Shown piece by piece: positions 1 to 64,000 of a DNA stretch of 64,000 nt. Origin of the DNA: Crossiella sp. CA-258035. Lineage in GTDB: Bacteria > Actinomycetota > Actinomycetes > Mycobacteriales > Pseudonocardiaceae. The notes beneath the pieces are model-generated. The model searched no databases and was not told the origin of the DNA. It saw only the letters and a program-made list of their open reading frames with translations. Each line of letters begins with the position of its first letter. Position 1 is the first letter of the stretch. The translations under genes and the position numbers were made by a program. The stretch is from positions 6,666,001 to 6,730,000 of the forward strand of contig NZ_CP116413.1 of NCBI RefSeq assembly GCF_030064675.1. The letters are read 5' to 3'.

Positions 1-1
1 G

Positions 2-163
2 CCCCTCGATGACTTCACCCGGCCGTTGCAGCTGCTGGCCAAGACGCTGCGGTTCACCGACCCGATCACCGGGGAGGAACGGCACCTGACCAGCAGGCAG
101 TCGCTGGCCGCGTGGACCGACTACCCGTCCTGGGCCAGCGCGGCCAGCCTGCGCCCCAGGTAG
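2..163 (+). CDS. C-terminal end of a probable RluA-type pseudouridine synthase (partial)
   Basis: The frame is open from the left edge to a TAG at 161-163. It encodes about 53 residues containing [20 protein letters not shown], which resembles the C-terminal strand of RluA-family RNA pseudouridine synthases (hydrophobic LxFxDPxTG segment). The catalytic part lies outside the window, so the family call rests on this short stretch only. Its 3' end overlaps the convergent sigma factor gene by 43 bp. It could be another protein with a similar tail. Confidence 0.42.
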
Positions 164-1356
164 CGGCGTTCCGCCTCGGCGGTGACCAGCTTGAGCGCGT
201 CCCGGTAGGCCTGCGCGGCCTCGGCGTCGCGGCCCAGGCGGCGGAGCAGGTCGGCGCGGGTGGCCGGGAGCAGGTGGTAGCCGGCCAGCAGGCCCGACTC
301 CTCCAGCTCCCGCACCAGCGTCAGGCCGGTGGCCGGGCCCTCGGCCATCGCGATCGCCACCGCCTGGTTGAGCCGCACCACCGGCGAGGGCACCCGGCGG
401 GCCAGCTCGCCGTAGAGCCCGGCGATCTGCGGCCAGTCGGTGTCCGCCGCGGTCTTCGCGGTGGCGTGGCAGGCGCTGATCGCCGCCTGCAACTGGTACA
501 CCCCCGGCCGCCCCCTGCGCAGCGCGGTCTCCAGCAGCGCCGCGCCCTCGGCGATCTCCTCGGCGTCCCAGCGCTCCCGGTCCTGCTCCTCCAGCGTGAC
601 CAGGTCGCCGTCCGCGTCCACCCTGGCCGCGCGGCGGGCGTCGTGCAGCAGCAACAAAGCCAGCAGCCCCAACGCTTCCGGCTCATCCGGCATCAGTCCA
701 CAGAGGACTCTGGCCAGCCGGATCGCCTCGCCGCTGAGGCCGCCGCGCAGCAGGTCCTCCCCCGCGGTGGCCGAGTAGCCCTCGTTGAACAGCAGGTAGA
801 GCACGCCGAGCACCGCGGTCAGCCGCTCCGGCAGCAGCTCGGCGGGCGGCACCCGGTACGGGATCCCGGCGTTGCGGATCTTGCGCTTGGCCCGGACCAG
901 GCGCTGCGCCATGGTCGCCTCCGGCACCAGGAACGCCCTGGCGATCTCCGGGGTGGTCAGCCCGCACAGCGTGCGCAGGGTCAGCGCGACCCGGCCCTCC
1001 AGCGGCAGCGCGGGGTGGCAGCAGGTGAAGATCAGCCGGAGCTCGTCGTCGCGCACCCCGCTGTCGTCGGCGGGTTCGGGTTCCGGCGGCGGCTGGGCGG
1101 CCAGCTCGCGCAGCTTGGTCTTGCCGACGGCCTCGCGGCGCAGCCGGTCCATCGCCCGGTTGCGGCCCGCGGTGGTCAGCCAGGCGCCCGGCCTGCGCGG
1201 CACCCCGTCCCTCGGCCAGGTCTCCATGGCCTGGGCGAAGGCGTCCTGGGCGCACTCCTCGGCCAGGTCCCAGTCACCGGTGACCCGGATCAGGGTGGCC
1301 ACCACCTGCCCCCACTCGGTGCGGAAGGCATCGGCGAGGACCGTCTCCACCGTCAT
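121..1356 (-). CDS. ECF42-type RNA polymerase sigma factor with C-terminal TPR-like extension
   Basis: This 411-residue protein has a sigma region 2 near residues 10-75 ([20 protein letters not shown], then MDRLRRE), the family signature [12 protein letters not shown], and a region 4 helix-turn-helix near [20 protein letters not shown]. The long C-terminal half (LFNEGYSA, then helical repeats) is typical of the ECF42 group (DUF6596), in which the extension rather than a separate anti-sigma factor is thought to modulate activity. ECF42 genes normally sit next to a DGPF/YCII gene. Here the only such gene is at 10144-10491, about 9 kb away on the same strand. The ATG at 1356 gives the normal family N-terminus. 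Confidence 0.92.
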
Positions 1357-1392
1357 GGGCAGACGGTAGCCCGCACGGCCGACAGAAACCGG

Positions 1393-1890
1393 TCAGCGCA
1401 GGTCGGCGAGCAGGGTGCGCATGATCTCGTCCAGCACCGCGCGCTGCTCGGGGGTGACCTTGGCGGTCAGCCGGTGCAGGTTGGCGATGTGCGCGGTGAA
1501 GGTCTCGTCGATGAGCTCGCGGCCCCGTTCGGTGAGCGCGATGAGGAAGCTGCGCCGGTCGCCAGGGTCCAGCCGCCGCGCCACGTAACCGGCGCTCTCC
1601 AGGCGGTCCAGCCGGTTGGTCATGCCGGCGCGGGAGAGCATCAGCAGGTCGGCCAGCTCCGAGGGGGTCAGGATGAACGGGGCGCCCGCCCGGCGCAGCG
1701 AGGTGAGCACGTCGAACTCGCCGCGGCGCAGCCCGTGCTCGAGGAAGACCTTCTCCACCTCGGCCGCCAGCAGCTGGGTGACCTGCAAGGTCCGGATGAA
1801 CGGGGCCAGCGTGCACACCTCGAGGTCCGGCCGCTCCCGGCGCCAGGCCGCCAGGATCTCCTCCGCGTCGGCCATCCCGTCAATGCCCAT
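1393..1890 (-). CDS. MarR-family transcriptional regulator
   Basis: The 165-residue protein has the MarR winged-helix core: FDVLTSLRRAG, LTPSELADLLMLSRAGMTNR as recognition helix, then the wing RRLDPGDRRSFLIALTERG with the conserved D-x-R-R segment. It sits divergently from a cupin gene; the 85-bp space between them carries a perfect palindrome at 1914-1935 that could be its operator. An ATG five codons downstream (M6) is an alternative start. The ligand is unknown; the cupin is the likeliest target. Confidence 0.9.
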   Translation of the reverse strand: MGIDGMADAEEILAAWRRERPDLEVCTLAPFIRTLQVTQLLAAEVEKVFLEHGLRRGEFDVLTSLRRAGAPFILTPSELADLLMLSRAGMTNRLDRLESAGYVARRLDPGDRRSFLIALTERGRELIDETFTAHIANLHRLTAKVTPEQRAVLDEIMRTLLADLR

Positions 1891-1913
1891 GCGGGCACTC
1901 TAGTTTGCCGCGA

Positions 1914-1935
1914 GATAGTTAGGCTCCGTACTATC
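1914..1935. promoter_or_regulatory. Palindromic operator between marR and the cupin gene
   Basis: GATAGT (1914-1919) and ACTATC (1930-1935) form a perfect inverted repeat with a 10-bp spacer in the divergent marR/cupin intergenic region. MarR dimers usually bind 16-22 bp palindromes, so this fits an autoregulatory site controlling both genes. Binding is inferred, not shown. Confidence 0.55.
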
Positions 1936-1975
1936 AGCTGTGGAACTAGTGTTCTCACAGGGGAGCCGATGACCC

Positions 1976-2236
1976 GTGCTGACCGCGGTGCGCACCACCC
2001 TTCCGCCCGGGGCCGCCTGCCCGCCGCGCCGCGCCCGGGGCTCCGTGCTGCTCTACGTGCGCTTCGGCGCGCTGGACGTGCGCCTGGGCGACCGGATGGC
2101 CTACCTGGCCAACGGTGATCAGCTGGCCATCCCGGCCGGGGTCGAGCACAGCTGGCGGACCCCGGCGGACAGCAGCGCGGACATCGTGGTGGTCACCGCC
2201 GAACTGCCCTTGACCTCCACCGCGCTGGAGGTATGA
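1976..2236 (+). CDS. Small cupin-domain protein
   Basis: This is an 86-residue single-domain cupin: a beta-strand-rich core with VRLGDRMAYLANGDQLAIPAG and GVEHSW, which matches cupin motif 2 (G-D-x-x-x-x-P-x-G-x-x-H). The metal-binding His/Glu set of motif 1 is not obvious, so catalytic activity is doubtful. The GTG at 1976 is chosen because GGGGAG at 1960-1965 is about 10 nt upstream; an ATG at 1969 is out of frame. It is transcribed away from the MarR gene and is the probable target of that regulator. Confidence 0.72.
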   Translation: MLTAVRTTLPPGAACPPRRARGSVLLYVRFGALDVRLGDRMAYLANGDQLAIPAGVEHSWRTPADSSADIVVVTAELPLTSTALEV

Positions 2237-2246
2237 GACTGCGGGC

Positions 2247-3074
2247 ATGACTTCTCCGAAGCCGTTGTCCGCCAACGACGAGTGGACCGTCGACGCGGTG
2301 GACGTGACCGCCTACCTCGCCCGGATCGGCCACCCGCCGGTGCCCGCCCCGACCGTCGAGGCGCTGCGCAGCCTGCACGCGGCGCACAGCCGGTCGATCC
2401 CGTTCGAGAACATCGACGTGCTGCTGGACCAGCACCCCGGCGTGGACCTGCCGGGCATCGTGGCCAAGCTGGTGGGCCGCAGGCGCGGCGGCTACTGCTA
2501 CGAGCACGGCCTGCTCTTCGCCGCGGTGGCCACCCGGCTCGGCTACCGGGTGCGGCGGCGGATGTCCCGGATCGACCCGGACAAGCCGAGCTTCCGCACC
2601 CACCTGACCCTGGTGGTCACCGCCGAGGACCAGGACTTCCTGGTGGACATCGGGTTCGGCGCGGGCATGTTCCAGCCGATGCCCCTGGTCGCCGGGGAGG
2701 TGGTCGACCAGGCCGGGTGGAAGCACCGGCTGGTGCGGGACGGGTCGCTGTGGGTGCTGCAGAAGCAGGAGGCCGAGGGCTGGCGGTCGCTGCACGGTTT
2801 CGACGAGCAGGAGCAGCGGCCGGTGGACTACCTGGTGGCGCACCACTTCGTCGCCACCCACCCGCGTTCGCCGTTCTCCCGGCAGCTGGTCGCGATGCGC
2901 CTGGAGGAGGGCGTCAGCCACCGGCTGGTCGGCGGGGAGCTGACCGTGGAGCGGGCGGACGGGAGCACCGAGACCCGGCCGGTGACCCCGGCCGAGGCGG
3001 TGGCGCTGCTGCCGGAGCTCGGCATCGAGCTGACCGGGACCGAGCGTCAGTTGTTGTTGGACAGGATCAGCTGA
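2247..3074 (+). CDS. nat: Arylamine N-acetyltransferase
   Basis: The 275-residue protein transfers acetyl from acetyl-CoA to arylamines or hydrazines through a cysteine protease-like triad. All three residues are visible: Cys84 in RRGGYCYEH, His119 in FRTHLTL and Asp134 in LVDIGFG. The N-terminal RSIPFENIDV segment is also family-typical, and length matches bacterial NATs. It starts 10 bp after the cupin stop and may be co-transcribed with it. Its last 28 bp overlap the convergent membrane-protein gene. Confidence 0.95.
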   Translation: MTSPKPLSANDEWTVDAVDVTAYLARIGHPPVPAPTVEALRSLHAAHSRSIPFENIDVLLDQHPGVDLPGIVAKLVGRRRGGYCYEHGLLFAAVATRLGYRVRRRMSRIDPDKPSFRTHLTLVVTAEDQDFLVDIGFGAGMFQPMPLVAGEVVDQAGWKHRLVRDGSLWVLQKQEAEGWRSLHGFDEQEQRPVDYLVAHHFVATHPRSPFSRQLVAMRLEEGVSHRLVGGELTVERADGSTETRPVTPAEAVALLPELGIELTGTERQLLLDRIS

Positions 3075-3691
3075 AACAGCGGCGCGGCGGGGGCGCCGAG
3101 CGCGGTCACCGCGGCGGCGACCCCGAGCGCGTACAGCCGGTCCTGGAAGGTGCGCGGCAGCAGGACCGCGGCCAGCACCCCGCAGCTGAGCATGGTGGAG
3201 CCCGCGATGACCTGGGTGTTGCCCGGCACGTCGGGGGCGATCACGAACAGCCGGTACAGGCCCTCCCACACCAGCACGCCGCCGATCACGCCGATGCCGA
3301 GGAAGGACCAGGGCCCGGCGCAGTAGCGGCGGCAGGCCCCGGCGTAGCCGAACACCGCGCCGGCCACCGCGGCCGCGCCGAACCAGATCCCGGCCTCGCC
3401 CAGGGTGGACCAGCCGAACTCGCCGCGCACCGCCACCGAGAGGTACCAGCAGGTCAGGCCGATCCACAGGGCGACGGCGCCGTAGAGCGGGGAGCGCCAC
3501 AGGCTCCAGCCGGTGCACGCGCCGACCAGGTAGGCGGTGGTGGCCCAGCTGGCGGTGGAGTTGGCCAGCCAGCCGATGTGGAACAGGTGGAACAGGAACG
3601 TCACCCCGCCGAGCAGCAGCCCGGCGAGGGTGACGATCAACCAGTCACGGCCGACCCTGGCGGGTTCCCTGGTGGCGGCCGGGGCGAGCAT
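3047..3691 (-). CDS. DUF6518-like integral membrane protein
   Basis: The 214-residue protein has six or seven hydrophobic segments (about 17-37, 47-65, 69-88, 101-120, 128-149, 160-178 and 185-205) and no enzymatic motif. It resembles the actinobacterial DUF6518 family of unknown function. Its ATG lies 8 nt after the parC stop, so it is the last gene of the parE-parC operon by layout, though a link to topoisomerase function is not implied. The C-terminus ends LILSNNN. Confidence 0.75.
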   Translation of the reverse strand: MLAPAATREPARVGRDWLIVTLAGLLLGGVTFLFHLFHIGWLANSTASWATTAYLVGACTGWSLWRSPLYGAVALWIGLTCWYLSVAVRGEFGWSTLGEAGIWFGAAAVAGAVFGYAGACRRYCAGPWSFLGIGVIGGVLVWEGLYRLFVIAPDVPGNTQVIAGSTMLSCGVLAAVLLPRTFQDRLYALGVAAAVTALGAPAAPLFQLILSNNN

Positions 3692-3699
3692 CGCGGGCC

Positions 3700-6189
3700 T
3701 CAGTCGCGTTCGATCAGGTGTCCCACGACGTCCGGGCCTGGGTGCGCGTGCCCGGACCCGTCCCGCCGCGGATCCGTCTCGGGCAGCTCCACCGGCGACC
3801 CGTTGCGGCTCGCGCCCGCCGGGCGGGAGCCGATCCAGGCCATCGCCAGCTCGTGCTCGCCCTTGAGGAAGCGCTGCGAGCGGACCCCGCCGGTGGCGCG
3901 GCCCTTGGCCGGGTACTCGGCGAACGGGGTGACCTTGACGCTCAGCCCGGTGGAGGTGACCACCATCGGCTCGCCGTGCTCGTCGTCGTCGGTGCGGATC
4001 GCGCCGAAGAAGACCGCCTTGGCCTCCTTGCCCAGGTTGATGCCTGCCATGCCGCCGCCCTTGAGGCCCTGCGGCCGGACCAGGCCGGCCGGGTAGCGCA
4101 GCAGCGAGGAGTCGCTGGAGACGAAGGCGAGGGTCTCGCTGCCGTCGGTGAGCCAGGTGACGCCGACGACCTGGTCGCCGTCCTTGAGCGAGATGACCTC
4201 GAACTCATCGGAGCGGACCGGCCATTCCGGCGAGCACACCTTGACCACGCCCTGCTGGGTGCCGATCGCGAGGCCGGGTGACCCGGTGGCCTGCTCGCCG
4301 AGCGGGGCGATGCCGATGACCTTCTCGCCCTTCTCCAGCGGCACCAGCTCGCTGGCGGCCATGCCGCCGGAGAGGGACACCGTGCCGGATGCCTCCGGCA
4401 GCACCGGCAGCGGCAGCACGTCGGTCTTGAACGCCCGGCCGAGGCTGGTGACCAGCAGCACCTGGCCGCGGGCGGTGGAGTGCACCATGGCGGCGACCGC
4501 GTCGTGCTTGGTCCGGCCGTTGCGCCTGCGCGCCTCGGAGGCCTCCTCGGACTCCGCGGCGGTGCGCGCGACCAGGCCGGTGGCGGAGAGGATCACCTGG
4601 CAGGGGTCGTCGGCGACCTCCAGCGGCCCGGCGGGCTTGGAGGCGGCCAGCACCTCCTTGAGGTCGCCGTCGATGAGCGCGGTGCGGCGCTCGAAGCCGA
4701 GGTCCTTGGCCACCTTGGCCAGCTCGGTGGAGACGACCTTCCGCAGCACCGACTCGTCGTCGAGGATCTTGGACAGCTCGGCGATCTCGGCTTCCAGCTT
4801 CTCCTGCTCGGCCTCCAGCTCGATCTTGTCGAACTTGGTCAGGCGGCGCAGCGGCGTGTCCAGGATGTAGGCGGCCTGGATCTCCGAGAGCTTGAACTGC
4901 TTCATCAGGCCATCCTTGGCGGCCTGCGCGTTCTCGCTGTTGCGGATCAGCTTGATCACCTTGTCGATGTCCAGCAGCGCCCTGAGCAGGCCCTCGACCA
5001 GGTGCAGCCGTTCCTGCCGCTTGCGGCGGCGGAAGGAGGTGCGCCGGGTGACCACCTCGTACCGGTGCGCCAGGAAGACCTCCAGGAGCTGCTTGAGCCC
5101 CAGGGTCTGCGGCTGGCCGTCGACCAGGACCAGGTTGTTGATGCCGAAGGACTGCTCCAGCGGGGTCAGCCGGTACAGGTCGGCCAGCAGCGCCTGCGGG
5201 TTGACCCCGACCTTGCACTCGATGACCAGGCGGGTGCCGTTCTCCCGGTCGGTGAGGTCCTTGACGTCGGCGATCCCGGTGAGCCGCTTGGACTTGTTCA
5301 CCTCGTCGGTGATCTTCTCGATGATCTTCTCCGGGCCGACGCCGTAGGGCAGCTCGGTGACCGTGATCGCCTGCCTGCCCCGGCTGCCTTCGAGCGGGCC
5401 GGTCTCGACCTTGGCGCGCATCCGGACCACGCCGCGGCCGGTCTCATACGCCTTGCGGACCTCGTCCAGGCCGAGCAGCATGCCGCCGGTGGGCAGGTCG
5501 GGGCCGGGCACGAACTCCATCAGCTTGTCCAGGCTCGCGCCGGGATGGGTGATCAGGTGCCGCGCGGCGGCCACCACCTCGCCCAGGTTGTGCGGGATCA
5601 TGTTGGTGGCCATGCCGACCGCGATCCCCGAGGTGCCGTTGACCAGCAGGTTCGGGAAGGCCGCCGGCAGCACCGTGGGCTCTTGCAGGGAGCCGTCGTA
5701 GTTGGGGCGGAAGTCGACGGTGTCCTCACCGAGCTCGCCGACCAGCAGCATCGCCTCCGGGGACATCCGCGCCTCGGTGTAACGCGAGGCGGCCGGGCCG
5801 TCGTCGGGGGAGCCGAAGTTGCCGTGCCCGTCGACCAGCGGCGCGTTGAGCGCGAAGTCCTGGGCCATCCGGACCATCGCGTCGTAGATGGCGGTGTCGC
5901 CGTGCGGGTGGTACTTGCCCATGCAGTCGCCGACCACGCGGGAGGACTTCACGTAGGCGTGGCTGGGCCGGTAGCCCTGCTCGTTCATGGAGAACAGGAT
6001 GCGGCGGTGCACCGGCTTGAGGCCGTCCCTGGCATCGGGCAGGGCGCGGGCGTGGATGACCGAGTAGGCGTACTCGAGGTAGGAGTCCTCGATCTCGGTC
6101 TTGAGCGAGTTGTCGAAGACCTTGGCGCCGGCCCGGTCGAAGGCGGCCGGGTCGACCTTGGTGCTCGTGCTGCCCTTGCGGCGTGCCAT
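3700..6189 (-). CDS. parC: DNA topoisomerase IV subunit A
   Basis: The 829-residue protein is a GyrA/ParC-type breakage-reunion subunit. The catalytic tyrosine is Tyr137 in AASRYTEARM. The quinolone-determining loop reads GKYHPHGDTAIYD, with Thr99 and Asp103 at the positions equal to E. coli GyrA 83 and 87. The C-terminal beta-pinwheel lacks an obvious QRRGGKG GyrA box, which together with the adjacent parE favours ParC over gyrase. The ATG at 6189 has GAGGAG about 11 nt upstream; an open frame continues much farther upstream but is antisense noise over parE. It lies 32 nt downstream of parE. Confidence 0.93.
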   Translation of the reverse strand: MARRKGSTSTKVDPAAFDRAGAKVFDNSLKTEIEDSYLEYAYSVIHARALPDARDGLKPVHRRILFSMNEQGYRPSHAYVKSSRVVGDCMGKYHPHGDTAIYDAMVRMAQDFALNAPLVDGHGNFGSPDDGPAASRYTEARMSPEAMLLVGELGEDTVDFRPNYDGSLQEPTVLPAAFPNLLVNGTSGIAVGMATNMIPHNLGEVVAAARHLITHPGASLDKLMEFVPGPDLPTGGMLLGLDEVRKAYETGRGVVRMRAKVETGPLEGSRGRQAITVTELPYGVGPEKIIEKITDEVNKSKRLTGIADVKDLTDRENGTRLVIECKVGVNPQALLADLYRLTPLEQSFGINNLVLVDGQPQTLGLKQLLEVFLAHRYEVVTRRTSFRRRKRQERLHLVEGLLRALLDIDKVIKLIRNSENAQAAKDGLMKQFKLSEIQAAYILDTPLRRLTKFDKIELEAEQEKLEAEIAELSKILDDESVLRKVVSTELAKVAKDLGFERRTALIDGDLKEVLAASKPAGPLEVADDPCQVILSATGLVARTAAESEEASEARRRNGRTKHDAVAAMVHSTARGQVLLVTSLGRAFKTDVLPLPVLPEASGTVSLSGGMAASELVPLEKGEKVIGIAPLGEQATGSPGLAIGTQQGVVKVCSPEWPVRSDEFEVISLKDGDQVVGVTWLTDGSETLAFVSSDSSLLRYPAGLVRPQGLKGGGMAGINLGKEAKAVFFGAIRTDDDEHGEPMVVTSTGLSVKVTPFAEYPAKGRATGGVRSQRFLKGEHELAMAWIGSRPAGASRNGSPVELPETDPRRDGSGHAHPGPDVVGHLIERD

Positions 6190-6221
6190 AGCTGTCTGGC
6201 TCCTCTGACGAAAACGTGCGC

Positions 6222-8273
6222 TCAGGCGTCGATCGCGGCCCGGTCGACCCGCGCGGCCGAGTCGACCAGCCAGTTGCGCCTGGGCTCGACCTTCTCCCCC
6301 ATCAGCAGCTCGAGGGCCGCTTCGGCGGCCTCGGCGTCGTCGAGGGTGATGCGGCGGACCGAGCGGGTGGCCGGGTTCATCGTGGTGTCCCACAGCTCGT
6401 CGGCGTCCATCTCGCCGAGGCCCTTGAACCGGGGCACCGGCGTGACGATCTGCTTGCCGGCCTTCTCCAGCTTGGTGACGGTGTTCTCCATCTCCCGCTG
6501 GGTGAAGGTGAAGATGGTCTCGCTGTTGCGGCCCTTGGTGGTGATCTTGTGCAGCGGCGGCATGGCGGCGTAGAGCCTGCCGTCCTCGATCACCGGGCGC
6601 ATGTACTTGGCGAACAGGGTGATCAGCAGGGTGCGGATGTGCGAGCCGTCCACGTCGGCGTCGGCCATCAGGATCACCCGGCCGTAGCGCATGGTGCTCA
6701 GGTCGAAGGTGCGGCCGCTGCCCGCGCCGAGGACTTGCACGATGGAGGAGATCTCGGCGTTGCGCAGGGTGTCGGCCAGGCTGGCCTTCTGCACGTTGAG
6801 GATCTTGCCGCGCAACGGGAGCAGCGCCTGGTACTCCGAGACCCGCGCCATCCGGGCCGAACCCAGCGCGCTGTCGCCCTCGACCAGGAACAGCTCGCTG
6901 CGGGCCACGCCGGTGCTGCGGCAGTCCACCAGCTTGGGCGGCATGGCCGCGCCCTCGAGGGCGGTCTTGCGGCGGGCGGCGTCCTTCTGCTGCTTCTGGG
7001 TCAGCCGGACGCGGGCGGCGTCGACCACCTTCTGCAGCACGGTCTTGGCCTCGACCTTGCTGCGCTTGTCCTCGGTCCAGGCCTTGATGTGCCGTTCCAC
7101 CACGTTCTGGATGACCTTGGTGATGCCGGCGGTGGAGAGCTCGTCCTTGGTCTGGGAGGTGAACTGCGGCTCGGGGATGCGCACGTGGATGACCGCGGTC
7201 ATGCCTTCGAGCACGTCGTCGAGCTGGGGCAGGTCCTCCTTGGGCTTGAGCAGCCCCCGGGTCTTGGAGATGGCTTCCTGCAAGGCTTTCAGCGCGGCGC
7301 GGTCGAAGCCGCGGCGGTGCGTGCCGCCGTGCACGTTGCGGATGGTGTTGGTGAAGCACTCCACGGTGCGCTCGTAGCCGGTGCCCCAGCGCAGCGCGAC
7401 CTCGACCTGGGCGACACGCTCCACTTTGGACCGCATGACGCCGTTCTCGTCGGCGGCGTTCTCGGTGTAGGTGCCCTCGCCGTTGGCGTAGATGATCCCG
7501 GAGACCGGCTTGTCACTCGACGGCGTGAGGAACTCGACCATGTCGGTGAGGCCGTGCGGGTAGTGGAAGGTCTCCTCCGCGATCCCGCCCTCGGTGACGT
7601 CGCGGAGGATGTAGGTCACGCCGGGCACCAGGAAGGCGGTGTTGCGCAGCTTGGTGCGCACGGCCTCGCGGTCCAGCGCGGCGCCGTTCTCGAAGTAGCG
7701 GGCGTCGTGCCAGTAGCGGATGGAGGTGCCGGTGGACTCGTTGCGCTTCATCTTGCCGGTGACGTTGAGCCCGGAGCGGCGGGTGAACTTGGCCTTGGGC
7801 CCCGGCCCGTCGAACTCCCCCGGCACGCCGTGCGCGAAGGACATCTGGTGCACCTTGCCCTCGCGCTTGACGGTGACGTCGAAGCGGTGGGACAGCGCGT
7901 TGACCGCGGAGGCGCCGACCCCGTGCAGGCCGCCGGAGGTCTTGTAGCCGGAGCCGCCGAACTTGCCGCCGGCGTGCAGCCGGGTGAGCACCAGCTCGAC
8001 GCCGGAGAGACCGGACTTGGCGTGCACCCCGGTGGGGATGCCGCGGCCGTTGTCGTCGACCTGGACGCTGCCGTCGGCGTGCAGGGTGACCACGACCTTG
8101 GTGGCGTGACCGGCGATGCCCTCGTCGGTGGAGTTGTCGACGACCTCGGTGAACAGGTGGTTGACACCCCGGCTGTCGGTGGACCCGATGTACATGCCGG
8201 GCCGTTTGCGCACGGCCTCCAGACCCTCCAGGTGGGTCAGGTCGTCGGCCCCATAAAGGGTCTCAGCAGTCAC
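6222..8273 (-). CDS. parE: DNA topoisomerase IV subunit B
   Basis: The 683-residue ATPase subunit shows the GHKL ATP-binding motifs (EVVDNSTDEGIAGHA, DDNGRGIP, GGLHGVGASAVNAL) and the TOPRIM metal-binding motifs EGDSALGSAR and DADVDGSHIRTLL. The length fits ParE. The start is GTG at 8273, with GGGAG about 9 nt before it, giving the usual TLYGADDLTHLEGLEAVRKRP N-terminus. It is the first gene of the parE-parC-DUF6518 operon. ParC2E2 decatenates daughter chromosomes. Confidence 0.95.
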   Translation of the reverse strand: MTAETLYGADDLTHLEGLEAVRKRPGMYIGSTDSRGVNHLFTEVVDNSTDEGIAGHATKVVVTLHADGSVQVDDNGRGIPTGVHAKSGLSGVELVLTRLHAGGKFGGSGYKTSGGLHGVGASAVNALSHRFDVTVKREGKVHQMSFAHGVPGEFDGPGPKAKFTRRSGLNVTGKMKRNESTGTSIRYWHDARYFENGAALDREAVRTKLRNTAFLVPGVTYILRDVTEGGIAEETFHYPHGLTDMVEFLTPSSDKPVSGIIYANGEGTYTENAADENGVMRSKVERVAQVEVALRWGTGYERTVECFTNTIRNVHGGTHRRGFDRAALKALQEAISKTRGLLKPKEDLPQLDDVLEGMTAVIHVRIPEPQFTSQTKDELSTAGITKVIQNVVERHIKAWTEDKRSKVEAKTVLQKVVDAARVRLTQKQQKDAARRKTALEGAAMPPKLVDCRSTGVARSELFLVEGDSALGSARMARVSEYQALLPLRGKILNVQKASLADTLRNAEISSIVQVLGAGSGRTFDLSTMRYGRVILMADADVDGSHIRTLLITLFAKYMRPVIEDGRLYAAMPPLHKITTKGRNSETIFTFTQREMENTVTKLEKAGKQIVTPVPRFKGLGEMDADELWDTTMNPATRSVRRITLDDAEAAEAALELLMGEKVEPRRNWLVDSAARVDRAAIDA

Positions 8274-8333
8274 AGGGTCGTTCTCCCGGATCGTGGCACA
8301 AGGTGATTCGCCAGCATGACACCGTACTTGAGC

Positions 8334-9689
8334 CTAGCCGGGGGCTCTGACAGTCCTGGTGGCGACCGGCACGGCGACGACCAGCGTAGCCAGCAACGCT
8401 GTGATCGTGCCCAAGGTGAAGAAGAGAGTTAGGCCACCGAAGGCGGCGAGGGCGCCGAAGACGGCGCTGGCCACCGAGCTGCCCAGGGTGCGGGCCAGGG
8501 AGTTGAGGCCGTTGGCCGCGGCGGCGTGTTCGGGCGGGGTGGCGTCCAGGATCAGCGCGGGCATCGCCGAGTAGGCCAGGCCCGCGCCGCCGGAGATGAT
8601 CGTGGTGGCCAGCACGACGTGCCACAGCGAGCTGTCCAGGACCAGTCGCGAGGCGAAGCCCAGCACCACCCCCGCCGAGCCCAGGAGCAGGGTGAACCGG
8701 GCGCCGCGGCCGGAGATGAGCCGGGCGGCCACCGGGGACAGCGCGGCCATCAGCAGGCCGCCGGGCAGCATGTAGAGGCCGGAGGCGACCACGGAGAGCG
8801 CGTAGCGGGTCTGCAGCACGGTGACGGTGCCGAGGAAGTTGACGAACAGCGCGAACCCGGTGAGGAACGCGGACAGGTTGGTCACCAGCACCTGGGCCCG
8901 CACGGCCAGCCGGAGGTCGACCAGCGGCGCGCGCCTGCGCAGCTCGACCACGCCGAAGACGGCCAGCGCCAGCGCGGCGGCGCCGAGCAGGCCCAGCACC
9001 AGCGGGGAGTCCCAGCCCCACTCCGCGCCCCGGCTCAGCGGCAGCAGCAGCGCGGTGAGCCCGCCGATGAGCAGGGTCGCGCCGACCAGGTCCACCGGGG
9101 CGCGTTCGGCGCCGGGTTCCACCGAGGGGACCAGCCGCCACACCGCGAGCAGCGCGGGCAGCCCGGCGGCGGCGCAGAACCAGAACAGGCCGTGGAAGCC
9201 CCACACGTCCGCGATCAGCCCGGCCAGCGGCAGCGCGACCGCCCCGCCGATGCCGAGCATGGCGCTGATCAGCGCGATGCCCCCGGCCCTGCGCTCCGGC
9301 GGGACCAGCGCGGCGAGCAGGCTGATGCCCAGCGGAATGGCCACTGTGGACAGTCCCTGGACCGCCCGGCCGACGATCAGCAGGGTGAGGTCGGCGGTGA
9401 GCGCGCACAGCAGGGAACCGAGCAGGAAAGCGCATACCGCAAGCAGCAGCACGCGTTTGCGGCCGAACAGGTCGGCCAGCCTGCCCAGCACCGGGTTGGC
9501 CACCGCGCCGACCACCACGGTGACGGTGACCAGCCAGCTGGTGGCCGCCGGGGAAGCGCCGAGGCGCTGCGGCAGGCCGGGCAGGACCGGGATGAGCATG
9601 GTGTGGGTGAGCAGGGTGACCAGCGCGGTGAACGCGAGGACCGTGGTGAGCACCCCGGTGCGGGTGGGGGTCTCGCGCAGTGTGGTCAC
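8334..9689 (-). CDS. MFS multidrug-type transporter (DHA2-like)
   Basis: The 451-residue protein has about 12-14 hydrophobic segments, the MFS motif A loop GRLADLFGRKRVLL near residue 70, and the antiporter-like motif ISAMLGIGGAVALPLAGLIAD. It most resembles proton-coupled drug efflux proteins of the DHA2 group. The start is GTG at 9689. No regulator is adjacent; the region upstream of its start is the 450-bp low-complexity spacer. The substrate cannot be predicted. Confidence 0.88.
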   Translation of the reverse strand: MTTLRETPTRTGVLTTVLAFTALVTLLTHTMLIPVLPGLPQRLGASPAATSWLVTVTVVVGAVANPVLGRLADLFGRKRVLLLAVCAFLLGSLLCALTADLTLLIVGRAVQGLSTVAIPLGISLLAALVPPERRAGGIALISAMLGIGGAVALPLAGLIADVWGFHGLFWFCAAAGLPALLAVWRLVPSVEPGAERAPVDLVGATLLIGGLTALLLPLSRGAEWGWDSPLVLGLLGAAALALAVFGVVELRRRAPLVDLRLAVRAQVLVTNLSAFLTGFALFVNFLGTVTVLQTRYALSVVASGLYMLPGGLLMAALSPVAARLISGRGARFTLLLGSAGVVLGFASRLVLDSSLWHVVLATTIISGGAGLAYSAMPALILDATPPEHAAAANGLNSLARTLGSSVASAVFGALAAFGGLTLFFTLGTITALLATLVVAVPVATRTVRAPG

Positions 9690-10143
9690 CCGGCCACCCT
9701 ACGTCCGGTGGCGGCGGGGGCGGACCGGGCCGGCGGGGAGCTGCCCGAACCGCCGACCTGTTGGCCGGTCGGGCACAGCACGCCCGGGGCGGCTGCTCGG
9801 CTGGCCTGGCGCAGGTCCGGCCCGCCCGGCGCTCGGCTGGCCCGGCGCGGCGGCCGGGGCGGCGCGACGGTGGAACGGCACGGCACGGCACGGCACGGCG
9901 CAGTGGAGCGGGGCGGCGGGGCGGGGCGAGGCGGCACGGTGGAGCGGTGCGGTGGTGGCGGCGGTGCGGTGGTGGCGGCGGCGGTGCGGTGGTGGCGGCG
10001 GTGCGGTGGTGGGGCGGCGGCGCTGGGCGGCGGGTCGGCGGCGCTGGGCGGCGGGTCGGCGCGCGTCCTCGGCTGGCCCGGCTCATGCCCGCCCGGCACT
10101 CGGCCGATCCGGCGCGCGCCCTCCCCGCCCCTCCCGAACCGCG
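9690..10143. repeat. Gene-free, low-complexity G/C-rich spacer with short tandem repeats
   Basis: No convincing gene lies in this 454-bp stretch. It contains CGGCA-type pentamer repeats (about 9870-9898), iterations of GCGGTGCGGTGGTGGCG (about 9945-10015), a duplicated unit CGGCGCTGGGCGGCGGGTCGG (about 10018-10060) and three copies of CTCGGCTGGCCYGGC (near 9797, 9833 and 10070). Open frames across it are products of the composition. The plus strand is strongly G-rich and could form G-quadruplexes. It is the upstream region of the MFS gene and lies downstream of the DGPF gene. Confidence 0.7.
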
Positions 10144-10491
10144 TCAGTCCTTGTTCATCCCGCCCGCGAGCACCGGCCGGATCTCCACCGACCCGCCCGC
10201 GACCGCCCCCGGGTGCGTGCTGGCGATCTTCACCGCCTCGTCCAGGTCCGCGCACTCGATCAGCGTGAACCCGGCGATCTGCTCCTTGGTCTCGGCGAAC
10301 GGGCCGTCGGAGAGCAGCACCTCGCCCTGGCCGCCCAGGCGGACGGTGGTGGCGTCGGTGCTCGGGTGCAGGATCGCGCCGCCGGTGATGACGCCCCGTT
10401 CGGCCAGGTCATCGCCCCAGGTGCCGCAACCTTCGCTGGGGCCGCTGTCGGCGCGGGTCTCGTCCTGGCAGATCAACAGCAGGTACTGCAT
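10144..10491 (-). CDS. YCII-related DGPF-domain protein (ECF42 partner family)
   Basis: This is a 115-residue ferredoxin-like alpha/beta protein starting MQYLLLIC and containing LSDGPFAETKEQIAGF, the diagnostic DGPF motif. Such proteins are the characteristic neighbours of ECF42 sigma factors and are thought to act with them. Here the sigma gene is about 9 kb away (121-1356) on the same strand. The ATG at 10491 has AAGGGA about 9 nt upstream. The actual biochemical role of DGPF proteins is not established. Confidence 0.88.
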   Translation of the reverse strand: MQYLLLICQDETRADSGPSEGCGTWGDDLAERGVITGGAILHPSTDATTVRLGGQGEVLLSDGPFAETKEQIAGFTLIECADLDEAVKIASTHPGAVAGGSVEIRPVLAGGMNKD

Positions 10492-10572
10492 GGGTGTTGT
10501 CCCTTCTCGCGAACCTCGACTACGCCCCCACGACGAACGGCCCGCCCGGAAATCGACCGGTCCGGCGATGAG

Positions 10573-11037
10573 ATGTTCCTCTACGTTACGGCCGTGCGCG
10601 ACGACCTCACCCTGCGCTGCGCCCGGGACCCCCGGGTGTCGATCACCTTCGCCGACCGCGAGCTCCGGCCCGACCCGCGGGAGAGCGTGCTCACCTTCGC
10701 CGTCACCGTCGAAGCTCCCGGCCTGCGGGCGCGGGCCGGGAGCGTCACGCACTACGTGGACGGGATGGCGGTGGCCCGGTTCGTGGAGCGCCTGGACCTG
10801 CGCGGCTGGGACGGCGAGCTGTCCTGGACCAGCTCGGACCGCGATATATCCGTGCGCGCGGTATATGACGGACGCGGATATATGCGGTTGACCTGGTCAC
10901 TGTCGCCGTGGCGTAGGTCCGAGCAGGGCGAGTGGATCGCGTCGGTGACCCTCTGGCTGGAGGGCGGCTCCCGGGACCGGTTCGTGGCCGATCTGCTCGC
11001 CTTCCTCAGCCAGGGGGACCACCGCGGCGAAAGCTAG
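10573..11037 (+). CDS. DUF6228-like protein of unknown function
   Basis: This 154-residue soluble protein is predicted mostly beta, with a central FVERLDLRGWDGELSWTSSD and YMRLTWSLSPW reminiscent of actinobacterial DUF6228. No catalytic motif is evident. The start could be ATG at 10573 or GTG at 10594. Codons around 10843-10883 are odd for this genome: GATATATC, GTATAT and GATATATG bring rare ATA and TAT codons. Its TAG stop shares the tetranucleotide CTAG with the stop of the convergent peptidase gene. Confidence 0.6.
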   Translation: MFLYVTAVRDDLTLRCARDPRVSITFADRELRPDPRESVLTFAVTVEAPGLRARAGSVTHYVDGMAVARFVERLDLRGWDGELSWTSSDRDISVRAVYDGRGYMRLTWSLSPWRRSEQGEWIASVTLWLEGGSRDRFVADLLAFLSQGDHRGES

Positions 11038-13199
11038 CTCTTCGGGTACAGGTACCGTTCGGCCGGGATCACCGTGCCGTGCGCCCACGCGTCGAAGAAG
11101 CCGCGCAGGTCCTTGCCGCTGACCTGCTGGGCCAGCGCCTCGAACTCCGGCCAGCTCGCGGCGCCGCCGTTGTGCTCGCGGACCCAGCGCTTGAGCAGCC
11201 CGAAGAATGCCTGGTCGCCGATGGTGCGGCGGAGCGCGTGCATCATCGCCGAGCCCTTGTCGTAGAGCGCGTGGTGCAACTCCTTGCCGGGGCCGGGGTC
11301 GTACAGCCGGGTGTTCCAGAACTCCGGCTTGTCCCGGTTGTCCTCGATCACCCGCCGGTAGAAGCCCTTGTCCAGGTCGGCTCCGTTGTGCTCCTCCCAC
11401 AGCTGGTTGGCGTACTGGGCGACGCACTCGTTGAGGCAGCCGTTGCGCCAGTCGGCGACGGTGACCGCGTTGCCGAACCACTGGTGGGTCAGCTCGTGCG
11501 CCATCGAGACGTCCCACATGCCGCCGGTGTAGGTGGGGCGGCTCTGCGTCTCCAGCGCGTGCAGGTCGCCGCCGGTGGTGTTGACGATGATGCCGCCGGT
11601 GCTGCTGAACGGGTACGGGCCGTACAGCTTGCTGAAGTAGTCCAGCATGGGCTGCATCAGCGCCTCGGACTCCGGCGCCGGGGTGGTGCCGCTGCCCCAG
11701 GCGTAGATCGCGGGCGTGCCGTCCTTCAGCGTGCTGGTGCGCAGGGTGAACCGGTCCACCGCGACGGTGCTCAGGTAGGTGGCCATCGGCTGGTCCTCGT
11801 GCCAGCGGAAGGTGCTGCGGCCGCCTGCCTTGGTGGTCTGGCCGGGTTTGCCGTTGCCGACCGCGGTCCAGCCCTCCGGCACGGTGGCGGTCAGCGAGAA
11901 GGTGGCCTTGTCCGAGGGGTGGTCGTTGGCCGGGTACCAGCTGGCGGCCGAGTGCGGTTCGCCCGCGGCGCTGAAGCCGCCGCCGGCGATCGGGTTCCAG
12001 CCCTGCGTGCCGTGCTTGCCCGCGTACCGGACGCGGACCTTGAACGTGCTGCCCTTGCGGACGCGCTGCTTCGGCGTGATCACCAGCTCGTGCTCGTCCT
12101 CGCGCCGGTGCGCCGCGCGGGCACCGTCCACTGTGGTCTCACTGACGGTGAACCCGTTGAGGTCCAGGTGGAACAGCTCCAGGTCCCGCTGGGCGACGGC
12201 GGTGACCGTGGTGTCGCCGGTCAGCTCGTCCGGCTTGGCCGGGTCGTAGTCGATCTTCACGTCGTAGTGCTCGACCTGGTAGCCGGAGTTGCCGTCCTTG
12301 GGGTAGTACGGGTCGCCGGCCCCGGCCGGGTCCTTGGCCAGGGCCCACACCGCGCTGATGATGGCGTTGGTGCTCATGGTCTGCACCGCCGGGTCCAGGT
12401 TGGCCAGGGTGTCGCAGGCCTTGTGGTAGCACTCGTCCAGCGGGGTCATGAAGCCGCCGGTGGCCACACCCTTGTCGTGGAAGGCGGTGTGGTCGGAGCC
12501 GCCGCCCGCGCCGACCTCCAGCACCGGCAGGTTCCGGTCCTGGAAGTACCGCTGGAACAGCGCGGTGGCCGGGCTGCCGGAGTCGATCACGAACATGGTG
12601 CTCGGCTTCGGCGTGGCGGTCATGTCGAAGTTCAGATAGAAGTCGATCTTGTCCAGTTCGGCCGGGGACAGCTTTCCGACGTGGTGCCTGGACCCGATCA
12701 GCCCTTCTTCCTCCGCGCCCCACCAGGCGAAGCGGAGGTGCCGGTCGGTGGCGAGCTTCTTCCTGGCCACGGTGAGCGCGGTGGTGAGCAGGGCGGCTGA
12801 GCCCGAGCCGTTGTCGTTGAGGCCGGGGCCCTCGGGCACGCTGTCCAGGTGCGCGCCGAGGAACGCGGTGCGCCGCTCGTCGCCGCCGGGCCAGTCGGCG
12901 ATCAGGTTGAAGCCGTCCTTGTCCTCGTGCCGGAACTTCTCGATCCTGGTGCGGAATCCGGCCAGGTCCAGCCGCGCCTTGACGTAGTCCAGGGACTGCC
13001 GGAACCCGGGGGTGCCGTGCGCGCGGTTGCCGCCGTTGGCATCGGCGATGTGCTGGAAGGCTTGCAGGTGCGGCAGCACGTCGGCGTAGGTCACGGCAGG
13101 CACGCCGGTGCCGCCGGACTGGGCGAGCGCGGGGGTGCCGCTGAGCAGGACGGCGGCGCCCAGCAGCACCGGGAGCAGCCGTCGGAGTCGGGATCGCAT
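11034..13199 (-). CDS. Secreted double metallopeptidase: M28 aminopeptidase fused to M1-type peptidase
   Basis: The 721-residue protein starts with a signal peptide (about 1-26, ending TPALAQS). Residues about 35-290 form an M28 domain with a complete dizinc ligand set: His117 (GAHLDS), Asp129 (LNDNGSG), Glu163/164 (GAEEEG), Asp192 (NFDM) and His237 (SDHTAF). Residues about 305-720 form an M1 domain with His568-Glu-Leu-Thr-His572 followed 18 residues later by Glu591, the substrate-binding Glu550 (ALETQ) and Tyr646. Both sites look intact, suggesting an extracellular enzyme that trims peptides with two independent zinc sites. Confidence 0.9.
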   Translation of the reverse strand: MRSRLRRLLPVLLGAAVLLSGTPALAQSGGTGVPAVTYADVLPHLQAFQHIADANGGNRAHGTPGFRQSLDYVKARLDLAGFRTRIEKFRHEDKDGFNLIADWPGGDERRTAFLGAHLDSVPEGPGLNDNGSGSAALLTTALTVARKKLATDRHLRFAWWGAEEEGLIGSRHHVGKLSPAELDKIDFYLNFDMTATPKPSTMFVIDSGSPATALFQRYFQDRNLPVLEVGAGGGSDHTAFHDKGVATGGFMTPLDECYHKACDTLANLDPAVQTMSTNAIISAVWALAKDPAGAGDPYYPKDGNSGYQVEHYDVKIDYDPAKPDELTGDTTVTAVAQRDLELFHLDLNGFTVSETTVDGARAAHRREDEHELVITPKQRVRKGSTFKVRVRYAGKHGTQGWNPIAGGGFSAAGEPHSAASWYPANDHPSDKATFSLTATVPEGWTAVGNGKPGQTTKAGGRSTFRWHEDQPMATYLSTVAVDRFTLRTSTLKDGTPAIYAWGSGTTPAPESEALMQPMLDYFSKLYGPYPFSSTGGIIVNTTGGDLHALETQSRPTYTGGMWDVSMAHELTHQWFGNAVTVADWRNGCLNECVAQYANQLWEEHNGADLDKGFYRRVIEDNRDKPEFWNTRLYDPGPGKELHHALYDKGSAMMHALRRTIGDQAFFGLLKRWVREHNGGAASWPEFEALAQQVSGKDLRGFFDAWAHGTVIPAERYLYPKS

Positions 13200-13259
13200 G
13201 CTCGGTGAGGGTAGGCAGCGATTGTCAGGGACCTGTTGTGCCGCGGTCAGGACGCGGTG

Positions 13260-15002
13260 CTACTTCGGCAGGCGCAGGGTGAAGGTGGAGCCGGCGCCGG
13301 GCTCGCTGGTGGCGGTGACCTCGCCGCCGTGCGCGCGGGCGAGCTGGCGCACGATGGCCAGGCCCAGCCCGCTGCCGCCGGAGGACCTGCTGCGGGACTT
13401 CTCCGCGCGCCAGAACCGGTCGAAGACCTGCGGCAGGTCTTCCTGGCTGATCCCGGAGCCGGTGTCGGCGACCTCGAACACCACCGCCTCCGCCTCGGCC
13501 CGCGCGGTCACGGTGACCCGGCCGCCCTCGGGGGTGTGCCGGACCGCGTTGGCCACCAGGTTGCCCAGCGCCTGCCGCAGCCGCACCGGGTCCGCCCACA
13601 GCTCCGGATCACCATCCACTGTGGACTCAAGCTGGATCCCGGCGGCCTCGGCGGCGGCCCGGTGCGCGGCGACCAGCGCGCCCAGCAGGTCGGCCACCCG
13701 CAGCTGTTCGGGGTGCACGCGCAGCTTCCCGGCATCGGCCATGGCCAGGTCCTGCAGGTCGTCGATGATGCGTTGCAGCTGCCGGGACTCGGCCAGCAGG
13801 AAGGAGATCAGCGCCGCGTCGGGCTGGGTCACGCCGTCCTCGGCGGCCTCCAGCCAGCCGCGGATGTTGGACAGCGGAGTGCGCAGCTCGTGCGCGATGT
13901 CGCCGACCATGGCCTTGCGCAGCTCCTCCACCCGCGCCCGGCTCTCCGCCATCTCGTTGAAGGCCGCGGCCAGCCTGGCGATCTCGTCCCGGCCGGTGAC
14001 CCGCACCCGCGCGGCGGCGTCGCCCTCCTTCATCCGCTGTGCCGCGCCGGTGAGCGCGCGCAGCGGCCGGACCAGGCGCAGCCCGGCGAGCACGGTGACC
14101 GCGACGGTGAACAGCAGCACCAGCGCGGCCACCCAGGCGATCCGGGCCTGGTTGGCCGGGGACAGGTCGAGCGCGGTGGCCGGGGCGCCGCTGGGGGTGG
14201 TGAGGTAGAGCAGCGCGGGTGGGGCGACGAAGGGGTCCAGCTGTTCCTTGCGGGCGGCGGCGAGGCAGCCGGTGAGGACCTCCTCGGGGGCGGCCACGGC
14301 CGGGCGGGTGGCGTACCAGCTCAGGTCCAGGCGCAGGGCGAGCGGGCCGATGCCGCGGCGGCCGAGGCAGTCGTTGAACAGGCCGGTGAGCTGGTTCAGC
14401 GCGGCCAGCTCGGCAGGGCCGGGTTTGGTCAGGTCGAGCGGGGAGCAGCCGGTCACGCTCAGCGGGTTGACCGTGTCGATGGTGGTGCGCCCGTTGGGTT
14501 TGGTGACCAGTTCGGCCGAGCCGGCGCGCTGCCGCACGCAGGGCAGCGCGGCCTCGGCGGCCCGGCGCACCGCGTCCCGTTCGGCTGGGGGCAGCGCGAA
14601 CGGGCCGACCGCGCGCGGGTCGATCCGGTCACCGGGCGCGCCGGGGGCCAGCGCGCGGTCCACGGCGAGCGGGTCGAGCACGGCGGAGGCCTTGGCGGGC
14701 AGGGGTTTGCCGGGGTCGGTGTCGGCGAGTGGTGTGCCGTCCTGGGTGGTGAGCGCGATCCGGCGGCCGGTGCTCGCGGCCAGCTCGCGCACCAGGGTGT
14801 CCACTGTGGACCATTCCGGGTGGGTGGCGGCGAAGCCCAGCAGCTGGTCGTAGATCTTGGCGTCGTCGGTCAGCGCCCGGCCCTGTTCCTGCTGGATGGC
14901 CACGGTGGTGGTGCGGGCGGCCAGCCAGGCGGTGGCGCCGACCGCGCACACCGCGATCAGCACGGAGGCGGCCAGCAGCCGCGCGAGCAGGCTAGTGCGC
15001 AC
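13260..15002 (-). CDS. Sensor histidine kinase with a periplasm-facing sensor domain
   Basis: The 580-residue protein has membrane segments at about 10-30 and 288-308 enclosing a roughly 255-residue extracellular domain with cysteines 155, 186, 212 and 246, which may form disulfides. A HAMP domain (LRLVRPLRALTGAAQRM) precedes the H box with His371 in DIAHELRTPL, N box (NLVANAVRHTP), G1 (DTGSGI), F box (FDRFWRAEKSR) and G2 (GSGLGLAI). Its GTG start overlaps the response regulator stop by 11 nt, so the two are translationally coupled. The stimulus is unknown. Confidence 0.94.
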   Translation of the reverse strand: MRTSLLARLLAASVLIAVCAVGATAWLAARTTTVAIQQEQGRALTDDAKIYDQLLGFAATHPEWSTVDTLVRELAASTGRRIALTTQDGTPLADTDPGKPLPAKASAVLDPLAVDRALAPGAPGDRIDPRAVGPFALPPAERDAVRRAAEAALPCVRQRAGSAELVTKPNGRTTIDTVNPLSVTGCSPLDLTKPGPAELAALNQLTGLFNDCLGRRGIGPLALRLDLSWYATRPAVAAPEEVLTGCLAAARKEQLDPFVAPPALLYLTTPSGAPATALDLSPANQARIAWVAALVLLFTVAVTVLAGLRLVRPLRALTGAAQRMKEGDAAARVRVTGRDEIARLAAAFNEMAESRARVEELRKAMVGDIAHELRTPLSNIRGWLEAAEDGVTQPDAALISFLLAESRQLQRIIDDLQDLAMADAGKLRVHPEQLRVADLLGALVAAHRAAAEAAGIQLESTVDGDPELWADPVRLRQALGNLVANAVRHTPEGGRVTVTARAEAEAVVFEVADTGSGISQEDLPQVFDRFWRAEKSRSRSSGGSGLGLAIVRQLARAHGGEVTATSEPGAGSTFTLRLPK

Positions 15003-15699
15003 CGCGGCGCTCGGTGTCGTCGGAGAGCTTGTAGCCCACGCCGTAGACGGTGACCAGCCGGACGGGTTTGCGCGGATCGGGTTCGAGCTTGCGGCGCAGG
15101 TTCATCACGTGCACGTCGATGGTGCGGCTGGTGATGTAGCGGTCGAACCCGTGCAGGCGCTCGAGGAGCTGTTCCCTGGTGAAGACGCGTTCCGGTTGCG
15201 CGGCAAGGGCTTCCAGCAGCCGGAACTCCCCCGGCGTGCATTCCACCAGCTCCCCGTCGCGGCGCACCTCGTGCCGCCGGGGGTCGACCTCGACCGCGCC
15301 GACCGTCAGCACCGGTTCGGCTTCCGTCCGGCCGGTCCGGCCTCGGCGCAACAGGGTGCGCACCCTGGCCATCAGCTCGCGCGGGCTGAACGGCTTGGTC
15401 ATGTAGTCGTCCGCGCCCAGGTCCAGGCCGAGCAGCAGGTCGTCCTCGGTGGAGCGGGCGGTGAGCATCAGCACCGGCAGGTCGGACTCCGCGCGCAGGA
15501 TCCGGCACACGTCCAGCCCGTCCAGCCGCGGCAGCATCACGTCGAGCACCAGCAGGTCGGGCAGCTGCCGCCGGACCTCGGCCAGCGCGGCGCGCCCGTC
15601 GCCGACCACCACGACCGAGTGCCGCTCGCGTTCCAGGTAGCGGCGAACCAGCTCGGCCTGGTGCTCGTCGTCCTCGGCGAGCACGATGTGTGCGCACAT
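14992..15699 (-). CDS. OmpR/PhoB-family response regulator
   Basis: The 235-residue protein has a receiver domain (acidic pair EDD at 9-11, phosphoacceptor Asp53 in LVLDVML, Lys102 in MTKPF) and a C-terminal winged helix (about 130-225, ending TVYGVGYKL). It lies just upstream of, and overlaps, the histidine kinase that presumably phosphorylates it. It is the first gene of the pair. Target genes are unknown; the flanking M28-M1 peptidase and VOC genes are candidates only by position. Confidence 0.95.
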   Translation of the reverse strand: MCAHIVLAEDDEHQAELVRRYLERERHSVVVVGDGRAALAEVRRQLPDLLVLDVMLPRLDGLDVCRILRAESDLPVLMLTARSTEDDLLLGLDLGADDYMTKPFSPRELMARVRTLLRRGRTGRTEAEPVLTVGAVEVDPRRHEVRRDGELVECTPGEFRLLEALAAQPERVFTREQLLERLHGFDRYITSRTIDVHVMNLRRKLEPDPRKPVRLVTVYGVGYKLSDDTERRGAH

Positions 15700-15747
15700 A
15701 CCGGCGAGCCTAAGCGGTGCCGGTCGCCACTTGCGGGTGAGACCGGC

Positions 15748-16134
15748 TCAGGCGGGCTGGATCAGGTCGAACTTGTTGCCGTACAGGTCCTCGAACACCG
15801 CGACCGTGCCGTAGGCCTCGTGCCGCGGCTCCTCCAGGAACTTCACCCCGGCCGCGGTCATCCTGGCGTGGTCGCGGGCGAAGTCCTCGGTGTTGAGGAA
15901 GGCGCACACCCGCTGCCCGGTCTGCGTCCCGATCCGGCCCAGCTCCACCGGGTCCGCGGCCAGCGCGAGCAGGATGCCGGTGGGGCCCGGGCCGTCCGGC
16001 CGCACCACCACCCAGCGCGCGCCGGTGGGCAGCGTGACGTCCTCGGCGAGCTGGAAGCCCAGTGCCCCGGTGTAGAAGCGGATCGCCTCGTCGTAGTCGC
16101 GCACCAGCACGGTGAGCAGGCCCAGATGCGGCAT
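15748..16134 (-). CDS. VOC-superfamily (glyoxalase-like) protein
   Basis: The 128-residue protein has the beta-alpha-beta-beta-beta fold pattern of vicinal-oxygen-chelate proteins: LLTVLVRDYDEAIRFYTGALGF at the N-terminus and AVFEDLYGNKFDLIQP at the C-terminus. This family includes dioxygenases, glyoxalases and resistance proteins; no specific function can be assigned. The ATG at 16134 is preferred to upstream in-frame starts because it begins exactly at the family N-terminus. Confidence 0.85.
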   Translation of the reverse strand: MPHLGLLTVLVRDYDEAIRFYTGALGFQLAEDVTLPTGARWVVVRPDGPGPTGILLALAADPVELGRIGTQTGQRVCAFLNTEDFARDHARMTAAGVKFLEEPRHEAYGTVAVFEDLYGNKFDLIQPA

Positions 16135-16180
16135 GCCGGGGAGTCTGTCACAGTCCGGGGGGCTGCCTCGTCCTGTGGGC

Positions 16181-16594
16181 ATGCGACCGATTCTCACCCG
16201 CCTCGCCCTGGCCCTGTCCGCGCTCGGCAACGCCGTGGTCGGCCTGTGGGCCCTGCTGTGGCCGAGCGGCTTCTACACCGACTTCCCCGGTTTCCGCACC
16301 GGCTGGGTGGCCGCCGACGGCCCGTTCAACCTGCACCTGCTGCACGACTTCGGCGGCCTCAACCTGGCGCTGGCGGTCACCGCGCTCGGCGCGCTGCACC
16401 TGGGCGGCTCGGCCGCCGCGCGCTGGGCCGGAGTGGCGATCCTGGCGTTCAACCTGCCGCACGCGCTGTTCCACACCCTGCACCTGCACCCCTATCCGGA
16501 GCTCGTCGACCAGGTGCTGATCATGGCCACCACCTGGGGCCCGGTCGCGCTGGGCCTGGTGGCACTGCTGGCACCTACCCGGAGTACCACCTGA
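16181..16594 (+). CDS. Small integral membrane protein of unknown function
   Basis: The 137-residue protein has four predicted membrane helices (about 5-25, 45-65, 75-95 and 112-132) with histidine-rich connecting segments (NLHLLHDFGG and FHTLHLHPYPE). Start ATG at 16181 places the first helix at the N-terminus; longer in-frame versions overlap the divergent VOC gene. The family was not recognised beyond an uncharacterised actinobacterial membrane protein. Confidence 0.65.
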   Translation: MRPILTRLALALSALGNAVVGLWALLWPSGFYTDFPGFRTGWVAADGPFNLHLLHDFGGLNLALAVTALGALHLGGSAAARWAGVAILAFNLPHALFHTLHLHPYPELVDQVLIMATTWGPVALGLVALLAPTRSTT

Positions 16595-16660
16595 CCGGAT
16601 GGGTTTCGCCGCGCGAGCACCGGGAACGCCAGGTGCTACGGCGAATCCGCGGAGGAGAGC

Positions 16661-17839
16661 ATGAAAGCTGTGACCTGGCACGGGAAACGCGACATCCGCG
16701 TGGACACCGTGGCCGACCCGGCGCTCACCGAGCCCGACGACGTGATCGTGCGGATCACCTCATCCGGGATCTGCGGCTCGGACCTGCACCTGTACGAGGT
16801 GATGGGCCCGTTCCTGGACCCCGGCGACGTGCTCGGGCACGAGCCGATGGGCATCGTGCAGGAGGTCGGCCCGCAGGTGACCGCGGTCCAGCCGGGCGAC
16901 CGGGTGGTGGTGCCGTTCAACGTCTCCTGCGGCACCTGCTTCATGTGCGGGCAGGGCCTGCACTCCCAGTGCGAGACCACCCAGGTCCGCGAGCAGGGCT
17001 CGGGCGCGGCACTGTTCGGCTACACCAAGCTCTACGGCCAGGTGCCCGGCGGGCAGGCGGAGTACCTGCGGGTGCCCTTCGGCAACCAGCTGCCGATCAA
17101 GGTGCCGCAGGGCCCGCCGGACGACCGGTTCGTCTACCTCTCCGATGTGCTGCCCACCGCGTGGCAGGCGGTGGAGTACGCGGCGATCCCGCCGGGCGGC
17201 AGCGTCGCGGTGCTCGGGCTCGGGCCGATCGGCGACATGGCCACCCGGATCGCCAAACATCGTGGCGCGGAACGGGTCTTCGGCCTGGACCTGGTGCCGG
17301 AACGGCTGGAACGGGCCAGCCGCAACGGGATCGAAGCCATCGACGTGCGCTCGGCCGACCTGCTGGAGCAGATCCGCGACCGCACCGACGGCCGCGGCCC
17401 GGACGCGGTGATCGACGCGGTCGGCATGGAGGCGCACGGTTCCCCGGTCGGCAAGGTCGCCCAGCAGCTCACCGGTCTGCTGCCGGACGCGCTGGCCGCC
17501 AAGCTGATGCGCACCGCGGGCGTGGACCGGTTGCACGCGCTGCACCTGGCCATCGAGCTGGTGCGGCGCGGCGGCACCATCTCGGTCTCCGGCGTCTACG
17601 GCGGCATGGCCGACCCGCTGCCGATGCTCACCCTGTTCGACAAGCAGATCCAGCTGCGCATGGGCCAGGCCAACGTGCACCGCTGGGTGCAGGACATCCT
17701 GCCGCTGCTGGGCGATGACGATCCGCTGGGCACCGAGTCCTTCGCCACCCACCGCGTCCCGCTGGCCGACGCGCCGCGCGCGTACGAGATGTTCCAGAAG
17801 AAGCAGGACGGCGCGATCAAGATCCTGCTGACGCCCTAG
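16661..17839 (+). CDS. Zinc-dependent alcohol dehydrogenase (formaldehyde dehydrogenase-like)
   Basis: The 392-residue MDR protein has catalytic zinc ligands Cys38 (GICGSD) and His60-Glu61 (GHEPMG), a structural zinc lobe with Cys90, Cys93, Cys96 and Cys104, and an NAD-binding GLGPIG motif. The long C-terminal insertion (LLPDALAAKLMRTAG) is typical of the glutathione-independent formaldehyde dehydrogenase-like branch. GGAGGAG sits 4-5 nt before the ATG, a strong ribosome binding site. The stop TAG shares CTAG with the stop of the convergent APH gene. Confidence 0.92.
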   Translation: MKAVTWHGKRDIRVDTVADPALTEPDDVIVRITSSGICGSDLHLYEVMGPFLDPGDVLGHEPMGIVQEVGPQVTAVQPGDRVVVPFNVSCGTCFMCGQGLHSQCETTQVREQGSGAALFGYTKLYGQVPGGQAEYLRVPFGNQLPIKVPQGPPDDRFVYLSDVLPTAWQAVEYAAIPPGGSVAVLGLGPIGDMATRIAKHRGAERVFGLDLVPERLERASRNGIEAIDVRSADLLEQIRDRTDGRGPDAVIDAVGMEAHGSPVGKVAQQLTGLLPDALAAKLMRTAGVDRLHALHLAIELVRRGGTISVSGVYGGMADPLPMLTLFDKQIQLRMGQANVHRWVQDILPLLGDDDPLGTESFATHRVPLADAPRAYEMFQKKQDGAIKILLTP

Positions 17840-18783
17840 CTCCAGCCGAGTCTGCCGCGCAGCCATTCGACGGCCGTGACGCCCTGCGCGCCCTGGAAAG
17901 CGCGCAGGGTCGGCAGGCCCGGCGGATCCGGTTGCAGCGCGCCGCGGACGAAGTACCCGGCGAGCCCGGCCAGCACCGCGTTCACCGCGTCCGGATCCGC
18001 CGTCGCCGCGACGGGATGGGCCAGGAACACCGGGTCCAGCTCCGGTCCGCCCTGCATGCGCACGCTGGGCAGCAGCGCGAGCAGGTCGATCCAGGCCGCG
18101 CCCCGGCAGGCGTGCGGCCAGTCGACCACCACCACCCGGTCCTCGGTCAGCAGCAGGTTGTCCGCGCGCAGGTCGCCGTGCAGCAGCGTGTTCCCGGCCG
18201 CCGCCCCGGGCCAGTGCGACTCCAGCTCGGCCAGCCGGTCCAGGTTCCGCCGCGTCCACGGGTCGAGGCGGTCGTCGGGTTCGGCGGCCAGCCTGCGCCA
18301 GCCGGTGAAGTTGTGCGCGAACTTCTCCTGCGCGGTGGGCACGTCCAGGGGGCAGGGGGTGAGCGCGCCGGCCAGTTCGGCCACCGCGGCCAGCACCCGG
18401 TCCAGCTCTCCGGCCAGCCAGGGCACCGAGGGCTGCCTGCCGTCGATGTCGGCGAACAGCAGCAGGGTCCAGCCGTCCTGGTCGAAGCTGGCCAGCAGCT
18501 CCGGCACCGGGGCCATTGTGGACAGTCCACTGGAGACGATCGCCTCGGCCCGGTGCATCGGCGCGGAGAACCTGTTGGTGTGCCAGTCCACCGCCTTCAC
18601 GAACACCCGCCGCCCGTCGGCCAGCCGCAGTCGCGCCGCCACTCCCGGCGAGAACCCGCCGGTCTGGCTGACCGCCTCGGTCACCGGCGCGCCGAGGAAG
18701 TGCTCGACCGCGGCGCGCAGCGGGGCGGTCACCTCGGACCAGGCTCGGCGGCGACCGGTGGCGGCGGGGGCTGGCTGGCTCAT
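17836..18783 (-). CDS. Aminoglycoside phosphotransferase-like kinase
   Basis: The 315-residue protein has the APH fold: a nucleotide-binding lobe with FVKAVDWH (conserved Lys), the catalytic loop LLHGDLRADNLLL and the metal-binding VVVDWPHA. Members phosphorylate antibiotics, sugars or metabolites; sequence reading alone cannot choose. It does not resemble a known resistance enzyme closely. It is a single gene, divergent from the large TPR gene. Confidence 0.85.
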   Translation of the reverse strand: MSQPAPAATGRRRAWSEVTAPLRAAVEHFLGAPVTEAVSQTGGFSPGVAARLRLADGRRVFVKAVDWHTNRFSAPMHRAEAIVSSGLSTMAPVPELLASFDQDGWTLLLFADIDGRQPSVPWLAGELDRVLAAVAELAGALTPCPLDVPTAQEKFAHNFTGWRRLAAEPDDRLDPWTRRNLDRLAELESHWPGAAAGNTLLHGDLRADNLLLTEDRVVVVDWPHACRGAAWIDLLALLPSVRMQGGPELDPVFLAHPVAATADPDAVNAVLAGLAGYFVRGALQPDPPGLPTLRAFQGAQGVTAVEWLRGRLGWS

Positions 18784-18866
18784 CCCTCCATGGTGCCGGT
18801 ACCGCCAAACAGGTTTCTTTGCGCGTTTCCGGCCCGCGCTCGCGGCGCAGCAGCGATGATCAGGCG

Positions 18867-21800
18867 GTGACAGCGGGCTGGCAGCGGATCAAGGACGAGG
18901 CTCGGGTGCTGCGCGGCGAGGGCAGGCACGCCCGGCTGCGCAGACTGCTCCGCCAGGAGCTGCGGCGACACCCCGAGGACCCCGAGCTGCACATCCAGTA
19001 CGGCCGGACCGCCATGTACATCGGCAGGCTGGAGGACGCCGAAGGGCACTTCCGGCGGGCCGCCGAGCTGGCCCCGGACTCCCCGCGCCCGCACGGCTGG
19101 CTGGCCGCGGTGCTGCACTGGCGCACCCGCTACCACGAGGCGCTGGCCGGGCTGGCCACCGCCCGCGCCCGCTGGCCGGAGGACGCCGGGCTGCGCACCG
19201 CCCAGGCCCGGCTGCACTTCGGGCTCGGCGACCACCGGGCCGCGCTCGCGCTGACCGAACCGGTCGACCCCGCCGCGCCCGGCGGCGAGAACTGCCTGGA
19301 ATGGCGGCTGGCCGCGCTGCGCGCCCTGCACCGGCACCCGGAGGCCGAAGCGCTGGCCAGGGACCACCTCGCCCAGCAGCCCGCCGCGCCGGAGATCCAC
19401 GAGGAGCTGGTGCTCAGCCTGCGCGGGCAGGGCAGGCACACCGAGGCGGTCACCTGCTCCAGTGCGCTGCTGGCGGCGCACCCGCGCTGGATCACCGTGC
19501 TGCTCAACCACGCCGAGACCCTCAACGCGGCCGGTCAGCGCCAAGCCGCGGCCGACCTGCTCGCCGAGCGGGTGCGCGAACGGCCCGGTCAGCACGCGCT
19601 GCGCCAAGGTCTCGGCAAGGCCCTCGACCGTCTGGAGCGGCACGACCTGGCCGCCGAGCAGTTCGCCGTCTCGGTCCGGCTCAACCCAGGGCAGCCCACC
19701 GGCTGGTGGCGCTGGGCCGACTCGCTGCGACAGGCCGACCGGCTGCCCGAGGCCCGCGCGGTGCTGGAGCGCGCGTTGCGCCTGCATCCGGCCGACGTCG
19801 ACATCCGCACCGAGTACGCCGAGCTGGTGCGGGCCGAACAGGACGCGGCGGCCGCGCTGCCAATCGCCGAAGCGACCCTCGGCCTGGACCCGGCCGAGGT
19901 GTGGGCGCCGCAGCTGGTGGCCAGGCTGCGCAGGCAGTGCGGGCAGCGGGATGCGGCCGAGGCGCTGCTGCGCGAGCTGGTCGCGGCCTGGCCCGAGAAC
20001 TCCGACTGCGTGCGCGAGCTGGGCTGGCACCTGCAGTCCACCGGCCGCACCGAGGAAGCGGTGGCGCTCTACCGGACCGTCCTGGACCGCACACCGTCCA
20101 ATGTGGACATCAGCATCCTGCTCGCGCTGACCCTGCGCACACGGAACCGGGCAGGCGAGGCCGTCGCGGCGCTCCGGGACTGCCTGGCCCACCGGCCCCA
20201 GCACGCCGAGCTGTGGCACGAGCTGGGCAACTCGCTGGAACCGCACGGCGACCACGAGGCCGCGGCGCAGGCCCACCGCACCGCCACCGAGCTCGCCCCG
20301 TGGCAGGCCGACGCCTGGCACGCCCGGATCGGCCACCTGCTCGCCCGCGGCCGCCATGCCGAAGCCGAACCGCTGCTGGCCACCGCGCTCACGCACTGCC
20401 CGGACGCCCCGCAGCTGCACCGCAGGCGCATCGCCCTGCTACAGGACACCGCCGCCGACGAGGTCACCGAGGCGGCCCTGCGCGCGGCCATCGAACGCTT
20501 CCCCGGCTCGCCGGAGTTCCCGCTGGACCTGGTGCGGCACCTCGGCTGGAGTGGCCGCCAGCAGGACGCATTGTCCGAAGTGGACAGTCTGCTGGCCGGG
20601 GACCCGGACAACGAAGACCTGCTGTACTGGCGGATCCAGCTGCTGCTCCAGCTGTACCGGCGCGGCGAGGGCCGGGCGGCCGCGGTGGCCGCGCACCAGG
20701 CCCTGCCGGAGTCGGCGCGGCTGAGCTACCTGCACGCCTGGAGCCTGATCGAGATCGACCAGGAGGCCGCGGCCGAACCCGCGCTGGCCGCCGTGCACGC
20801 CGCGCACCCCGATGACCCGGTGATCCTGTGCGGCCTGGTCCGCTGCCTGCGCAGGCTGGGCCGCTGCGCGGAGACCGAACCCCTGCTGCGCGCCGCGCTG
20901 GCCACCGCGCCTGACGAGATCGACCTGCACACCGAGCTCGCCTGGACGCTGGAGCAGCTGTTCCGCTTCGACGAGGCGATCCTGGCCTGCGACCAGGCCC
21001 TGGCCCTGGATCCCGAGCACAACGAGGCCTTCGGCGGCGCGATCCGGTTGCGCTACCAGGCGGGCCGGGCCGCCGAGGCGGACCGGATGGTCGCCGACGC
21101 GGTCAGCCGCAGGCCGTGGGATGCCGGGCTGTGGCAGGAGATCGCCACCGCCCGCTTGGCCGCGCGCAGGCTCGGCGAGGCGGTCGAAGCGGCCAGGAAC
21201 GCCGTGGAGCGGACACCCGGCGACTCCACGCTGTGGCTCCTGCTGGTGCAGACGCTGTCCGAGTCCGGCCGCCCGGCCGAGGCCGCCCAGGCCGCCGCCG
21301 ACGGCATCCGGCTGCACCCGCGCAACCCCCGGCTGCGGGAACGGCAGGCGAGCGCGGTGCGCGCGCAGGGCCGGGAGGCCGAGGCGGAAACCCTGCTGCG
21401 CACCGCCTTCGCCGAACTGCCGGAGGTGACCTCGGTCGGTGTCGACCTGGTCAGCCACCTGCACCGGCACCACCGGCACGACGAGGCGCTGGCCCTGCTG
21501 GATGTCTTGTCCGCCAAGGATCCCGGCCACCACTGGCTGCACTGGCTGCGGATCTGGACCCTGCGCACCGCCTGCCGGTACCCGCAGGCCCGCGCCGCGG
21601 TGGACGCCGCGCTGGAGCGGTTCCCGTGGTCCACCGAGCTGCGCGTGCAGCACGCCCGACTGCTGGTGCGGGAGGGCCGGATCGAGGCGGCGCTGGCCGA
21701 GTACACCGAGATCAACCGGATCGACCCGGCCAACCAACAGGCGCTGTTCGGGCGGCTGAACTGCCTGGACTGGCTGGGCCGCACCGAGGAGGTCACCCGC

Positions 21801-23669
21801 GTACTGCGCGCGGGAGCGCGGGCGCACCCGGACTGGGAGACGCTGCGACTGGACGTGGTGTGGCTGGAACGGCGCCACGGCCGGATCGAGGAAGCCTTCG
21901 CCGAACTGGACCTCATCACCGCGCAACTGCCGCCCAGCAGCGAGATCAGCCAGGCCCGCGCCCGGTTGCTGTTCGACCGCAAGCGGTTCACCGAAGCCAC
22001 CGAGGCGGTCGAGGAAGGGCTCCGGCGCTTCCCCCAGGACCCCGACCTGATGCTGTTGCAGGGCAGCATCCTGGACGGCCAGACCCGCTACGCCGAGGCG
22101 CTGGCCTGCTTCGACCGGCTGCTCGCGCTGCACCCGCTCTCCGTCGGCGCGATCACCGCCAAGTCCGCCACCCTGCGCTCGCTGAGCCGGTTCCGCGAGG
22201 CCAGGGAACTGGTGGAAACCGCGCTCGCGACCCGCCCCAAGCAACCCGAGCTGCTCGCCGAACGCGGCTGGGTGCACCGCGACCAGGGCCGCTCCAGCTT
22301 GGCGCGCAAGGACTTCAGCGCGCTGCTGGAGCTGGCCGAGGAACCGGACGAGCAGGCCGAGGCGCTGCGCGGACTCGGCTGGGTGGACTTCGCCGACGGC
22401 GACTTCCCCGCCGCCGAGACCCGCTTCCGCGCCGCCGCCGCGCTGGTCCCCGAGGACGCCGCGGTCAAGGGCGGGCTGGCCTGGACCCTGGTCCGCGGCG
22501 GCGAACTGGAAGACGAGGAGGAAGCCGAACGGCTCTGCCTGGACGTCCTGGCCCGCGACCCGGCCAACCTGCTCGCGCACACCTGCGCCGGGGTGCTCTA
22601 CGCCCGCCAGCGCGACTACCCCCTCGCTGAGCACCACCTGCGGCGCACGGTGGAGCTGGACCCGTTCAACGGCAGCTACGTCGACCTCGGCGCGCTGCTG
22701 GCCCAGCTGGAACGCTTCCCCGAGGCCGAGGAACTCTTCGAAAAGGCCCTCGCCCGCAACTTCTACGACGCGCAGGCGCACATCGAGCTGGGCAGCCTGC
22801 TGCTGCAACGCGACCAGGACGGCACCGAACCCGGCGCGGACGCCCGCGCCGCCGCCCAGCACTTCCGGCAGGCGCTGCTGTGCGAACCACGCAGCGGCTC
22901 CGCCGCCATCGGCCTCGCCCTCGCGCTGGCCCGCTCCCCCGGTGACCTGGTCGCCGCCGAACGCGTGCTGCGCGAGGCACTGGACCGCACCGACTGCGAC
23001 CACCCGGCCTGGCGGCTGCACCTGACCCTGGCCCGGCTGCTGATCGAACGCGGCGACGCCACCCAGCGCCGCGAGTTCCACCTGGAGGCACTCGCCCTGG
23101 CACAGCAGGCGATCAGCGCGGCCAGCGCGGAGGCCGAGCCGTACTTCGTGGCCGGGGTGGCCGCGTTCAAGATCGGCGAAGGCAGCCCCGAGGTGCAGGC
23201 CCGCCCGGCGCAGCGCCGCCGCGCGGTCCGGTTCCTGCGCCGCTGCCTGGAACGCGACCCCGGGCACATGGAGGCGCGGCGGCTGGTGGAACTGGCCACG
23301 CACAGCCTCGTGGTGGCCCGGCGCAGCCTGCTCGGCAGCGCCGCGCTGGTGCTGGTGGCGACCAGCCTGCTGGTCGCGCTGTGGGCCGGGTTCTTCTTCA
23401 CCGCCAAGGTGAACACGGTCGTGCTGGCCACCCTCACCCCGGTGCTCATCGGCCTGGTCGCACTCGGTTTCCTGCTGCCACTGCTGGTGAAGCTGAAACT
23501 GCCCGGAGGGGTGGAGGCGGACCTGGCGGCCAGCATGAACCAGCTCTCCGCCGGCCCCACCGGCGAGCTGAGCTACGGACCCGGCCGCCTGGTCGGGCAC
23601 CGGGCCGAAGGCCGCCCGGACCGCTCGCTCAACTCCGGGCCACGCGGCGAGCTGCCCCGCCTGGGCTGA
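18867..23669 (+). CDS. Very large tetratricopeptide-repeat protein with C-terminal membrane anchor
   Basis: From the GTG at 18867 this is about 1600 residues, nearly all degenerate TPR units with a 34-residue rhythm (pattern W/L-x-x-G-x-x-A ... A, followed by P). Near the C-terminus (about 1485-1550) are two hydrophobic helices, SAALVLVATSLLVALWAGFF and VVLATLTPVLIGLVALGFLL, followed by a roughly 70-residue cytoplasmic-like tail. The layout suggests a long superhelical scaffold anchored in the membrane. A TTG at 18819 is an alternative start. No partner gene is evident. The 3' end overlaps the convergent membrane-protein gene by 41 bp. Confidence 0.88.
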   Translation: MTAGWQRIKDEARVLRGEGRHARLRRLLRQELRRHPEDPELHIQYGRTAMYIGRLEDAEGHFRRAAELAPDSPRPHGWLAAVLHWRTRYHEALAGLATARARWPEDAGLRTAQARLHFGLGDHRAALALTEPVDPAAPGGENCLEWRLAALRALHRHPEAEALARDHLAQQPAAPEIHEELVLSLRGQGRHTEAVTCSSALLAAHPRWITVLLNHAETLNAAGQRQAAADLLAERVRERPGQHALRQGLGKALDRLERHDLAAEQFAVSVRLNPGQPTGWWRWADSLRQADRLPEARAVLERALRLHPADVDIRTEYAELVRAEQDAAAALPIAEATLGLDPAEVWAPQLVARLRRQCGQRDAAEALLRELVAAWPENSDCVRELGWHLQSTGRTEEAVALYRTVLDRTPSNVDISILLALTLRTRNRAGEAVAALRDCLAHRPQHAELWHELGNSLEPHGDHEAAAQAHRTATELAPWQADAWHARIGHLLARGRHAEAEPLLATALTHCPDAPQLHRRRIALLQDTAADEVTEAALRAAIERFPGSPEFPLDLVRHLGWSGRQQDALSEVDSLLAGDPDNEDLLYWRIQLLLQLYRRGEGRAAAVAAHQALPESARLSYLHAWSLIEIDQEAAAEPALAAVHAAHPDDPVILCGLVRCLRRLGRCAETEPLLRAALATAPDEIDLHTELAWTLEQLFRFDEAILACDQALALDPEHNEAFGGAIRLRYQAGRAAEADRMVADAVSRRPWDAGLWQEIATARLAARRLGEAVEAARNAVERTPGDSTLWLLLVQTLSESGRPAEAAQAAADGIRLHPRNPRLRERQASAVRAQGREAEAETLLRTAFAELPEVTSVGVDLVSHLHRHHRHDEALALLDVLSAKDPGHHWLHWLRIWTLRTACRYPQARAAVDAALERFPWSTELRVQHARLLVREGRIEAALAEYTEINRIDPANQQALFGRLNCLDWLGRTEEVTRVLRAGARAHPDWETLRLDVVWLERRHGRIEEAFAELDLITAQLPPSSEISQARARLLFDRKRFTEATEAVEEGLRRFPQDPDLMLLQGSILDGQTRYAEALACFDRLLALHPLSVGAITAKSATLRSLSRFREARELVETALATRPKQPELLAERGWVHRDQGRSSLARKDFSALLELAEEPDEQAEALRGLGWVDFADGDFPAAETRFRAAAALVPEDAAVKGGLAWTLVRGGELEDEEEAERLCLDVLARDPANLLAHTCAGVLYARQRDYPLAEHHLRRTVELDPFNGSYVDLGALLAQLERFPEAEELFEKALARNFYDAQAHIELGSLLLQRDQDGTEPGADARAAAQHFRQALLCEPRSGSAAIGLALALARSPGDLVAAERVLREALDRTDCDHPAWRLHLTLARLLIERGDATQRREFHLEALALAQQAISAASAEAEPYFVAGVAAFKIGEGSPEVQARPAQRRRAVRFLRRCLERDPGHMEARRLVELATHSLVVARRSLLGSAALVLVATSLLVALWAGFFFTAKVNTVVLATLTPVLIGLVALGFLLPLLVKLKLPGGVEADLAASMNQLSAGPTGELSYGPGRLVGHRAEGRPDRSLNSGPRGELPRLG

Positions 23670-24576
23670 GCAACGCCAAGCCCGCCAGCACGATCGCCAC
23701 CGCCACCGCCGCGGGCACGTGCGGCATCAGGGCCGAGGTGTGCACCAGGTCGGGGACCGCGTGCGCCAGCGCCAGGATCGCGGCCAGCCAGCTGCCCGCC
23801 AGCAGCAGCCACGGCCGGTCCCTGGCCACCACCAGCGCGGCCAGCACCACCGCGGCGGCCACCGTCCAGACGACCGGGGCGCAGAGCCCGCTCGGCAACA
23901 TCATCAGGACCTGCGCCTGCGCCAGCGAGGCCACCGCGGCCAGCAGCACCGCGAGCCCCCAGTGCCGCGGCCGCCCCGGCACCGCCAGCGGCGCCCGCCG
24001 CCAGGCGAGCAGCGCCGCGAGCAGCGTGCAGACCGAGAGCACCCGCCCGGCCCAGGCCGGCCCGAGCGGGTCGTTGACCACCTGGAGCACCAGCGGCACC
24101 CCGGCCAGCGCCACCGCCAGCGGGGCGGCGTACCGGCGGCCCCGCAGCAGCCCGTGCAGCACCGCCAGCCACCCGGCCGTGAACACCAGGTCGCTCGCGA
24201 TCCGGCCCGCGATCTCCTCCCCCAGGCTGAACGACAGCGGCAGGCCGTCGAGCACCGGCGGCGTCCACACCTGCCCCAGGAACAGCGCCGCGCCCACCGA
24301 ACCCATCAGCAGCGCCACCAGCGCCATCCCGGCCTGCACCAGCACCAGCATGCCCACCAGCGCCGCCGCCGCCGGACCGGTCACCGGCGTGACCACCCGC
24401 AGCCGCACCGCCAGCGCGAGCACCGAGAGCCGCTCCCGCAGCGGCAGCACGCCGCGCTCGTCCACCGTGTCCAGCAGCGTCACCACCAGGTCCTCGCCGT
24501 GCGCGGCCCGGTAGTCCGCCGGCAGCACCCGCACCAGCCTGCGGCAGCTCTCCTCGGCCGGCTCCCCGATGTTCAC
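23629..24576 (-). CDS. Multi-spanning membrane protein coupled to PadR regulator
   Basis: The 315-residue protein has a short cytoplasmic N-terminus (CRRLVRVLPADYRAAHGEDLV, a permease-prefix-like segment often found downstream of PadR genes) followed by about seven membrane helices. Its GTG start overlaps the padR stop as GTGA, so it is translated with padR. Proteins with this arrangement are usually annotated as hypothetical or as possible export components; no transporter motif is visible here. Confidence 0.75.
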   Translation of the reverse strand: MNIGEPAEESCRRLVRVLPADYRAAHGEDLVVTLLDTVDERGVLPLRERLSVLALAVRLRVVTPVTGPAAAALVGMLVLVQAGMALVALLMGSVGAALFLGQVWTPPVLDGLPLSFSLGEEIAGRIASDLVFTAGWLAVLHGLLRGRRYAAPLAVALAGVPLVLQVVNDPLGPAWAGRVLSVCTLLAALLAWRRAPLAVPGRPRHWGLAVLLAAVASLAQAQVLMMLPSGLCAPVVWTVAAAVVLAALVVARDRPWLLLAGSWLAAILALAHAVPDLVHTSALMPHVPAAVAVAIVLAGLALLSPGGAARRVARS

Positions 24577-24917
24577 GTCAGCCTCCCCGTGGCCCGGAAC
24601 AACCGCCGCCGCACCAACCGCTGCTTGACCAGCTTCGCCCCCTCGGCCATCCGCTCCGCCGCGGTGCGCACCGCCTCCGCACCCTCGTCGGTGAGCCGGT
24701 AGTAGCGCCGCAACCGGGAGTTCTCCACCTCCTCCCGGTCCAGCGCGACCAGCCCCTGCCGCGCCAGCCGGTCCAGCAGCCCGTACAGCGTCCCCGCCGC
24801 CAGCTGCACCCGGTCCTCGGAGAGCGCCTTGACCTCCTGGATCAGCCCATACCCGTGCCGAGGCTCGTCCGCCAGCGCGGTCAACACCAGAAACGCCTGC
24901 TCAGAGAGACTCTCCAT
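24573..24917 (-). CDS. PadR-family transcriptional regulator
   Basis: The 114-residue protein has the PadR winged helix: FLVLTALADEPRHGYGLI, LAAGTLYGLLDRLARQGLV and the wing SRLRRYYRLTDEG, then a C-terminal dimerisation helix. The ATG at 24917 is preceded by AGGGGC. AT-rich repeats at 24925-24948 just upstream are a likely autoregulatory site. The downstream membrane protein is the expected main target. Confidence 0.93.
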   Translation of the reverse strand: MESLSEQAFLVLTALADEPRHGYGLIQEVKALSEDRVQLAAGTLYGLLDRLARQGLVALDREEVENSRLRRYYRLTDEGAEAVRTAAERMAEGAKLVKQRLVRRRLFRATGRLT

Positions 24918-24924
24918 GCCCCTG

Positions 24925-24948
24925 AATATACAGCGCGCCGATATATAC
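24925..24948 (-). promoter_or_regulatory. Putative PadR operator/promoter region
   Basis: Two AT-rich blocks, AATATAC (24925-24931) and GATATATAC (24940-24948), lie 8-31 bp upstream of the padR ATG in otherwise GC-rich DNA. On the transcribed strand they read as GTATATATC and GTATATT, spaced about 15 bp. PadR regulators typically bind such ATAT-containing repeats in their own promoter. The blocks may also supply the -10 element. Confidence 0.5.
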
Positions 24949-24976
24949 GCAACCGCCCAATACCCGCCCCACAACG

Positions 24977-25084
24977 GCCAACACCCCGTACGAGATCGGC
25001 CAACACGCCGAGAGGCGACAAACCCTCCCGGCGTGTTGGCCGAAGTTGGACGCAGTGTTGGCCGATCTCGTACGGGGTGTTGGC
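24977..25084. repeat. Nested inverted-repeat element with two mutually exclusive hairpins
   Basis: A perfect 30-bp inverted repeat (24977-25006 with 25055-25084, 48-bp spacer) contains the word GGCCAACAC/GTGTTGGCC several times. Inside it a second perfect 15-bp inverted repeat pairs 24996-25010 with 25029-25043. Bases 24996-25006 belong to both stems, so only one structure can form at a time. It lies 12 bp after the beta-propeller gene stop and 60 bp before the padR start, both on the minus strand. It could be a terminator, a conditional switch or a small palindromic mobile element. Confidence 0.85.
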
Positions 25085-25096
25085 GGATCGGGGCGG

Positions 25097-27067
25097 TCAG
25101 CTGAAGGGGATCCAGGACTGGTCGGCCAGGGAGTTGAGGTCCTGGCGTTTCACCCCGGCGGCGGACAGGGTCCACAGCGAGCCCGCGGCGACCAGGGAGC
25201 GGCGGACCGAGGCGTCCGAGCCCGCCGAGCGGTCCTGCGGGTGCGCCACCTGACCCACCTCGGCCACGGTCCCGCCGCCCAGCCGCAGCACCAGCGCGCC
25301 ACCGGCCGGGGGCAGCGCACGGTCGCCGCGCGGGGCCGCCCAGCCCCGGCTCACCGGCAGCACCAGCAGGCCGCTCTGCTCCCAGTACAGGAAGGCGTGC
25401 GGGTCGAACTCGGCCTCGGAGAACGCGCCCGGCAGGTGGCGCTGGGCGATCCGGCGCGGGTTGGCCCGGTCGGCCACGTCGAACAGCGACACCTGGGTGC
25501 CCAGCGTCCGGCCCTGGTCGCTGGCCTCCTGGCCGACCCCGATCAGCCTGCCGTCGCCCGCGCGGTGCAGGTAGGCCGAGTAGCCGGTGATCTTGAGCTC
25601 ACCCACCGCGCGCGGGCGGCGCGGATCGCTGAGGTCCAGGGTGTACAGCGGGTCGGTCTGCCGGAAGGTGACCACGTAGCCGGTGTCGCCGAAGAAGCGC
25701 ACCGCGTAGATCCGCTCCCCCTTGCCCAGCCCGTCCACCTTGCCGATCTCGGCGAGCTTGTCGCCCTGCCTGGCCAGCACGGTGACCGCGCTCTGCGAGT
25801 CCGGCACCTGGCGCGGCTGCGCGCCGCCGCGGGTCAGCGTGGTGGCGATCCGCAGGTTCCCGTTGTGCTCCGACAGCGAGTACTGGTTGAGCAGCGCGCC
25901 CGGCACCTGCCCGGAGGCCAGGTACTTCGGCGGCGCCGCACCCTCCACGCTGAACTGGTGCACCTGGGTGCGCGGCTCCGGCTGCGGCGCGACCTCCGCA
26001 CCCCCGCGCAGCGGCACCGCGCGCGGCCACTGGTCGTCGGCCACGTAGAGGCTCTTCTCGTTGCCGTACACGGTGTTCCCGTCCGCGGCCACGGTCACCG
26101 GATCGCCCTTGCCCAGCGGCTTGTCCAGCGGCAGGGTCAGCACGGTGAGCATGGACCCGCCGCTGAACCTGCCAGGCCGGCTCACCTTCGCGCAGTCCAC
26201 CAGCTGCCCCGAAGTCTCACCGTCCGAAGTGGACAGTCGGTAGCGCGGCAGCCAGTCGCCGATCGCGGAGTCCCGCACAACGTCCTGGTTGCGCCGCAGC
26301 GCCTGCTCGGCGGAGAGCTTGCCGTCCGGGTAGGCGAAGGGCAGCCGCGGCATCGAGCGCACCACCACCCTGGCCACCCCGCCGACCTGACGAGCGTCCA
26401 CATAGGACCCGTCGACGTCCAGGCTGCCCAGGATCTTCGGCGCGCCGGAGAGGTCCACCAGCACCAGCTTGGCCGACCCGGTCGGCCAGTCCTCCCTTGG
26501 CGCCACCCTGGGCTGGGCCAGGCTCACCCCGGAGGTCATCACCAGCGCGCGGTCGCCGTGGGTGAGCAGCTGGGTGGCGGGCCCGTCCGGCAGCTCCAGC
26601 GTGCCGGTGACCTTGGCACTGGCCACGTCGATCACCCGCAGCTTGCCGCCGACGATGGAGACCAGGCGTTTCCCGTCGTTCTTCACCAGGTCCGGCTCAT
26701 CCGCGCCGGCCTCGTGCCGGTTGGTGGTGGAGAAGCCCTGGTCGGCGGACTTCTGGCCGGAGCTCCGGTCCTCGACCGCGCCCGGGGAGCTCAGCTCCAC
26801 CCCGGTGCGCGCGTCGATGCCCGGCCTGCCCTGCTGGGCGAAGCCGTAGGCGCTGACCACCGCGGAGGCCGCGTCCCGGAACCCGGTCAGCGCGGCCGGG
26901 CAGGAGTCGTAGGCGACCAGCCGGACCGCCGCCTCGGACATCAAGGGCGGCGAGGTCTGGGCCAGTGGGCCGGACGCGGAGACCGCACCACCGGCCAGCA
27001 CCCCGGCCACCACCGTCGTCACGCCGGCGCGCACCCAACCCGTTCTCGCTCTGCCCAGCTGTCTCAT
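25097..27067 (-). CDS. Secreted protein with C-terminal beta-propeller domain (COG4880-like)
   Basis: The 656-residue protein has an N-terminal signal sequence (about 1-32, hydrophobic AGVTTVVAGVLAGGAVSASG) and then the diagnostic TTNRHEAGADEPDLVKNDG segment of the Beta_propel family (distant WD40 relatives). Repeated blades include RYRLSTSDG, YAVRFFGDTGYVVTF and DPHAFLYW. Function in this family is unknown; an extracellular binding role is likely. Its ATG overlaps the stop of the NCS1 permease gene as ATGA, so the two are co-translated. Confidence 0.88.
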   Translation of the reverse strand: MRQLGRARTGWVRAGVTTVVAGVLAGGAVSASGPLAQTSPPLMSEAAVRLVAYDSCPAALTGFRDAASAVVSAYGFAQQGRPGIDARTGVELSSPGAVEDRSSGQKSADQGFSTTNRHEAGADEPDLVKNDGKRLVSIVGGKLRVIDVASAKVTGTLELPDGPATQLLTHGDRALVMTSGVSLAQPRVAPREDWPTGSAKLVLVDLSGAPKILGSLDVDGSYVDARQVGGVARVVVRSMPRLPFAYPDGKLSAEQALRRNQDVVRDSAIGDWLPRYRLSTSDGETSGQLVDCAKVSRPGRFSGGSMLTVLTLPLDKPLGKGDPVTVAADGNTVYGNEKSLYVADDQWPRAVPLRGGAEVAPQPEPRTQVHQFSVEGAAPPKYLASGQVPGALLNQYSLSEHNGNLRIATTLTRGGAQPRQVPDSQSAVTVLARQGDKLAEIGKVDGLGKGERIYAVRFFGDTGYVVTFRQTDPLYTLDLSDPRRPRAVGELKITGYSAYLHRAGDGRLIGVGQEASDQGRTLGTQVSLFDVADRANPRRIAQRHLPGAFSEAEFDPHAFLYWEQSGLLVLPVSRGWAAPRGDRALPPAGGALVLRLGGGTVAEVGQVAHPQDRSAGSDASVRRSLVAAGSLWTLSAAGVKRQDLNSLADQSWIPFS

Positions 27068-28467
27068 GTCCTCTGGACGGAGGACACCCCGGTTCGCGTT
27101 GCCTGGCGCCGCGAGAAAACCAGGTACAACCCGGCGGGCACGGCCAGCCCGAGCAGCCAGGCGATGTCCGCCCCGCCCAGCAGCGGGGCCAGGAAACCGG
27201 TGAACACGCCCGGCACGTTGGCGAACGGGATCTGCACCAGCACCCCGGCCGCGTATGCCATGAGCGCCGGCACACCCCACCGGCCGTACACACCGTCCGG
27301 GTCGTAGATCGCGGCCAGGTCGTAGCGCTCCCGGCGCACCGCGTAGAAGTCGATGAGGTTGATCGCGCTCCACGGGGTGAGGAAGTAGAGCAGGAACTCC
27401 AGGAACAGCACGAAGTTCTTCAGGAACTCGCCGCGGCCGAGGATGGCCAGCACCGCGCCGAGCACCGCGATCGCGGCCACGTACCCGATCCGGACGCCCG
27501 GTGAGAGCGCCGCGCGCCGGGTGAAGGCGGTGAAGGTGGTGGCCACCGACATGTAGCCGCCGTAGATGTTGAGCACGTTCACGGTGAACTTGCCCAGCGC
27601 GATGGACAGCAGCAGCGGCACCACCAGCCCGGCGTGCCCCAGCCCGACCAGGTAGGCGACCTCCTTGCCCTTGAAGGCGTTGCCGGCCACCGCGTAGGCC
27701 AGCGCGCCGAAGGACATCGCCCACACCGCGCCGAGCACGGTGCCGCCGTAGGTCCACCAGAACGTGGCCCGCACCGAGGTCGCCGAGGGCAGGTAGCGGG
27801 AGGTGTCGGCGACATAGGGCCCGAAGGTCAGCTGCCAGGAGGCGGTGAGGGAGAGCGCCAGCAGGAACTTGCCGAACTCCAGCCGGGGCGCGGCCAGCAC
27901 CGCGCCCAGGTCCTGGGTGCCGACCAGCCGGATCGACAGGTACACGAACACCACCACCGACAGCGCGGAGGCCAGCCAGCCGAACCGGTGGATCAGCCGG
28001 TAGCCGATCACCGCGAACACCCCGGACAGCGCGGCGTAGAGCACGATGCTGACGTCGATCGGCAGTCCGCTGATGCCTGAGATCGCTTGTCCGCCAAGGA
28101 CGTTGCCGCTGGCGAAGAAGCCCAGGTACATGATCACCACGAGCACCAGCGGCAGCACCGCGCCGTACACGCCGAACTGCGCCCTGCTCTGGATCATCTG
28201 CGGCACCCCGAGCTTGGGGCCCTGCGCCGCGTGCAGCGCCATCGGCACCCCGCCCAGGACGTTGCCCAGCGCGATCGCGACCAGCGCCCACAGCGGGTGC
28301 AGGCCGCTGAGCAGGGTGAGCGCGCCGGTGACGGCGGCGGTGACCTGCATGTTGGCCGCGAACCACAGCGTGAACAGGCTGCGCGGCCTGCCGTGCCGCT
28401 CCGCCTCGGGCACCGGGTCGATGGACCGCCCCTCGATCGCGGCGGCGGCACGCACGCTCTCCGTCAT
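27064..28467 (-). CDS. NCS1-family purine/cytosine permease-like transporter
   Basis: The 467-residue protein has about 12 membrane helices and NCS1 features: a cytoplasmic N-terminus, LFTLWFAANMQVTAAVTGAL in TM1, GPKLGVPQMIQSRAQFG after TM2, and TASWQLTFGPYVADTSRYLP. The ATG at 28467 follows GGAGG by 5 nt. It is the first gene of a two-gene operon with the secreted beta-propeller protein; such pairing could mean the propeller captures substrate for the permease, but that is inference. The substrate (a nucleobase or related ring compound) is unknown. Confidence 0.88.
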   Translation of the reverse strand: MTESVRAAAAIEGRSIDPVPEAERHGRPRSLFTLWFAANMQVTAAVTGALTLLSGLHPLWALVAIALGNVLGGVPMALHAAQGPKLGVPQMIQSRAQFGVYGAVLPLVLVVIMYLGFFASGNVLGGQAISGISGLPIDVSIVLYAALSGVFAVIGYRLIHRFGWLASALSVVVFVYLSIRLVGTQDLGAVLAAPRLEFGKFLLALSLTASWQLTFGPYVADTSRYLPSATSVRATFWWTYGGTVLGAVWAMSFGALAYAVAGNAFKGKEVAYLVGLGHAGLVVPLLLSIALGKFTVNVLNIYGGYMSVATTFTAFTRRAALSPGVRIGYVAAIAVLGAVLAILGRGEFLKNFVLFLEFLLYFLTPWSAINLIDFYAVRRERYDLAAIYDPDGVYGRWGVPALMAYAAGVLVQIPFANVPGVFTGFLAPLLGGADIAWLLGLAVPAGLYLVFSRRQATRTGVSSVQRT

Positions 28468-28501
28468 CAACACCTCCGAGGTCTGGACCGGCTCAGAGCC
28501 T

Positions 28502-28975
28502 ATGCTCGAACCCGTGCCCCGACCCATCGCCACCAACACCCAGGTGGACCGCGACGCCCTGCTGGAGTTCCTCCGCCCGCGCCACCACGGCCTGCTGATC
28601 ACCACCAGGGCCGGCGGCGGCCCGCAGGCCAGCCCGGTCTCCTGCGGGGTGGACAGCGAGGGCCGGATCGTGGTCTCGACCTATCCGGACCGGGCCAAGG
28701 CCCGCAACGCCCGCCGCGACCCGCGCGGCAGCATCGTGGTGCTCTCCGACGACTGGAACGGCCCGTGGGTGCAGGTCGACGGCACCCTGGAGGTGATCGA
28801 CCCGCCGGACTCGGTGGAGCCGCTGGTGGAGTACTTCCGCTGCATCTCCGGCGAGCATCCGGACTGGGACGAGTACCGCCAGGCGATGCGCGAACAGGGC
28901 AAGTCGCTCGTGCGGCTCACGCCGGAGCGCTGGGGCCCGGTGGCCACCGGCGGTTTCCCGGCACACCTGGCCTGA
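28502..28975 (+). CDS. PPOX-class F420-dependent oxidoreductase
   Basis: This roughly 157-residue split-barrel protein matches the actinobacterial F420/FMN-binding family (Rv1155-like): ATNTQVDRDALLEFLRPRHHGLL, then ASPVSCGVDSEGRIVVSTYP and RDPRGSIVVLSDDW. It likely uses reduced F420 to reduce an unknown substrate. ATG at 28502 and GTG at 28514 are both possible; the GTG gives the family-typical N-terminus. It diverges from the NCS1 operon, and its TGA abuts the stop of the convergent small gene (TGATCA). Confidence 0.85.
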   Translation: MLEPVPRPIATNTQVDRDALLEFLRPRHHGLLITTRAGGGPQASPVSCGVDSEGRIVVSTYPDRAKARNARRDPRGSIVVLSDDWNGPWVQVDGTLEVIDPPDSVEPLVEYFRCISGEHPDWDEYRQAMREQGKSLVRLTPERWGPVATGGFPAHLA

Positions 28976-29254
28976 TCACTCGACCCGCTGGTACCCGTAC
29001 TCCAGCTCCGTGCCCCGGGCGTCGAGCACCTGGTAGTCCATGATCACCTGGTGCGGGTCGCCGTCCTGGTAGATCCACACGGTGAGCTGCTCGCCCGACT
29101 CGTCCGCGCCGACGGAGACGGAGAACTGCGCGCCGTCCCTGGCCAGCACGGTCAGCTCCTCGTCCGGGCGCAGCCAGTAGTCCGCCGCGATCGGCTCGAT
29201 GTAGACGGCCAGCATCCGCTCGCCGTGGTTACGCACCGGCAGTCGCACGCTCAT
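28976..29254 (-). CDS. Small conserved hypothetical protein coupled to LacI regulator
   Basis: This 92-residue protein is acidic and predicted largely beta (RMLAVYIEPIAADYWLRPDEE and QLTVWIYQDGDPHQVIMDYQ). The family was not recognised. Its ATG overlaps the lacI stop as ATGA, so it is translated together with the regulator. There is no signal peptide or membrane segment. Confidence 0.68.
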   Translation of the reverse strand: MSVRLPVRNHGERMLAVYIEPIAADYWLRPDEELTVLARDGAQFSVSVGADESGEQLTVWIYQDGDPHQVIMDYQVLDARGTELEYGYQRVE

Positions 29255-30267
29255 CCGGCGGCCCGCCCGGCCGTGCTCTCCCTGACCTCCAGGGTGAACC
29301 CGGCCTGGAACTCCCGTGGCGGCATGTCCGCGCCGTTGATCCGCTCCAGCAGCATGCGCACCGCGACCGTGGCGATCTGCGCCTTGTCCGGGCGGATGGT
29401 GGTCAGCGTCGGCGTGCTGAACCGGCCGTCCTCGATGTCGTCCACACCGACCAGCGCCACGTCCTCCGGCACCCGCAGTCCCCTGGCCAGCAGGGTGCGC
29501 AGCGCGCCGAGGGCGAGCAGGTCGTTGAAGCAGAACACCGCGTCCGGCGGCTCCGGCCCGTCCAGCAGCGCGGCCATCGCCTGCGCGCCGTCGGGGCGGT
29601 GGTAGCGCGGCACCGGCATGACCAGGTCCGGCTCCAGGGGCAGTCCCGCCGTGCCCAGCGCCTGGGCGTAGCCGGCCAGGCGCAGGTTGGAGGTGTCCTG
29701 GCCGATCACCGCCCTGGCCCCGATGGCGCCGATCCGGCGGCGGCCCAGGCCGATCAGGTGTTCGGTGGCGGCGCGCGCGGCGGCCACGTTGTCGATCACC
29801 ACGTGGTCGGCGGCGCCCGGCCCGATCCGCTCGCCCAGCAGCACCACCGGCAGCTCCGCGCCCAGCCGCGCCAGGTCCTCGCCGTCGAGGGCGAGCGGGC
29901 TCAGGATCAGGCCGTCCACGGTGCGCGAGCGCAGGCCGGAGGCGATCAGCAGCTCCCGCTCCCGCCGGCCCTCGGTCTGTTCGATCAGCACCGCCCAGGA
30001 CTGGGCCTCCGCGCTGCTGATGACCGATCTGGCCAGTTCGCTGAAGTAGGGTATGTCCAGTTCCGGCAGGGCGAGTGCGATGATGCCGGAGCGGCCGTAG
30101 CGCAGGTGCCGTGCGGTCAGGTTCGGCTGGTAGCCCAGCTCGGTGATGGCCTGCCGCACCTTGGCCCTGGTCTGCTCGCTGACGTGGGCGTAGTCGTTGA
30201 CGACGTTGGACACCGTCTTCACCGACACGCCGGCGAGCGCGGCGACGTCTTTGAGGCTCACGCCCAT
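29251..30267 (-). CDS. LacI-family transcriptional regulator of a sugar ABC operon
   Basis: The 338-residue protein has the classic LacI N-terminus (VSLKDVAALAGVSVKTVSNVVND helix-turn-helix, then LGYQPNLTARHLRYGRSG hinge) followed by a periplasmic-binding-protein-like domain (DGLILSPL, PDAVFCFNDLLALGAL, VALVGVDDI). It is divergent from the ABC operon starting at 30436. Three copies of a TTTACA-type palindrome lie between them, including one 10 bp before its own ATG, indicating autoregulation and control of the operon. Confidence 0.95.
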   Translation of the reverse strand: MGVSLKDVAALAGVSVKTVSNVVNDYAHVSEQTRAKVRQAITELGYQPNLTARHLRYGRSGIIALALPELDIPYFSELARSVISSAEAQSWAVLIEQTEGRRERELLIASGLRSRTVDGLILSPLALDGEDLARLGAELPVVLLGERIGPGAADHVVIDNVAAARAATEHLIGLGRRRIGAIGARAVIGQDTSNLRLAGYAQALGTAGLPLEPDLVMPVPRYHRPDGAQAMAALLDGPEPPDAVFCFNDLLALGALRTLLARGLRVPEDVALVGVDDIEDGRFSTPTLTTIRPDKAQIATVAVRMLLERINGADMPPREFQAGFTLEVRESTAGRAAG

Positions 30268-30277
30268 GGCTGAGTAC

Positions 30278-30293
30278 TTTACATCGTTGTAAA
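30278..30293. promoter_or_regulatory. LacI operator 1
   Basis: TTTACATCGTTGTAAA is a near-perfect 16-bp palindrome with central CG, the form typical for LacI-family operators. It sits 10 bp upstream of the lacI start, so binding would repress lacI. The same word occurs in the two operators at 30356-30383. Confidence 0.8.
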
Positions 30294-30355
30294 ACGGCAG
30301 GGACGCGGGATCGTCACAATTCACGCCCGTTCGGGTCGCATCCCCCGGACGCATC

Positions 30356-30383
30356 TTTACATCGTTGTTTACAACGCTGTAGA
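30356..30383. promoter_or_regulatory. LacI operators 2 and 3 (overlapping)
   Basis: TTTACATCGTTGTTTA (30356-30371) and TTTACAACGCTGTAGA (30368-30383) are two copies of the same palindromic word sharing four bases, ending about 52 bp before the start of the substrate-binding protein. Together with operator 1 they form a three-site array with centres about 78 and 12 bp apart, suitable for cooperative binding or looping. Confidence 0.78.
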
Positions 30384-30435
30384 AACCAGGGCGCGACCGA
30401 GGGGGATTGGTCGTGCTGGGGGTTCTGGAGGCACC

Positions 30436-31791
30436 GTGTGGAGACGCAGCCGTGGGGCCGGCCCGCCGGGCAGCAGGGCGGACGGGTTTCTCGGCCGACG
30501 GCGGTTCCTCCAGGGGACCGCTGCGCTCGCGCTGGGGCTGGGGACTGCCGGCGCGGGCGCATGCGGTCCGCCCCCGCCCGGCGCCGGGACGCCGCTGAAG
30601 TTCTGGAACCTGTTCAACGGCGGTGACGGCGCCCGGATGGTGGAGCTGGTCGAGGCGTTCCGCCAGGCCCGGCCGGGCACGCCGGTGCAGGCCACCACAC
30701 TGGCCTGGGGCACCCCGTACTACACCAAGCTGGCCATGGCCGCCGCCGGCGGTCGCGCGCCCGATGTCGCGGTGCTGCACCTGTCCCGGCTGGCCGGATA
30801 CGCCCCGGCCGGACTGCTGGACCCCTTCGACCCCGACCTGCTGGCCGAGTTCGGGCTCACCGCCGCGGCCTTCCCGGCCACGGCGTGGGCCCGCGCCCAG
30901 CACCAGGGCCGGGTCTACGCGCTGCCGCTGGACACCCACCCGCTGGTGCTGTTCTACAACACCGAGATCTGCGGCCGGGCCGGCCTGCTCGGCCCGGACG
31001 GGCGGCTCAAGCCGATGCGCGGCGAGGAGCAGGTGCTGGACGCCTTCCGCGCGGCGAAGCAGGCCGGGGCGCAGCAGGGACTGGTGATGGCGGTGTCCGC
31101 GGACATCAACCCGTGGCGGCTGTTCTGGACGCTGTACCGCCAGCAGGGCGGCGAGCTGTTCGACCCGTCGGCGACCAGGCTGATGCTGGAGGAGGCCAAG
31201 GCGCTGCGCGCGCTGCGGTTCCTGCGCGCGCTGACGGTGGAGTCGGGGGTGGCCCGCGGCGATGTGAACAACAACGCCGCGGTGGCCATGTTCGGCAGCG
31301 GCCAGGCCGGGTTCTTCTGGAACGGGGAGTGGGAGCTGCCCACCTTCGTCGAACAGGACACTCCGTTCGACGTCATACCCTTCCCGGCGATATATGACAC
31401 GGCCGGAGTGCACGGCGACTCGCACGCGCTGGTGCTGCCGCACCGCGACGACCGCGACCCGGCCCGCACCAGGGTCGCCCTGGACTTCGCCCGCTTCCTG
31501 CTCCAGCACAGCCTGACCTGGGCCAAGGGCGGGCACATCCCCGCCTACCGCCCGGTGGCCGAGAGCACGGCCTACGCCGAGCTGGGCCCGGCGGCCCGGT
31601 ACGCCTCGGCCGCGGCCGACCTGGAGCTGGACCCGCCGTGCTGGTTCGGCGGGGCCGCCTCGGACCTGCAGAACCGGGCGGGCGCGGTGTTCAGCCAGGT
31701 GTGCGCGGGCGGGCTGAGCCCGGAGGCGGCGATCGGGGAGTTCAGCTCGGCCATGCGCGCGCTGCTGGCCACGCCGAGGCCGCAGCTGTGA
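30436..31791 (+). CDS. Extracellular sugar-binding lipoprotein of an ABC transporter
   Basis: The 451-residue family 1 solute-binding protein has a Tat-like N-terminus (GRRRFLQG) followed by a lipobox-like AGACG near residue 43, so it is probably an exported lipoprotein. The body shows the SBP pattern LKFWNLFNGGDGARMVELVEAF and GQAGFFWNGEWELP. The GTG at 30436 has GGAGG 5 nt upstream. It is the first gene of the operon under LacI control. The codons GCG ATA TAT near 31388 are unusual for this genome. The sugar is not predictable. Confidence 0.9.
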   Translation: MWRRSRGAGPPGSRADGFLGRRRFLQGTAALALGLGTAGAGACGPPPPGAGTPLKFWNLFNGGDGARMVELVEAFRQARPGTPVQATTLAWGTPYYTKLAMAAAGGRAPDVAVLHLSRLAGYAPAGLLDPFDPDLLAEFGLTAAAFPATAWARAQHQGRVYALPLDTHPLVLFYNTEICGRAGLLGPDGRLKPMRGEEQVLDAFRAAKQAGAQQGLVMAVSADINPWRLFWTLYRQQGGELFDPSATRLMLEEAKALRALRFLRALTVESGVARGDVNNNAAVAMFGSGQAGFFWNGEWELPTFVEQDTPFDVIPFPAIYDTAGVHGDSHALVLPHRDDRDPARTRVALDFARFLLQHSLTWAKGGHIPAYRPVAESTAYAELGPAARYASAAADLELDPPCWFGGAASDLQNRAGAVFSQVCAGGLSPEAAIGEFSSAMRALLATPRPQL

Positions 31792-32699
31792 GCGCGCACC
31801 GGCCGGGAGCCGCCGGGAGCTCCCCCGTGCGCGGCCGCCAGTGGTCCGGCTTCTGGTTCGTGGCCCCGTTCCTGCTGCTGTACCTGGCGTTCCTGGTGGT
31901 GCCGCTGCTGCTCGGGCTGAAGATGAGCCTCACCAACCAGAGCATCACCGGCGCGGGCTCGGACGCCTGGGTCGGCCTCGATAACTACACCGAACTGCTC
32001 GGCGATCCGGCGGTGTGGCGGTCGCTGTGGAACACCCTGGTCTTCACCCTGCTCAGCACCCCGCCGCTGGTGGCCATCGGCCTCGGCCTCGCCCTGCTGA
32101 CGCACCGGAAACTACCCGCGGCCTGGCTGTTCCGGCTGGCCTTCTTCGCCCCGTACCTGCTGCCGGTCTCGGTGGTGGTGCTGATCTGGACCTGGCTCTA
32201 CCAACCGGGTTTCGGCCTGATCAACGACACCCTGGCCTGGCTGGGCCTCGGCGAGGTGGGCTGGCTCAGCGACAACGGCGTGCTGATGGTGTCCATTGTG
32301 GTCACCACGGTCTGGTGGACGGCAGGCTTCAACTACCTGCTCTACCTGGCCGGGCTGCAGGAGGTCCCGCGCGAGCTGCACGAGGCGGCCGCACTGGACG
32401 GGGCGGGCGGCTGGGCGCGGCTGCGCTCGATCACGCTGCCGCTGTTGCGCCGCACGCACGTGCTGGTGCTGGTGTTGCAGATCCTGGCCTCGCTCAAGGT
32501 CTTCGACCAGGTCTACCTGCTCACCGGCGGCACCAACCCCGAGGTGCGCAGCATCGTGCAGTACATCTACGAAAGCGGGTTCACCAAGTTCCGGGTGGGC
32601 TACGCCGCGGCGATCTCCTACCTGTTCTTCGCGCTGATCGTGCTGCTGGCCGTGGTGCAGTTCCGGATCCTGCGGGCCAGGCAGGAGCGGCTCTCGTGA
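31788..32699 (+). CDS. Sugar ABC transporter permease (MalF-like)
   Basis: The 303-residue protein has six membrane helices and the EAA loop HEAAALDGAGGWARLRSITL that docks on the ATPase. The GTG start overlaps the SBP stop as GTGA. It pairs with the next permease; no ATPase is encoded nearby, so a shared MsiK-like ATPase elsewhere probably energises uptake. Confidence 0.92.
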   Translation: MSAHRPGAAGSSPVRGRQWSGFWFVAPFLLLYLAFLVVPLLLGLKMSLTNQSITGAGSDAWVGLDNYTELLGDPAVWRSLWNTLVFTLLSTPPLVAIGLGLALLTHRKLPAAWLFRLAFFAPYLLPVSVVVLIWTWLYQPGFGLINDTLAWLGLGEVGWLSDNGVLMVSIVVTTVWWTAGFNYLLYLAGLQEVPRELHEAAALDGAGGWARLRSITLPLLRRTHVLVLVLQILASLKVFDQVYLLTGGTNPEVRSIVQYIYESGFTKFRVGYAAAISYLFFALIVLLAVVQFRILRARQERLS

Positions 32700-33532
32700 G
32701 CGCCTTCGACCGGGAGCGCCCGGCCGCGCGCACCGCCCGGTTCTCGGTGGCGCTGGCGCTGGCGCTGATGTGGTTGCTGCCCTTGGGCTGGGCGCTGTCC
32801 ACCGCGCTGCGACCGGAGGCCGACACCACGAAGATCCCGGTGCGCTGGCTGCCCGAACGCCCGACGCTGGAAGCTTTTGAGCGGGTGCTGACCGAGACCG
32901 GGCTGCTCGGCTGGTTCGCCAACAGCGTGCTGGTCGGCGTGCTGGTGACCCTGGTGACCGTGCTGCTGGCCAGCATGGCCGCCTACGGCTTCGCGCGCAC
33001 CGAGTTCCGCGGCCGCCGGGGGTTGCTGTGGCTGGTGGTGGCCGGGATCGTGGTGCCGCCGCAGGTGCTGATCGTGCCGCTGTTCAGCCAGCTGGCCGGG
33101 CTCGGCCTGGTGGACACCTACTGGGGTCTGATCCTGCCGCAGATCGTGTTGCCCGCCATGGTGTACGTGCTGAAGAAGTTCTTCGACGGCGTGCCCAGGG
33201 AGGTGGAGGAGGCGGCCCTGGTGGACGGCGCGAGCCGGTGGCGGATCTACTGGAGCATCATGCTGCCGCTGGCCCGTCCGGCGCTGGCCGCCGTCGCCAT
33301 CTTCACCTTCGTCACCACCTGGAACAACTTCCTGTGGCCGTTCATCGTGGCCACCGACCCGGAGATGATGACCATCCCGGTCGGCCTGGCCTCGGTGCAG
33401 AGCAGCTACGGCCTGCGCTACGCCCAGGTGATGGCCTCCAGCCTGCTCGGCGGGCTGCCGTTGCTGCTGTTCTTCCTGGTGTTTCAGCGGCAGGTGGTGC
33501 GGGGAATCACCAGCGCGGGGATCAAGGGCTGA
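32696..33532 (+). CDS. Sugar ABC transporter permease (MalG-like)
   Basis: The 278-residue protein has six membrane helices and the EAA loop EEAALVDGASRWRIYWSIML followed by the C-terminal segment conserved in MalG-type permeases (TTWNNFLWPFIV). The GTG start overlaps the preceding stop as GTGA. With the upstream permease it forms the translocation pore. Confidence 0.92.
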   Translation: MSAFDRERPAARTARFSVALALALMWLLPLGWALSTALRPEADTTKIPVRWLPERPTLEAFERVLTETGLLGWFANSVLVGVLVTLVTVLLASMAAYGFARTEFRGRRGLLWLVVAGIVVPPQVLIVPLFSQLAGLGLVDTYWGLILPQIVLPAMVYVLKKFFDGVPREVEEAALVDGASRWRIYWSIMLPLARPALAAVAIFTFVTTWNNFLWPFIVATDPEMMTIPVGLASVQSSYGLRYAQVMASSLLGGLPLLLFFLVFQRQVVRGITSAGIKG

Positions 33533-33544
33533 GGGAGGTCCGGC

Positions 33545-33931
33545 GTGCACCCGATCAACAGCCGCGTCATCCTGCGGCCGAGGGATCCTCGGCGCAGCAC
33601 CGAGTTCTACCGGGACACGCTCGGACTGGCCATCGCGCGGGAGTTCCCCGGCGGCACGGTGTTCTTCCTCGGCCAGGGCTACCTGGAGGTCTCCGGGCAC
33701 GGCGGCGAGGGCGGCGGCGGTGGCTTCGCGCTGTGGTTGCAGGTGCGCGACCTCGCGGCCACGCACCGGGAGCTCGCCGGGCGCGGGGTGGAGATCACCC
33801 GCGAGCCGAAGTGCGAGCCGTGGGGCCTGCACGAGATGTGGATCAGCGATCCGGACGGGGTGCGGATCGTGCTGGTGGAGGTGCCGGAAGAGCACCCGAT
33901 CCGCAAAGACACCCGGCCGCCCGCCGAATGA
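33545..33931 (+). CDS. VOC-superfamily protein at the end of the sugar operon
   Basis: This 128-residue glyoxalase/dioxygenase-fold protein (VILRPRDPRRSTEFYRDTLGL at the N-terminus, MWISDPDGVRIVLVEVP at the C-terminus) starts with GTG 12 nt after the permease stop, with GGGAGG upstream, so it is probably the last gene of the ABC operon. Its role there is unclear; it might act on the imported compound. Confidence 0.85.
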   Translation: MHPINSRVILRPRDPRRSTEFYRDTLGLAIAREFPGGTVFFLGQGYLEVSGHGGEGGGGGFALWLQVRDLAATHRELAGRGVEITREPKCEPWGLHEMWISDPDGVRIVLVEVPEEHPIRKDTRPPAE

Positions 33932-34020
33932 GAAAAGCGATTCGCGGACACGCTGAATAGCCCCGAACGCCCGAATAACGAACGCGGGTGAATTGGCAGA
34001 CGCGGTGGCCTGTGACGAGG

Positions 34021-34101
34021 TCAGGCAGCGGGAGAGCGGCGACAGGCCATGGTCGTCACACGTCGCAGGTCGACGTGGATACGGGATACCAGGGTGGTCA
34101 C
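34021..34101 (-). CDS. Orphan leader peptide of the HVDLRRV type
   Basis: A 26-residue ORF with a GTG start contains SRIHVDLRRVTTMACRR, matching the short leader peptides annotated in actinobacteria as attenuators upstream of sulfur-metabolism genes (basic residues, HVDL, one cysteine near the end). No gene on the same strand follows it; downstream lies the convergent VOC gene. The OsmC-like gene at 34262 is divergent. The rest of 33932-34261 holds no other gene, only a short stretch resembling a tRNA-Leu D-arm (33990-34004). Confidence 0.55.
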   Translation of the reverse strand: MTTLVSRIHVDLRRVTTMACRRSPAA

Positions 34102-34261
34102 GCTAGCGAGGCTAGCAGCGCTCCGGGGTGACCGGCGGAAAGCGCCCACCATGTGAGAGGAATTCCCCCACCCGGTCGAAGAACATTGTTCCGCACCTTG
34201 ACCGGGCGTCGTTCGGGTCAGCACGATTCGGTATTCGCTCAATTCCCCCGGGAGTGCCGTC

Positions 34262-34759
34262 ATGTCGTTGACCGATGTTTTCGAGGCCACGCGCAGCGCG
34301 GTCGCCGAGGATCCGTACCACGCCGGGGCGGTCTTCGACGCGCACTGCGCGGTGGTCGCCGGGACGGACACCAGGGTGCGGGTGCGCGTCCGCGGCCACG
34401 AGCAGACCGCGGACGAGTGCGTGGCCCGCGGCGGCGCGGACGCCGGGCCGAACCCGGTGGAGTACGCGCTGGCCTCGCTGGGCTCCTGTCAGGTCCTCAC
34501 CTACCAGTTCTGGGCCGCGCGCCTGGGCATCCGGCTCAGCTCGGTGTCGGTGGAGGTGACCGGGGAGCTGGACCGGCGCGGGTTCTTCGGGCTCACCGAG
34601 CACACCAGGCCCGGGTTCACCGGCATCACGGTGCGGGTCCGGCTGGACGGGCCGGAGGCCAGGGAGCGCTACGAGCTGCTGCGCCAGGAGGTCGACCGGC
34701 ACTCCCCGGTGCTGGACCTGTTCCGCGCGGAGACCCCGGTGGGCACCGAGCTGCGCTGA
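34262..34759 (+). CDS. OsmC-like protein
   Basis: The 165-residue protein has the OsmC-fold signature GPNPVEYALASLGSCQVLTYQ with the first active-site cysteine at Cys76. In OsmC and Ohr enzymes a second cysteine in a CP motif completes the thiol-peroxidase cycle; here the corresponding motif reads HSPVLDLF with Ser148. The protein may be inactive as a classical peroxiredoxin or use another thiol. GGGAG lies about 7 nt before the ATG. It is divergent from the leader peptide. Confidence 0.86.
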   Translation: MSLTDVFEATRSAVAEDPYHAGAVFDAHCAVVAGTDTRVRVRVRGHEQTADECVARGGADAGPNPVEYALASLGSCQVLTYQFWAARLGIRLSSVSVEVTGELDRRGFFGLTEHTRPGFTGITVRVRLDGPEARERYELLRQEVDRHSPVLDLFRAETPVGTELR

Positions 34760-34768
34760 GCGCGGAAA

Positions 34769-36046
34769 ATGCGGGGCATGGAACTGACCAAGCTGGACGC
34801 CGGCGAGCTGCCCGCCCCCCTGGCCGATCTGCGCAAGGCCTACGAGGAGCTGAAGGCGCAGAACCTGAAGCTGGACCTCACCAGGGGCAAGCCCGCCGCC
34901 GAGCAGCTCGACCTGGCCAACGAGCTGCTCACCTTGCCGGGCAAGGACATCTTCTCCGCCGGGGGCACCGACACCCGCAACTACGGTGGTCTGCTGGGTC
35001 TGCCGGAGCTGCGCGAGATCTTCAGCGGCCCGCTGGGCGTGCCGGTGCCGCAGCTGCTGGCGCTGGGCAACTCCAGCCTCGCGGTGATGCACGAGACCAT
35101 CGTGTTCTCGCTGCTCAAGGGCCCGGTCGACGGTGAGCCGTGGGTGGGTCAGCAGGTCAAGTTCCTCTGCCCGGTGCCCGGTTACGACCGGCACTTCTCG
35201 CTGCTGGCGCAGTTCGGCATCGAGCCGGTGCCGGTGCCGATGACCGAGCACGGCCCCGACATGGACGTGGTGGAACGGCTGGTCGCGCAGGACGCCTCGA
35301 TCAAGGGCATCTGGTGCGTGCCCAAGTACGCCAACCCCACCGGCGCGGTCTACTCCGAGGACACGGTGCGCCGCCTGGCCTCGATGCCGGCCGCGGCCAA
35401 GGACTTCCGGCTGTTCTGGGACAACGCCTACGCGCTGCACCACCTCACCGAGGAGTCCATCGAGATCGCCAACGTGCTGGAGCTGGCGACCGAGGCCGGG
35501 AACCCCAACCGCCCCTTCATCTTCGCCTCCTCCTCGAAGATCACCTTCGCCGGGGCGGGGGTGGCCTTCTTCGGCGGCTCGCCGGAGAACGTGGCCTGGC
35601 TGACCAAGAACCAGAGCTTCGGCACCATCGGCCCGGACAAGGTCAACCAGCTGCGGCACGTGGCCTTCCTCAAGGACACCGACGGCCTGCTGGCGCACAT
35701 GGTCAAGCAGCGCGAGGTGATCGCGCCGAAGTTCGACATGGTGCTGCACATGCTGGACAAGCGTCTCGGTGGCACCGGGGTGGCGGCCTGGAGCAAGCCC
35801 AAGGGCGGCTACTTCATCAGCCTGGACGTGCTCGACGGCACCGCCAAGCGCGTGGTGCAGCTGGCCAAGGAGGCCGGCATCGTGCTGACCCCGGCCGGCG
35901 CCACCTTCCCCGGCGGCAACGACCCGCGGGACCGCAACATCCGGCTGGCGCCGACCTTCCCGGAGATCCGCGAGGTCGCGCTGGCCATGGAGGGCGTGGT
36001 GACCTGCGTGCTGCTGGCCGCGGTGGAGAAGCTCAGCGGCAACTGA
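34769..36046 (+). CDS. Aspartate aminotransferase, type Ic (Rv3722c-like)
   Basis: This roughly 425-residue PLP enzyme matches the actinobacterial class Ic aspartate aminotransferases closely: LDLTRGKP, RNYGGLLGLPELR, FLCPVPGYDRHFSLL, GIWCVPKYANPTG, FWDNAYALHHL, and FASSSKITFAGAG containing the PLP lysine. It interconverts aspartate and 2-oxoglutarate with oxaloacetate and glutamate. An in-frame ATG at 34778 (MELTKL) is an alternative start. It follows the OsmC-like gene by 9 bp. Confidence 0.93.
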   Translation: MRGMELTKLDAGELPAPLADLRKAYEELKAQNLKLDLTRGKPAAEQLDLANELLTLPGKDIFSAGGTDTRNYGGLLGLPELREIFSGPLGVPVPQLLALGNSSLAVMHETIVFSLLKGPVDGEPWVGQQVKFLCPVPGYDRHFSLLAQFGIEPVPVPMTEHGPDMDVVERLVAQDASIKGIWCVPKYANPTGAVYSEDTVRRLASMPAAAKDFRLFWDNAYALHHLTEESIEIANVLELATEAGNPNRPFIFASSSKITFAGAGVAFFGGSPENVAWLTKNQSFGTIGPDKVNQLRHVAFLKDTDGLLAHMVKQREVIAPKFDMVLHMLDKRLGGTGVAAWSKPKGGYFISLDVLDGTAKRVVQLAKEAGIVLTPAGATFPGGNDPRDRNIRLAPTFPEIREVALAMEGVVTCVLLAAVEKLSGN

Positions 36047-36109
36047 TCCCCCGGCTCCCGCCCCGGTCGCGTCCGGCGCACCGGGGCGGGCCGGATTAGC
36101 CTTGGCCGC

Positions 36110-36775
36110 ATGCGCGTCGTCATCGCCGGAGGCCACGGCCAGATCGCCCTCAAGCTCGAAGCCCTGCTCGCCGCCAGGGGCGACAGCGTGGCCGGGCTCA
36201 TCCGCAACCCCGAGCACGCCGCCGACCTGCGCGCCGTGGGCGCCGAACCGGTGGAGCTGGACCTGGAGTCGGCCACCGTGGAGCAGGTGGTGGCCTGCCT
36301 GGCCGGGGCGGACGCGGTGGTCTTCGCCGCGGGCGCGGGCGGCAAGAAGTCGGCCGACGGCAGTGACCGCAAGCAGAACGTGGACCTCGGCGCGGCCGCG
36401 CTGCTGGCCGAGGCGGCCGAGCGGGCCGGGGTGCGCCGCTACCTGATGATCTCCTCCTACGGCGCGGACACCGACCCCCAGGGCGACTACCCGGCCAGCT
36501 TCGCCGACTACCTGCGGGCCAAGGGCGCGGCCGATGAGGACCTGCGCCGCCGGGACCTGGACTGGACCGTCCTGCGCCCGGTCACCCTGACCAACGAGGA
36601 GCCGACCGGCCGGGTCACCCTGGCGGCGAAGGTCGAGCCCACCCAGGTCACCAGGGCCGATGTGGCCGCGGTGCTGCTCGCCCTGCTGGACACCCCCGCC
36701 GCCGCCGGCCTGACCGTCGAGCTCACCGCTGGCGACACCCCGGTCCAGGAGGCGGTGGCCAAGATCGCCGGGTAG
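36110..36775 (+). CDS. NAD(P)-binding atypical short-chain dehydrogenase (NmrA/YwnB-like)
   Basis: The 221-residue protein has a glycine-rich dinucleotide motif at the N-terminus (VVIAGGHGQIALKL), an acidic D-L-E-S segment after strand 3, VVFAAGAGG and ISSYGAD. The YxxxK catalytic pair is present only loosely (DYLRAKGAADEDL). It resembles the YwnB/SDR_a5 group of NAD(P)-binding proteins. The specific reaction is unknown. Confidence 0.88.
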   Translation: MRVVIAGGHGQIALKLEALLAARGDSVAGLIRNPEHAADLRAVGAEPVELDLESATVEQVVACLAGADAVVFAAGAGGKKSADGSDRKQNVDLGAAALLAEAAERAGVRRYLMISSYGADTDPQGDYPASFADYLRAKGAADEDLRRRDLDWTVLRPVTLTNEEPTGRVTLAAKVEPTQVTRADVAAVLLALLDTPAAAGLTVELTAGDTPVQEAVAKIAG

Positions 36776-36884
36776 CCCGCGCTCCGGCATGACTTAGCTC
36801 GCAGTCCCCCGGGTTCGCGTCATGAACCCGGGGGAACGGGGTCCCCCACTCAGGCGGACCCTGCCCCCGTTCGGAGGACGAGCA

Positions 36885-38279
36885 ATGTCGGAGACACCCC
36901 CAGGAGCCGAGGTGCCCAGCGACGCTGAGCTGATCACCATGGTCAGGGCCGGTGTCACCGACGGTTACGGCGAGCTGTACCGGCGGCACGTCGGCTCCGC
37001 GACCGCCTTCGCCCGCCAGCTGGCCAGCGCCGCCAGCGAGGTGGACGACCTGGTCGCCGAGGCGTTCACCAAGGTCCTGGACGCGCTGCGGGCGGGCAAG
37101 GGCCCAGAGCTGGCGTTCCGCTCCTACCTGCTGACCACCCTGCGCAACATCGCCTACGAACGGCACCGGCGGGCCAAGCCGGTCACCCTCAGCGACGACC
37201 TGGGCGAGGTCCCGGACCAGGTGGAGACCCAGGCCAGCGTGTTCGAGGACATCGAGCGCTCCCTGGCCGCCAAGGCCTTCCAGCGGCTGCCGGAACGCTG
37301 GCAGGCGGTGCTCTGGTACACCGAGATCGAAGGCCACAACCCCGCCGAGGTCGCCCCCCTGCTCGGCCTCAACCCCAACGGCGTCTCCGCACTGGCCTAC
37401 CGCGCCCGCGAGGGCCTGCGCCAGGCATACCTGCAGGTCCACCTGGCCGACACGGACAACGGCCGCTGCCGCGCCACGGTCGAGCGGCTGGGCGCGTGGA
37501 CCCGGAGCCGGTTGTCCAAGCGCGAGGCGGCGCAGGTGGAGACGCACCTGGACACCTGCGAGCAGTGCCGGGCACTGGCGGCGGAACTGGTGGACCTCAA
37601 CGGCGCGCTGCGAGCGGCGGCGGGACCGTTGGTGCTGGGAGTCGGGGCGGCCGGGTACCTGGCGGCCGCGGCGAGCGACAGCGGACTCGGCGGTGCGGCT
37701 GGCGCGGCGGGTGCGAGCGGCGGCGCGGCTGGCGCGGGCGGAGCGGGCAGTGCTGGCGACAACGGAATCGCGGGCGGCGGGGGTGCTGGCGGTTCGGGCG
37801 GCGGTGCTGGCGGTGGCGCGGGCGGTGCCGGCGGCTCGCTGGGCCAGTCCTTCTCCGCGCTGGTGGCGGTCGCGGCCGGGGTGGGCGCGGTGAGCATCGC
37901 GCTGGCCGCCCAGCCCTCCGAAGCCGCCCAGCCCCGGGTCCAAACCCCACCGGCGGCCCTCCCGACCTCACCAAGCCCGGCCCCCTCCACCCAGCCGACC
38001 ACCCCATCGACCCCACCCCCGCCCACTCCCCCGTCCACCACCACCCCGCCCACCCCAACCCCGCCCACCACAACCCCCACCCCTCACCCACCACCCCGCT
38101 CCCGCCCCGGACGCCGACCAGCGCCCCGACCACCACCCCCACCACAACCACCTCGCCTCCTCCGACCACCACCACGCCTCCGCCGACCACCACTCCCCCG
38201 CCGCCGGCCCAGGCCCGGCTGGTCGCCAGCGCCGAGTCCAGCCGGACGCATCCCGGCGGCACCGCTCGCTACTGGCTGA
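36885..38279 (+). CDS. ECF sigma factor fused to zinc-finger anti-sigma-like and membrane/linker region (frame breaks in linker)
   Basis: Sigma region 2 (SEVDDLVAEAFTKVLDALR) and region 4 (LPERWQAVLWYTEIEG, VAPLLGLNPNGVSALAYRAR) are followed by an HxxxCxxC zinc motif (THLDTCEQCRAL), a Gly/Ala-rich stretch, a membrane segment (SALVAVAAGVGAVSIALAA) and a Pro/Thr linker. In this frame the linker turns arginine-rich after about 38095 and stops at 38279, while the Pro/Thr character and a folded C-terminal domain continue one frame over to 38566. This indicates a missing base near 38073-38105. GGAGG lies 8 nt before the ATG at 36885; an upstream ATG at 36822 lacks a site. Confidence 0.85.
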   Translation: MSETPPGAEVPSDAELITMVRAGVTDGYGELYRRHVGSATAFARQLASAASEVDDLVAEAFTKVLDALRAGKGPELAFRSYLLTTLRNIAYERHRRAKPVTLSDDLGEVPDQVETQASVFEDIERSLAAKAFQRLPERWQAVLWYTEIEGHNPAEVAPLLGLNPNGVSALAYRAREGLRQAYLQVHLADTDNGRCRATVERLGAWTRSRLSKREAAQVETHLDTCEQCRALAAELVDLNGALRAAAGPLVLGVGAAGYLAAAASDSGLGGAAGAAGASGGAAGAGGAGSAGDNGIAGGGGAGGSGGGAGGGAGGAGGSLGQSFSALVAVAAGVGAVSIALAAQPSEAAQPRVQTPPAALPTSPSPAPSTQPTTPSTPPPPTPPSTTTPPTPTPPTTTPTPHPPPRSRPGRRPAPRPPPPPQPPRLLRPPPRLRRPPLPRRRPRPGWSPAPSPAGRIPAAPLATG

Positions 38280-38566
38280 CCGTGCGCAACCTCGGCACCG
38301 CCGCCTCCGAGCCGGTGCGGGTCCGGTTGTCCCTGCCCGAGTGGGTCATCGCGCGGGGCGGCAATGGCACCCGGTGCGCGCAGCAGGGCCGGGTGGCCGA
38401 GTGCTCGGTCAGCGGAGCGCTCGCCCCGGGCGCCCAGGTGACGGTCCGGATCTCCTTGCACGTCAGCGTGTTCAGCCCCGGGGGCGAGGTGTCCGGGACG
38501 GTGTCGGCCGGGGACGTGCGCGCGCCGGTGGCCCCGGTGCGGGTGGGTAGCCGGTTCGGCTCCTGA
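38081..38566 (+). pseudogene. Displaced 3' part of the sigma factor fusion (linker end and extracellular DUF11/CARDB-like domain)
   Basis: This frame has no plausible start of its own. It continues the Pro/Thr-rich linker (TSAPTTTPTTTTSPPP) and then encodes a beta-sandwich-like domain (GGTARYWLTVRNLGTAASEP, CAQQGRVAECSVSGALAPGA) ending at 38566. It reads as the outside part of the membrane-anchored sigma fusion, separated by a -1 frame change in a C-rich run. A sequencing or assembly error is the simplest cause; slippage or true inactivation are alternatives. Confidence 0.72.
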
Positions 38567-38576
38567 GCCGGACCCA

Positions 38577-38620
38577 AATGGTCTAGACCCATTGACGTCC
38601 GTGGCCGGTCGTCCTAACTT
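38577..38620 (+). promoter_or_regulatory. Chitinase promoter with DasR-type (dre) box
   Basis: AATGGTCTAGACCCATT (38577-38593) matches the DasR responsive element (core TGGTCTAGACCA) used for GlcNAc-dependent control of chitinases in streptomycetes. It overlaps a good -35 hexamer TTGACG (38592-38597), followed after 17 bp by TAACTT (38615-38620). A GntR-type DasR repressor bound here would block polymerase. The transcription start would be about 90 nt before the chitinase ATG. Confidence 0.85.
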
Positions 38621-38713
38621 CGGTGCAACGTCGGGGAACTCCGATCCGCCGCTGGTTCTTCAGTTCCGCCGCGCGCTCCGCCGAGCGCGCGCGAATCCCT
38701 GTGAGGGAGAACC

Positions 38714-41005
38714 ATGTCCAGGATCAGCTCCGCCCTCGCCAGGAGCCGCCGGGCGCTCGCCGCCGGCACGGCCCTGTTGCTCCTTCCCCTGCTCGGACTC
38801 ACCGCCCTCGCCCCCGCGGCCAGCGCCGCCGCCGGGCTCACCGCCAGCTACTCCGGCGCGGACCGGCAGGGCAAGTACGTCATCAGCAACCCCACCGCCG
38901 CGGCGATCACCGGCTGGAAGATCGAGTTCGACCTGCCGGCCGGCACCACGGTGAGCAACACCTGGTACGGCAAGACCACGGTGTCCGGCAACCGGGTCAC
39001 CATCGACCACGAGCACTACAACGCCAGGGTCAACCCGGGCGCGACCACCGAGCCGTACAGCCCGACCTTCCAGCTCACCGGGACCGGCGTGCCCGCGAAC
39101 TGCCGGATCAACGGCAACAAGTGCGACGGCGCGGCCGACCGCGGCCCGGAGGCCCCGACCGGCCTGCGAAGCATCGGCAAGACCACCAAGACCGTCACCC
39201 TGGCCTGGACCGCGGCCGTGGCCGGTGACTTCCCGGTCGCGGGCTACGAGATCACCGGCGGCGCCGGCGTGGTCTCGGTGACCGGGACCTCCGGCACGGT
39301 GACCGGCCTGACCCCGAACACCGACTACACCTTCACCGTCAAGGCCCGCGACACCAGGGGCAACCTCTCCCCGGCCAGCGCGGCGGTCACCGTGCGCACC
39401 AACAACCCCGGCGACGACACCCAGCCGCCGACCGTGCCCGGCAACCTGCGCAGCACCGGCAAGACCTCCACCAGCGTCGCGCTGGCCTGGAACGCCTCCA
39501 CCGACAACTCGGGTATCGCGAACTACGATATATATCGCGATGGTGTATATGCCGCGACCGTGACCGGCACATCGTCCACTGTGGAGGGTCTGTCGCCGAG
39601 CACCGCCTACCGGTTCACCGTGCGGGCGAGGGACAACTACGACAACCAGTCCGCGCTGAGCAACGAGGTCGCGGTGACCACCGACGACCTGGTCGGTCCC
39701 GGCAAACACGCCAGGGTCGGCTACTTCGTGCAGTGGGGCATCTACGGCCGCCAGTTCTTCGTGCGCAACCTGGACACCAGCGGCGCCGCGGCCAAGCTGA
39801 CCCACATCAACTACGCCTTCGCCAACATCGACCCGGTCAACCTGACCTGTCTGCAGGGCGTCACCAAGGGCACCAGCGCCGACCCGCAGGACCCGAACCA
39901 GGGTGACGGGGCAGGCGACGCCGAGGCCGACTACAGCCGTCCGTTCGCCGCCGGGCAGTCGGTGGACGGGGTGGCCGACACCGGCTGGGAACCGTTGCGC
40001 GGCAACTACAACCAGCTCCGCAAGCTCAAGGCCAAGCACCCGCACCTGAAGGTGTTGATCTCACTCGGCGGCTGGACCTACTCGAAGTACTTCTCCGACG
40101 TGGCCGCCACCGACGCGGCCCGCAAGAAGTTCGTCAGCAGCTGCCTCGACATCTACATCAAGGGCAACCTGCCCACCTACAACGGCGCGGGCGGCGCGGG
40201 CTCGGCCGCCGGCATCTTCGACGGCATCGACCTGGACTGGGAGTGGCCGGGCGCCGAAGGGCACGCGGGCAACCACATCAGCCCCAACGACAAGCGCAAC
40301 AACACCCTGCTGGTGGCGGAGTTCCGGCGGCAGCTGGACGCGCTGGGCCAGCAGAACAAGAAGCAGTACCAGCTGACCGCCTTCACCCCCGCCGACCCGG
40401 CCAAGGTCGACGCGGGCTGGGAGATCTCCGGACCCGACCACGTCTTCAAGTACCTCGACATGGCCAACGTCCAGGGCTACGACTTCCACGGCGCCGGCAG
40501 CGACAACTCCTGGGAGCCCAAGCGAACCGGCCACCAGGGCAACCTGTACACCGACACCGAGGACCCGTACAACGTCCACTTCAGCGTGGAGAACGCGGTC
40601 AACCACTACCTCAAGGCCGGGGTGAACCCGCGCAAGCTCACCATCGGCTTCGCCTACTACGGCCGCGGCTGGCAGCAGGTCACCGACGGTGGCAAGAAGG
40701 GCGAGTGGCAGGCCGCGAACGGGGCCGCGCCAGGCCAGTTCGCCGAGGAGGCGGGCACACGTGGTTACAGCAACCTGCTCGCCAGCGTGCCGGGCATGAC
40801 GATCCACCACGACGAGCAGTCGGTGTCCACCTACGGCTACACCGGCAACAACGGCCAGTGGTGGAGTTTCGACGACGCCTGGTCGATCGGCAAGAAGACG
40901 GCCTGGCTGAAGAGCAAGAACCTGTTGGGCGCGATGGTGTGGGAGATGTCCGGGGACACCGGGAACGGCTCACTCACCACGGCGCTGGACAACGGGCTGC
41001 GCTGA
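38714..41005 (+). CDS. Secreted GH18 chitinase with CBM2-like and two FnIII domains
   Basis: The 763-residue protein has a signal peptide (1-39), a CBM2-like domain (about 40-137, GWKIEFDLPAGTTVSNTWYG, Cys130/Cys137), two fibronectin III modules (about 145-230 and 240-325) and a GH18 catalytic domain (about 332-763) with SLGGWTYS and FDGIDLDWEWPG, where Glu510 is the acid/base. It hydrolyses chitin extracellularly. A dre box in its promoter suggests GlcNAc-responsive DasR control. The second FnIII module carries an AT-rich anomaly, CGATATATATCG, at 39526-39537. Confidence 0.96.
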   Translation: MSRISSALARSRRALAAGTALLLLPLLGLTALAPAASAAAGLTASYSGADRQGKYVISNPTAAAITGWKIEFDLPAGTTVSNTWYGKTTVSGNRVTIDHEHYNARVNPGATTEPYSPTFQLTGTGVPANCRINGNKCDGAADRGPEAPTGLRSIGKTTKTVTLAWTAAVAGDFPVAGYEITGGAGVVSVTGTSGTVTGLTPNTDYTFTVKARDTRGNLSPASAAVTVRTNNPGDDTQPPTVPGNLRSTGKTSTSVALAWNASTDNSGIANYDIYRDGVYAATVTGTSSTVEGLSPSTAYRFTVRARDNYDNQSALSNEVAVTTDDLVGPGKHARVGYFVQWGIYGRQFFVRNLDTSGAAAKLTHINYAFANIDPVNLTCLQGVTKGTSADPQDPNQGDGAGDAEADYSRPFAAGQSVDGVADTGWEPLRGNYNQLRKLKAKHPHLKVLISLGGWTYSKYFSDVAATDAARKKFVSSCLDIYIKGNLPTYNGAGGAGSAAGIFDGIDLDWEWPGAEGHAGNHISPNDKRNNTLLVAEFRRQLDALGQQNKKQYQLTAFTPADPAKVDAGWEISGPDHVFKYLDMANVQGYDFHGAGSDNSWEPKRTGHQGNLYTDTEDPYNVHFSVENAVNHYLKAGVNPRKLTIGFAYYGRGWQQVTDGGKKGEWQAANGAAPGQFAEEAGTRGYSNLLASVPGMTIHHDEQSVSTYGYTGNNGQWWSFDDAWSIGKKTAWLKSKNLLGAMVWEMSGDTGNGSLTTALDNGLR

Positions 41006-41012
41006 GCACGCG

Positions 41013-41040
41013 GGTGGGGCGGGCTCCGGCTCGCCCCACC
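41013..41040. terminator. Hairpin terminator after the chitinase gene
   Basis: GGTGGGGCG (41013-41021) pairs with CGCCCCACC (41032-41040) around a 10-nt loop, 8 bp after the chitinase stop. No clear T-run follows, as is common in this GC range. It separates the chitinase from the convergent pseudogene and may serve both strands. Confidence 0.65.
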
Positions 41041-41043
41041 GGC

Positions 41044-41557
41044 TCAGCCGAAACCCTCAAGCGCGGGCAAGGTTTCCACCAGTCTGAGGAACTCGGCGAC
41101 GGCCTTACGCTGCCACGCGTTCTGGGCGGTCTCACCCAGCTCCTGTGCCATCTTGACGACCAACGGCCGATCTCCGTGCGAGTACTGCCACCACGTCCGC
41201 AACGCCGGTATCCGCATGTGGAAGTCCGGCTCGTCGCCTTCAGTCGTGGCGATTTCCTTCAGGTAGCGAGCTGCTGCACCCAAGTCGATGTCCCCCAGTC
41301 TGAGCAGCTCCTCTGCGGCGAAGATTCGTTGGCTGGTCGACCAGTGGTCGTCCTCGATCCGTTGCTGGAGCACGGCCGCGGCCTCCACCCGGAACCGGCC
41401 CCCAGCTCCGCCAGTTCCGCAGCCGCAAACGCGGAAAGGTCATCCCGGCCAGTCAGCAGCAACCGCAGCACCGGCCCTGCGTGCCGATCAGCCCAAACGC
41501 ACGGATCAGCGCCTCGTACAGGTAGGCGACGATCCGCCGCGCCCGCTCCTCCAGCAC
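41044..41557 (-). pseudogene. Frameshifted remnant of a helical-repeat protein
   Basis: Three successive frames on the minus strand carry continuous-looking protein: a start region (YLYEALIRAFGLIG) near 41557-41480, then LRLLLTGRDDLSAFAAAELAELG (about 41471-41400), then an open frame from 41388 to the stop at 41044 (IFAAEELLRLGDIDLGAAAR and later). Joining them gives an alpha-helical, HEAT-like protein of about 170 residues. At least two frame changes and a UGA in the first segment indicate decay. Base composition is slightly lower in GC than its neighbours. Confidence 0.6.
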
Positions 41558-41617
41558 TAGGGAACCGACCCAGGCGAGCTGGGTCGTCCGCCCGCTACTC
41601 CCGCGAAACCGGGAGAA

Positions 41618-42874
41618 CTACGCCGCCCGCGCCGGGTCCGCCTGGATCGGCGGGGGTTCGGCGGAGCTGGTCAGCCGCAGCGCGTACACGCAGCTCACCA
41701 CGATGAACACCAGCGCCACCAGCACGTAGCTGTTGCCGAGCAGGTTCTGCCCGAGCGTCCACTTCAGCTCCTGGTCCTCGCCCTTGGGCAGGTACTGGTG
41801 CGGCCCGAAGCCGAAGATCAGCGCCAGCGGCAGGCCGATGGCCACAAGGCGGACCCTGGCGGCCGCGGTCTGGGCGATCTTGACCGCCAGCAGCACGACC
41901 ACCGGGCCGATCCACACCCAGTGGTGCGACCAGGACACCGGCGAGGCCAGCAGCCCCGCGGTGGCCACCACCAGCAGCGCGTGCAGGTCGTGGCCGGCGG
42001 CGCGCAGCCGGTGGACGGCCAGTGCGGCCACCGCGGCGATCGCCAGCGCGAGGACCAGCCACAGCACCGAGGAGTCCATGCCGATGCGGGAGATCACGCC
42101 GCGCACGGACTGGTTGTTGGCGTAGACCGGCGAGCCGATGCGGCCCGGGTCGATCAGCGTGTGGAACCAGTACTGCACCGAGTTGCCCGGCGAGAGCAGG
42201 AAGCCGAGGGCGCCGAAGCCGAGGAAGGAGCCGACCGCGACGAACATCGGCCGCCACTGGAGCTTGACCAGGAAGTACAACAGGAAGGCCAGCGGGGTGA
42301 GCTTGATCGCGGCGGCCAGGCCGATCATCATGCCGCGCGGCCACGGGGTCTTCTTCAGCAGGCAGTCGGCCGCGATCATCACCATCAGGATCAGGTTGAC
42401 CTGGCCGAACATCAGCGTCTCGCGGATGGGCTCCAGGACCACGCAGGCCAGGCCGATCACCGAGGCGACGTACCACGCGGCGCGGCGCTCCAGGCCCAGC
42501 CGCCTGCCCACCATCGCGCCGGTGCCGAACAGGGCCAGCAGGCTGAGCACCGCGAACAGCACCGCGCTCACCCAGAACGGCAGCAGGCCCACCGGCGCGA
42601 ACAGCACCGCGGCCAGCGGCGGGTAGGTGAAGGGCAGCGGGAAGTCCAGGTGGAACGGGCGCGGGAAGCTCGGTTCGTACAGGCTCAGCCCGTTCAGCCA
42701 GGTCAGCCCACCTGCGCGGTAGACCTGCAGGTCGAGGTAGTAGAACGGCTTGCCGATGTTGAACAGCGTGATGAGACCGAACCCCGCGGCCAGCATCAGG
42801 GCGACCGCGGCTGGCAGACGCCAGGCGGGCGCGGCGTTCGACGCTGAAATGTTGACCTTGGAGATGTCCCTCAC
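41618..42874 (-). CDS. GT87-family glycosyltransferase (DUF2029, mannosyltransferase-like)
   Basis: The 418-residue polytopic protein has about 10-12 membrane helices. The first extracellular loop carries the GT-C acidic motif (YLDLQVYRAGGLTWLNGLSLY), followed by FTYPPLAAVLFAPVGLLP and FGQVNLILM, all typical of actinobacterial polyprenyl-phosphate-mannose-dependent alpha-1,2-mannosyltransferases. It probably decorates lipoglycans or glycoproteins on the outer membrane face. The start is GTG at 42874. A paralogue lies at 45004-46266. Confidence 0.88.
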   Translation of the reverse strand: MRDISKVNISASNAAPAWRLPAAVALMLAAGFGLITLFNIGKPFYYLDLQVYRAGGLTWLNGLSLYEPSFPRPFHLDFPLPFTYPPLAAVLFAPVGLLPFWVSAVLFAVLSLLALFGTGAMVGRRLGLERRAAWYVASVIGLACVVLEPIRETLMFGQVNLILMVMIAADCLLKKTPWPRGMMIGLAAAIKLTPLAFLLYFLVKLQWRPMFVAVGSFLGFGALGFLLSPGNSVQYWFHTLIDPGRIGSPVYANNQSVRGVISRIGMDSSVLWLVLALAIAAVAALAVHRLRAAGHDLHALLVVATAGLLASPVSWSHHWVWIGPVVVLLAVKIAQTAAARVRLVAIGLPLALIFGFGPHQYLPKGEDQELKWTLGQNLLGNSYVLVALVFIVVSCVYALRLTSSAEPPPIQADPARAA

Positions 42875-43108
42875 CCCGAACTTCTGGCGGCGCTGCTACT
42901 CCGGGCGAGGGTACCCAACACCGGTTTCACACCCGCGTCATGGTCGCCGTGCTGGCTCGTCACGTAGTTGTGACCGCGGCAACACCACAGGTCATGGGAC
43001 CCTGACAAGATGTGTGACTTTCCCACGAGGTGCCGTGCACGGGCCGTAATCCACCCACTCACGGTTGGCCTAGGAAACTAGTTCTCCTCAGCGACGAAAG
43101 CGCACGTT

Positions 43109-43136
43109 TGCGCACACATGAGCTACTCTGTGCGCA
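43109..43136. promoter_or_regulatory. Palindrome over the promoter and start of the RES antitoxin gene
   Basis: TGCGCACA (43109-43116) and TGTGCGCA (43129-43136) form a perfect inverted repeat with a 12-bp spacer; a third GCGCAC half-site lies just upstream at 43100-43105. TACTCT (43124-43129) fits a -10 element placed 6 nt before the ATG at 43136, suggesting a leaderless transcript. The layout is that expected for autorepression by an antitoxin. Confidence 0.6.
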
Positions 43137-43720
43137 TGAGCATTGCGTTGGAGGATGTCTTGGCCAGAGCCGGACTGCGGGTCACCGCCACCGAGTTCCT
43201 GTCCCTGGTGGAGGACGCCGCACGCAAGCTGGCACCGCCGCACCCGGACCCCGGGGCGTACTTCTCCGCTGATCAGCGCGCCGCGCTGGCCGCGGTCGGA
43301 GTCGACCTGAGCCCGAGGGCCGACGGTGAGCGGGACCCCAGGGCGAAGGCGGTGGCCTCCCAGGCGGTGCTGCGCGACTCCGCCATGACCGTGGCCGAAG
43401 CGGCCGAACGGGTGGGCGTGGACACCAGCCGGATCCGGCACCGGGTGAGCGCCGGTCGGCTCACCGGGTGGAAGGACCGCGGCGGCTGGCGGCTGCCCGC
43501 CTGGCAGTTCACCGACAGCGGGGTGCTGCCCGGTCTGGGTATGGTGCTGGCGAAGGTGCCTGCCGACCAGCCCCAGATGGTGGTCGCGGCGTTCATGACG
43601 ACCCCCCAGGAGGACCTGCTGCTCGGCGACCGGCCGACCTCCCCCCGCGACTGGCTGCTTGCCGGTGGTGACCCGCGCCGGGTCGCGACGCTGGCCTCGA
43701 CGCTGGGGACGCCGGCCTGA
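43136..43720 (+). CDS. Putative DNA-binding antitoxin of a RES-type toxin-antitoxin pair
   Basis: The 194-residue protein contains an excisionase/MerR-like helix-turn-helix (MTVAEAAERVGVDTSRIRHRVSAGRLTGW), and a C-terminal segment TSPRDWLLAGGDPRRVATLAS that recalls the toxin-binding end of Xre/MbcA/ParS antitoxins. It precedes the RES-domain gene by 62 nt. ATG at 43136 is favoured by the leaderless -10 and palindrome; an in-frame ATG at 43118 exists. The arrangement differs from the common Xre-type antitoxin, so the role is inferred from context. Confidence 0.72.
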   Translation: MSIALEDVLARAGLRVTATEFLSLVEDAARKLAPPHPDPGAYFSADQRAALAAVGVDLSPRADGERDPRAKAVASQAVLRDSAMTVAEAAERVGVDTSRIRHRVSAGRLTGWKDRGGWRLPAWQFTDSGVLPGLGMVLAKVPADQPQMVVAAFMTTPQEDLLLGDRPTSPRDWLLAGGDPRRVATLASTLGTPA

Positions 43721-43782
43721 TGGTCCACTGAGACCACCTAGGTAAGCGACTTCACGCGAGACCAGCGAACAGGACACACGAC

Positions 43783-44439
43783 TTGGCCCGGCTTCCTCCG
43801 CCGCCGACTCCGGCTGCGCTGCAAGCGTTGCTGCGCCGAACCGAGGACGTCGTCGCCGTACACCGCGCGACCCGTCTGGTGCGCATCTTCGCCGCGGGCG
43901 GCACCCACCCACAGCGGTGGAACTCCTTCCGGTACGCCGGACCGCTCCCGCACGCCCGGTTCGACCCGCATCCGGCCACCCTGGACGGCCGCCCGATCGA
44001 GACCCACGAGCACGGCGTGCTCTACTTCGGTCTCTCGGTGCGCACCAGCGTCGCCGAGGTCTACCAGGCCACCTCCACGGTGGACCGGCGCACCCGCAGC
44101 CCGCACCTGGTGGTGCTGCGTCCGCGCCGCACGCTGCGCCTGCTGGACCTCTCCGGTCTCTGGCCCACCAGGGCAGGCGCCTCGCAGTCGATCAGCACCG
44201 GCCCCAAGGACCGCACCCAGGCCTGGGCCAGGGCGATCCGCGCGGCCTACCCGGAGCTGGACGGGCTCTGGTACCGCTCCTCGATGGACACCGGCAACCC
44301 GGCGATCTGCCTGTGGGACCCGCCGGGCATGAGCGCGCTGCCGATCGCGCCGGACGTGCTGCTGCCGCTGGACCACCCGGGCCTGGACCTGCCGCTGGCC
44401 CGGATCTGCGAGGAGCTCAACTACACCCTGCTCGGCTGA
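43783..44439 (+). CDS. RES-domain protein (NAD+ phosphorylase-type toxin)
   Basis: The 218-residue protein shows the RES family pattern: an early arginine (LVRIFAAGG, Arg34), GVLYFGLSVRTSVAEVYQ with Tyr81 and Glu92, and the serine-bearing GLWYRSSM. RES toxins such as MbcT degrade NAD+ and are neutralised by an adjacent antitoxin. The start is a TTG at 43783 with AGGA about 10 nt upstream. A hairpin (TGGTC/GACCA, 43723-43736) lies between it and the antitoxin gene and might lower toxin expression. Confidence 0.82.
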   Translation: MARLPPPPTPAALQALLRRTEDVVAVHRATRLVRIFAAGGTHPQRWNSFRYAGPLPHARFDPHPATLDGRPIETHEHGVLYFGLSVRTSVAEVYQATSTVDRRTRSPHLVVLRPRRTLRLLDLSGLWPTRAGASQSISTGPKDRTQAWARAIRAAYPELDGLWYRSSMDTGNPAICLWDPPGMSALPIAPDVLLPLDHPGLDLPLARICEELNYTLLG

Positions 44440-44445
44440 GGAAAG

Positions 44446-44469
44446 GGCCCCGGCGGGGAGGCCGGGGCC
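44446..44469. terminator. Bidirectional hairpin terminator between RES and GNAT genes
   Basis: GGCCCCGGC (44446-44454) and GCCGGGGCC (44461-44469) form a perfect 9-bp stem with a 6-nt loop, placed between the convergent RES toxin and GNAT acetyltransferase stops. It contains no T-run. Confidence 0.65.
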
Positions 44470-44482
44470 ATCGGGCTGGGAG

Positions 44483-45007
44483 TCAGGCGGTCCGGGGCAG
44501 GTAGCTCGGCAACCGGAGCCGGTAGCGGCAGGTGGGGATCTCCTGCTCCTGGAGGCAGTCGGCGCGGACCGCGCCGTCGGGGCGCCAGCCGTGCGCCCGG
44601 TAGAAGTTGCGGGCCAGCATGTTGGCCTGGAACACCCACAGCTCGGCGTGGGTGTGGCCGAGCGCGGCGAGGTGCCGCAGCCCGGCGTGGTGCACCGCGC
44701 GGCCCGCGCCGGTGCCCCACAGTTTCGGGTCGCCGTAGTGGGCGACCAGCTCTCCCGTCCCGTCCTGGTTCTCCCGGACCGCGCAGTACGCGCCGATCCG
44801 GCCGGTCCGGTCCTCGGCGACGAACACCGTGTCCGCTCCCGGCCTGCTCAGCCAGGTCTCCCAGCCGGGGGCCCGGCGCTGCGAGCTCATCTGGTCGAGC
44901 AGCTCGTCAGCGACGATGCCTCGATAGGCGTACTGCCAGCTCAGCACGTTGATACGGGCGATCTCCGCCGCATCCGCCGGTTCTGCCTGGCGCACCGTCC
45001 ATGTCAT
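44483..45007 (-). CDS. GNAT-family N-acetyltransferase
   Basis: The 174-residue protein has the GNAT core: RQAEPADAAEIARINVLSWQYAYRG at the N-terminus, TVFVAEDRTGRIGAYCAV, and HAELWVFQANMLARNFYRAHGW at the C-terminus. The usual Q/RxxGxG/A acetyl-CoA loop is present in weakened form (LWGTGAGRA). The ATG overlaps the upstream GT87 stop as ATGA, so the two are co-translated. The substrate is unknown. Confidence 0.88.
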   Translation of the reverse strand: MTWTVRQAEPADAAEIARINVLSWQYAYRGIVADELLDQMSSQRRAPGWETWLSRPGADTVFVAEDRTGRIGAYCAVRENQDGTGELVAHYGDPKLWGTGAGRAVHHAGLRHLAALGHTHAELWVFQANMLARNFYRAHGWRPDGAVRADCLQEQEIPTCRYRLRLPSYLPRTA

Positions 45008-46266
45008 GACAAGAGCCTGCGGGACGGCACCGGCTCCAGGCCAGGGATTTTCCCGCTCTCGCGCCGCAAGTGCACGGTGACCAGCACCAACGCGCCCACG
45101 AAGATCAGCACGAACACGTTGCGGGTGAGCACCTGCAACGGACCGGAGTCCCAGGAGAACAGGCCCTTGCCCGGTTCCTGGGAGGACCCGAACGGCGTCC
45201 ACTGGGTGAACCAGCAGAAGGCCAGCAGGTACCCGCCGGCCAGCAGCGGCAGGCCGAGGGCGCGCTGTCCGGTCAGCACCAGGTCGAGCGCGAAGACCAG
45301 CAGCGGCAGGAACCACACCCAGTGGTGCTCCCAGGAGAACGGGGACACCGCGCAGCCGGTCAGCCCGACCACCGTCCAGCTCAGCAGCACCTCCCCGCGC
45401 CGGTGCGCCCGCCAGGCGACCGCGAACCCGGCGATCCCGGCCAGTCCGGCCACCAGCAGCCAGGGCCAGCTCGCCGGCTGGTTGGTGCCCGCGAAACGGG
45501 CCAGCATGCCGGCCAGGGACTGGTTGCTGCTGGAGGCCAGGTCACCGATCCGGTTGGCGTTGAAGAAGGTGCTCGTCCAGTACTGCCAGGCGTCGGAGGG
45601 CACCACCAGGAAGCCGAGCGCGACCGTGCCGAGGAAGGTCAGCACCGCAGTGCCCGCGGCCCGGAACCGGCCGGTGACCAGCAGGAAGGCGATGAAGATC
45701 ACCGGGGTGAGCTTGAACCCGGCGGCCAGCCCGATGCCGGCGCCCTGCCAGCGGGAGCCCGCGCGCACCGAGCGGGCGTCCCAGAGCACCAGCAGCATCA
45801 GCAGCAGGTTGACCTGGCCCAGCGCCACGGTCAGCCACACCGGCTCCAGCCACAGCGCGAACCCGGCCACCAGCACCGAGACCAGCCACGCGGTCCGGTC
45901 GGCCCGGTAGCCCAGCAGCAGCCAGCACTGCCGCACCACCAGGACCAGCAGCGCGAAGTGCGCGAGCAGGGTGAGCACCACCAGCGGGATGATCGGCAGC
46001 ACGGTCAACGGCACGAACACCAGCGCCGAGATCGGCGGGTAGGTGAACAGGTTCTGGTAGGTCACCGGCCCCTGGTAGAGCGCCCGGCCCTCCCAGACAG
46101 CCAGGCCGCCGGCGCGGTAGATGTTCATGTCCACCCCGACCGGCGCGGCCTTGGGCCAGAGCAGGAACATCGCCCCGTGCAGCAGCACCGCGCCGATCAG
46201 GGCGAGGACGGCCCAGCGGCCCAGGTGCGGGATCCGGCCGATCGAGCGTTCGGACAAGCTGGTCAC
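45004..46266 (-). CDS. Second GT87-family glycosyltransferase
   Basis: The 420-residue polytopic protein is homologous in layout to the GT87 protein at 41618-42874: MNIYRAGGLAVWEGRALYQ acidic loop, FTYPPISALVFVPL, LGQVNLLLMLLVLWDAR and SPFSWEHHWVWFLP. It is likely another polyprenyl-phosphate-sugar-dependent transferase acting outside the membrane. The start is GTG at 46266. It is coupled to the GNAT gene downstream. Confidence 0.88.
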   Translation of the reverse strand: MTSLSERSIGRIPHLGRWAVLALIGAVLLHGAMFLLWPKAAPVGVDMNIYRAGGLAVWEGRALYQGPVTYQNLFTYPPISALVFVPLTVLPIIPLVVLTLLAHFALLVLVVRQCWLLLGYRADRTAWLVSVLVAGFALWLEPVWLTVALGQVNLLLMLLVLWDARSVRAGSRWQGAGIGLAAGFKLTPVIFIAFLLVTGRFRAAGTAVLTFLGTVALGFLVVPSDAWQYWTSTFFNANRIGDLASSSNQSLAGMLARFAGTNQPASWPWLLVAGLAGIAGFAVAWRAHRRGEVLLSWTVVGLTGCAVSPFSWEHHWVWFLPLLVFALDLVLTGQRALGLPLLAGGYLLAFCWFTQWTPFGSSQEPGKGLFSWDSGPLQVLTRNVFVLIFVGALVLVTVHLRRESGKIPGLEPVPSRRLLS

Positions 46267-46277
46267 GGCGGTTCACC

Positions 46278-48224
46278 CTAGAGGAGGTGCCGGGACCACC
46301 ATTCCAGCACCGCGTCGAAGCGCTGCACCCGGTGCTTCGGCCGCCCGCTCCTGGTCAGCTCGTGCCCCTCGCCGGGGAAGAGCAGCAGTTCCGAGGGCGT
46401 GCCGTTGCGTTGCAGGGCCACGAACATCCGCTGGGCCTGCTCCACCGGGCAGCGCCAGTCCTGTTCGGAGTGCGCGATCAGGAACGGGATGGTGATCTTG
46501 TCCGCGTGCGTGAGCGGGCTCTGCCTGCGCCGGGTCTCCTCGTCCTTGCCGTAGGCCTCGGCGAACCACCAGCCGATGTCGGAGGAGCCGACGAAGGAGT
46601 CCCAGGCGTTGAGCGCGCGCTCGCTCCAGGCCGCGCGGAAGCGCTCGCCGTGGTGCGCGGCCAGCCAGCCGGTCATGAAGCCGCCGTAGGAGCCGCCCAT
46701 CACGCCCACCCGGTCCGCGTCCAGCTCCGGGGACTCCAGGGCCGCGTCCAGCAGCGCGAGCAGGTCACCGGTGTCCTCGGCCACGCCGAGACCGGTGCCG
46801 GCCACCACCGCCCCGTGCGCCTCGCCGTAGCTGGCCGAGCCGCGCGGGTTGCCCAGCACCACCGCGTACCCGGCGCCGGCGTAGACCTGGGCCTCGTCGA
46901 AGAAGCCCCAGCTGTAGAAGCGGAACGGACCGCCGTGGATGGACAGCAGCACCGGGTGCGGACCCTCGCCCTCGGGCAGCATGACCCAGCCGTGCACCGG
47001 GTAGCCGTCCGGCGCGGTGGTCTCGACCTCCCGCCAGCCGCGCAGACCCTTGGCCCGCAGGTCGGCGTTGAAGTCGGTCAGTGTCACCGGGTTCTCGCCC
47101 AGCAGCACCACCTCGCCGGGGTTGTCCACAGTGGACACCACCGCGACGGCGCGCCCGCCGTGCGCGGTGAAGCCGAGCACCGCGGCCCGCTCGCCGGCCA
47201 GCAGCGGCAGCTCGGCCAGCGGCGCCTCCTTGGCGCCCGAGGGCACTAGGCGGACCTGCACCGCGCCCCGGTGCGCCACCGCGACCAGCACGCCACCCTC
47301 GACCACCACGGGCGGACCGGGCGCCCGCTCAACCGCGACCGACTCCGCCTCGGTCAACCGTAGCGGATGCTCCGGTTCGCCGTCCAGTCGCAGCGGGGCC
47401 GACCACAGGCCGGGGTTGACCGCGACCCAGCGGCCCGGCCGGAAGTGCTCGCCGAGGAAGTACACGGTGTCCCCGTCGGCCACCGGGTACTCCGCGGAGC
47501 CCTCGGTGCGCACCACCAGCACCGGCTCGCCACCGGCCACCGGGACCGCGTAGACGTCGGTGTGGAAGGTGGGCCCCTCCGCGCCGAGCGCGCGGTGGGC
47601 GGTGAACAGCACGTGCCGCCCGTCCGGGGTGAAGCTGACGTCGGCGGCGTCCACGGTCAGCTCGGTGAGCCGCCGCGGCGGCGTGGTCGCGCCGTCGGGT
47701 CCCGGCAGGCCGACCACGTGCACCTGGGCCGGGCGGTCGCCGAGGAAGCCGATGCCGTCGAAGCGGTAGGTCAGACCGGTGATCCGGCGCGGCGGCTCGG
47801 CCTCGGGCCCGACGCCCTTGGCGGTGCCGTAGCGGCCCGGCTCGGGCACCCTGGCGGTGAAGGCCAGCGAGCCGGAGTCCGGCGCCCAGGCGGGCACACC
47901 GGCGCCCAGCGGCAGCTCGGTGAGCCGCACCGGCTCGCCACCGGCGGTGGGCATGACGTAGAGCTGCGGCCTGGCCTCGGTGCCGGAGTCACCGGCCACC
48001 CGCAGGAAGGCCAGCCAGGCGCCGTCCGGGGAGATCCTCGGCTGGGTGTCGGCGAGCCCGGTGCTGATCCGCCTCGGCGTGCCACCGGCCAGCGGCACCC
48101 GCCACAGCCCGCCCCGGTAGGCGTCGGCGGCGACGTCGGCACTGGAGACCGCCACCACCAGGTGGTCGCCGTGCAGGGCGGGGATACCGGGAACTCGCAG
48201 AAAAGGAAGATCCTCCGGGCGCAT
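46278..48224 (-). CDS. S9-family serine peptidase (acylaminoacyl-peptidase-like)
   Basis: The 648-residue protein has an N-terminal seven-bladed propeller (repeats such as QPRISPDGAWLAFLR and DVSFTPDGRHVLFTA) and a C-terminal alpha/beta hydrolase with Ser512 (GGSYGG), Asp589 (EQDWRCPVEQ) and His621 (GEGHEL). It is likely a cytoplasmic oligopeptidase, as there is no signal peptide. The ATG at 48224 lies in the loop of a strong hairpin; a TTG at 48233 is an alternative start. Confidence 0.93.
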   Translation of the reverse strand: MRPEDLPFLRVPGIPALHGDHLVVAVSSADVAADAYRGGLWRVPLAGGTPRRISTGLADTQPRISPDGAWLAFLRVAGDSGTEARPQLYVMPTAGGEPVRLTELPLGAGVPAWAPDSGSLAFTARVPEPGRYGTAKGVGPEAEPPRRITGLTYRFDGIGFLGDRPAQVHVVGLPGPDGATTPPRRLTELTVDAADVSFTPDGRHVLFTAHRALGAEGPTFHTDVYAVPVAGGEPVLVVRTEGSAEYPVADGDTVYFLGEHFRPGRWVAVNPGLWSAPLRLDGEPEHPLRLTEAESVAVERAPGPPVVVEGGVLVAVAHRGAVQVRLVPSGAKEAPLAELPLLAGERAAVLGFTAHGGRAVAVVSTVDNPGEVVLLGENPVTLTDFNADLRAKGLRGWREVETTAPDGYPVHGWVMLPEGEGPHPVLLSIHGGPFRFYSWGFFDEAQVYAGAGYAVVLGNPRGSASYGEAHGAVVAGTGLGVAEDTGDLLALLDAALESPELDADRVGVMGGSYGGFMTGWLAAHHGERFRAAWSERALNAWDSFVGSSDIGWWFAEAYGKDEETRRRQSPLTHADKITIPFLIAHSEQDWRCPVEQAQRMFVALQRNGTPSELLLFPGEGHELTRSGRPKHRVQRFDAVLEWWSRHLL

Positions 48225-48250
48225 GCGGGCCAAGCTACCCGCCCGGAGGA
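48211..48250 (-). terminator. Strong hairpin enclosing the S9 peptidase start codon
   Basis: CGCCCGGAGGA (48240-48250) pairs perfectly with TCCTCCGGGCG (48211-48221), an 11-bp stem with an 18-nt loop. On the minus strand it lies 27 nt after the terC stop, so it may end terC transcripts. The loop contains the likely ATG of the S9 gene (48222-48224), so it could also affect translation initiation. Confidence 0.6.
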
Positions 48251-48277
48251 CCTTCCCACGAGCCTTTCAGTTCGCCG

Positions 48278-49276
48278 TCACTTGGCGGCGGCCGCCTCGT
48301 CCTTCTTGGCGTCGTTGCGGGTCTTGAGCAGGCTGGCCACGGTGGTGATGATCAGCACGCCGATGATGAACGGCAGCGAGACCTCGATGCCGATGTGCGG
48401 GGCCCAGGAGATCGGCTTGCCGTCGTTGAGGAACGGCAGGTTGTTGGAGGCCAGCGCCTCGAACACCAGCTTGAAGCCGATGAAGCCGAGGATGACCGCC
48501 AGGCCGATGTGCAGGTACACCAGGCGGTTGAGCAGGCCGCCGATGAGGAAGTACAGCTGCCGCAGGCCCATCAGCGCGAAGGCGTTGGCGGTGAAGACCA
48601 AGTAGGGCTCCTTGGTCAGCGCGAAGATCGCCGGGATCGAGTCGACCGCGAAGAGCAGGTCGGTCAGGCCGATCGCCAGCATCACGATGAACATCGGGGT
48701 GACCCAGCGCTTGCCGTCGATCTTCACGAAGGACTTGGCGCCCTGGTAGTCCTTGGTCACCGGCAGCACCTTGCGGGCGTAGCCGACGAGCTTGGGCTCC
48801 TTGAACTCCTCCTCGTTGCCCTCGCCCTGCCGCGCCTGCTTGTAGGCCACGAAGAGCAGGAAGCCACCGAAGATGTAGAAGATCCAGCTGAACTGCTCGA
48901 TCAGCGCCGCGCCTGCCGCGATGAACGCGCCGCGCATGACCAGTGCCAACAGGATGCCGATGAGCAGCACCTTGTGCTGGTGGATCGAGGGGACCGCGAA
49001 CGTGCTCATGATGATCACGAACACGAACAGGTTGTCGATACTCAACGAGTATTCGGTGATGTAGCCGGCAAAGAACTCCCCGGCGTACTGGGATCCGGAG
49101 AAATACCAGAGCCCGAGTCCGAAGAGCACCGCGGCGGCCACGTAGAAGATGACCCAGCGGGAGGCCTCCCCGACCGTCACCTCGTGCGGTTTGCGGTCGA
49201 CGATCACGAGGTCGATCGCGATCAGGGCCAGTAGTCCGACCACAGTTGCGATCCACAGCCAAGCGGGGACGAGCAC
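48278..49276 (-). CDS. TerC-family membrane protein (manganese-linked exporter)
   Basis: The 332-residue protein has about nine membrane helices. The two conserved acidic motifs of TerC/Alx proteins are present: YSLSIDNLFVFVIIM and LLFAVDSIPAIFAL. The family includes manganese exporters that also metallate secreted enzymes, which fits the yybP-ykoY manganese riboswitch upstream. The start is GTG at 49276, with GGAGG 6 nt before it. Tellurite resistance is the historic name only. Confidence 0.93.
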   Translation of the reverse strand: MLVPAWLWIATVVGLLALIAIDLVIVDRKPHEVTVGEASRWVIFYVAAAVLFGLGLWYFSGSQYAGEFFAGYITEYSLSIDNLFVFVIIMSTFAVPSIHQHKVLLIGILLALVMRGAFIAAGAALIEQFSWIFYIFGGFLLFVAYKQARQGEGNEEEFKEPKLVGYARKVLPVTKDYQGAKSFVKIDGKRWVTPMFIVMLAIGLTDLLFAVDSIPAIFALTKEPYLVFTANAFALMGLRQLYFLIGGLLNRLVYLHIGLAVILGFIGFKLVFEALASNNLPFLNDGKPISWAPHIGIEVSLPFIIGVLIITTVASLLKTRNDAKKDEAAAAK

Positions 49277-49326
49277 AGTTCACCTCCGGTTCATGGGCAC
49301 ACGCCACCAGACACACGCCACTGACC

Positions 49327-49425
49327 GGAGGTCTCTTCCACCGGACCAGAGGCCGGTCGACGGCACCGGGACGTCACTGGGGACGGCCGTGATGACGATG
49401 TCGCCGCGAAGGAATACTCCCCTCC
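49327..49425 (-). promoter_or_regulatory. yybP-ykoY manganese riboswitch upstream of terC
   Basis: On the minus strand the segment begins GGAGGGGAGTATTCC (49425 down to 49411) and ends GGAAGAGACCTCC (about 49339 down to 49327). The conserved GGGGAGUA at the 5' side and AGACC at the 3' side close a GGAGG/CCUCC P1 stem, as in known yybP-ykoY Mn2+ sensors; internal helices lie between. It ends about 50 nt before the terC start and is expected to raise TerC when Mn2+ is high. Confidence 0.85.
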
Positions 49426-49521
49426 AAGCGGTGTAACGTTCTCATGTGAACCCTGAAGTCCACCAGTAGGGGTGATCCGGGGCACTGTTGAAGGCCCCCT
49501 TGGGGTGAAAAGATCTCCCCC

Positions 49522-49800
49522 ATGGTGCTGGAGATCACCGAGCTCCTGCTCCGTCCGGGCGCAGAGGAGCGGTTCACCGCGTTCGCCGAGGTCACGGTGC
49601 GGCGACTGCTCACCGAACCCGGCTGCCTCTCGGCCAGGCTGACCAGGGGCCTGGAGAACCCGAGCCGGTTCGTGCTGCTGGTGGAGTGGGAGACGATCAC
49701 CCGTTCGGCTGCGCCCACGCGGCAGTGGCCGCCGGAGCTGACCCCGCTGTTCGCCGCCCCGCCGCTGATCGAGCTGTTCGACCCGGCGGGTGCGCCGTGA
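49522..49800 (+). CDS. ABM-domain (antibiotic biosynthesis monooxygenase-like) protein, first copy
   Basis: This 92-residue ferredoxin-like protein has the ABM pattern ITELLLRPGAEERFTAFAEVT ... GCLSARLTRGLENPSRFVLLVEWET. The second half is shorter and Pro-rich (RQWPPELTPLF) compared with the next paralogue. ABM proteins act as small cofactor-free oxygenases or heme/quinol-binding proteins. It is coupled to the second copy by a GTGA overlap. Confidence 0.78.
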   Translation: MVLEITELLLRPGAEERFTAFAEVTVRRLLTEPGCLSARLTRGLENPSRFVLLVEWETITRSAAPTRQWPPELTPLFAAPPLIELFDPAGAP

Positions 49801-50102
49801 TCCTGACCATCACCGAGCTGCTGGTCGTGCCGGGCGCGGAGGCGGAGTTCCTGATCGCGGTGGACAAGGCGCTGCCCGAGCTGCTCGCCGCCGCCGGCTG
49901 CCACTCCGCCCGGCTGGTCCGCTGCACCTCCGCGCCGGAGCGGTTCGTGCTGCTCTCGGAGTGGGCGACACTGGAGGCGCACACCGAGGACTTCTACCGC
50001 TCGGAGGCGTTCCTGCGCTGGCGGGACGCGGTCAGCGAGCACCTGTGCGAGCCGCCCAGGGTGGAGCACGCCGAGGACCTCACCGGACTGATCACCCGGT
50101 GA
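49797..50102 (+). CDS. ABM-domain protein, second copy
   Basis: This 101-residue paralogue of the preceding gene (ITELLVVPGAEAEFLIAVDKA, FVLLSEWATLEAHTEDFYRSEAF) keeps the full ABM layout including the W-x-x-x-x-A-H element. Its GTG overlaps the upstream stop as GTGA. The two probably form a heterodimer, by analogy with the dimeric ABM fold; that is inference. Confidence 0.82.
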   Translation: MILTITELLVVPGAEAEFLIAVDKALPELLAAAGCHSARLVRCTSAPERFVLLSEWATLEAHTEDFYRSEAFLRWRDAVSEHLCEPPRVEHAEDLTGLITR

Positions 50103-50218
50103 TCGACATCTCACCCGCGCCGGACCCACAGAGTTGGGGTTTCCCCCTGCACACCGGATCTATACCGATTCGGCTGGGCCACACACTCCCCTGACCAACG
50201 TTGGCCTAGCTTGGCGTT

Positions 50219-53124
<2,906 letters not shown>

Positions 53125-53128
<4 letters not shown>

Positions 53129-54018
53129 GCGAGGAAACGGCTGTGACGCACCCGCTGACCGACCGCAAGGTCGCCGCGGACGGTTCCATCGAGGGCTACC
53201 GGGCCTCGCACACGCTGCCGATCAGGGTGGAGCTGGCCCGCCAGCTGCGCCGCCGCCGCACCCAGGTCACCCTGGCGCTGCTGGCGGTGCTGCCGATCGT
53301 GCTGCTGCTGGCCTTCGAGCTGGGCGCCAGCCAGAACGCCCGCCGTTCCGGCGGCCTGGTCGACCTGGCCACCGCCAGCGGGCAGAACTTCGTCACCTTC
53401 GCGCTGTTCGCCTCCTCCAGCTTCCTGCTGGTGGTCGTGGTCGCGCTGTTCTTCGGCGACACCGTGGCCAGCGAGGCATCCTGGTCCAGCCTGAAGTACC
53501 TGCTGGCCATCCCGGTGCCGCGCGGACGGCTGCTGCGGCAGAAGGCGATCGTCTCCGGCATGCTGGCCATCGCCGGGCTGATCGTGCTGCCCGGCATGGC
53601 CCTGATCGTCGGGCTGATCTTCTACGGCGGCGGTGACATGGTCACGCCCACCGGCGAGTCGGTGGCGCTGGCCGACGGGCTCAGCGCGCTCGGGCTGGCC
53701 ATGCTGTACCTGATGATCCACCTGTTCTGGGTGGCCGGGCTGGCGCTGTACCTGTCGGTGTCCACCGACGCGCCGCTGTCCGCGGTGGGCGGGGCCGCGC
53801 TGGTCTCCATCGTCTCGCAGATCCTGGACCAGATCACCGACCTGGGCAGCCTGCGCAACTACCTGCCCACGCACTACTCCTTCGCCTGGGCCGACCTGCT
53901 CAGCACCGACATCGACTGGACCGGCATGGCCAGCGGCGTGTTGTCCGCGCTGGTCTACGGCACGGTGTTCCTGATGCTGGCGGCCCGCCGGTTCGCCACC
54001 AAGGACATCACCAGCTGA
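53125..54018 (+). CDS. ABC-2-type transporter permease
   Basis: The 297-residue protein has a cytoplasmic N-terminus (VELARQLRRRRTQVTLALL) and six predicted membrane helices, typical of ABC-2 permeases (FFGDTVASEASWSSLKYLLAIPV is the conserved cytoplasmic loop). The GTG start overlaps the S15-ABC stop as GTGA. It forms the membrane channel driven by the fused ATPase. The exported substrate is unknown; the attached hydrolase suggests a peptide or acylated compound. Confidence 0.92.
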
Positions 54019-54047
54019 GCGGACCCGGCGGCGCCGGGCAGACGAAA

Positions 54048-54077
54048 ACGGCGTGCGGAGGCCCCTCCGCACGCCGT
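54048..54077. terminator. Hairpin terminator after the ABC-2 permease
   Basis: ACGGCGTGCGGAGG (54048-54061) and its exact complement (54064-54077) form a 14-bp stem with a 2-nt loop, 30 bp after the permease stop. It is the strongest simple hairpin in the window and ends the ABM/S15-ABC operon. The rest of 54078-54342 contains only the inverted repeat at 54108-54126 and the SARP repeats. Confidence 0.82.
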
Positions 54078-54107
54078 TCGCGTCACAGCCCAGCATTGGA
54101 GATCTTG

Positions 54108-54126
54108 TGCAACACCCCCTGTTGCA
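54108..54126. promoter_or_regulatory. Short inverted repeat in the SARP upstream region
   Basis: TGCAAC (54108-54113) and GTTGCA (54121-54126) flank a 7-bp spacer about 215 bp before the SARP start. It could be a regulator site or a minor hairpin. No promoter hexamers could be placed with confidence. Confidence 0.35.
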
Positions 54127-54301
54127 GCGCCTGCGCGCCTAGGCTGGTCCAGATGAGGCGGTGACCCCCAGTCAGGAATCGCGACCTCCTGCCGAGGGCC
54201 ACCCGTCCTCCCCAGAACGGTCCGGCTGGCCACCTACGAGTCCTCCACCCCGGGTGGCCGGGCGAGCCCGTGCCGAACCATGAACAGGATGCCCCGGACC
54301 G

Positions 54302-54341
54302 GTCCAGCGCCGGTCCAGCGGGAGTCCACTGGGGGTCCGTG
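54302..54341 (+). promoter_or_regulatory. Four GTCC-type direct repeats at exact 11-bp spacing (SARP-type box)
   Basis: GTCCAGC at 54302, GTCCAGC at 54313, GTCCACT at 54324 and GTCCGTG at 54335 repeat with an exact 11-bp period, ending 1 bp before the SARP ATG. SARP regulators bind heptameric direct repeats separated by 4 bp, i.e. an 11-bp period on one face of the helix. An 11-bp period cannot come from codon structure. This suggests direct autoregulation of the SARP gene. Confidence 0.68.
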
Positions 54342-54342
54342 G

Positions 54343-57300
54343 ATGTTGTTGCACGTGCTCGGTCCACTGACGGCGAGGGGGCCGGACCGGGAACCCGTGC
54401 ACCTGGCCGCGCGCAAACAACGGCTGGTGCTGGCCACCCTCGCGCTGCACGCGGGCGCCACCGTCTCGACCGAGGCGCTGGTGCACGCGGTGTGGGGCGA
54501 GCAGCCTCCCCGCTCGGCGCCGGGCAACCTCAAGACCTACGTCTGGGAACTGCGCCGCCAGCTGCACCCCGACCTGCGCATCTCCAGCCAGCCCGGCGGC
54601 TACCGGCTGGACCTGCCGGCCGACGCGCTGGACCTGTCGGTGTTCAGCGAGCTGCTGCACAACGCGGGCGCCGCGCTCAGCGCCGGTGACGCCGAGCTCG
54701 CGCTGCGCCTGGCCGGTGAGGCGCTGGAGCTGTGGCGGGGCACGCCCTTCAGTGAGCTGGACACCGAGGCGGCCCGCGCGGCCGCCGCGGCCGCGCTGGA
54801 CCAGCGCTGGCTGGTGCAGGACGTGCGGGTGGCGGCGATGCTGGCCGCCGGTCAGCACGACGCGGCCACCGCGGTGCTGCGCGGCCTGCTCGGCGAGGAC
54901 CCGCTGCGGGAGAAGCTGTGGGCGCAGCTGCTGCTCGCGCTCTACCGCGCCGGCCGGCAGGCCGAGGCGCTCTCGGCGTACCGGCAGGCCCGCGCGGTGG
55001 TGCGGGCCGAGCTGGGCATCGAGCCGGGGCTGGAGCTGCGTGAGCTGCACCAGCAAATCCTGCGCGGCGACCCCAGCCTGCTGCGCGCGGCCGAACCGGC
55101 GGGCCCGGAACTGGTGGTGCCCCGCCAGCTGCCCCCGGCCACCGGCAGCTTCACCGGCCGGGAGGCCGCGCTGGCCTGGCTGGACGGACTGCTCGACGGC
55201 ATCGAGGACGGCAGCCCGCTGGGCACGGTCACCGGCAGCGCGGGTGTCGGCAAGACCACCCTGGTGGTGAACTGGGCGCACCAGGTCCGGGACCGGTTCC
55301 CGGACGGGCAGCTGTACGTGAACCTGCGCGGCTACGCCCAGGGCCCCGCGCTCGGGCCGACCGAGGCGCTGGCCAGGTTCCTGCGCGCGCTGGGCGTGCG
55401 GGCCGAACGGGTGCCTGCCGAGCTGGACGAGCAGGCCGGCCTGTTCCGCTCGCTGCTGGCCGAGCGGCGGGTGCTGATCATCCTGGACAACGCCAGCAGC
55501 GCGGACCAGGTCCGGCCGCTGCTGCCGGCCACCCCCGGCTGCGCGGTGGTGGTGACCAGCCGGGACGCGCTGCGCGGGCTGGCCGCCTTCGACGACGCCC
55601 GCACCCTGACGCTGAGCGTGCTGCCCACCGCCGAGTCGGTGCGGCTGCTGTCCCGGATCATCGGCGCGGACCGGGTGGCCGCCGACCCGGCCGCCACCGC
55701 CGAACTGGCCCGCCGCTGCGCCCACCTGCCCCTCGCGTTGCGGATCGCCGCCGCCGACCTGGCCGTGCACCCGGAGCAGGAGGTGGCCGAGTTCGTCGCC
55801 GAGCTGGGCTCCGACGGGCTGATGGGCCGGCTCACCGTGCACGGCGACGAACAGGCCGCGGTGCGCACCACCTTCGGCCTGTCCTACGGCGCGCTCCAAC
55901 CGGAGACCGCGCACGTCTTCGCCTGCTTCGGCCTGATGACCGGCGACGACCTGACCGCGCCCGCGGTGGCCGCGCTGGCCGGACTGCCCGAGGCGCAGGC
56001 CAGGCAGCGGCTGGCCGAGCTGCGCACCGCGAGCCTGGTCGAGCAGTCCGGACCGGGCCGCTACCGCTGCCACGACCTGCTGCGGCAGTACGCCAGGGAA
56101 CGGATCGAGGCCGAACGCACCCAGGAGGAACGGGACCGGGCGGTGCGCGGCCTGATCGGCTGGTACCTGCGGCACGCCAGCGCCGCGGTCGAGCTGCTCG
56201 GACCCGGTTTGGCGCAGCTGGTCGGCACCGCGCTGTGGGCGGAGGACTTCGCCGGTCCGGTGGCCATCGACAGCACCGACGCCGCGATGGCCTGGCTGGA
56301 CGACGAGCGCGCCAACCTGATCGCGGCCATCCACCACGCCGCCCAGCACGGCCCGCACGACGGCGCCTGGCTGCTGGCCGACGCGCTGCGCGGCTGCGCC
56401 ATGACCTTCCGCGGCCTGCTCCCCGGCTGGCTGGGCGCCATCAACGCGGCCCTGACCGCGGCCACCGCCGAGCGCAACACCCTGGCCATGGCGGTGCTGC
56501 ACGACATCCTGGGCGAGACCTACTGGAGCCTCGGCGAGGCCAGCCGGGCCGAGGCGCACTGCCAGTCCGCGCTCAGCGGCTACCGCACCCTGGGCATCGT
56601 GCCCTCGGAGGCCAGCGTGCTGCACATCCTGGGCCTGCTGCGCTGGGACCGGGGTCAGCTGGACGAGGCCGACGACCACCACTCCAGGGCGCTGCGCGTG
56701 TTCGAGGAGCTGGACGACCTGCCCAACCAGGCCCTGGTCCTCTCCGGCCTGACCGGCGTGGCCTACGCCCGCGGCGACCTGGCCCGCTGCCTGGCCCTGG
56801 CCACCCACACCGTGGAGCTCAGCCGCAAGGCCAAGTCCCCGCTGGCCGAGGCCTTCGGCCTGATCGAGCTGGGCTGCGCCCTGCACGAGCTGGGCCGCTA
56901 CCAGGAGGCCCAGGCCGCCAACACCGAGGCCCGCGACTTCGGCGCCCAGTTCCAGATGGCCTACATCGAGTCCATGGCCCTGCGCGGCCTGGCCCAGCAA
57001 CGCTCCGCCCTGCGCGATCACGAGGGCGCGCTGCGCCTGTGCGAGCAGGGCCACCGGGTGGCCACCGAGGCCGGTCTCGGCGTGGTCGCGGTGGAACTGC
57101 TCAACACGATGTCGCAGTGCCTGCGCCTGCTCGGCCGGGACGAAGACGCCATCCAGCACGGCGAACGCGCCCTGTCCATGATCCGCCAAGCGGAGTTCCG
57201 CGTCGGCGAGGTCACCGTCAGCACCGAGCTGGCCCTCACCCACCTGTCCATGGGCGAGCTGGCCCCCGCCGCCGCCAGGGCCCACAACGCCCTCACCGTC

Positions 57301-57486
57301 GCCCAACGCTTCGGCTTCGGCGTCCTGGAAGGCAAGGCCTGGCACACGGTGGCCCTGGTCCGCCAGGCAGAGGGCGAACTGCCGGCGGCCAGGGAAGCCG
57401 CGGAAGCGGCCCTGGCCGTCTTCACCGAACGCGGCCACCCCCTGGGCATCGAGCAGTCAACGGCCCTCCTGGCCACCCTGCCCTGA
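54343..57486 (+). CDS. SARP/AfsR-family transcriptional regulator
   Basis: The 1047-residue protein comprises an OmpR-like winged helix (about 1-95, VLGPLTARGPDREPVHLAAR), a BTAD domain (about 100-245, ending RAELGIEPGLELRELHQQIL), an NB-ARC ATPase (about 260-520, P-loop GSAGVGKTT near 298, Walker B VLIILDNA) and a C-terminal TPR region to the end. It has the AfsR architecture, used to control secondary metabolism and development. ATG at 54343 gives the family N-terminus; an in-frame ATG at 54280 would place the repeats inside the gene. Confidence 0.92.
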   Translation: MLLHVLGPLTARGPDREPVHLAARKQRLVLATLALHAGATVSTEALVHAVWGEQPPRSAPGNLKTYVWELRRQLHPDLRISSQPGGYRLDLPADALDLSVFSELLHNAGAALSAGDAELALRLAGEALELWRGTPFSELDTEAARAAAAAALDQRWLVQDVRVAAMLAAGQHDAATAVLRGLLGEDPLREKLWAQLLLALYRAGRQAEALSAYRQARAVVRAELGIEPGLELRELHQQILRGDPSLLRAAEPAGPELVVPRQLPPATGSFTGREAALAWLDGLLDGIEDGSPLGTVTGSAGVGKTTLVVNWAHQVRDRFPDGQLYVNLRGYAQGPALGPTEALARFLRALGVRAERVPAELDEQAGLFRSLLAERRVLIILDNASSADQVRPLLPATPGCAVVVTSRDALRGLAAFDDARTLTLSVLPTAESVRLLSRIIGADRVAADPAATAELARRCAHLPLALRIAAADLAVHPEQEVAEFVAELGSDGLMGRLTVHGDEQAAVRTTFGLSYGALQPETAHVFACFGLMTGDDLTAPAVAALAGLPEAQARQRLAELRTASLVEQSGPGRYRCHDLLRQYARERIEAERTQEERDRAVRGLIGWYLRHASAAVELLGPGLAQLVGTALWAEDFAGPVAIDSTDAAMAWLDDERANLIAAIHHAAQHGPHDGAWLLADALRGCAMTFRGLLPGWLGAINAALTAATAERNTLAMAVLHDILGETYWSLGEASRAEAHCQSALSGYRTLGIVPSEASVLHILGLLRWDRGQLDEADDHHSRALRVFEELDDLPNQALVLSGLTGVAYARGDLARCLALATHTVELSRKAKSPLAEAFGLIELGCALHELGRYQEAQAANTEARDFGAQFQMAYIESMALRGLAQQRSALRDHEGALRLCEQGHRVATEAGLGVVAVELLNTMSQCLRLLGRDEDAIQHGERALSMIRQAEFRVGEVTVSTELALTHLSMGELAPAAARAHNALTVAQRFGFGVLEGKAWHTVALVRQAEGELPAAREAAEAALAVFTERGHPLGIEQSTALLATLP

Positions 57487-57539
57487 CCCCGCACCCGCCA
57501 CGCCGCCCCTGTCGCGGTTCGCGGCCGGCCGATGACGCC

Positions 57540-57968
57540 TCAGGCCACGCAGAACTCATCGCCCTCGGGATCGGCCAGCACGGTGCACCGGCCCGTGGGC
57601 TCGTCAACCTCCCACAGCACCCTGGCACCCGCCGCGACCAGCCGCGCGACGTGCTCGCCGACCAGACGGGCCCGCTCAGTCTCGTCCTCAGCGCCCTTGC
57701 TGGCGCGGATGTCCAGGGGCACGCGGTTCTTGCCCGCCTTCTCCGCCGGCACCCGCTGGAAGTACCGCCGAGGCCCAAGCCCCTCCGGGTCGACCAGGGC
57801 GTCCCAGCTCCCCCTTCGCCACCCGGCCCAGCGCCGCCGCCGAGCCGGCTCCCCGGTCTCCTACCAGTCCCCGCTGAACCGAGCGCCCGTGGCCGCGGCG
57901 AACCCCAGCGGTCGGGCGAACCGACCGACCGTGCTGCCGGGCCGCGCCAGTACCCGGCACGCGGTCAC
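57540..57968 (-). pseudogene. VOC (Glyoxalase_6-like) gene interrupted by an internal TAG
   Basis: One continuous frame of 143 codons runs from a GTG at 57966-57968, which overlaps the uvrB stop as GTGA, to the stop at 57540, broken only by a TAG at 57861-57863 (codon 36). The second half has the family pattern RYFQRVPAEKAGKNRVPLDI and TVLADPEGDEFCVA. The start coupling shows it was once the gene after uvrB in the operon. A separate product from a later ATG (57752) would lack half of the fold. Confidence 0.72.
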
Positions 57969-60106
57969 TGCACGCCGGCCGCGTCCATCCCGCGCAGCTC
58001 CTTCTTCAGGTCGGCGATCTCATCGCGCAACCGACCGGCCAGCTCGAACTGGAGCTCGCGGGCCGCGTTCATCATCTGGTCGGTCAGCTGCTGGATCAGG
58101 TCGGCCAGCTCGGCCCGCGGCATGCCCTTGACGTCCCGCTCGACCAGCACGCCGCTGGTGCCCCGCCCGCCGGCCGGCTTCTTGCCGCGGCTGACGTTGC
58201 GGCCGGAACCGCCGATCTCCACCGAGTCGGTGTCCTCGGCCTCGGCGTAGACCACGTCCAGGATGTCGGCGATCTTCTTGCGCAGCGGCTGCGGGTCGAT
58301 GCCGGCCGCCTTGTTGTAGGCGATCTGCTTCTCGCGGCGGCGGTTGGTCTCGTCGATGGCGTGCCGCATCGAGTCGGTGACCTTGTCCGCGTACATGTGG
58401 ACCTGGCCGGAGACGTTGCGGGCGGCCCGGCCGATGGTCTGGATCAGGCTGGTGCCGCTGCGCAGGAACCCTTCCTTGTCCGCGTCCAGGATCGCCACCA
58501 GGGACACCTCGGGCAGGTCCAGGCCCTCCCGCAGCAGGTTGATGCCAATCAGCACGTCGAACTCGCCCAGCCGCAGCTGCCGGAGCAGCTCGATCCGGCG
58601 CAGGGTGTCCACCTCGGAGTGCAGGTACCGCACCCGGATGCCCAGTTCCAGCAGGTAGTCGGTGAGGTCCTCGGACATCTTCTTGGTCAGCGTGGTGACC
58701 AGGACCCGCTCGTCGCGTTCGGCGCGCAGCCGGATCTCGTGCACCAGGTCGTCGATCTGGCCCTCGGTGGGCTTGACCACGACCTCCGGGTCGAGCAGGC
58801 CGGTCGGGCGGATGACCTGCTCGACGAACTCACCGCGCGCCTGCCCCATCTCGTACGGGCCCGGCGTGGCCGACAGGTACACCGTCTGCCCGATCCGGTC
58901 GCAGAACTCCTCCCAGTTCAGCGGCCGGTTGTCCAGCGCGCTGGGCAGCCGGAACCCGTGCTCCACCAGGGTCCGCTTCCGCGAGGCGTCACCCTCGAAC
59001 ATGCCGCCGACCTGCGGCACCGTCACGTGCGACTCGTCGATGACCAGGAGGAAGTCCTCCGGGAAGTAGTCGATCAACGTGGCGGGCGCCGAGCCGGCCG
59101 GCCGGTCGTCGATGTGCCGGGAGTAGTTCTCGATGCCGGAGCAGAAGCCGACCTGGCGCATCATCTCGATGTCGTAGGCGGTGCGCATGCGCAGCCGCTG
59201 CGCCTCCAGCAGCTTGCCCTGCTTCTCCATCTTGGCCAGCTGGTCGGCCAGCTCGGCCTCGATGTCCCTGATCGCCCGCTCCATCCGCTCTGGACCGGCG
59301 GTGTAGTGGGTGGCCGGGAAGACCCGCAGCTCGTCGACCTCGCGCACGATCTGGCCGGTGAGCGGGTGCAGGTAGTACAGCTTGTCGATCTCGTCGCCGA
59401 AGAACTCGATCCGGACGGCCAGCTCCTCGTAGGCCGGGATCACCTCCACGGTGTCCCCGCGCACCCGGAACGTGCCGCGGGCGAAGGCGATGTCGTTGCG
59501 GGCGTACTGCACGTCCACCAGCGCGCGCAGCAGCTCGTCCCGCACGACCTCGTCGCCGACCTTCAGCCGCACCGACCGGTCCAGGTACTCCTGCGGCGTG
59601 CCGAGGCCGTAGATGCAGGACACCGAGGCGACCACGATGACATCGCGCCTGGTCAGCAGGCTCATCGTGGCGGAGTGGCGCAGCCGCTCGACCTCGTCGT
59701 TGGTCGAGGAGTCCTTCTCGATGTAGGTGTCGGTCTGCGGGACGTAGGCCTCGGGCTGGTAGTAGTCGTAGTAGCTGACGAAGTACTCGACCGCGTTGTC
59801 CGGGAAGAACTCGCGCAGCTCGTTGGCCAGCTGGGCGGCCAGGGTCTTGTTCGGCGCGAGCACCAGCGTCGGCCGCTGCAGCCGCTCCACCAGCCAGCCG
59901 GTGGTGGCCGACTTGCCGGTGCCGGTGGCGCCGAGCAGCACCACGTGTTCCTCGCCCGCGTTGATCCGCCGTTCCAGCTCCTCGATGGCCGCGGGCTGGT
60001 CGCCCGCGGGCTGGTAGTCGGCGACCATGCGGAATCGCCCGTCGGTGCGGACGACGTCGCCGACGGGACGGAACTGCGAGTGTGCGATCACGGGTGCTTC
60101 AGCCAC
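57965..60106 (-). CDS. uvrB: Excinuclease ABC subunit B
   Basis: The 713-residue nucleotide-excision-repair helicase has Walker A GATGTGKS (59-66), the beta-hairpin [12 protein letters not shown] that inserts between strands, helicase motifs ([44 protein letters not shown]) and a C-terminal UVR domain ([28 protein letters not shown]) that binds UvrC. GTG at 60106 matches the family N-terminus. TACAGT (minus strand, 60114-60119) lies 7 nt before it, suggesting a leaderless transcript. Confidence 0.96.
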
Positions 60107-60160
60107 GTCTGCGACTGTAGGCGCAGGCACCGACAGTCGGCGATCCCGCCCACCGGGGCC

Positions 60161-60198
60161 TGTGGATAACTCCAGCCATCGGCCGACCCTGTGGATAA
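60161..60198. promoter_or_regulatory. Two perfect DnaA boxes between uvrB and the zinc-ribbon gene
   Basis: TGTGGATAA at 60161-60169 and 60190-60198 are exact complements of the consensus DnaA box TTATCCACA, in the same orientation and 29 bp apart. They lie about 55-92 bp upstream of the uvrB start. Two perfect copies are unlikely by chance in DNA this GC-rich. DnaA control of uvrB or a DnaA-titrating site are the obvious readings. Confidence 0.72.
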
Positions 60199-60227
60199 CT
60201 GATTTCACCGCTGACCCGGCCCCTGCC

Positions 60228-60797
60228 ATGGTGGCCAACGTGAACACAGCGCCCCAGCACCAGCTCCGCCACCACGACTCAGGCCAGTGGCTGTCGCACT
60301 TCGTCGGCCACGTCCTCATCGTGTGCCCCCGCTGCGGCGGCCGCGCGGCCGTCGTGCCCAGACCCGGCCTGCCGAAGCCGGAGTCCTGGGACGAGCTGGT
60401 GTTCACCCCGCGCCGGCTGGTCTGCGCCGGCTGCGGCACAACCGCGGACTGGGACCCCGCGGCCAAGGGGTCGGCCGGTGTGGCACTGGGCGGCCCCGAG
60501 GACCCGTACTTCAGACGACCACTGTGGTTGCAGGCGCGGTGCGCCGGAGAGGTCCTCTGGGCCTACAACCTCGACCAGGTGACCGAGCTGACCGCCTACG
60601 TCGGCGCCCAGCTGCGGGAACGCGGCAAGCCCCGGTCGAACCGGTCGATGCTCTCCCGGCTACCACCCTGGATGAAGGCGGCGGCCAACCGCGCCGAGGT
60701 GCTCGCCGGTCTGGCCCGCCTGCGCGAGCTGGCCACCCGGTCCGCGCCCGCCGACCGGTCCGACGCCGTGGAGGACTGGGGCGAGGTACGCCGATGA
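60228..60797 (+). CDS. Zinc-ribbon protein of unknown function
   Basis: The 189-residue protein has two CxxC pairs ([11 protein letters not shown] and [10 protein letters not shown]), forming a four-cysteine zinc ribbon at about 33-70, then a conserved aromatic region ([23 protein letters not shown]) and a basic helical C-terminus ([21 protein letters not shown]). It resembles small actinobacterial proteins sometimes mislabelled PriA. ATG at 60228 or GTG at 60240 may be the start. It is divergent from uvrB with the DnaA boxes between them. Confidence 0.78.
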
Positions 60798-61213
60798 CCC
60801 GCGACAACCTGGGTCTTCCCGCACCGGTCTCCCCACCCGGCCGAATGCGTCCGACCGACTCCGGAGGGATCCGTCCTTGCGGCCGCCGCCGAAGCCGGCT
60901 CGGTCTCCGGCAGCCTCCCACCGGGACCGGCCAGGCCTGCGGTGGTCGGGGTGCGGCTCAACGACCCTCAACGGCAACCAACGCCAAGACCAGCGCGGCC
61001 GTCTCTGAGCTCTGCCCCGGCGCCACGCCCGCGTCCTCCGGATGCCAAGACCAGTCGGGCGTGCGGTGCACCTACGCCGAGGGCCGCTACCCGATCACCG
61101 CCCTCGACGGCCCGACTGAAGTCCGCGGGCGAGCTGACCGGGCGCCACTCCGGAGAAGTGACCATGGTCCGGGGTCGCACGCCGACGCGGCCCCCAGAGC
61201 GGCGACGCTGCGT
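60798..61213. other. Stretch without a confident gene; possible gene relic
   Basis: No start, ribosome site and protein-like frame coincide here. One plus-strand frame (about 60960-61120) encodes AAVSELCPGATPASSGCQDQ, then SGVRCTYAEGRYPITALDGP, which looks protein-like with paired cysteines, but it has no start and runs antisense into the DUF5685 gene. It could be the remnant of a secreted-protein gene. Confidence 0.35.
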
Positions 61214-62341
61214 CTAGCAGTCGCAGGAGCAGTTGGAGCAGCAGCCTTCGCAGCAGCCGCAGGGGTTGCAGCACTCCCCGCAGCAGTTGGTGCAGCAGTT
61301 GTCCCGGTGGCACCAGCCCTCTTTGCGCTCCCCGGTCCACGGGTCGTGGTACTCGGTGGCGCAGCAGGTCTGGCAGGTGAACAGGGACAGCGCGGCCACT
61401 CCGCAGCCCAGGACCAGTCCGCGTTGCTTGCCCTTGGTCTCGGGGGCCTCGTGCTTGTGCGGGGTGTCCCGTTCGGGCGCGTGCGGGTCGGCCTGGGCGA
61501 AGGTGCGCCGGACCGCCTGGTCCAGCTCGTGCGCGAGCAGGGCGTGCACCAGCCGCTGGTCGGTCAGCTCGGCCTCCTTGAGCGCGAGCCGGACGCCCAG
61601 CACCGCGTCATCGCACAGCCGCCGCGCCTCGGCCAGGTCCACACCGGTGGCCAGCAGCGGGTTCCAGGCCCCGGCCGCCCGGTCGGCTTCCAGGTCCTCG
61701 ACCGCGTCCAGCAGGTGCACGATCCGGCCGAACAGCCGACCGGCCTCGCCAAGGGGCGCGGCGTTGTGCGGGCGACCGGCCAGCACCGCGGTGTGCGCGA
61801 ACGCGGCGCCGGTGGCGGTCTCGGTCGGTTCGGTCACCGCGAGCACCGAGCTGCCCAGCCCGGCCGCGGCCTCCACCTCGGGCTGCCGGTGCACCGCGTC
61901 CAGCAGCACCGCGGTGTCGAAGCCAAGGACGGTGCCGGTGCGTCCGGCGCGCTCGGCCCAGCGGGCGGTGAGCTTGCGGGCCACCCCGGCCACCGGCCGG
62001 GCGGCGAAGACGCCGTCCGCGTCGGCGACGTGGTCGGAGATCTTGGCCGAGGCCAGGATCAGCGACACCACCGCGGCCAGCCGGGCCCCGTCCCCGTTGG
62101 CGATCTCCGCGCCACGCATGCCGCGCAGCGGGCACGGGCCGGCCTTGCGTCGGGCTCGGGCACCGTTCTGCTGGGCCTCCACCAGCGCGGAGATGACCAG
62201 GCCGTCGTAGTTGGTCGCGGTGCGCGCGACCTGGCCGTGGTCGTCACGCAGGGCCAGGCACAGGCCGCACAGGTGCGCCCACCAGGCCGCGCGCAGCGAC
62301 TCGTCCAACCGGTGCCGGCACGGCCGGATGATTCCGAACAT
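61214..62341 (-). CDS. DUF5685-family protein with cysteine-rich tail, downstream paralogue
   Basis: The 375-residue protein starts MFGIIRPCRHRL and AHLCGLCLALRD, diagnostic of DUF5685. The helical core (GPCPLRGMRGAE, HALLAHELDQAV) is followed by a tail with 19 cysteines in about 65 residues, mostly CC pairs spaced two or three residues apart (CCTNCCGECCNPCGCCEG), like a metallothionein. The ATG at 62341 lies 15 nt after the stop of its paralogue. Metal or Fe-S binding is inferred; function is unknown. Confidence 0.85.
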   Translation of the reverse strand: MFGIIRPCRHRLDESLRAAWWAHLCGLCLALRDDHGQVARTATNYDGLVISALVEAQQNGARARRKAGPCPLRGMRGAEIANGDGARLAAVVSLILASAKISDHVADADGVFAARPVAGVARKLTARWAERAGRTGTVLGFDTAVLLDAVHRQPEVEAAAGLGSSVLAVTEPTETATGAAFAHTAVLAGRPHNAAPLGEAGRLFGRIVHLLDAVEDLEADRAAGAWNPLLATGVDLAEARRLCDDAVLGVRLALKEAELTDQRLVHALLAHELDQAVRRTFAQADPHAPERDTPHKHEAPETKGKQRGLVLGCGVAALSLFTCQTCCATEYHDPWTGERKEGWCHRDNCCTNCCGECCNPCGCCEGCCSNCSCDC

Positions 62342-62356
62342 CGTCAGTCCCCCTCG

Positions 62357-63547
62357 TCAACACTGACACTGGCAACCGTCGGCGCAGTTGCCGCAGGCGC
62401 CGCCACAGTTGCCGCAGTCACAGTTGCCGCAGTCACAGCTCGAGCAGCCGTCGCAGCAGCCGCCGCACTGGCCCTGGCACCACTGGTTGCACCCGGCCAC
62501 GCACCGGTCCCAGCCCTCGGTGTTGCAGCGCAGCCCGTCCGTGCGGCAGGACCGCGCGCAGGCCGCGCAGCCCCCGCAGACGGCGAGCGCCAGCCCGGAG
62601 CAACCGGCCACCCACGGCCACCGGGCGCGCTTGCCCCTCGGGACCTGCTCGGGTGGCGGTTCCAGCATCGGGAACGGCTCGGTGGGCGGGTCCTGCTGCT
62701 GGGCGAAGACCCGGTCGACGGCGTGTTCCAGCTCGTGCGCGAGCAGGGCGTGCACCAGCCCCTGGTCGGCCAGCTCGGTCTCCTTGAGCGCGAGCCGGAC
62801 GCCCCGCACCGCGTCCTCGCACAGCCGCCTGGCCTCGGCGAGGCCGGTGCCGGTGGCGGTCAGCGGGTTCCACGAGCCGATGGCCGCGTCGGCCGCGCGG
62901 TCCTCGACCGCGTCGAGCAGGTGCACGATCCGCCCGAACTGGCGTCCGGCCTCACCGAGGGGCGCGGCGTTGTGCGGGCGACCGGCCAGCACCGCGGTGT
63001 GCGCGAACGCGGCACCGGTGGCGGTCTCGGTGGGTTCGGTGACGGTCAGCACCGAGCTGCCCGGACCGACCGCGGACTCCAGCCCGCTCTGGCGGTCGAT
63101 CGCGGCGAACACCAGCTCGCTGTCGAAGCCGACGATCCGCGACTCCGCGGTGCTCTGCCGGTGCCAGCGCGCGGCCAGCCTGCGCCCGGCGTGCGCGCCG
63201 GCGCGGGAGGCGAACGGGCCGTCCCGGTCGGTGACGTGGTCGGCGATCTTGGCCGAGGCCAGCAGCAGGGACACCGCGGCGGCCAGCCGGGCGCCCTCGC
63301 CCACCGCGACCTCCGCCCCGCGCATGCCGCGCAGCGGGCAGGGACCGGCGGCGCGACGGGCCTTGGTCCCGGTCCGCTGGGCTTCCACCAGCGCGGAGAT
63401 GACCAAGCCGTCGTAGTTGGTGGCCGCCCGCGCCAGGTGACCGTGTGCGTCCCGCAGGGCCAGGCACAGCCCGCACAGGTGCGCCCACCAGGCCGCGCGC
63501 AGCAGTTCCGGCAGCCGGTGCCGGCAAGGCCGAATGATCCCGAACAA
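62357..63547 (-). CDS. DUF5685-family protein with cysteine-rich tail, upstream paralogue
   Basis: The 396-residue paralogue of the next gene shares MFGIIRPCRHRL, WAHLCGLCLALRD, ATNYDGLVISALVEAQ and the segment TEPTETATGAAFAHTAVLAG. Its tail carries 23 cysteines in about 87 residues, but as single Cys in CxxC/CxC spacing (CDCGNCDCGNCGGACGNC) with a 15-bp tandem duplication in the DNA, unlike the CC pairs of its neighbour. The start appears to be TTG at 63547 with a GGGGGCAGGGG stretch before it. Confidence 0.84.
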   Translation of the reverse strand: MFGIIRPCRHRLPELLRAAWWAHLCGLCLALRDAHGHLARAATNYDGLVISALVEAQRTGTKARRAAGPCPLRGMRGAEVAVGEGARLAAAVSLLLASAKIADHVTDRDGPFASRAGAHAGRRLAARWHRQSTAESRIVGFDSELVFAAIDRQSGLESAVGPGSSVLTVTEPTETATGAAFAHTAVLAGRPHNAAPLGEAGRQFGRIVHLLDAVEDRAADAAIGSWNPLTATGTGLAEARRLCEDAVRGVRLALKETELADQGLVHALLAHELEHAVDRVFAQQQDPPTEPFPMLEPPPEQVPRGKRARWPWVAGCSGLALAVCGGCAACARSCRTDGLRCNTEGWDRCVAGCNQWCQGQCGGCCDGCSSCDCGNCDCGNCGGACGNCADGCQCQC

Positions 63548-63697
63548 GCCCCTGCCCCCAGTACGAGGCCACCGGTCCCACACCGGTGGCTGGGCGGGAT
63601 CTTAGGTCGGCAGGACCAGCCAAGTTCACCGTTTCGTGTAACCGTTTTGGTTCCGTCAGCGGAATCATCCGCAACCTGGCCTGGGCAGGATGGCGGC

Positions 63698-64000
63698 ATG
63701 ATGAGCGCAGCCGCCGAGAGCCCGCACATCCATCCGCCGAAGGTGGAGCTGTTCGACCTCGCCGCGATGACCAACACCGACCCCAAGGGGTTCGTGCGGC
63801 GGGTCGAGGAGTACCGGGTCGAGCCGTTCGGTCTCTACCTCGCCCGCCCGGTGGTCGACCACCCGAAGATGACCTACCTGCAGAGCTGGTTGCTGCCGGA
63901 ACTCGGGCTGCGGGTGTCGAACTGGACGTTCCGGCCGGAGCGGGTGCGACGGCACTACCTCTACCTGGACATCGTCGACGTCGAGCGCGGCCCCGGCGTG
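63698..64000 (+). CDS. DUF402-family protein (partial, runs off the window)
   Basis: The first 101 residues are seen: HIHPPKVELFDLAAMTNTDP, then EPFGLYLARPVVDHPKMTYLQSWLLPELGLRVSNW and YLYLDIVDVE, matching actinobacterial DUF402 proteins (FomD/nucleotide-phosphatase-like fold). ATG at 63698 or the adjacent ATG at 63701 is the start, with AGGA upstream. It is divergent from the DUF5685 pair; the 150 bp between them hold their promoters. Confidence 0.82.
   Translation, partial: MMSAAAESPHIHPPKVELFDLAAMTNTDPKGFVRRVEEYRVEPFGLYLARPVVDHPKMTYLQSWLLPELGLRVSNWTFRPERVRRHYLYLDIVDVERGPGV

Follow-up and report, generated by a model that had tools for sequence, protein, structure and literature searches.

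Among described systems, REP/BIME repeats, the DUS of Neisseriaceae, MITEs and bidirectional intrinsic terminators come closest to the element analyzed here. As described in excerpts of two papers, REP/BIME are high-copy, dispersed intergenic repeats that lie mainly in convergent or same-direction gaps downstream of coding regions, and units of opposite orientation can form larger structures, with proposed roles in termination and mRNA stability (PMC3733652, PMC2817692). In the excerpted text the REP unit is a 20-40 bp palindrome with a GTAG or CGTC tag at one end (PMC3733652), and a cognate RAYT is not necessarily present in every REP-bearing genome (PMC2817692). The arrays that we find in Crossiella are also high-copy and dispersed, with 38 of 58 in convergent gaps, 20 in same-direction gaps and none in divergent gaps, but their unit is non-palindromic, carries no GTAG/CGTC end tag in its consensus and ends in variable bases, and the units run head to tail at 21/22 bp, mostly 1-19 bp past stop codons. 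A search for the Y1 (IS200/IS605-like) RAYT transposase (PF01797) gave no match in the host genome and was positive in 5 of 14 control genomes. A RAYT-driven REP was rejected on the lack of a PF01797 match in the host, a missing RAYT being weak evidence because REP-bearing genomes need not each hold a cognate one.

The DUS, according to an excerpt of PMC3630211, consist of a short core in species-specific dialects, often as inverted pairs suggestive of terminators. The Crossiella family likewise has a fixed core, species dialects and inverted pairs; it differs in forming tandem phased arrays, in numbering hundreds rather than thousands of copies, and in the absence of single scattered cores, as counted within the window (the whole 64-kb stretch of DNA analyzed here). 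It is very unlikely that the arrays are a DNA uptake or exchange signal: the core stays fixed amid species-specific variants, and inverted pairs lie at gene ends, as in the DUS dialects of Neisseria (excerpt of PMC3630211), but scattered single copies are missing from the window, where all four exact cores lie inside one element. The array family resembles both REP/BIME and DUS, yet fails defining features of both. An open-access literature search gave, among the matches listed, no description of GTTGGCC arrays.

MITEs are short, non-coding, inverted-repeat elements that are dispersed and strain-polymorphic. The Crossiella arrays are short, non-coding, built as inverted repeats, dispersed, and present or absent according to strain, but they have internal tandem units, and neither an autonomous partner nor a proven target duplication was found for them. 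Bidirectional intrinsic terminators place a hairpin directly past both converging stop codons. The array hairpin also follows directly after both stops, but it has no U-tract, its stem is far longer, its sequence is common to many loci, and it is absent in a sister strain.

The element lies in the gap between a beta-propeller gene and a padR gene, and comprises the following parts (positions in the window).

24965-25095, no strand assigned: whole element (architecture <<>>>), 22-bp units in inverted array; outer ends CGCCCC...GGGGCG
24977-25006, plus strand: left arm of the 30-bp perfect inverted repeat
25055-25084, minus strand: right arm of the 30-bp perfect inverted repeat
24996-25010, plus strand: left arm of the nested 15-bp perfect inverted repeat (24996-25006 common to the outer arm)
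25029-25043, minus strand: right arm of the nested 15-bp perfect inverted repeat
24976-24984, minus strand: unit core GTGTTGGCC, copy 1
24998-25006, minus strand: unit core GTGTTGGCC, copy 2
25033-25041, plus strand: unit core GTGTTGGCC, copy 3
25055-25063, plus strand: unit core GTGTTGGCC, copy 4
25077-25085, plus strand: unit core with one mismatch (GTGTTGGCG), copy 5
25097-27034, minus strand: beta-propeller protein gene, its stop codon 11 bp from the last unit core (start from a home-made gene caller)
24573-24917, minus strand: padR-family regulator gene, downstream

Pfam supports both neighbors (PadR, PF03551, E 9.5e-19; Beta_propel, PF09826, E 2.2e-129). The nested perfect inverted repeats of 30 and 15 bp, with 11 bases (24996-25006) in common, were confirmed as an earlier sequence-only reading had described them. 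That reading also counted five copies of one word: four are exact as GGCCAACAC/GTGTTGGCC (24976 and 24998 on the minus strand, 25033 and 25055 on the plus strand), while the fifth, at 25077, is mismatched. Among 2000 first-order Markov controls, each 400 bp long, the longest perfect inverted repeat was 14 bp. A scan of the 64 kb for perfect inverted repeats of 15 bp or more (spacer up to 150) gave just one besides the element's two, a 15-bp hairpin with a 2-nt loop at 54047-54078. The element is an inverted array of the 22-bp unit GTGTTGGCC-GWWST-CGTAC-NNN and not a stand-alone switch. The two stems overlap because it is built from repeated units: two units face three, and the single bulged unit can slide. 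A coding role is unlikely, because the Crossiella period of 22 bp is no multiple of three; some 21-bp arrays elsewhere include 20-bp and 22-bp steps. The same gap in Crossiella G002 measures 912 bp (L112) and holds an array together with more palindrome-rich sequence. Ahead of padR, at 24924-24950, lies a dyad (TATATATC...GTATATTC) that is kept in Crossiella strains SN42 and S99.2 while the neighboring element changes; it is possibly an autoregulatory PadR operator.

For the minus-strand RNA of 24965-25093 the predicted folding energy is -92.9 kcal/mol, which corresponds to z = -9.0 relative to 200 shuffled sequences. For 24960-25100, the optimum is -103.2 kcal/mol, compared with -102.7 when the 30-bp stem is forced and -101.9 when the 15-bp stem is forced. 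All three folds have the outer stem and the central hairpin in common and differ in which unit copy bulges, since one arm holds three units and the other two. In these predicted folds, a single long hairpin adopts two registers, which are the two hairpins of the earlier reading. The idea that two mutually exclusive hairpins make the element a conditional terminator or switch did not survive this analysis and is extremely unlikely: the 11-base overlap of the stems is real, but the alternatives lie within 1.3 kcal/mol of the optimum with outer and central stems in common, unit number and architecture vary among the other host arrays, no Rfam model scores at its gathering threshold, and the element is absent from SN42. 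A riboswitch or attenuator with two exclusive structures kept in relatives was accordingly rejected, with fold energies, absence in SN42 and Rfam all contrary. The Rfam matches to the element, four eukaryotic miRNA models and one viral element model, were all sub-threshold, and a known RNA family was rejected on that basis. The sequence-only reading had also denied a simple intrinsic terminator, and our scan of 24800-25300 agrees: no T-run follows a GC-rich hairpin at the element, and the single call is the padR promoter dyad. A classical intrinsic terminator was rejected for lack of a U-tract.

In the two-armed >>..<< arrays (n = 36), opposite units are alike at 8.1 of 13 spacer bases, compared with 6.8 for non-opposite units of the other arm (reached in 0 of 2000 permutations). 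In the <<..>> arrays (n = 14), the type found in the window, the corresponding values are 7.0 and 6.8 (P = 0.22 in one register and 0.04 in the other).

A comparison of 24960-25100 with the host genome (9.17 Mb, one contig) gave at least 161 matches, a lower bound from 40 scored of 121 candidates, so that the further copies envisaged for a mobile element do exist and the family is dispersed. The tandem-pair pattern GTGTTGGCCN{12,13}GTGTTGGC occurs 264 times in the host, and its reversed control pattern not at all. The host unit is 22 bp, occasionally 21, and the arrays mostly consist of opposed unit sets, either <<..>> (as at the window) or >>..<<; both orientations are present in 52 of 59 arrays (75-bp grouping), and unit number and architecture vary among them. 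The spacer is mostly G-[AT]-[AT]-[CG]-T-C-G-T-A-C-NNN (117 units of 22 bp with exact core, 40 loci). Unit positions 11-13 vary almost wholly as A/T, A/T and C/G (GATC, GAAC, GAAG, GTTG, GTTC), that is, by composition-preserving transversions. One array (L041) is one-directional, with a 44-bp higher-order period in which GTACGAGTTC-like and GTCCCGGACC-like spacers alternate. In all five one-directional clusters of same-direction gaps (L041, L043, L044, L067 and L070; 60-bp grouping), GTGTTGGCC reads, by eye, in the sense direction of the gene upstream, and at L044 an opposite unit pair lies ∼110 bp further on.

We measured conservation of the core on units chosen by their phase between two intact neighbors, with their own sequence unconstrained. 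Per position, GTTGGCC is conserved at 96-100% over 69 distinct units of the host (G000), at 100% over 10 units of G003 and at 94-100% over 48 units from other genera. Of the 15 host spacer positions, 4 are conserved like the core and 11 are at or below 90%. The S99.2 subfamily retains TTGG, with the first core C at only 65% (26 units anchored on TTGG). This pattern bears on the possibility that a putative protein reads GTTGGCC about every two helical turns, the phased array serving as a roadblock terminator, insulator or chromosome organizer and the hairpin being incidental. The highly conserved core amid mostly looser spacer positions, and the 21/22-bp phasing that persists in one-directional arrays, are what such binding predicts. 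Four host spacer positions are nevertheless as conserved as the core, the first core C is weakly kept in S99.2, and the arm covariation of the >>..<< type suggests that the arms pair. Because the neighbors that define the phase had to carry the core, gene conversion could also have produced this conservation pattern. On balance we consider a phased protein-binding array quite unlikely.

Placement was analyzed for 58 distinct host arrays of at least 3 units in the fetched loci. Against their 38 convergent, 20 same-direction and 0 divergent gaps stand 28, 152 and 47, respectively, among 227 array-free gaps of the same loci; convergent gaps are enriched (Fisher P = 2e-15) and divergent gaps depleted (P = 1.3e-5), for a background drawn from loci picked for holding arrays and with gene calls from a home-made codon-usage caller. 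In 46 of the 58 cases a gene points at the array and its stop codon lies 1-19 bp before the array start; in 4 the array overlaps such a gene end, and in 8 it lies further off. Typical junctions are TAAC|GGCCAACAC, TGACCCCACCCGC|GTGTTGGCC and TGA|CCCCACCCGC|GTGTTGGCC, and array edges often abut stop codons on both sides. At a few sites an ordinary GC-rich hairpin precedes the array (by eye: L038, L043, L055, L059, L064). Further dispersed palindromic repeats occur in the host, several of them near GTTGGCC arrays (G000 C1 2288669-2288830, 7230303-7230894, 6172307-6172508, 848080-848256, 2608581-2608795 and 2958952-2959155), and gene ends look like common landing sites for several palindromic repeat families.

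The sister strain SN42 belongs to the same species as the host, with flanking genes mostly 94-99% identical, and is available as a draft assembly of 80 contigs. We probed the first 31 of the 58 listed arrays, which is not a random choice, with the gene to the left of each array. All 31 probes were located, three at contig ends (L013, L021, L038), and no intact array was found at the 28 resolvable orthologous sites. Under a loose three-core rule the only flag among the 31 was the counterpart of L041 (L110), a decayed array; at L011 a short remnant has opposite arms GGCCGGCAC/GTGCCGGCC, altered on both sides. At the window's own site, 123 bp (24967-25089) are reduced to 2 bp between flanks that are 96-97% identical, so that the site is empty in this sister strain, and no replacement hairpin was seen there. 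Other SN42 sites have an unrelated GC-rich hairpin (by eye: L010, L012, L014, L016, L018, L026 and L031) or next to nothing, sometimes with overlapping stop codons (L020, L025 and L028). A hairpin is thus not required at several SN42 sites, since none was seen there and the stops of some overlap.

The difference extends beyond the probed arrays. Convergent gaps with at least 3 cores number 0 of 20 in SN42 (140 kb) versus 8 of 22 in the host (138 kb including matching regions). Gap length is kept between host and SN42 in 21/22 (++), 40/44 (--), 19/21 (-+) and 7/11 (+-) array-free gaps, compared with 1 of 11 array-bearing gaps, that one with different sequence. When only convergent gaps are compared, the values are 1/8 for arrays and 7/11 for array-free gaps (P = 0.06); part of the turnover is therefore general to convergent gaps, because those without arrays are also less stable. 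In SN42, at a site orthologous to window position 17839 (L160:15894-16051), a 158-bp palindrome lies between TAG and CTA where the host has overlapping convergent stops. Contig C55 ends with, and C29 begins with, related pieces, and the palindrome may therefore break the assembly.

These observations give substance, in outline, to the suggestion of a mobile element: further copies, an empty site in SN42 and site-to-site turnover are all present, but a target-site duplication could not be established. A selfish MITE-like element, moved in trans by an enzyme encoded elsewhere and without host function, would insert harmlessly past stop codons. It would account for the empty site and the strain polymorphism; other palindromic families, some beside arrays, and the SN42 palindrome placed exactly between TAG and CTA are consistent with it, as is the TA dinucleotide left between the flanks at L020, L025 and L028 (by eye). 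That dinucleotide is not left at L019, L024 and L030, however, and a target duplication is not consistent across sites; no Y1/RAYT transposase was found in the host; the host shares site occupancy with G002 and S99.2; and array edges often abut stops on both sides, a placement not expected if insertion into a spacer were random. We regard this explanation as unlikely.

We read orthologous sites in three other Crossiella species: 23 of 27 probed in G002, 19 in S99.2 (without L012, L019, L023 and L032) and 16 in G003. Excluding L030 (wrong gap measured) and S99.2 L022 (contig end), arrays occupy 16 of 22 resolvable sites in G002, 12 of 17 in S99.2 and 1 of 15 in G003; chance occupancy is put, as a rough estimate, at 20%. 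Unit content is mostly different at co-occupied sites. A host array finds its best match in the array at the orthologous site in 3 of 16 cases for G002 (L013, L029, L032; mean rank 11.3 of 31) and in 2 of 5 for S99.2 (L021, L030). Common descent is clear at only a few sites: the sequences indicate it at L014 and L030 with S99.2 (at L014, from flank and loop sequence common to S99.2) and at L029 and L032 with G002, so that SN42 has lost or replaced these four arrays. At L035, judged by eye, the right-hand gene of SN42 is without final bases that are present in G000, G002 and S99.2, as if a deletion had removed them. L018 has ordinary hairpins in G002 and SN42 but arrays of different subfamilies in G000 and S99.2, a pattern that suggests independent gains. 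Arrays are thus both gained and lost, and wholesale loss in SN42 is the likelier account of that strain, though unproven. SbcD is part of a hairpin nuclease. Its gain or loss was rejected as a cause of the SN42 state, since all 18 genomes tested, whether rich in arrays or free of them, have SbcD.

Close relatives of the beta-propeller protein occur in SN42 (97%) and S99.2 (83%). Tandem pairs number 264 in G000, at least 2 in SN42, 95 in S99.2, 605 in G002 and 224 in G003, so that the array family is present in three other Crossiella species; the species differ in array consensus. Our stricter initial pattern matched 4 of 100 genomes of the order, all Crossiella. With a looser one (three GTTGGCC cores, 21-22 bp apart), 34 of the 390 Pseudonocardiaceae genomes gave matches, spread over 9 of 46 genera; where a genome had just one or two, these looked coding by eye in several cases. 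Outside Crossiella, high counts are reached in two genera, g26 with matches in 8 of 19 genomes (224, 70, 28, 27, 15, 5, 4, 3) and g16 with matches in 7 of 80 (27, 17, 9, 8, 7, 6, 2); in a class-wide sample of 394 genomes, a single genome besides the host matched, three times. The array period is mostly 21 bp at 13 loci from g26 and g16. Of 14 clusters in other genera, 9 are in convergent gaps and 2 in same-direction gaps, 9 and 38 bp from the end of the upstream gene; the remaining ones are far from genes, at a contig end and inside a predicted gene (one each). One array from another genus (G240, L168, 2582-3069) is one-directional, with 22 counted GTTGGCC units, mostly of 21 bp, at a convergent gene end. 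Related 21-bp GTTGGCC arrays thus have a patchy distribution that takes in two or more further genera of Pseudonocardiaceae, and many of them lie at the 3' ends of genes. Among the 14 clusters, 11 are one-directional and cannot form such hairpins, because their units all face one way. These one-directional arrays favor phased protein binding, and a patchy distribution fits a trans-acting partner.

How, then, is the element best understood? For a family that is dispersed in many copies, sits past stop codons, is absent from divergent gaps among the catalogued arrays, is present or absent according to strain, has a consensus in each species and is predicted to form a stable long hairpin, we tentatively prefer, at somewhat short of an even chance, a dispersed non-coding 3'-end repeat family of 21/22-bp GTTGGCC units, whose hairpin without a U-tract acts at the transcript 3' end and whose spread is REP/BIME-like. 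Each array would act on the 3' end of the transcript upstream of it, or on those of the two transcripts that converge there; the long hairpin would stop or insulate transcription, protect the RNA end, or both; and the arrays would be kept and spread by copying and homogenization within the genome, as proposed here by analogy with REP/BIME. At the window locus, the element would separate the beta-propeller transcript from padR. A 3'-end role based on the hairpin fits where the arrays sit, their paired arms and their exclusion from promoters. The occupancy of many of the same sites in G002 and S99.2, mostly with different units, speaks for it as well. Counting against the 3'-hairpin reading are the missing U-tract, the slight arm covariation in the <<..>> type, the SN42 sites without a hairpin, the occupancy of 1/15 in G003, the arrays lying beyond an ordinary hairpin at a few sites, and the one-directional clusters (11/14) elsewhere. 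The difference in consensus between species speaks for homogenization within species, and the best reading of the family's history combines this with fast turnover.

We also put forward a broader proposal, which we hold to be improbable: a Pseudonocardiaceae-specific 3'-end boundary system, in which helically phased GTTGGCC arrays, read by a putative DNA-binding protein, would mark where convergent genes end and would block or insulate transcription. The arrays would be spread and homogenized by that or a linked activity, and purged genome-wide upon loss of the system, as SN42 may show.

The patchy distribution of the family permits a comparative search for the agent that spreads it. Two strains of the same species, with genes mostly 94-99% identical, differ at all of the resolvable array sites that we sampled; both the gain and purge of high-copy palindromic repeats and a possible role of hairpins in termination at convergent gene ends are therefore directly testable.
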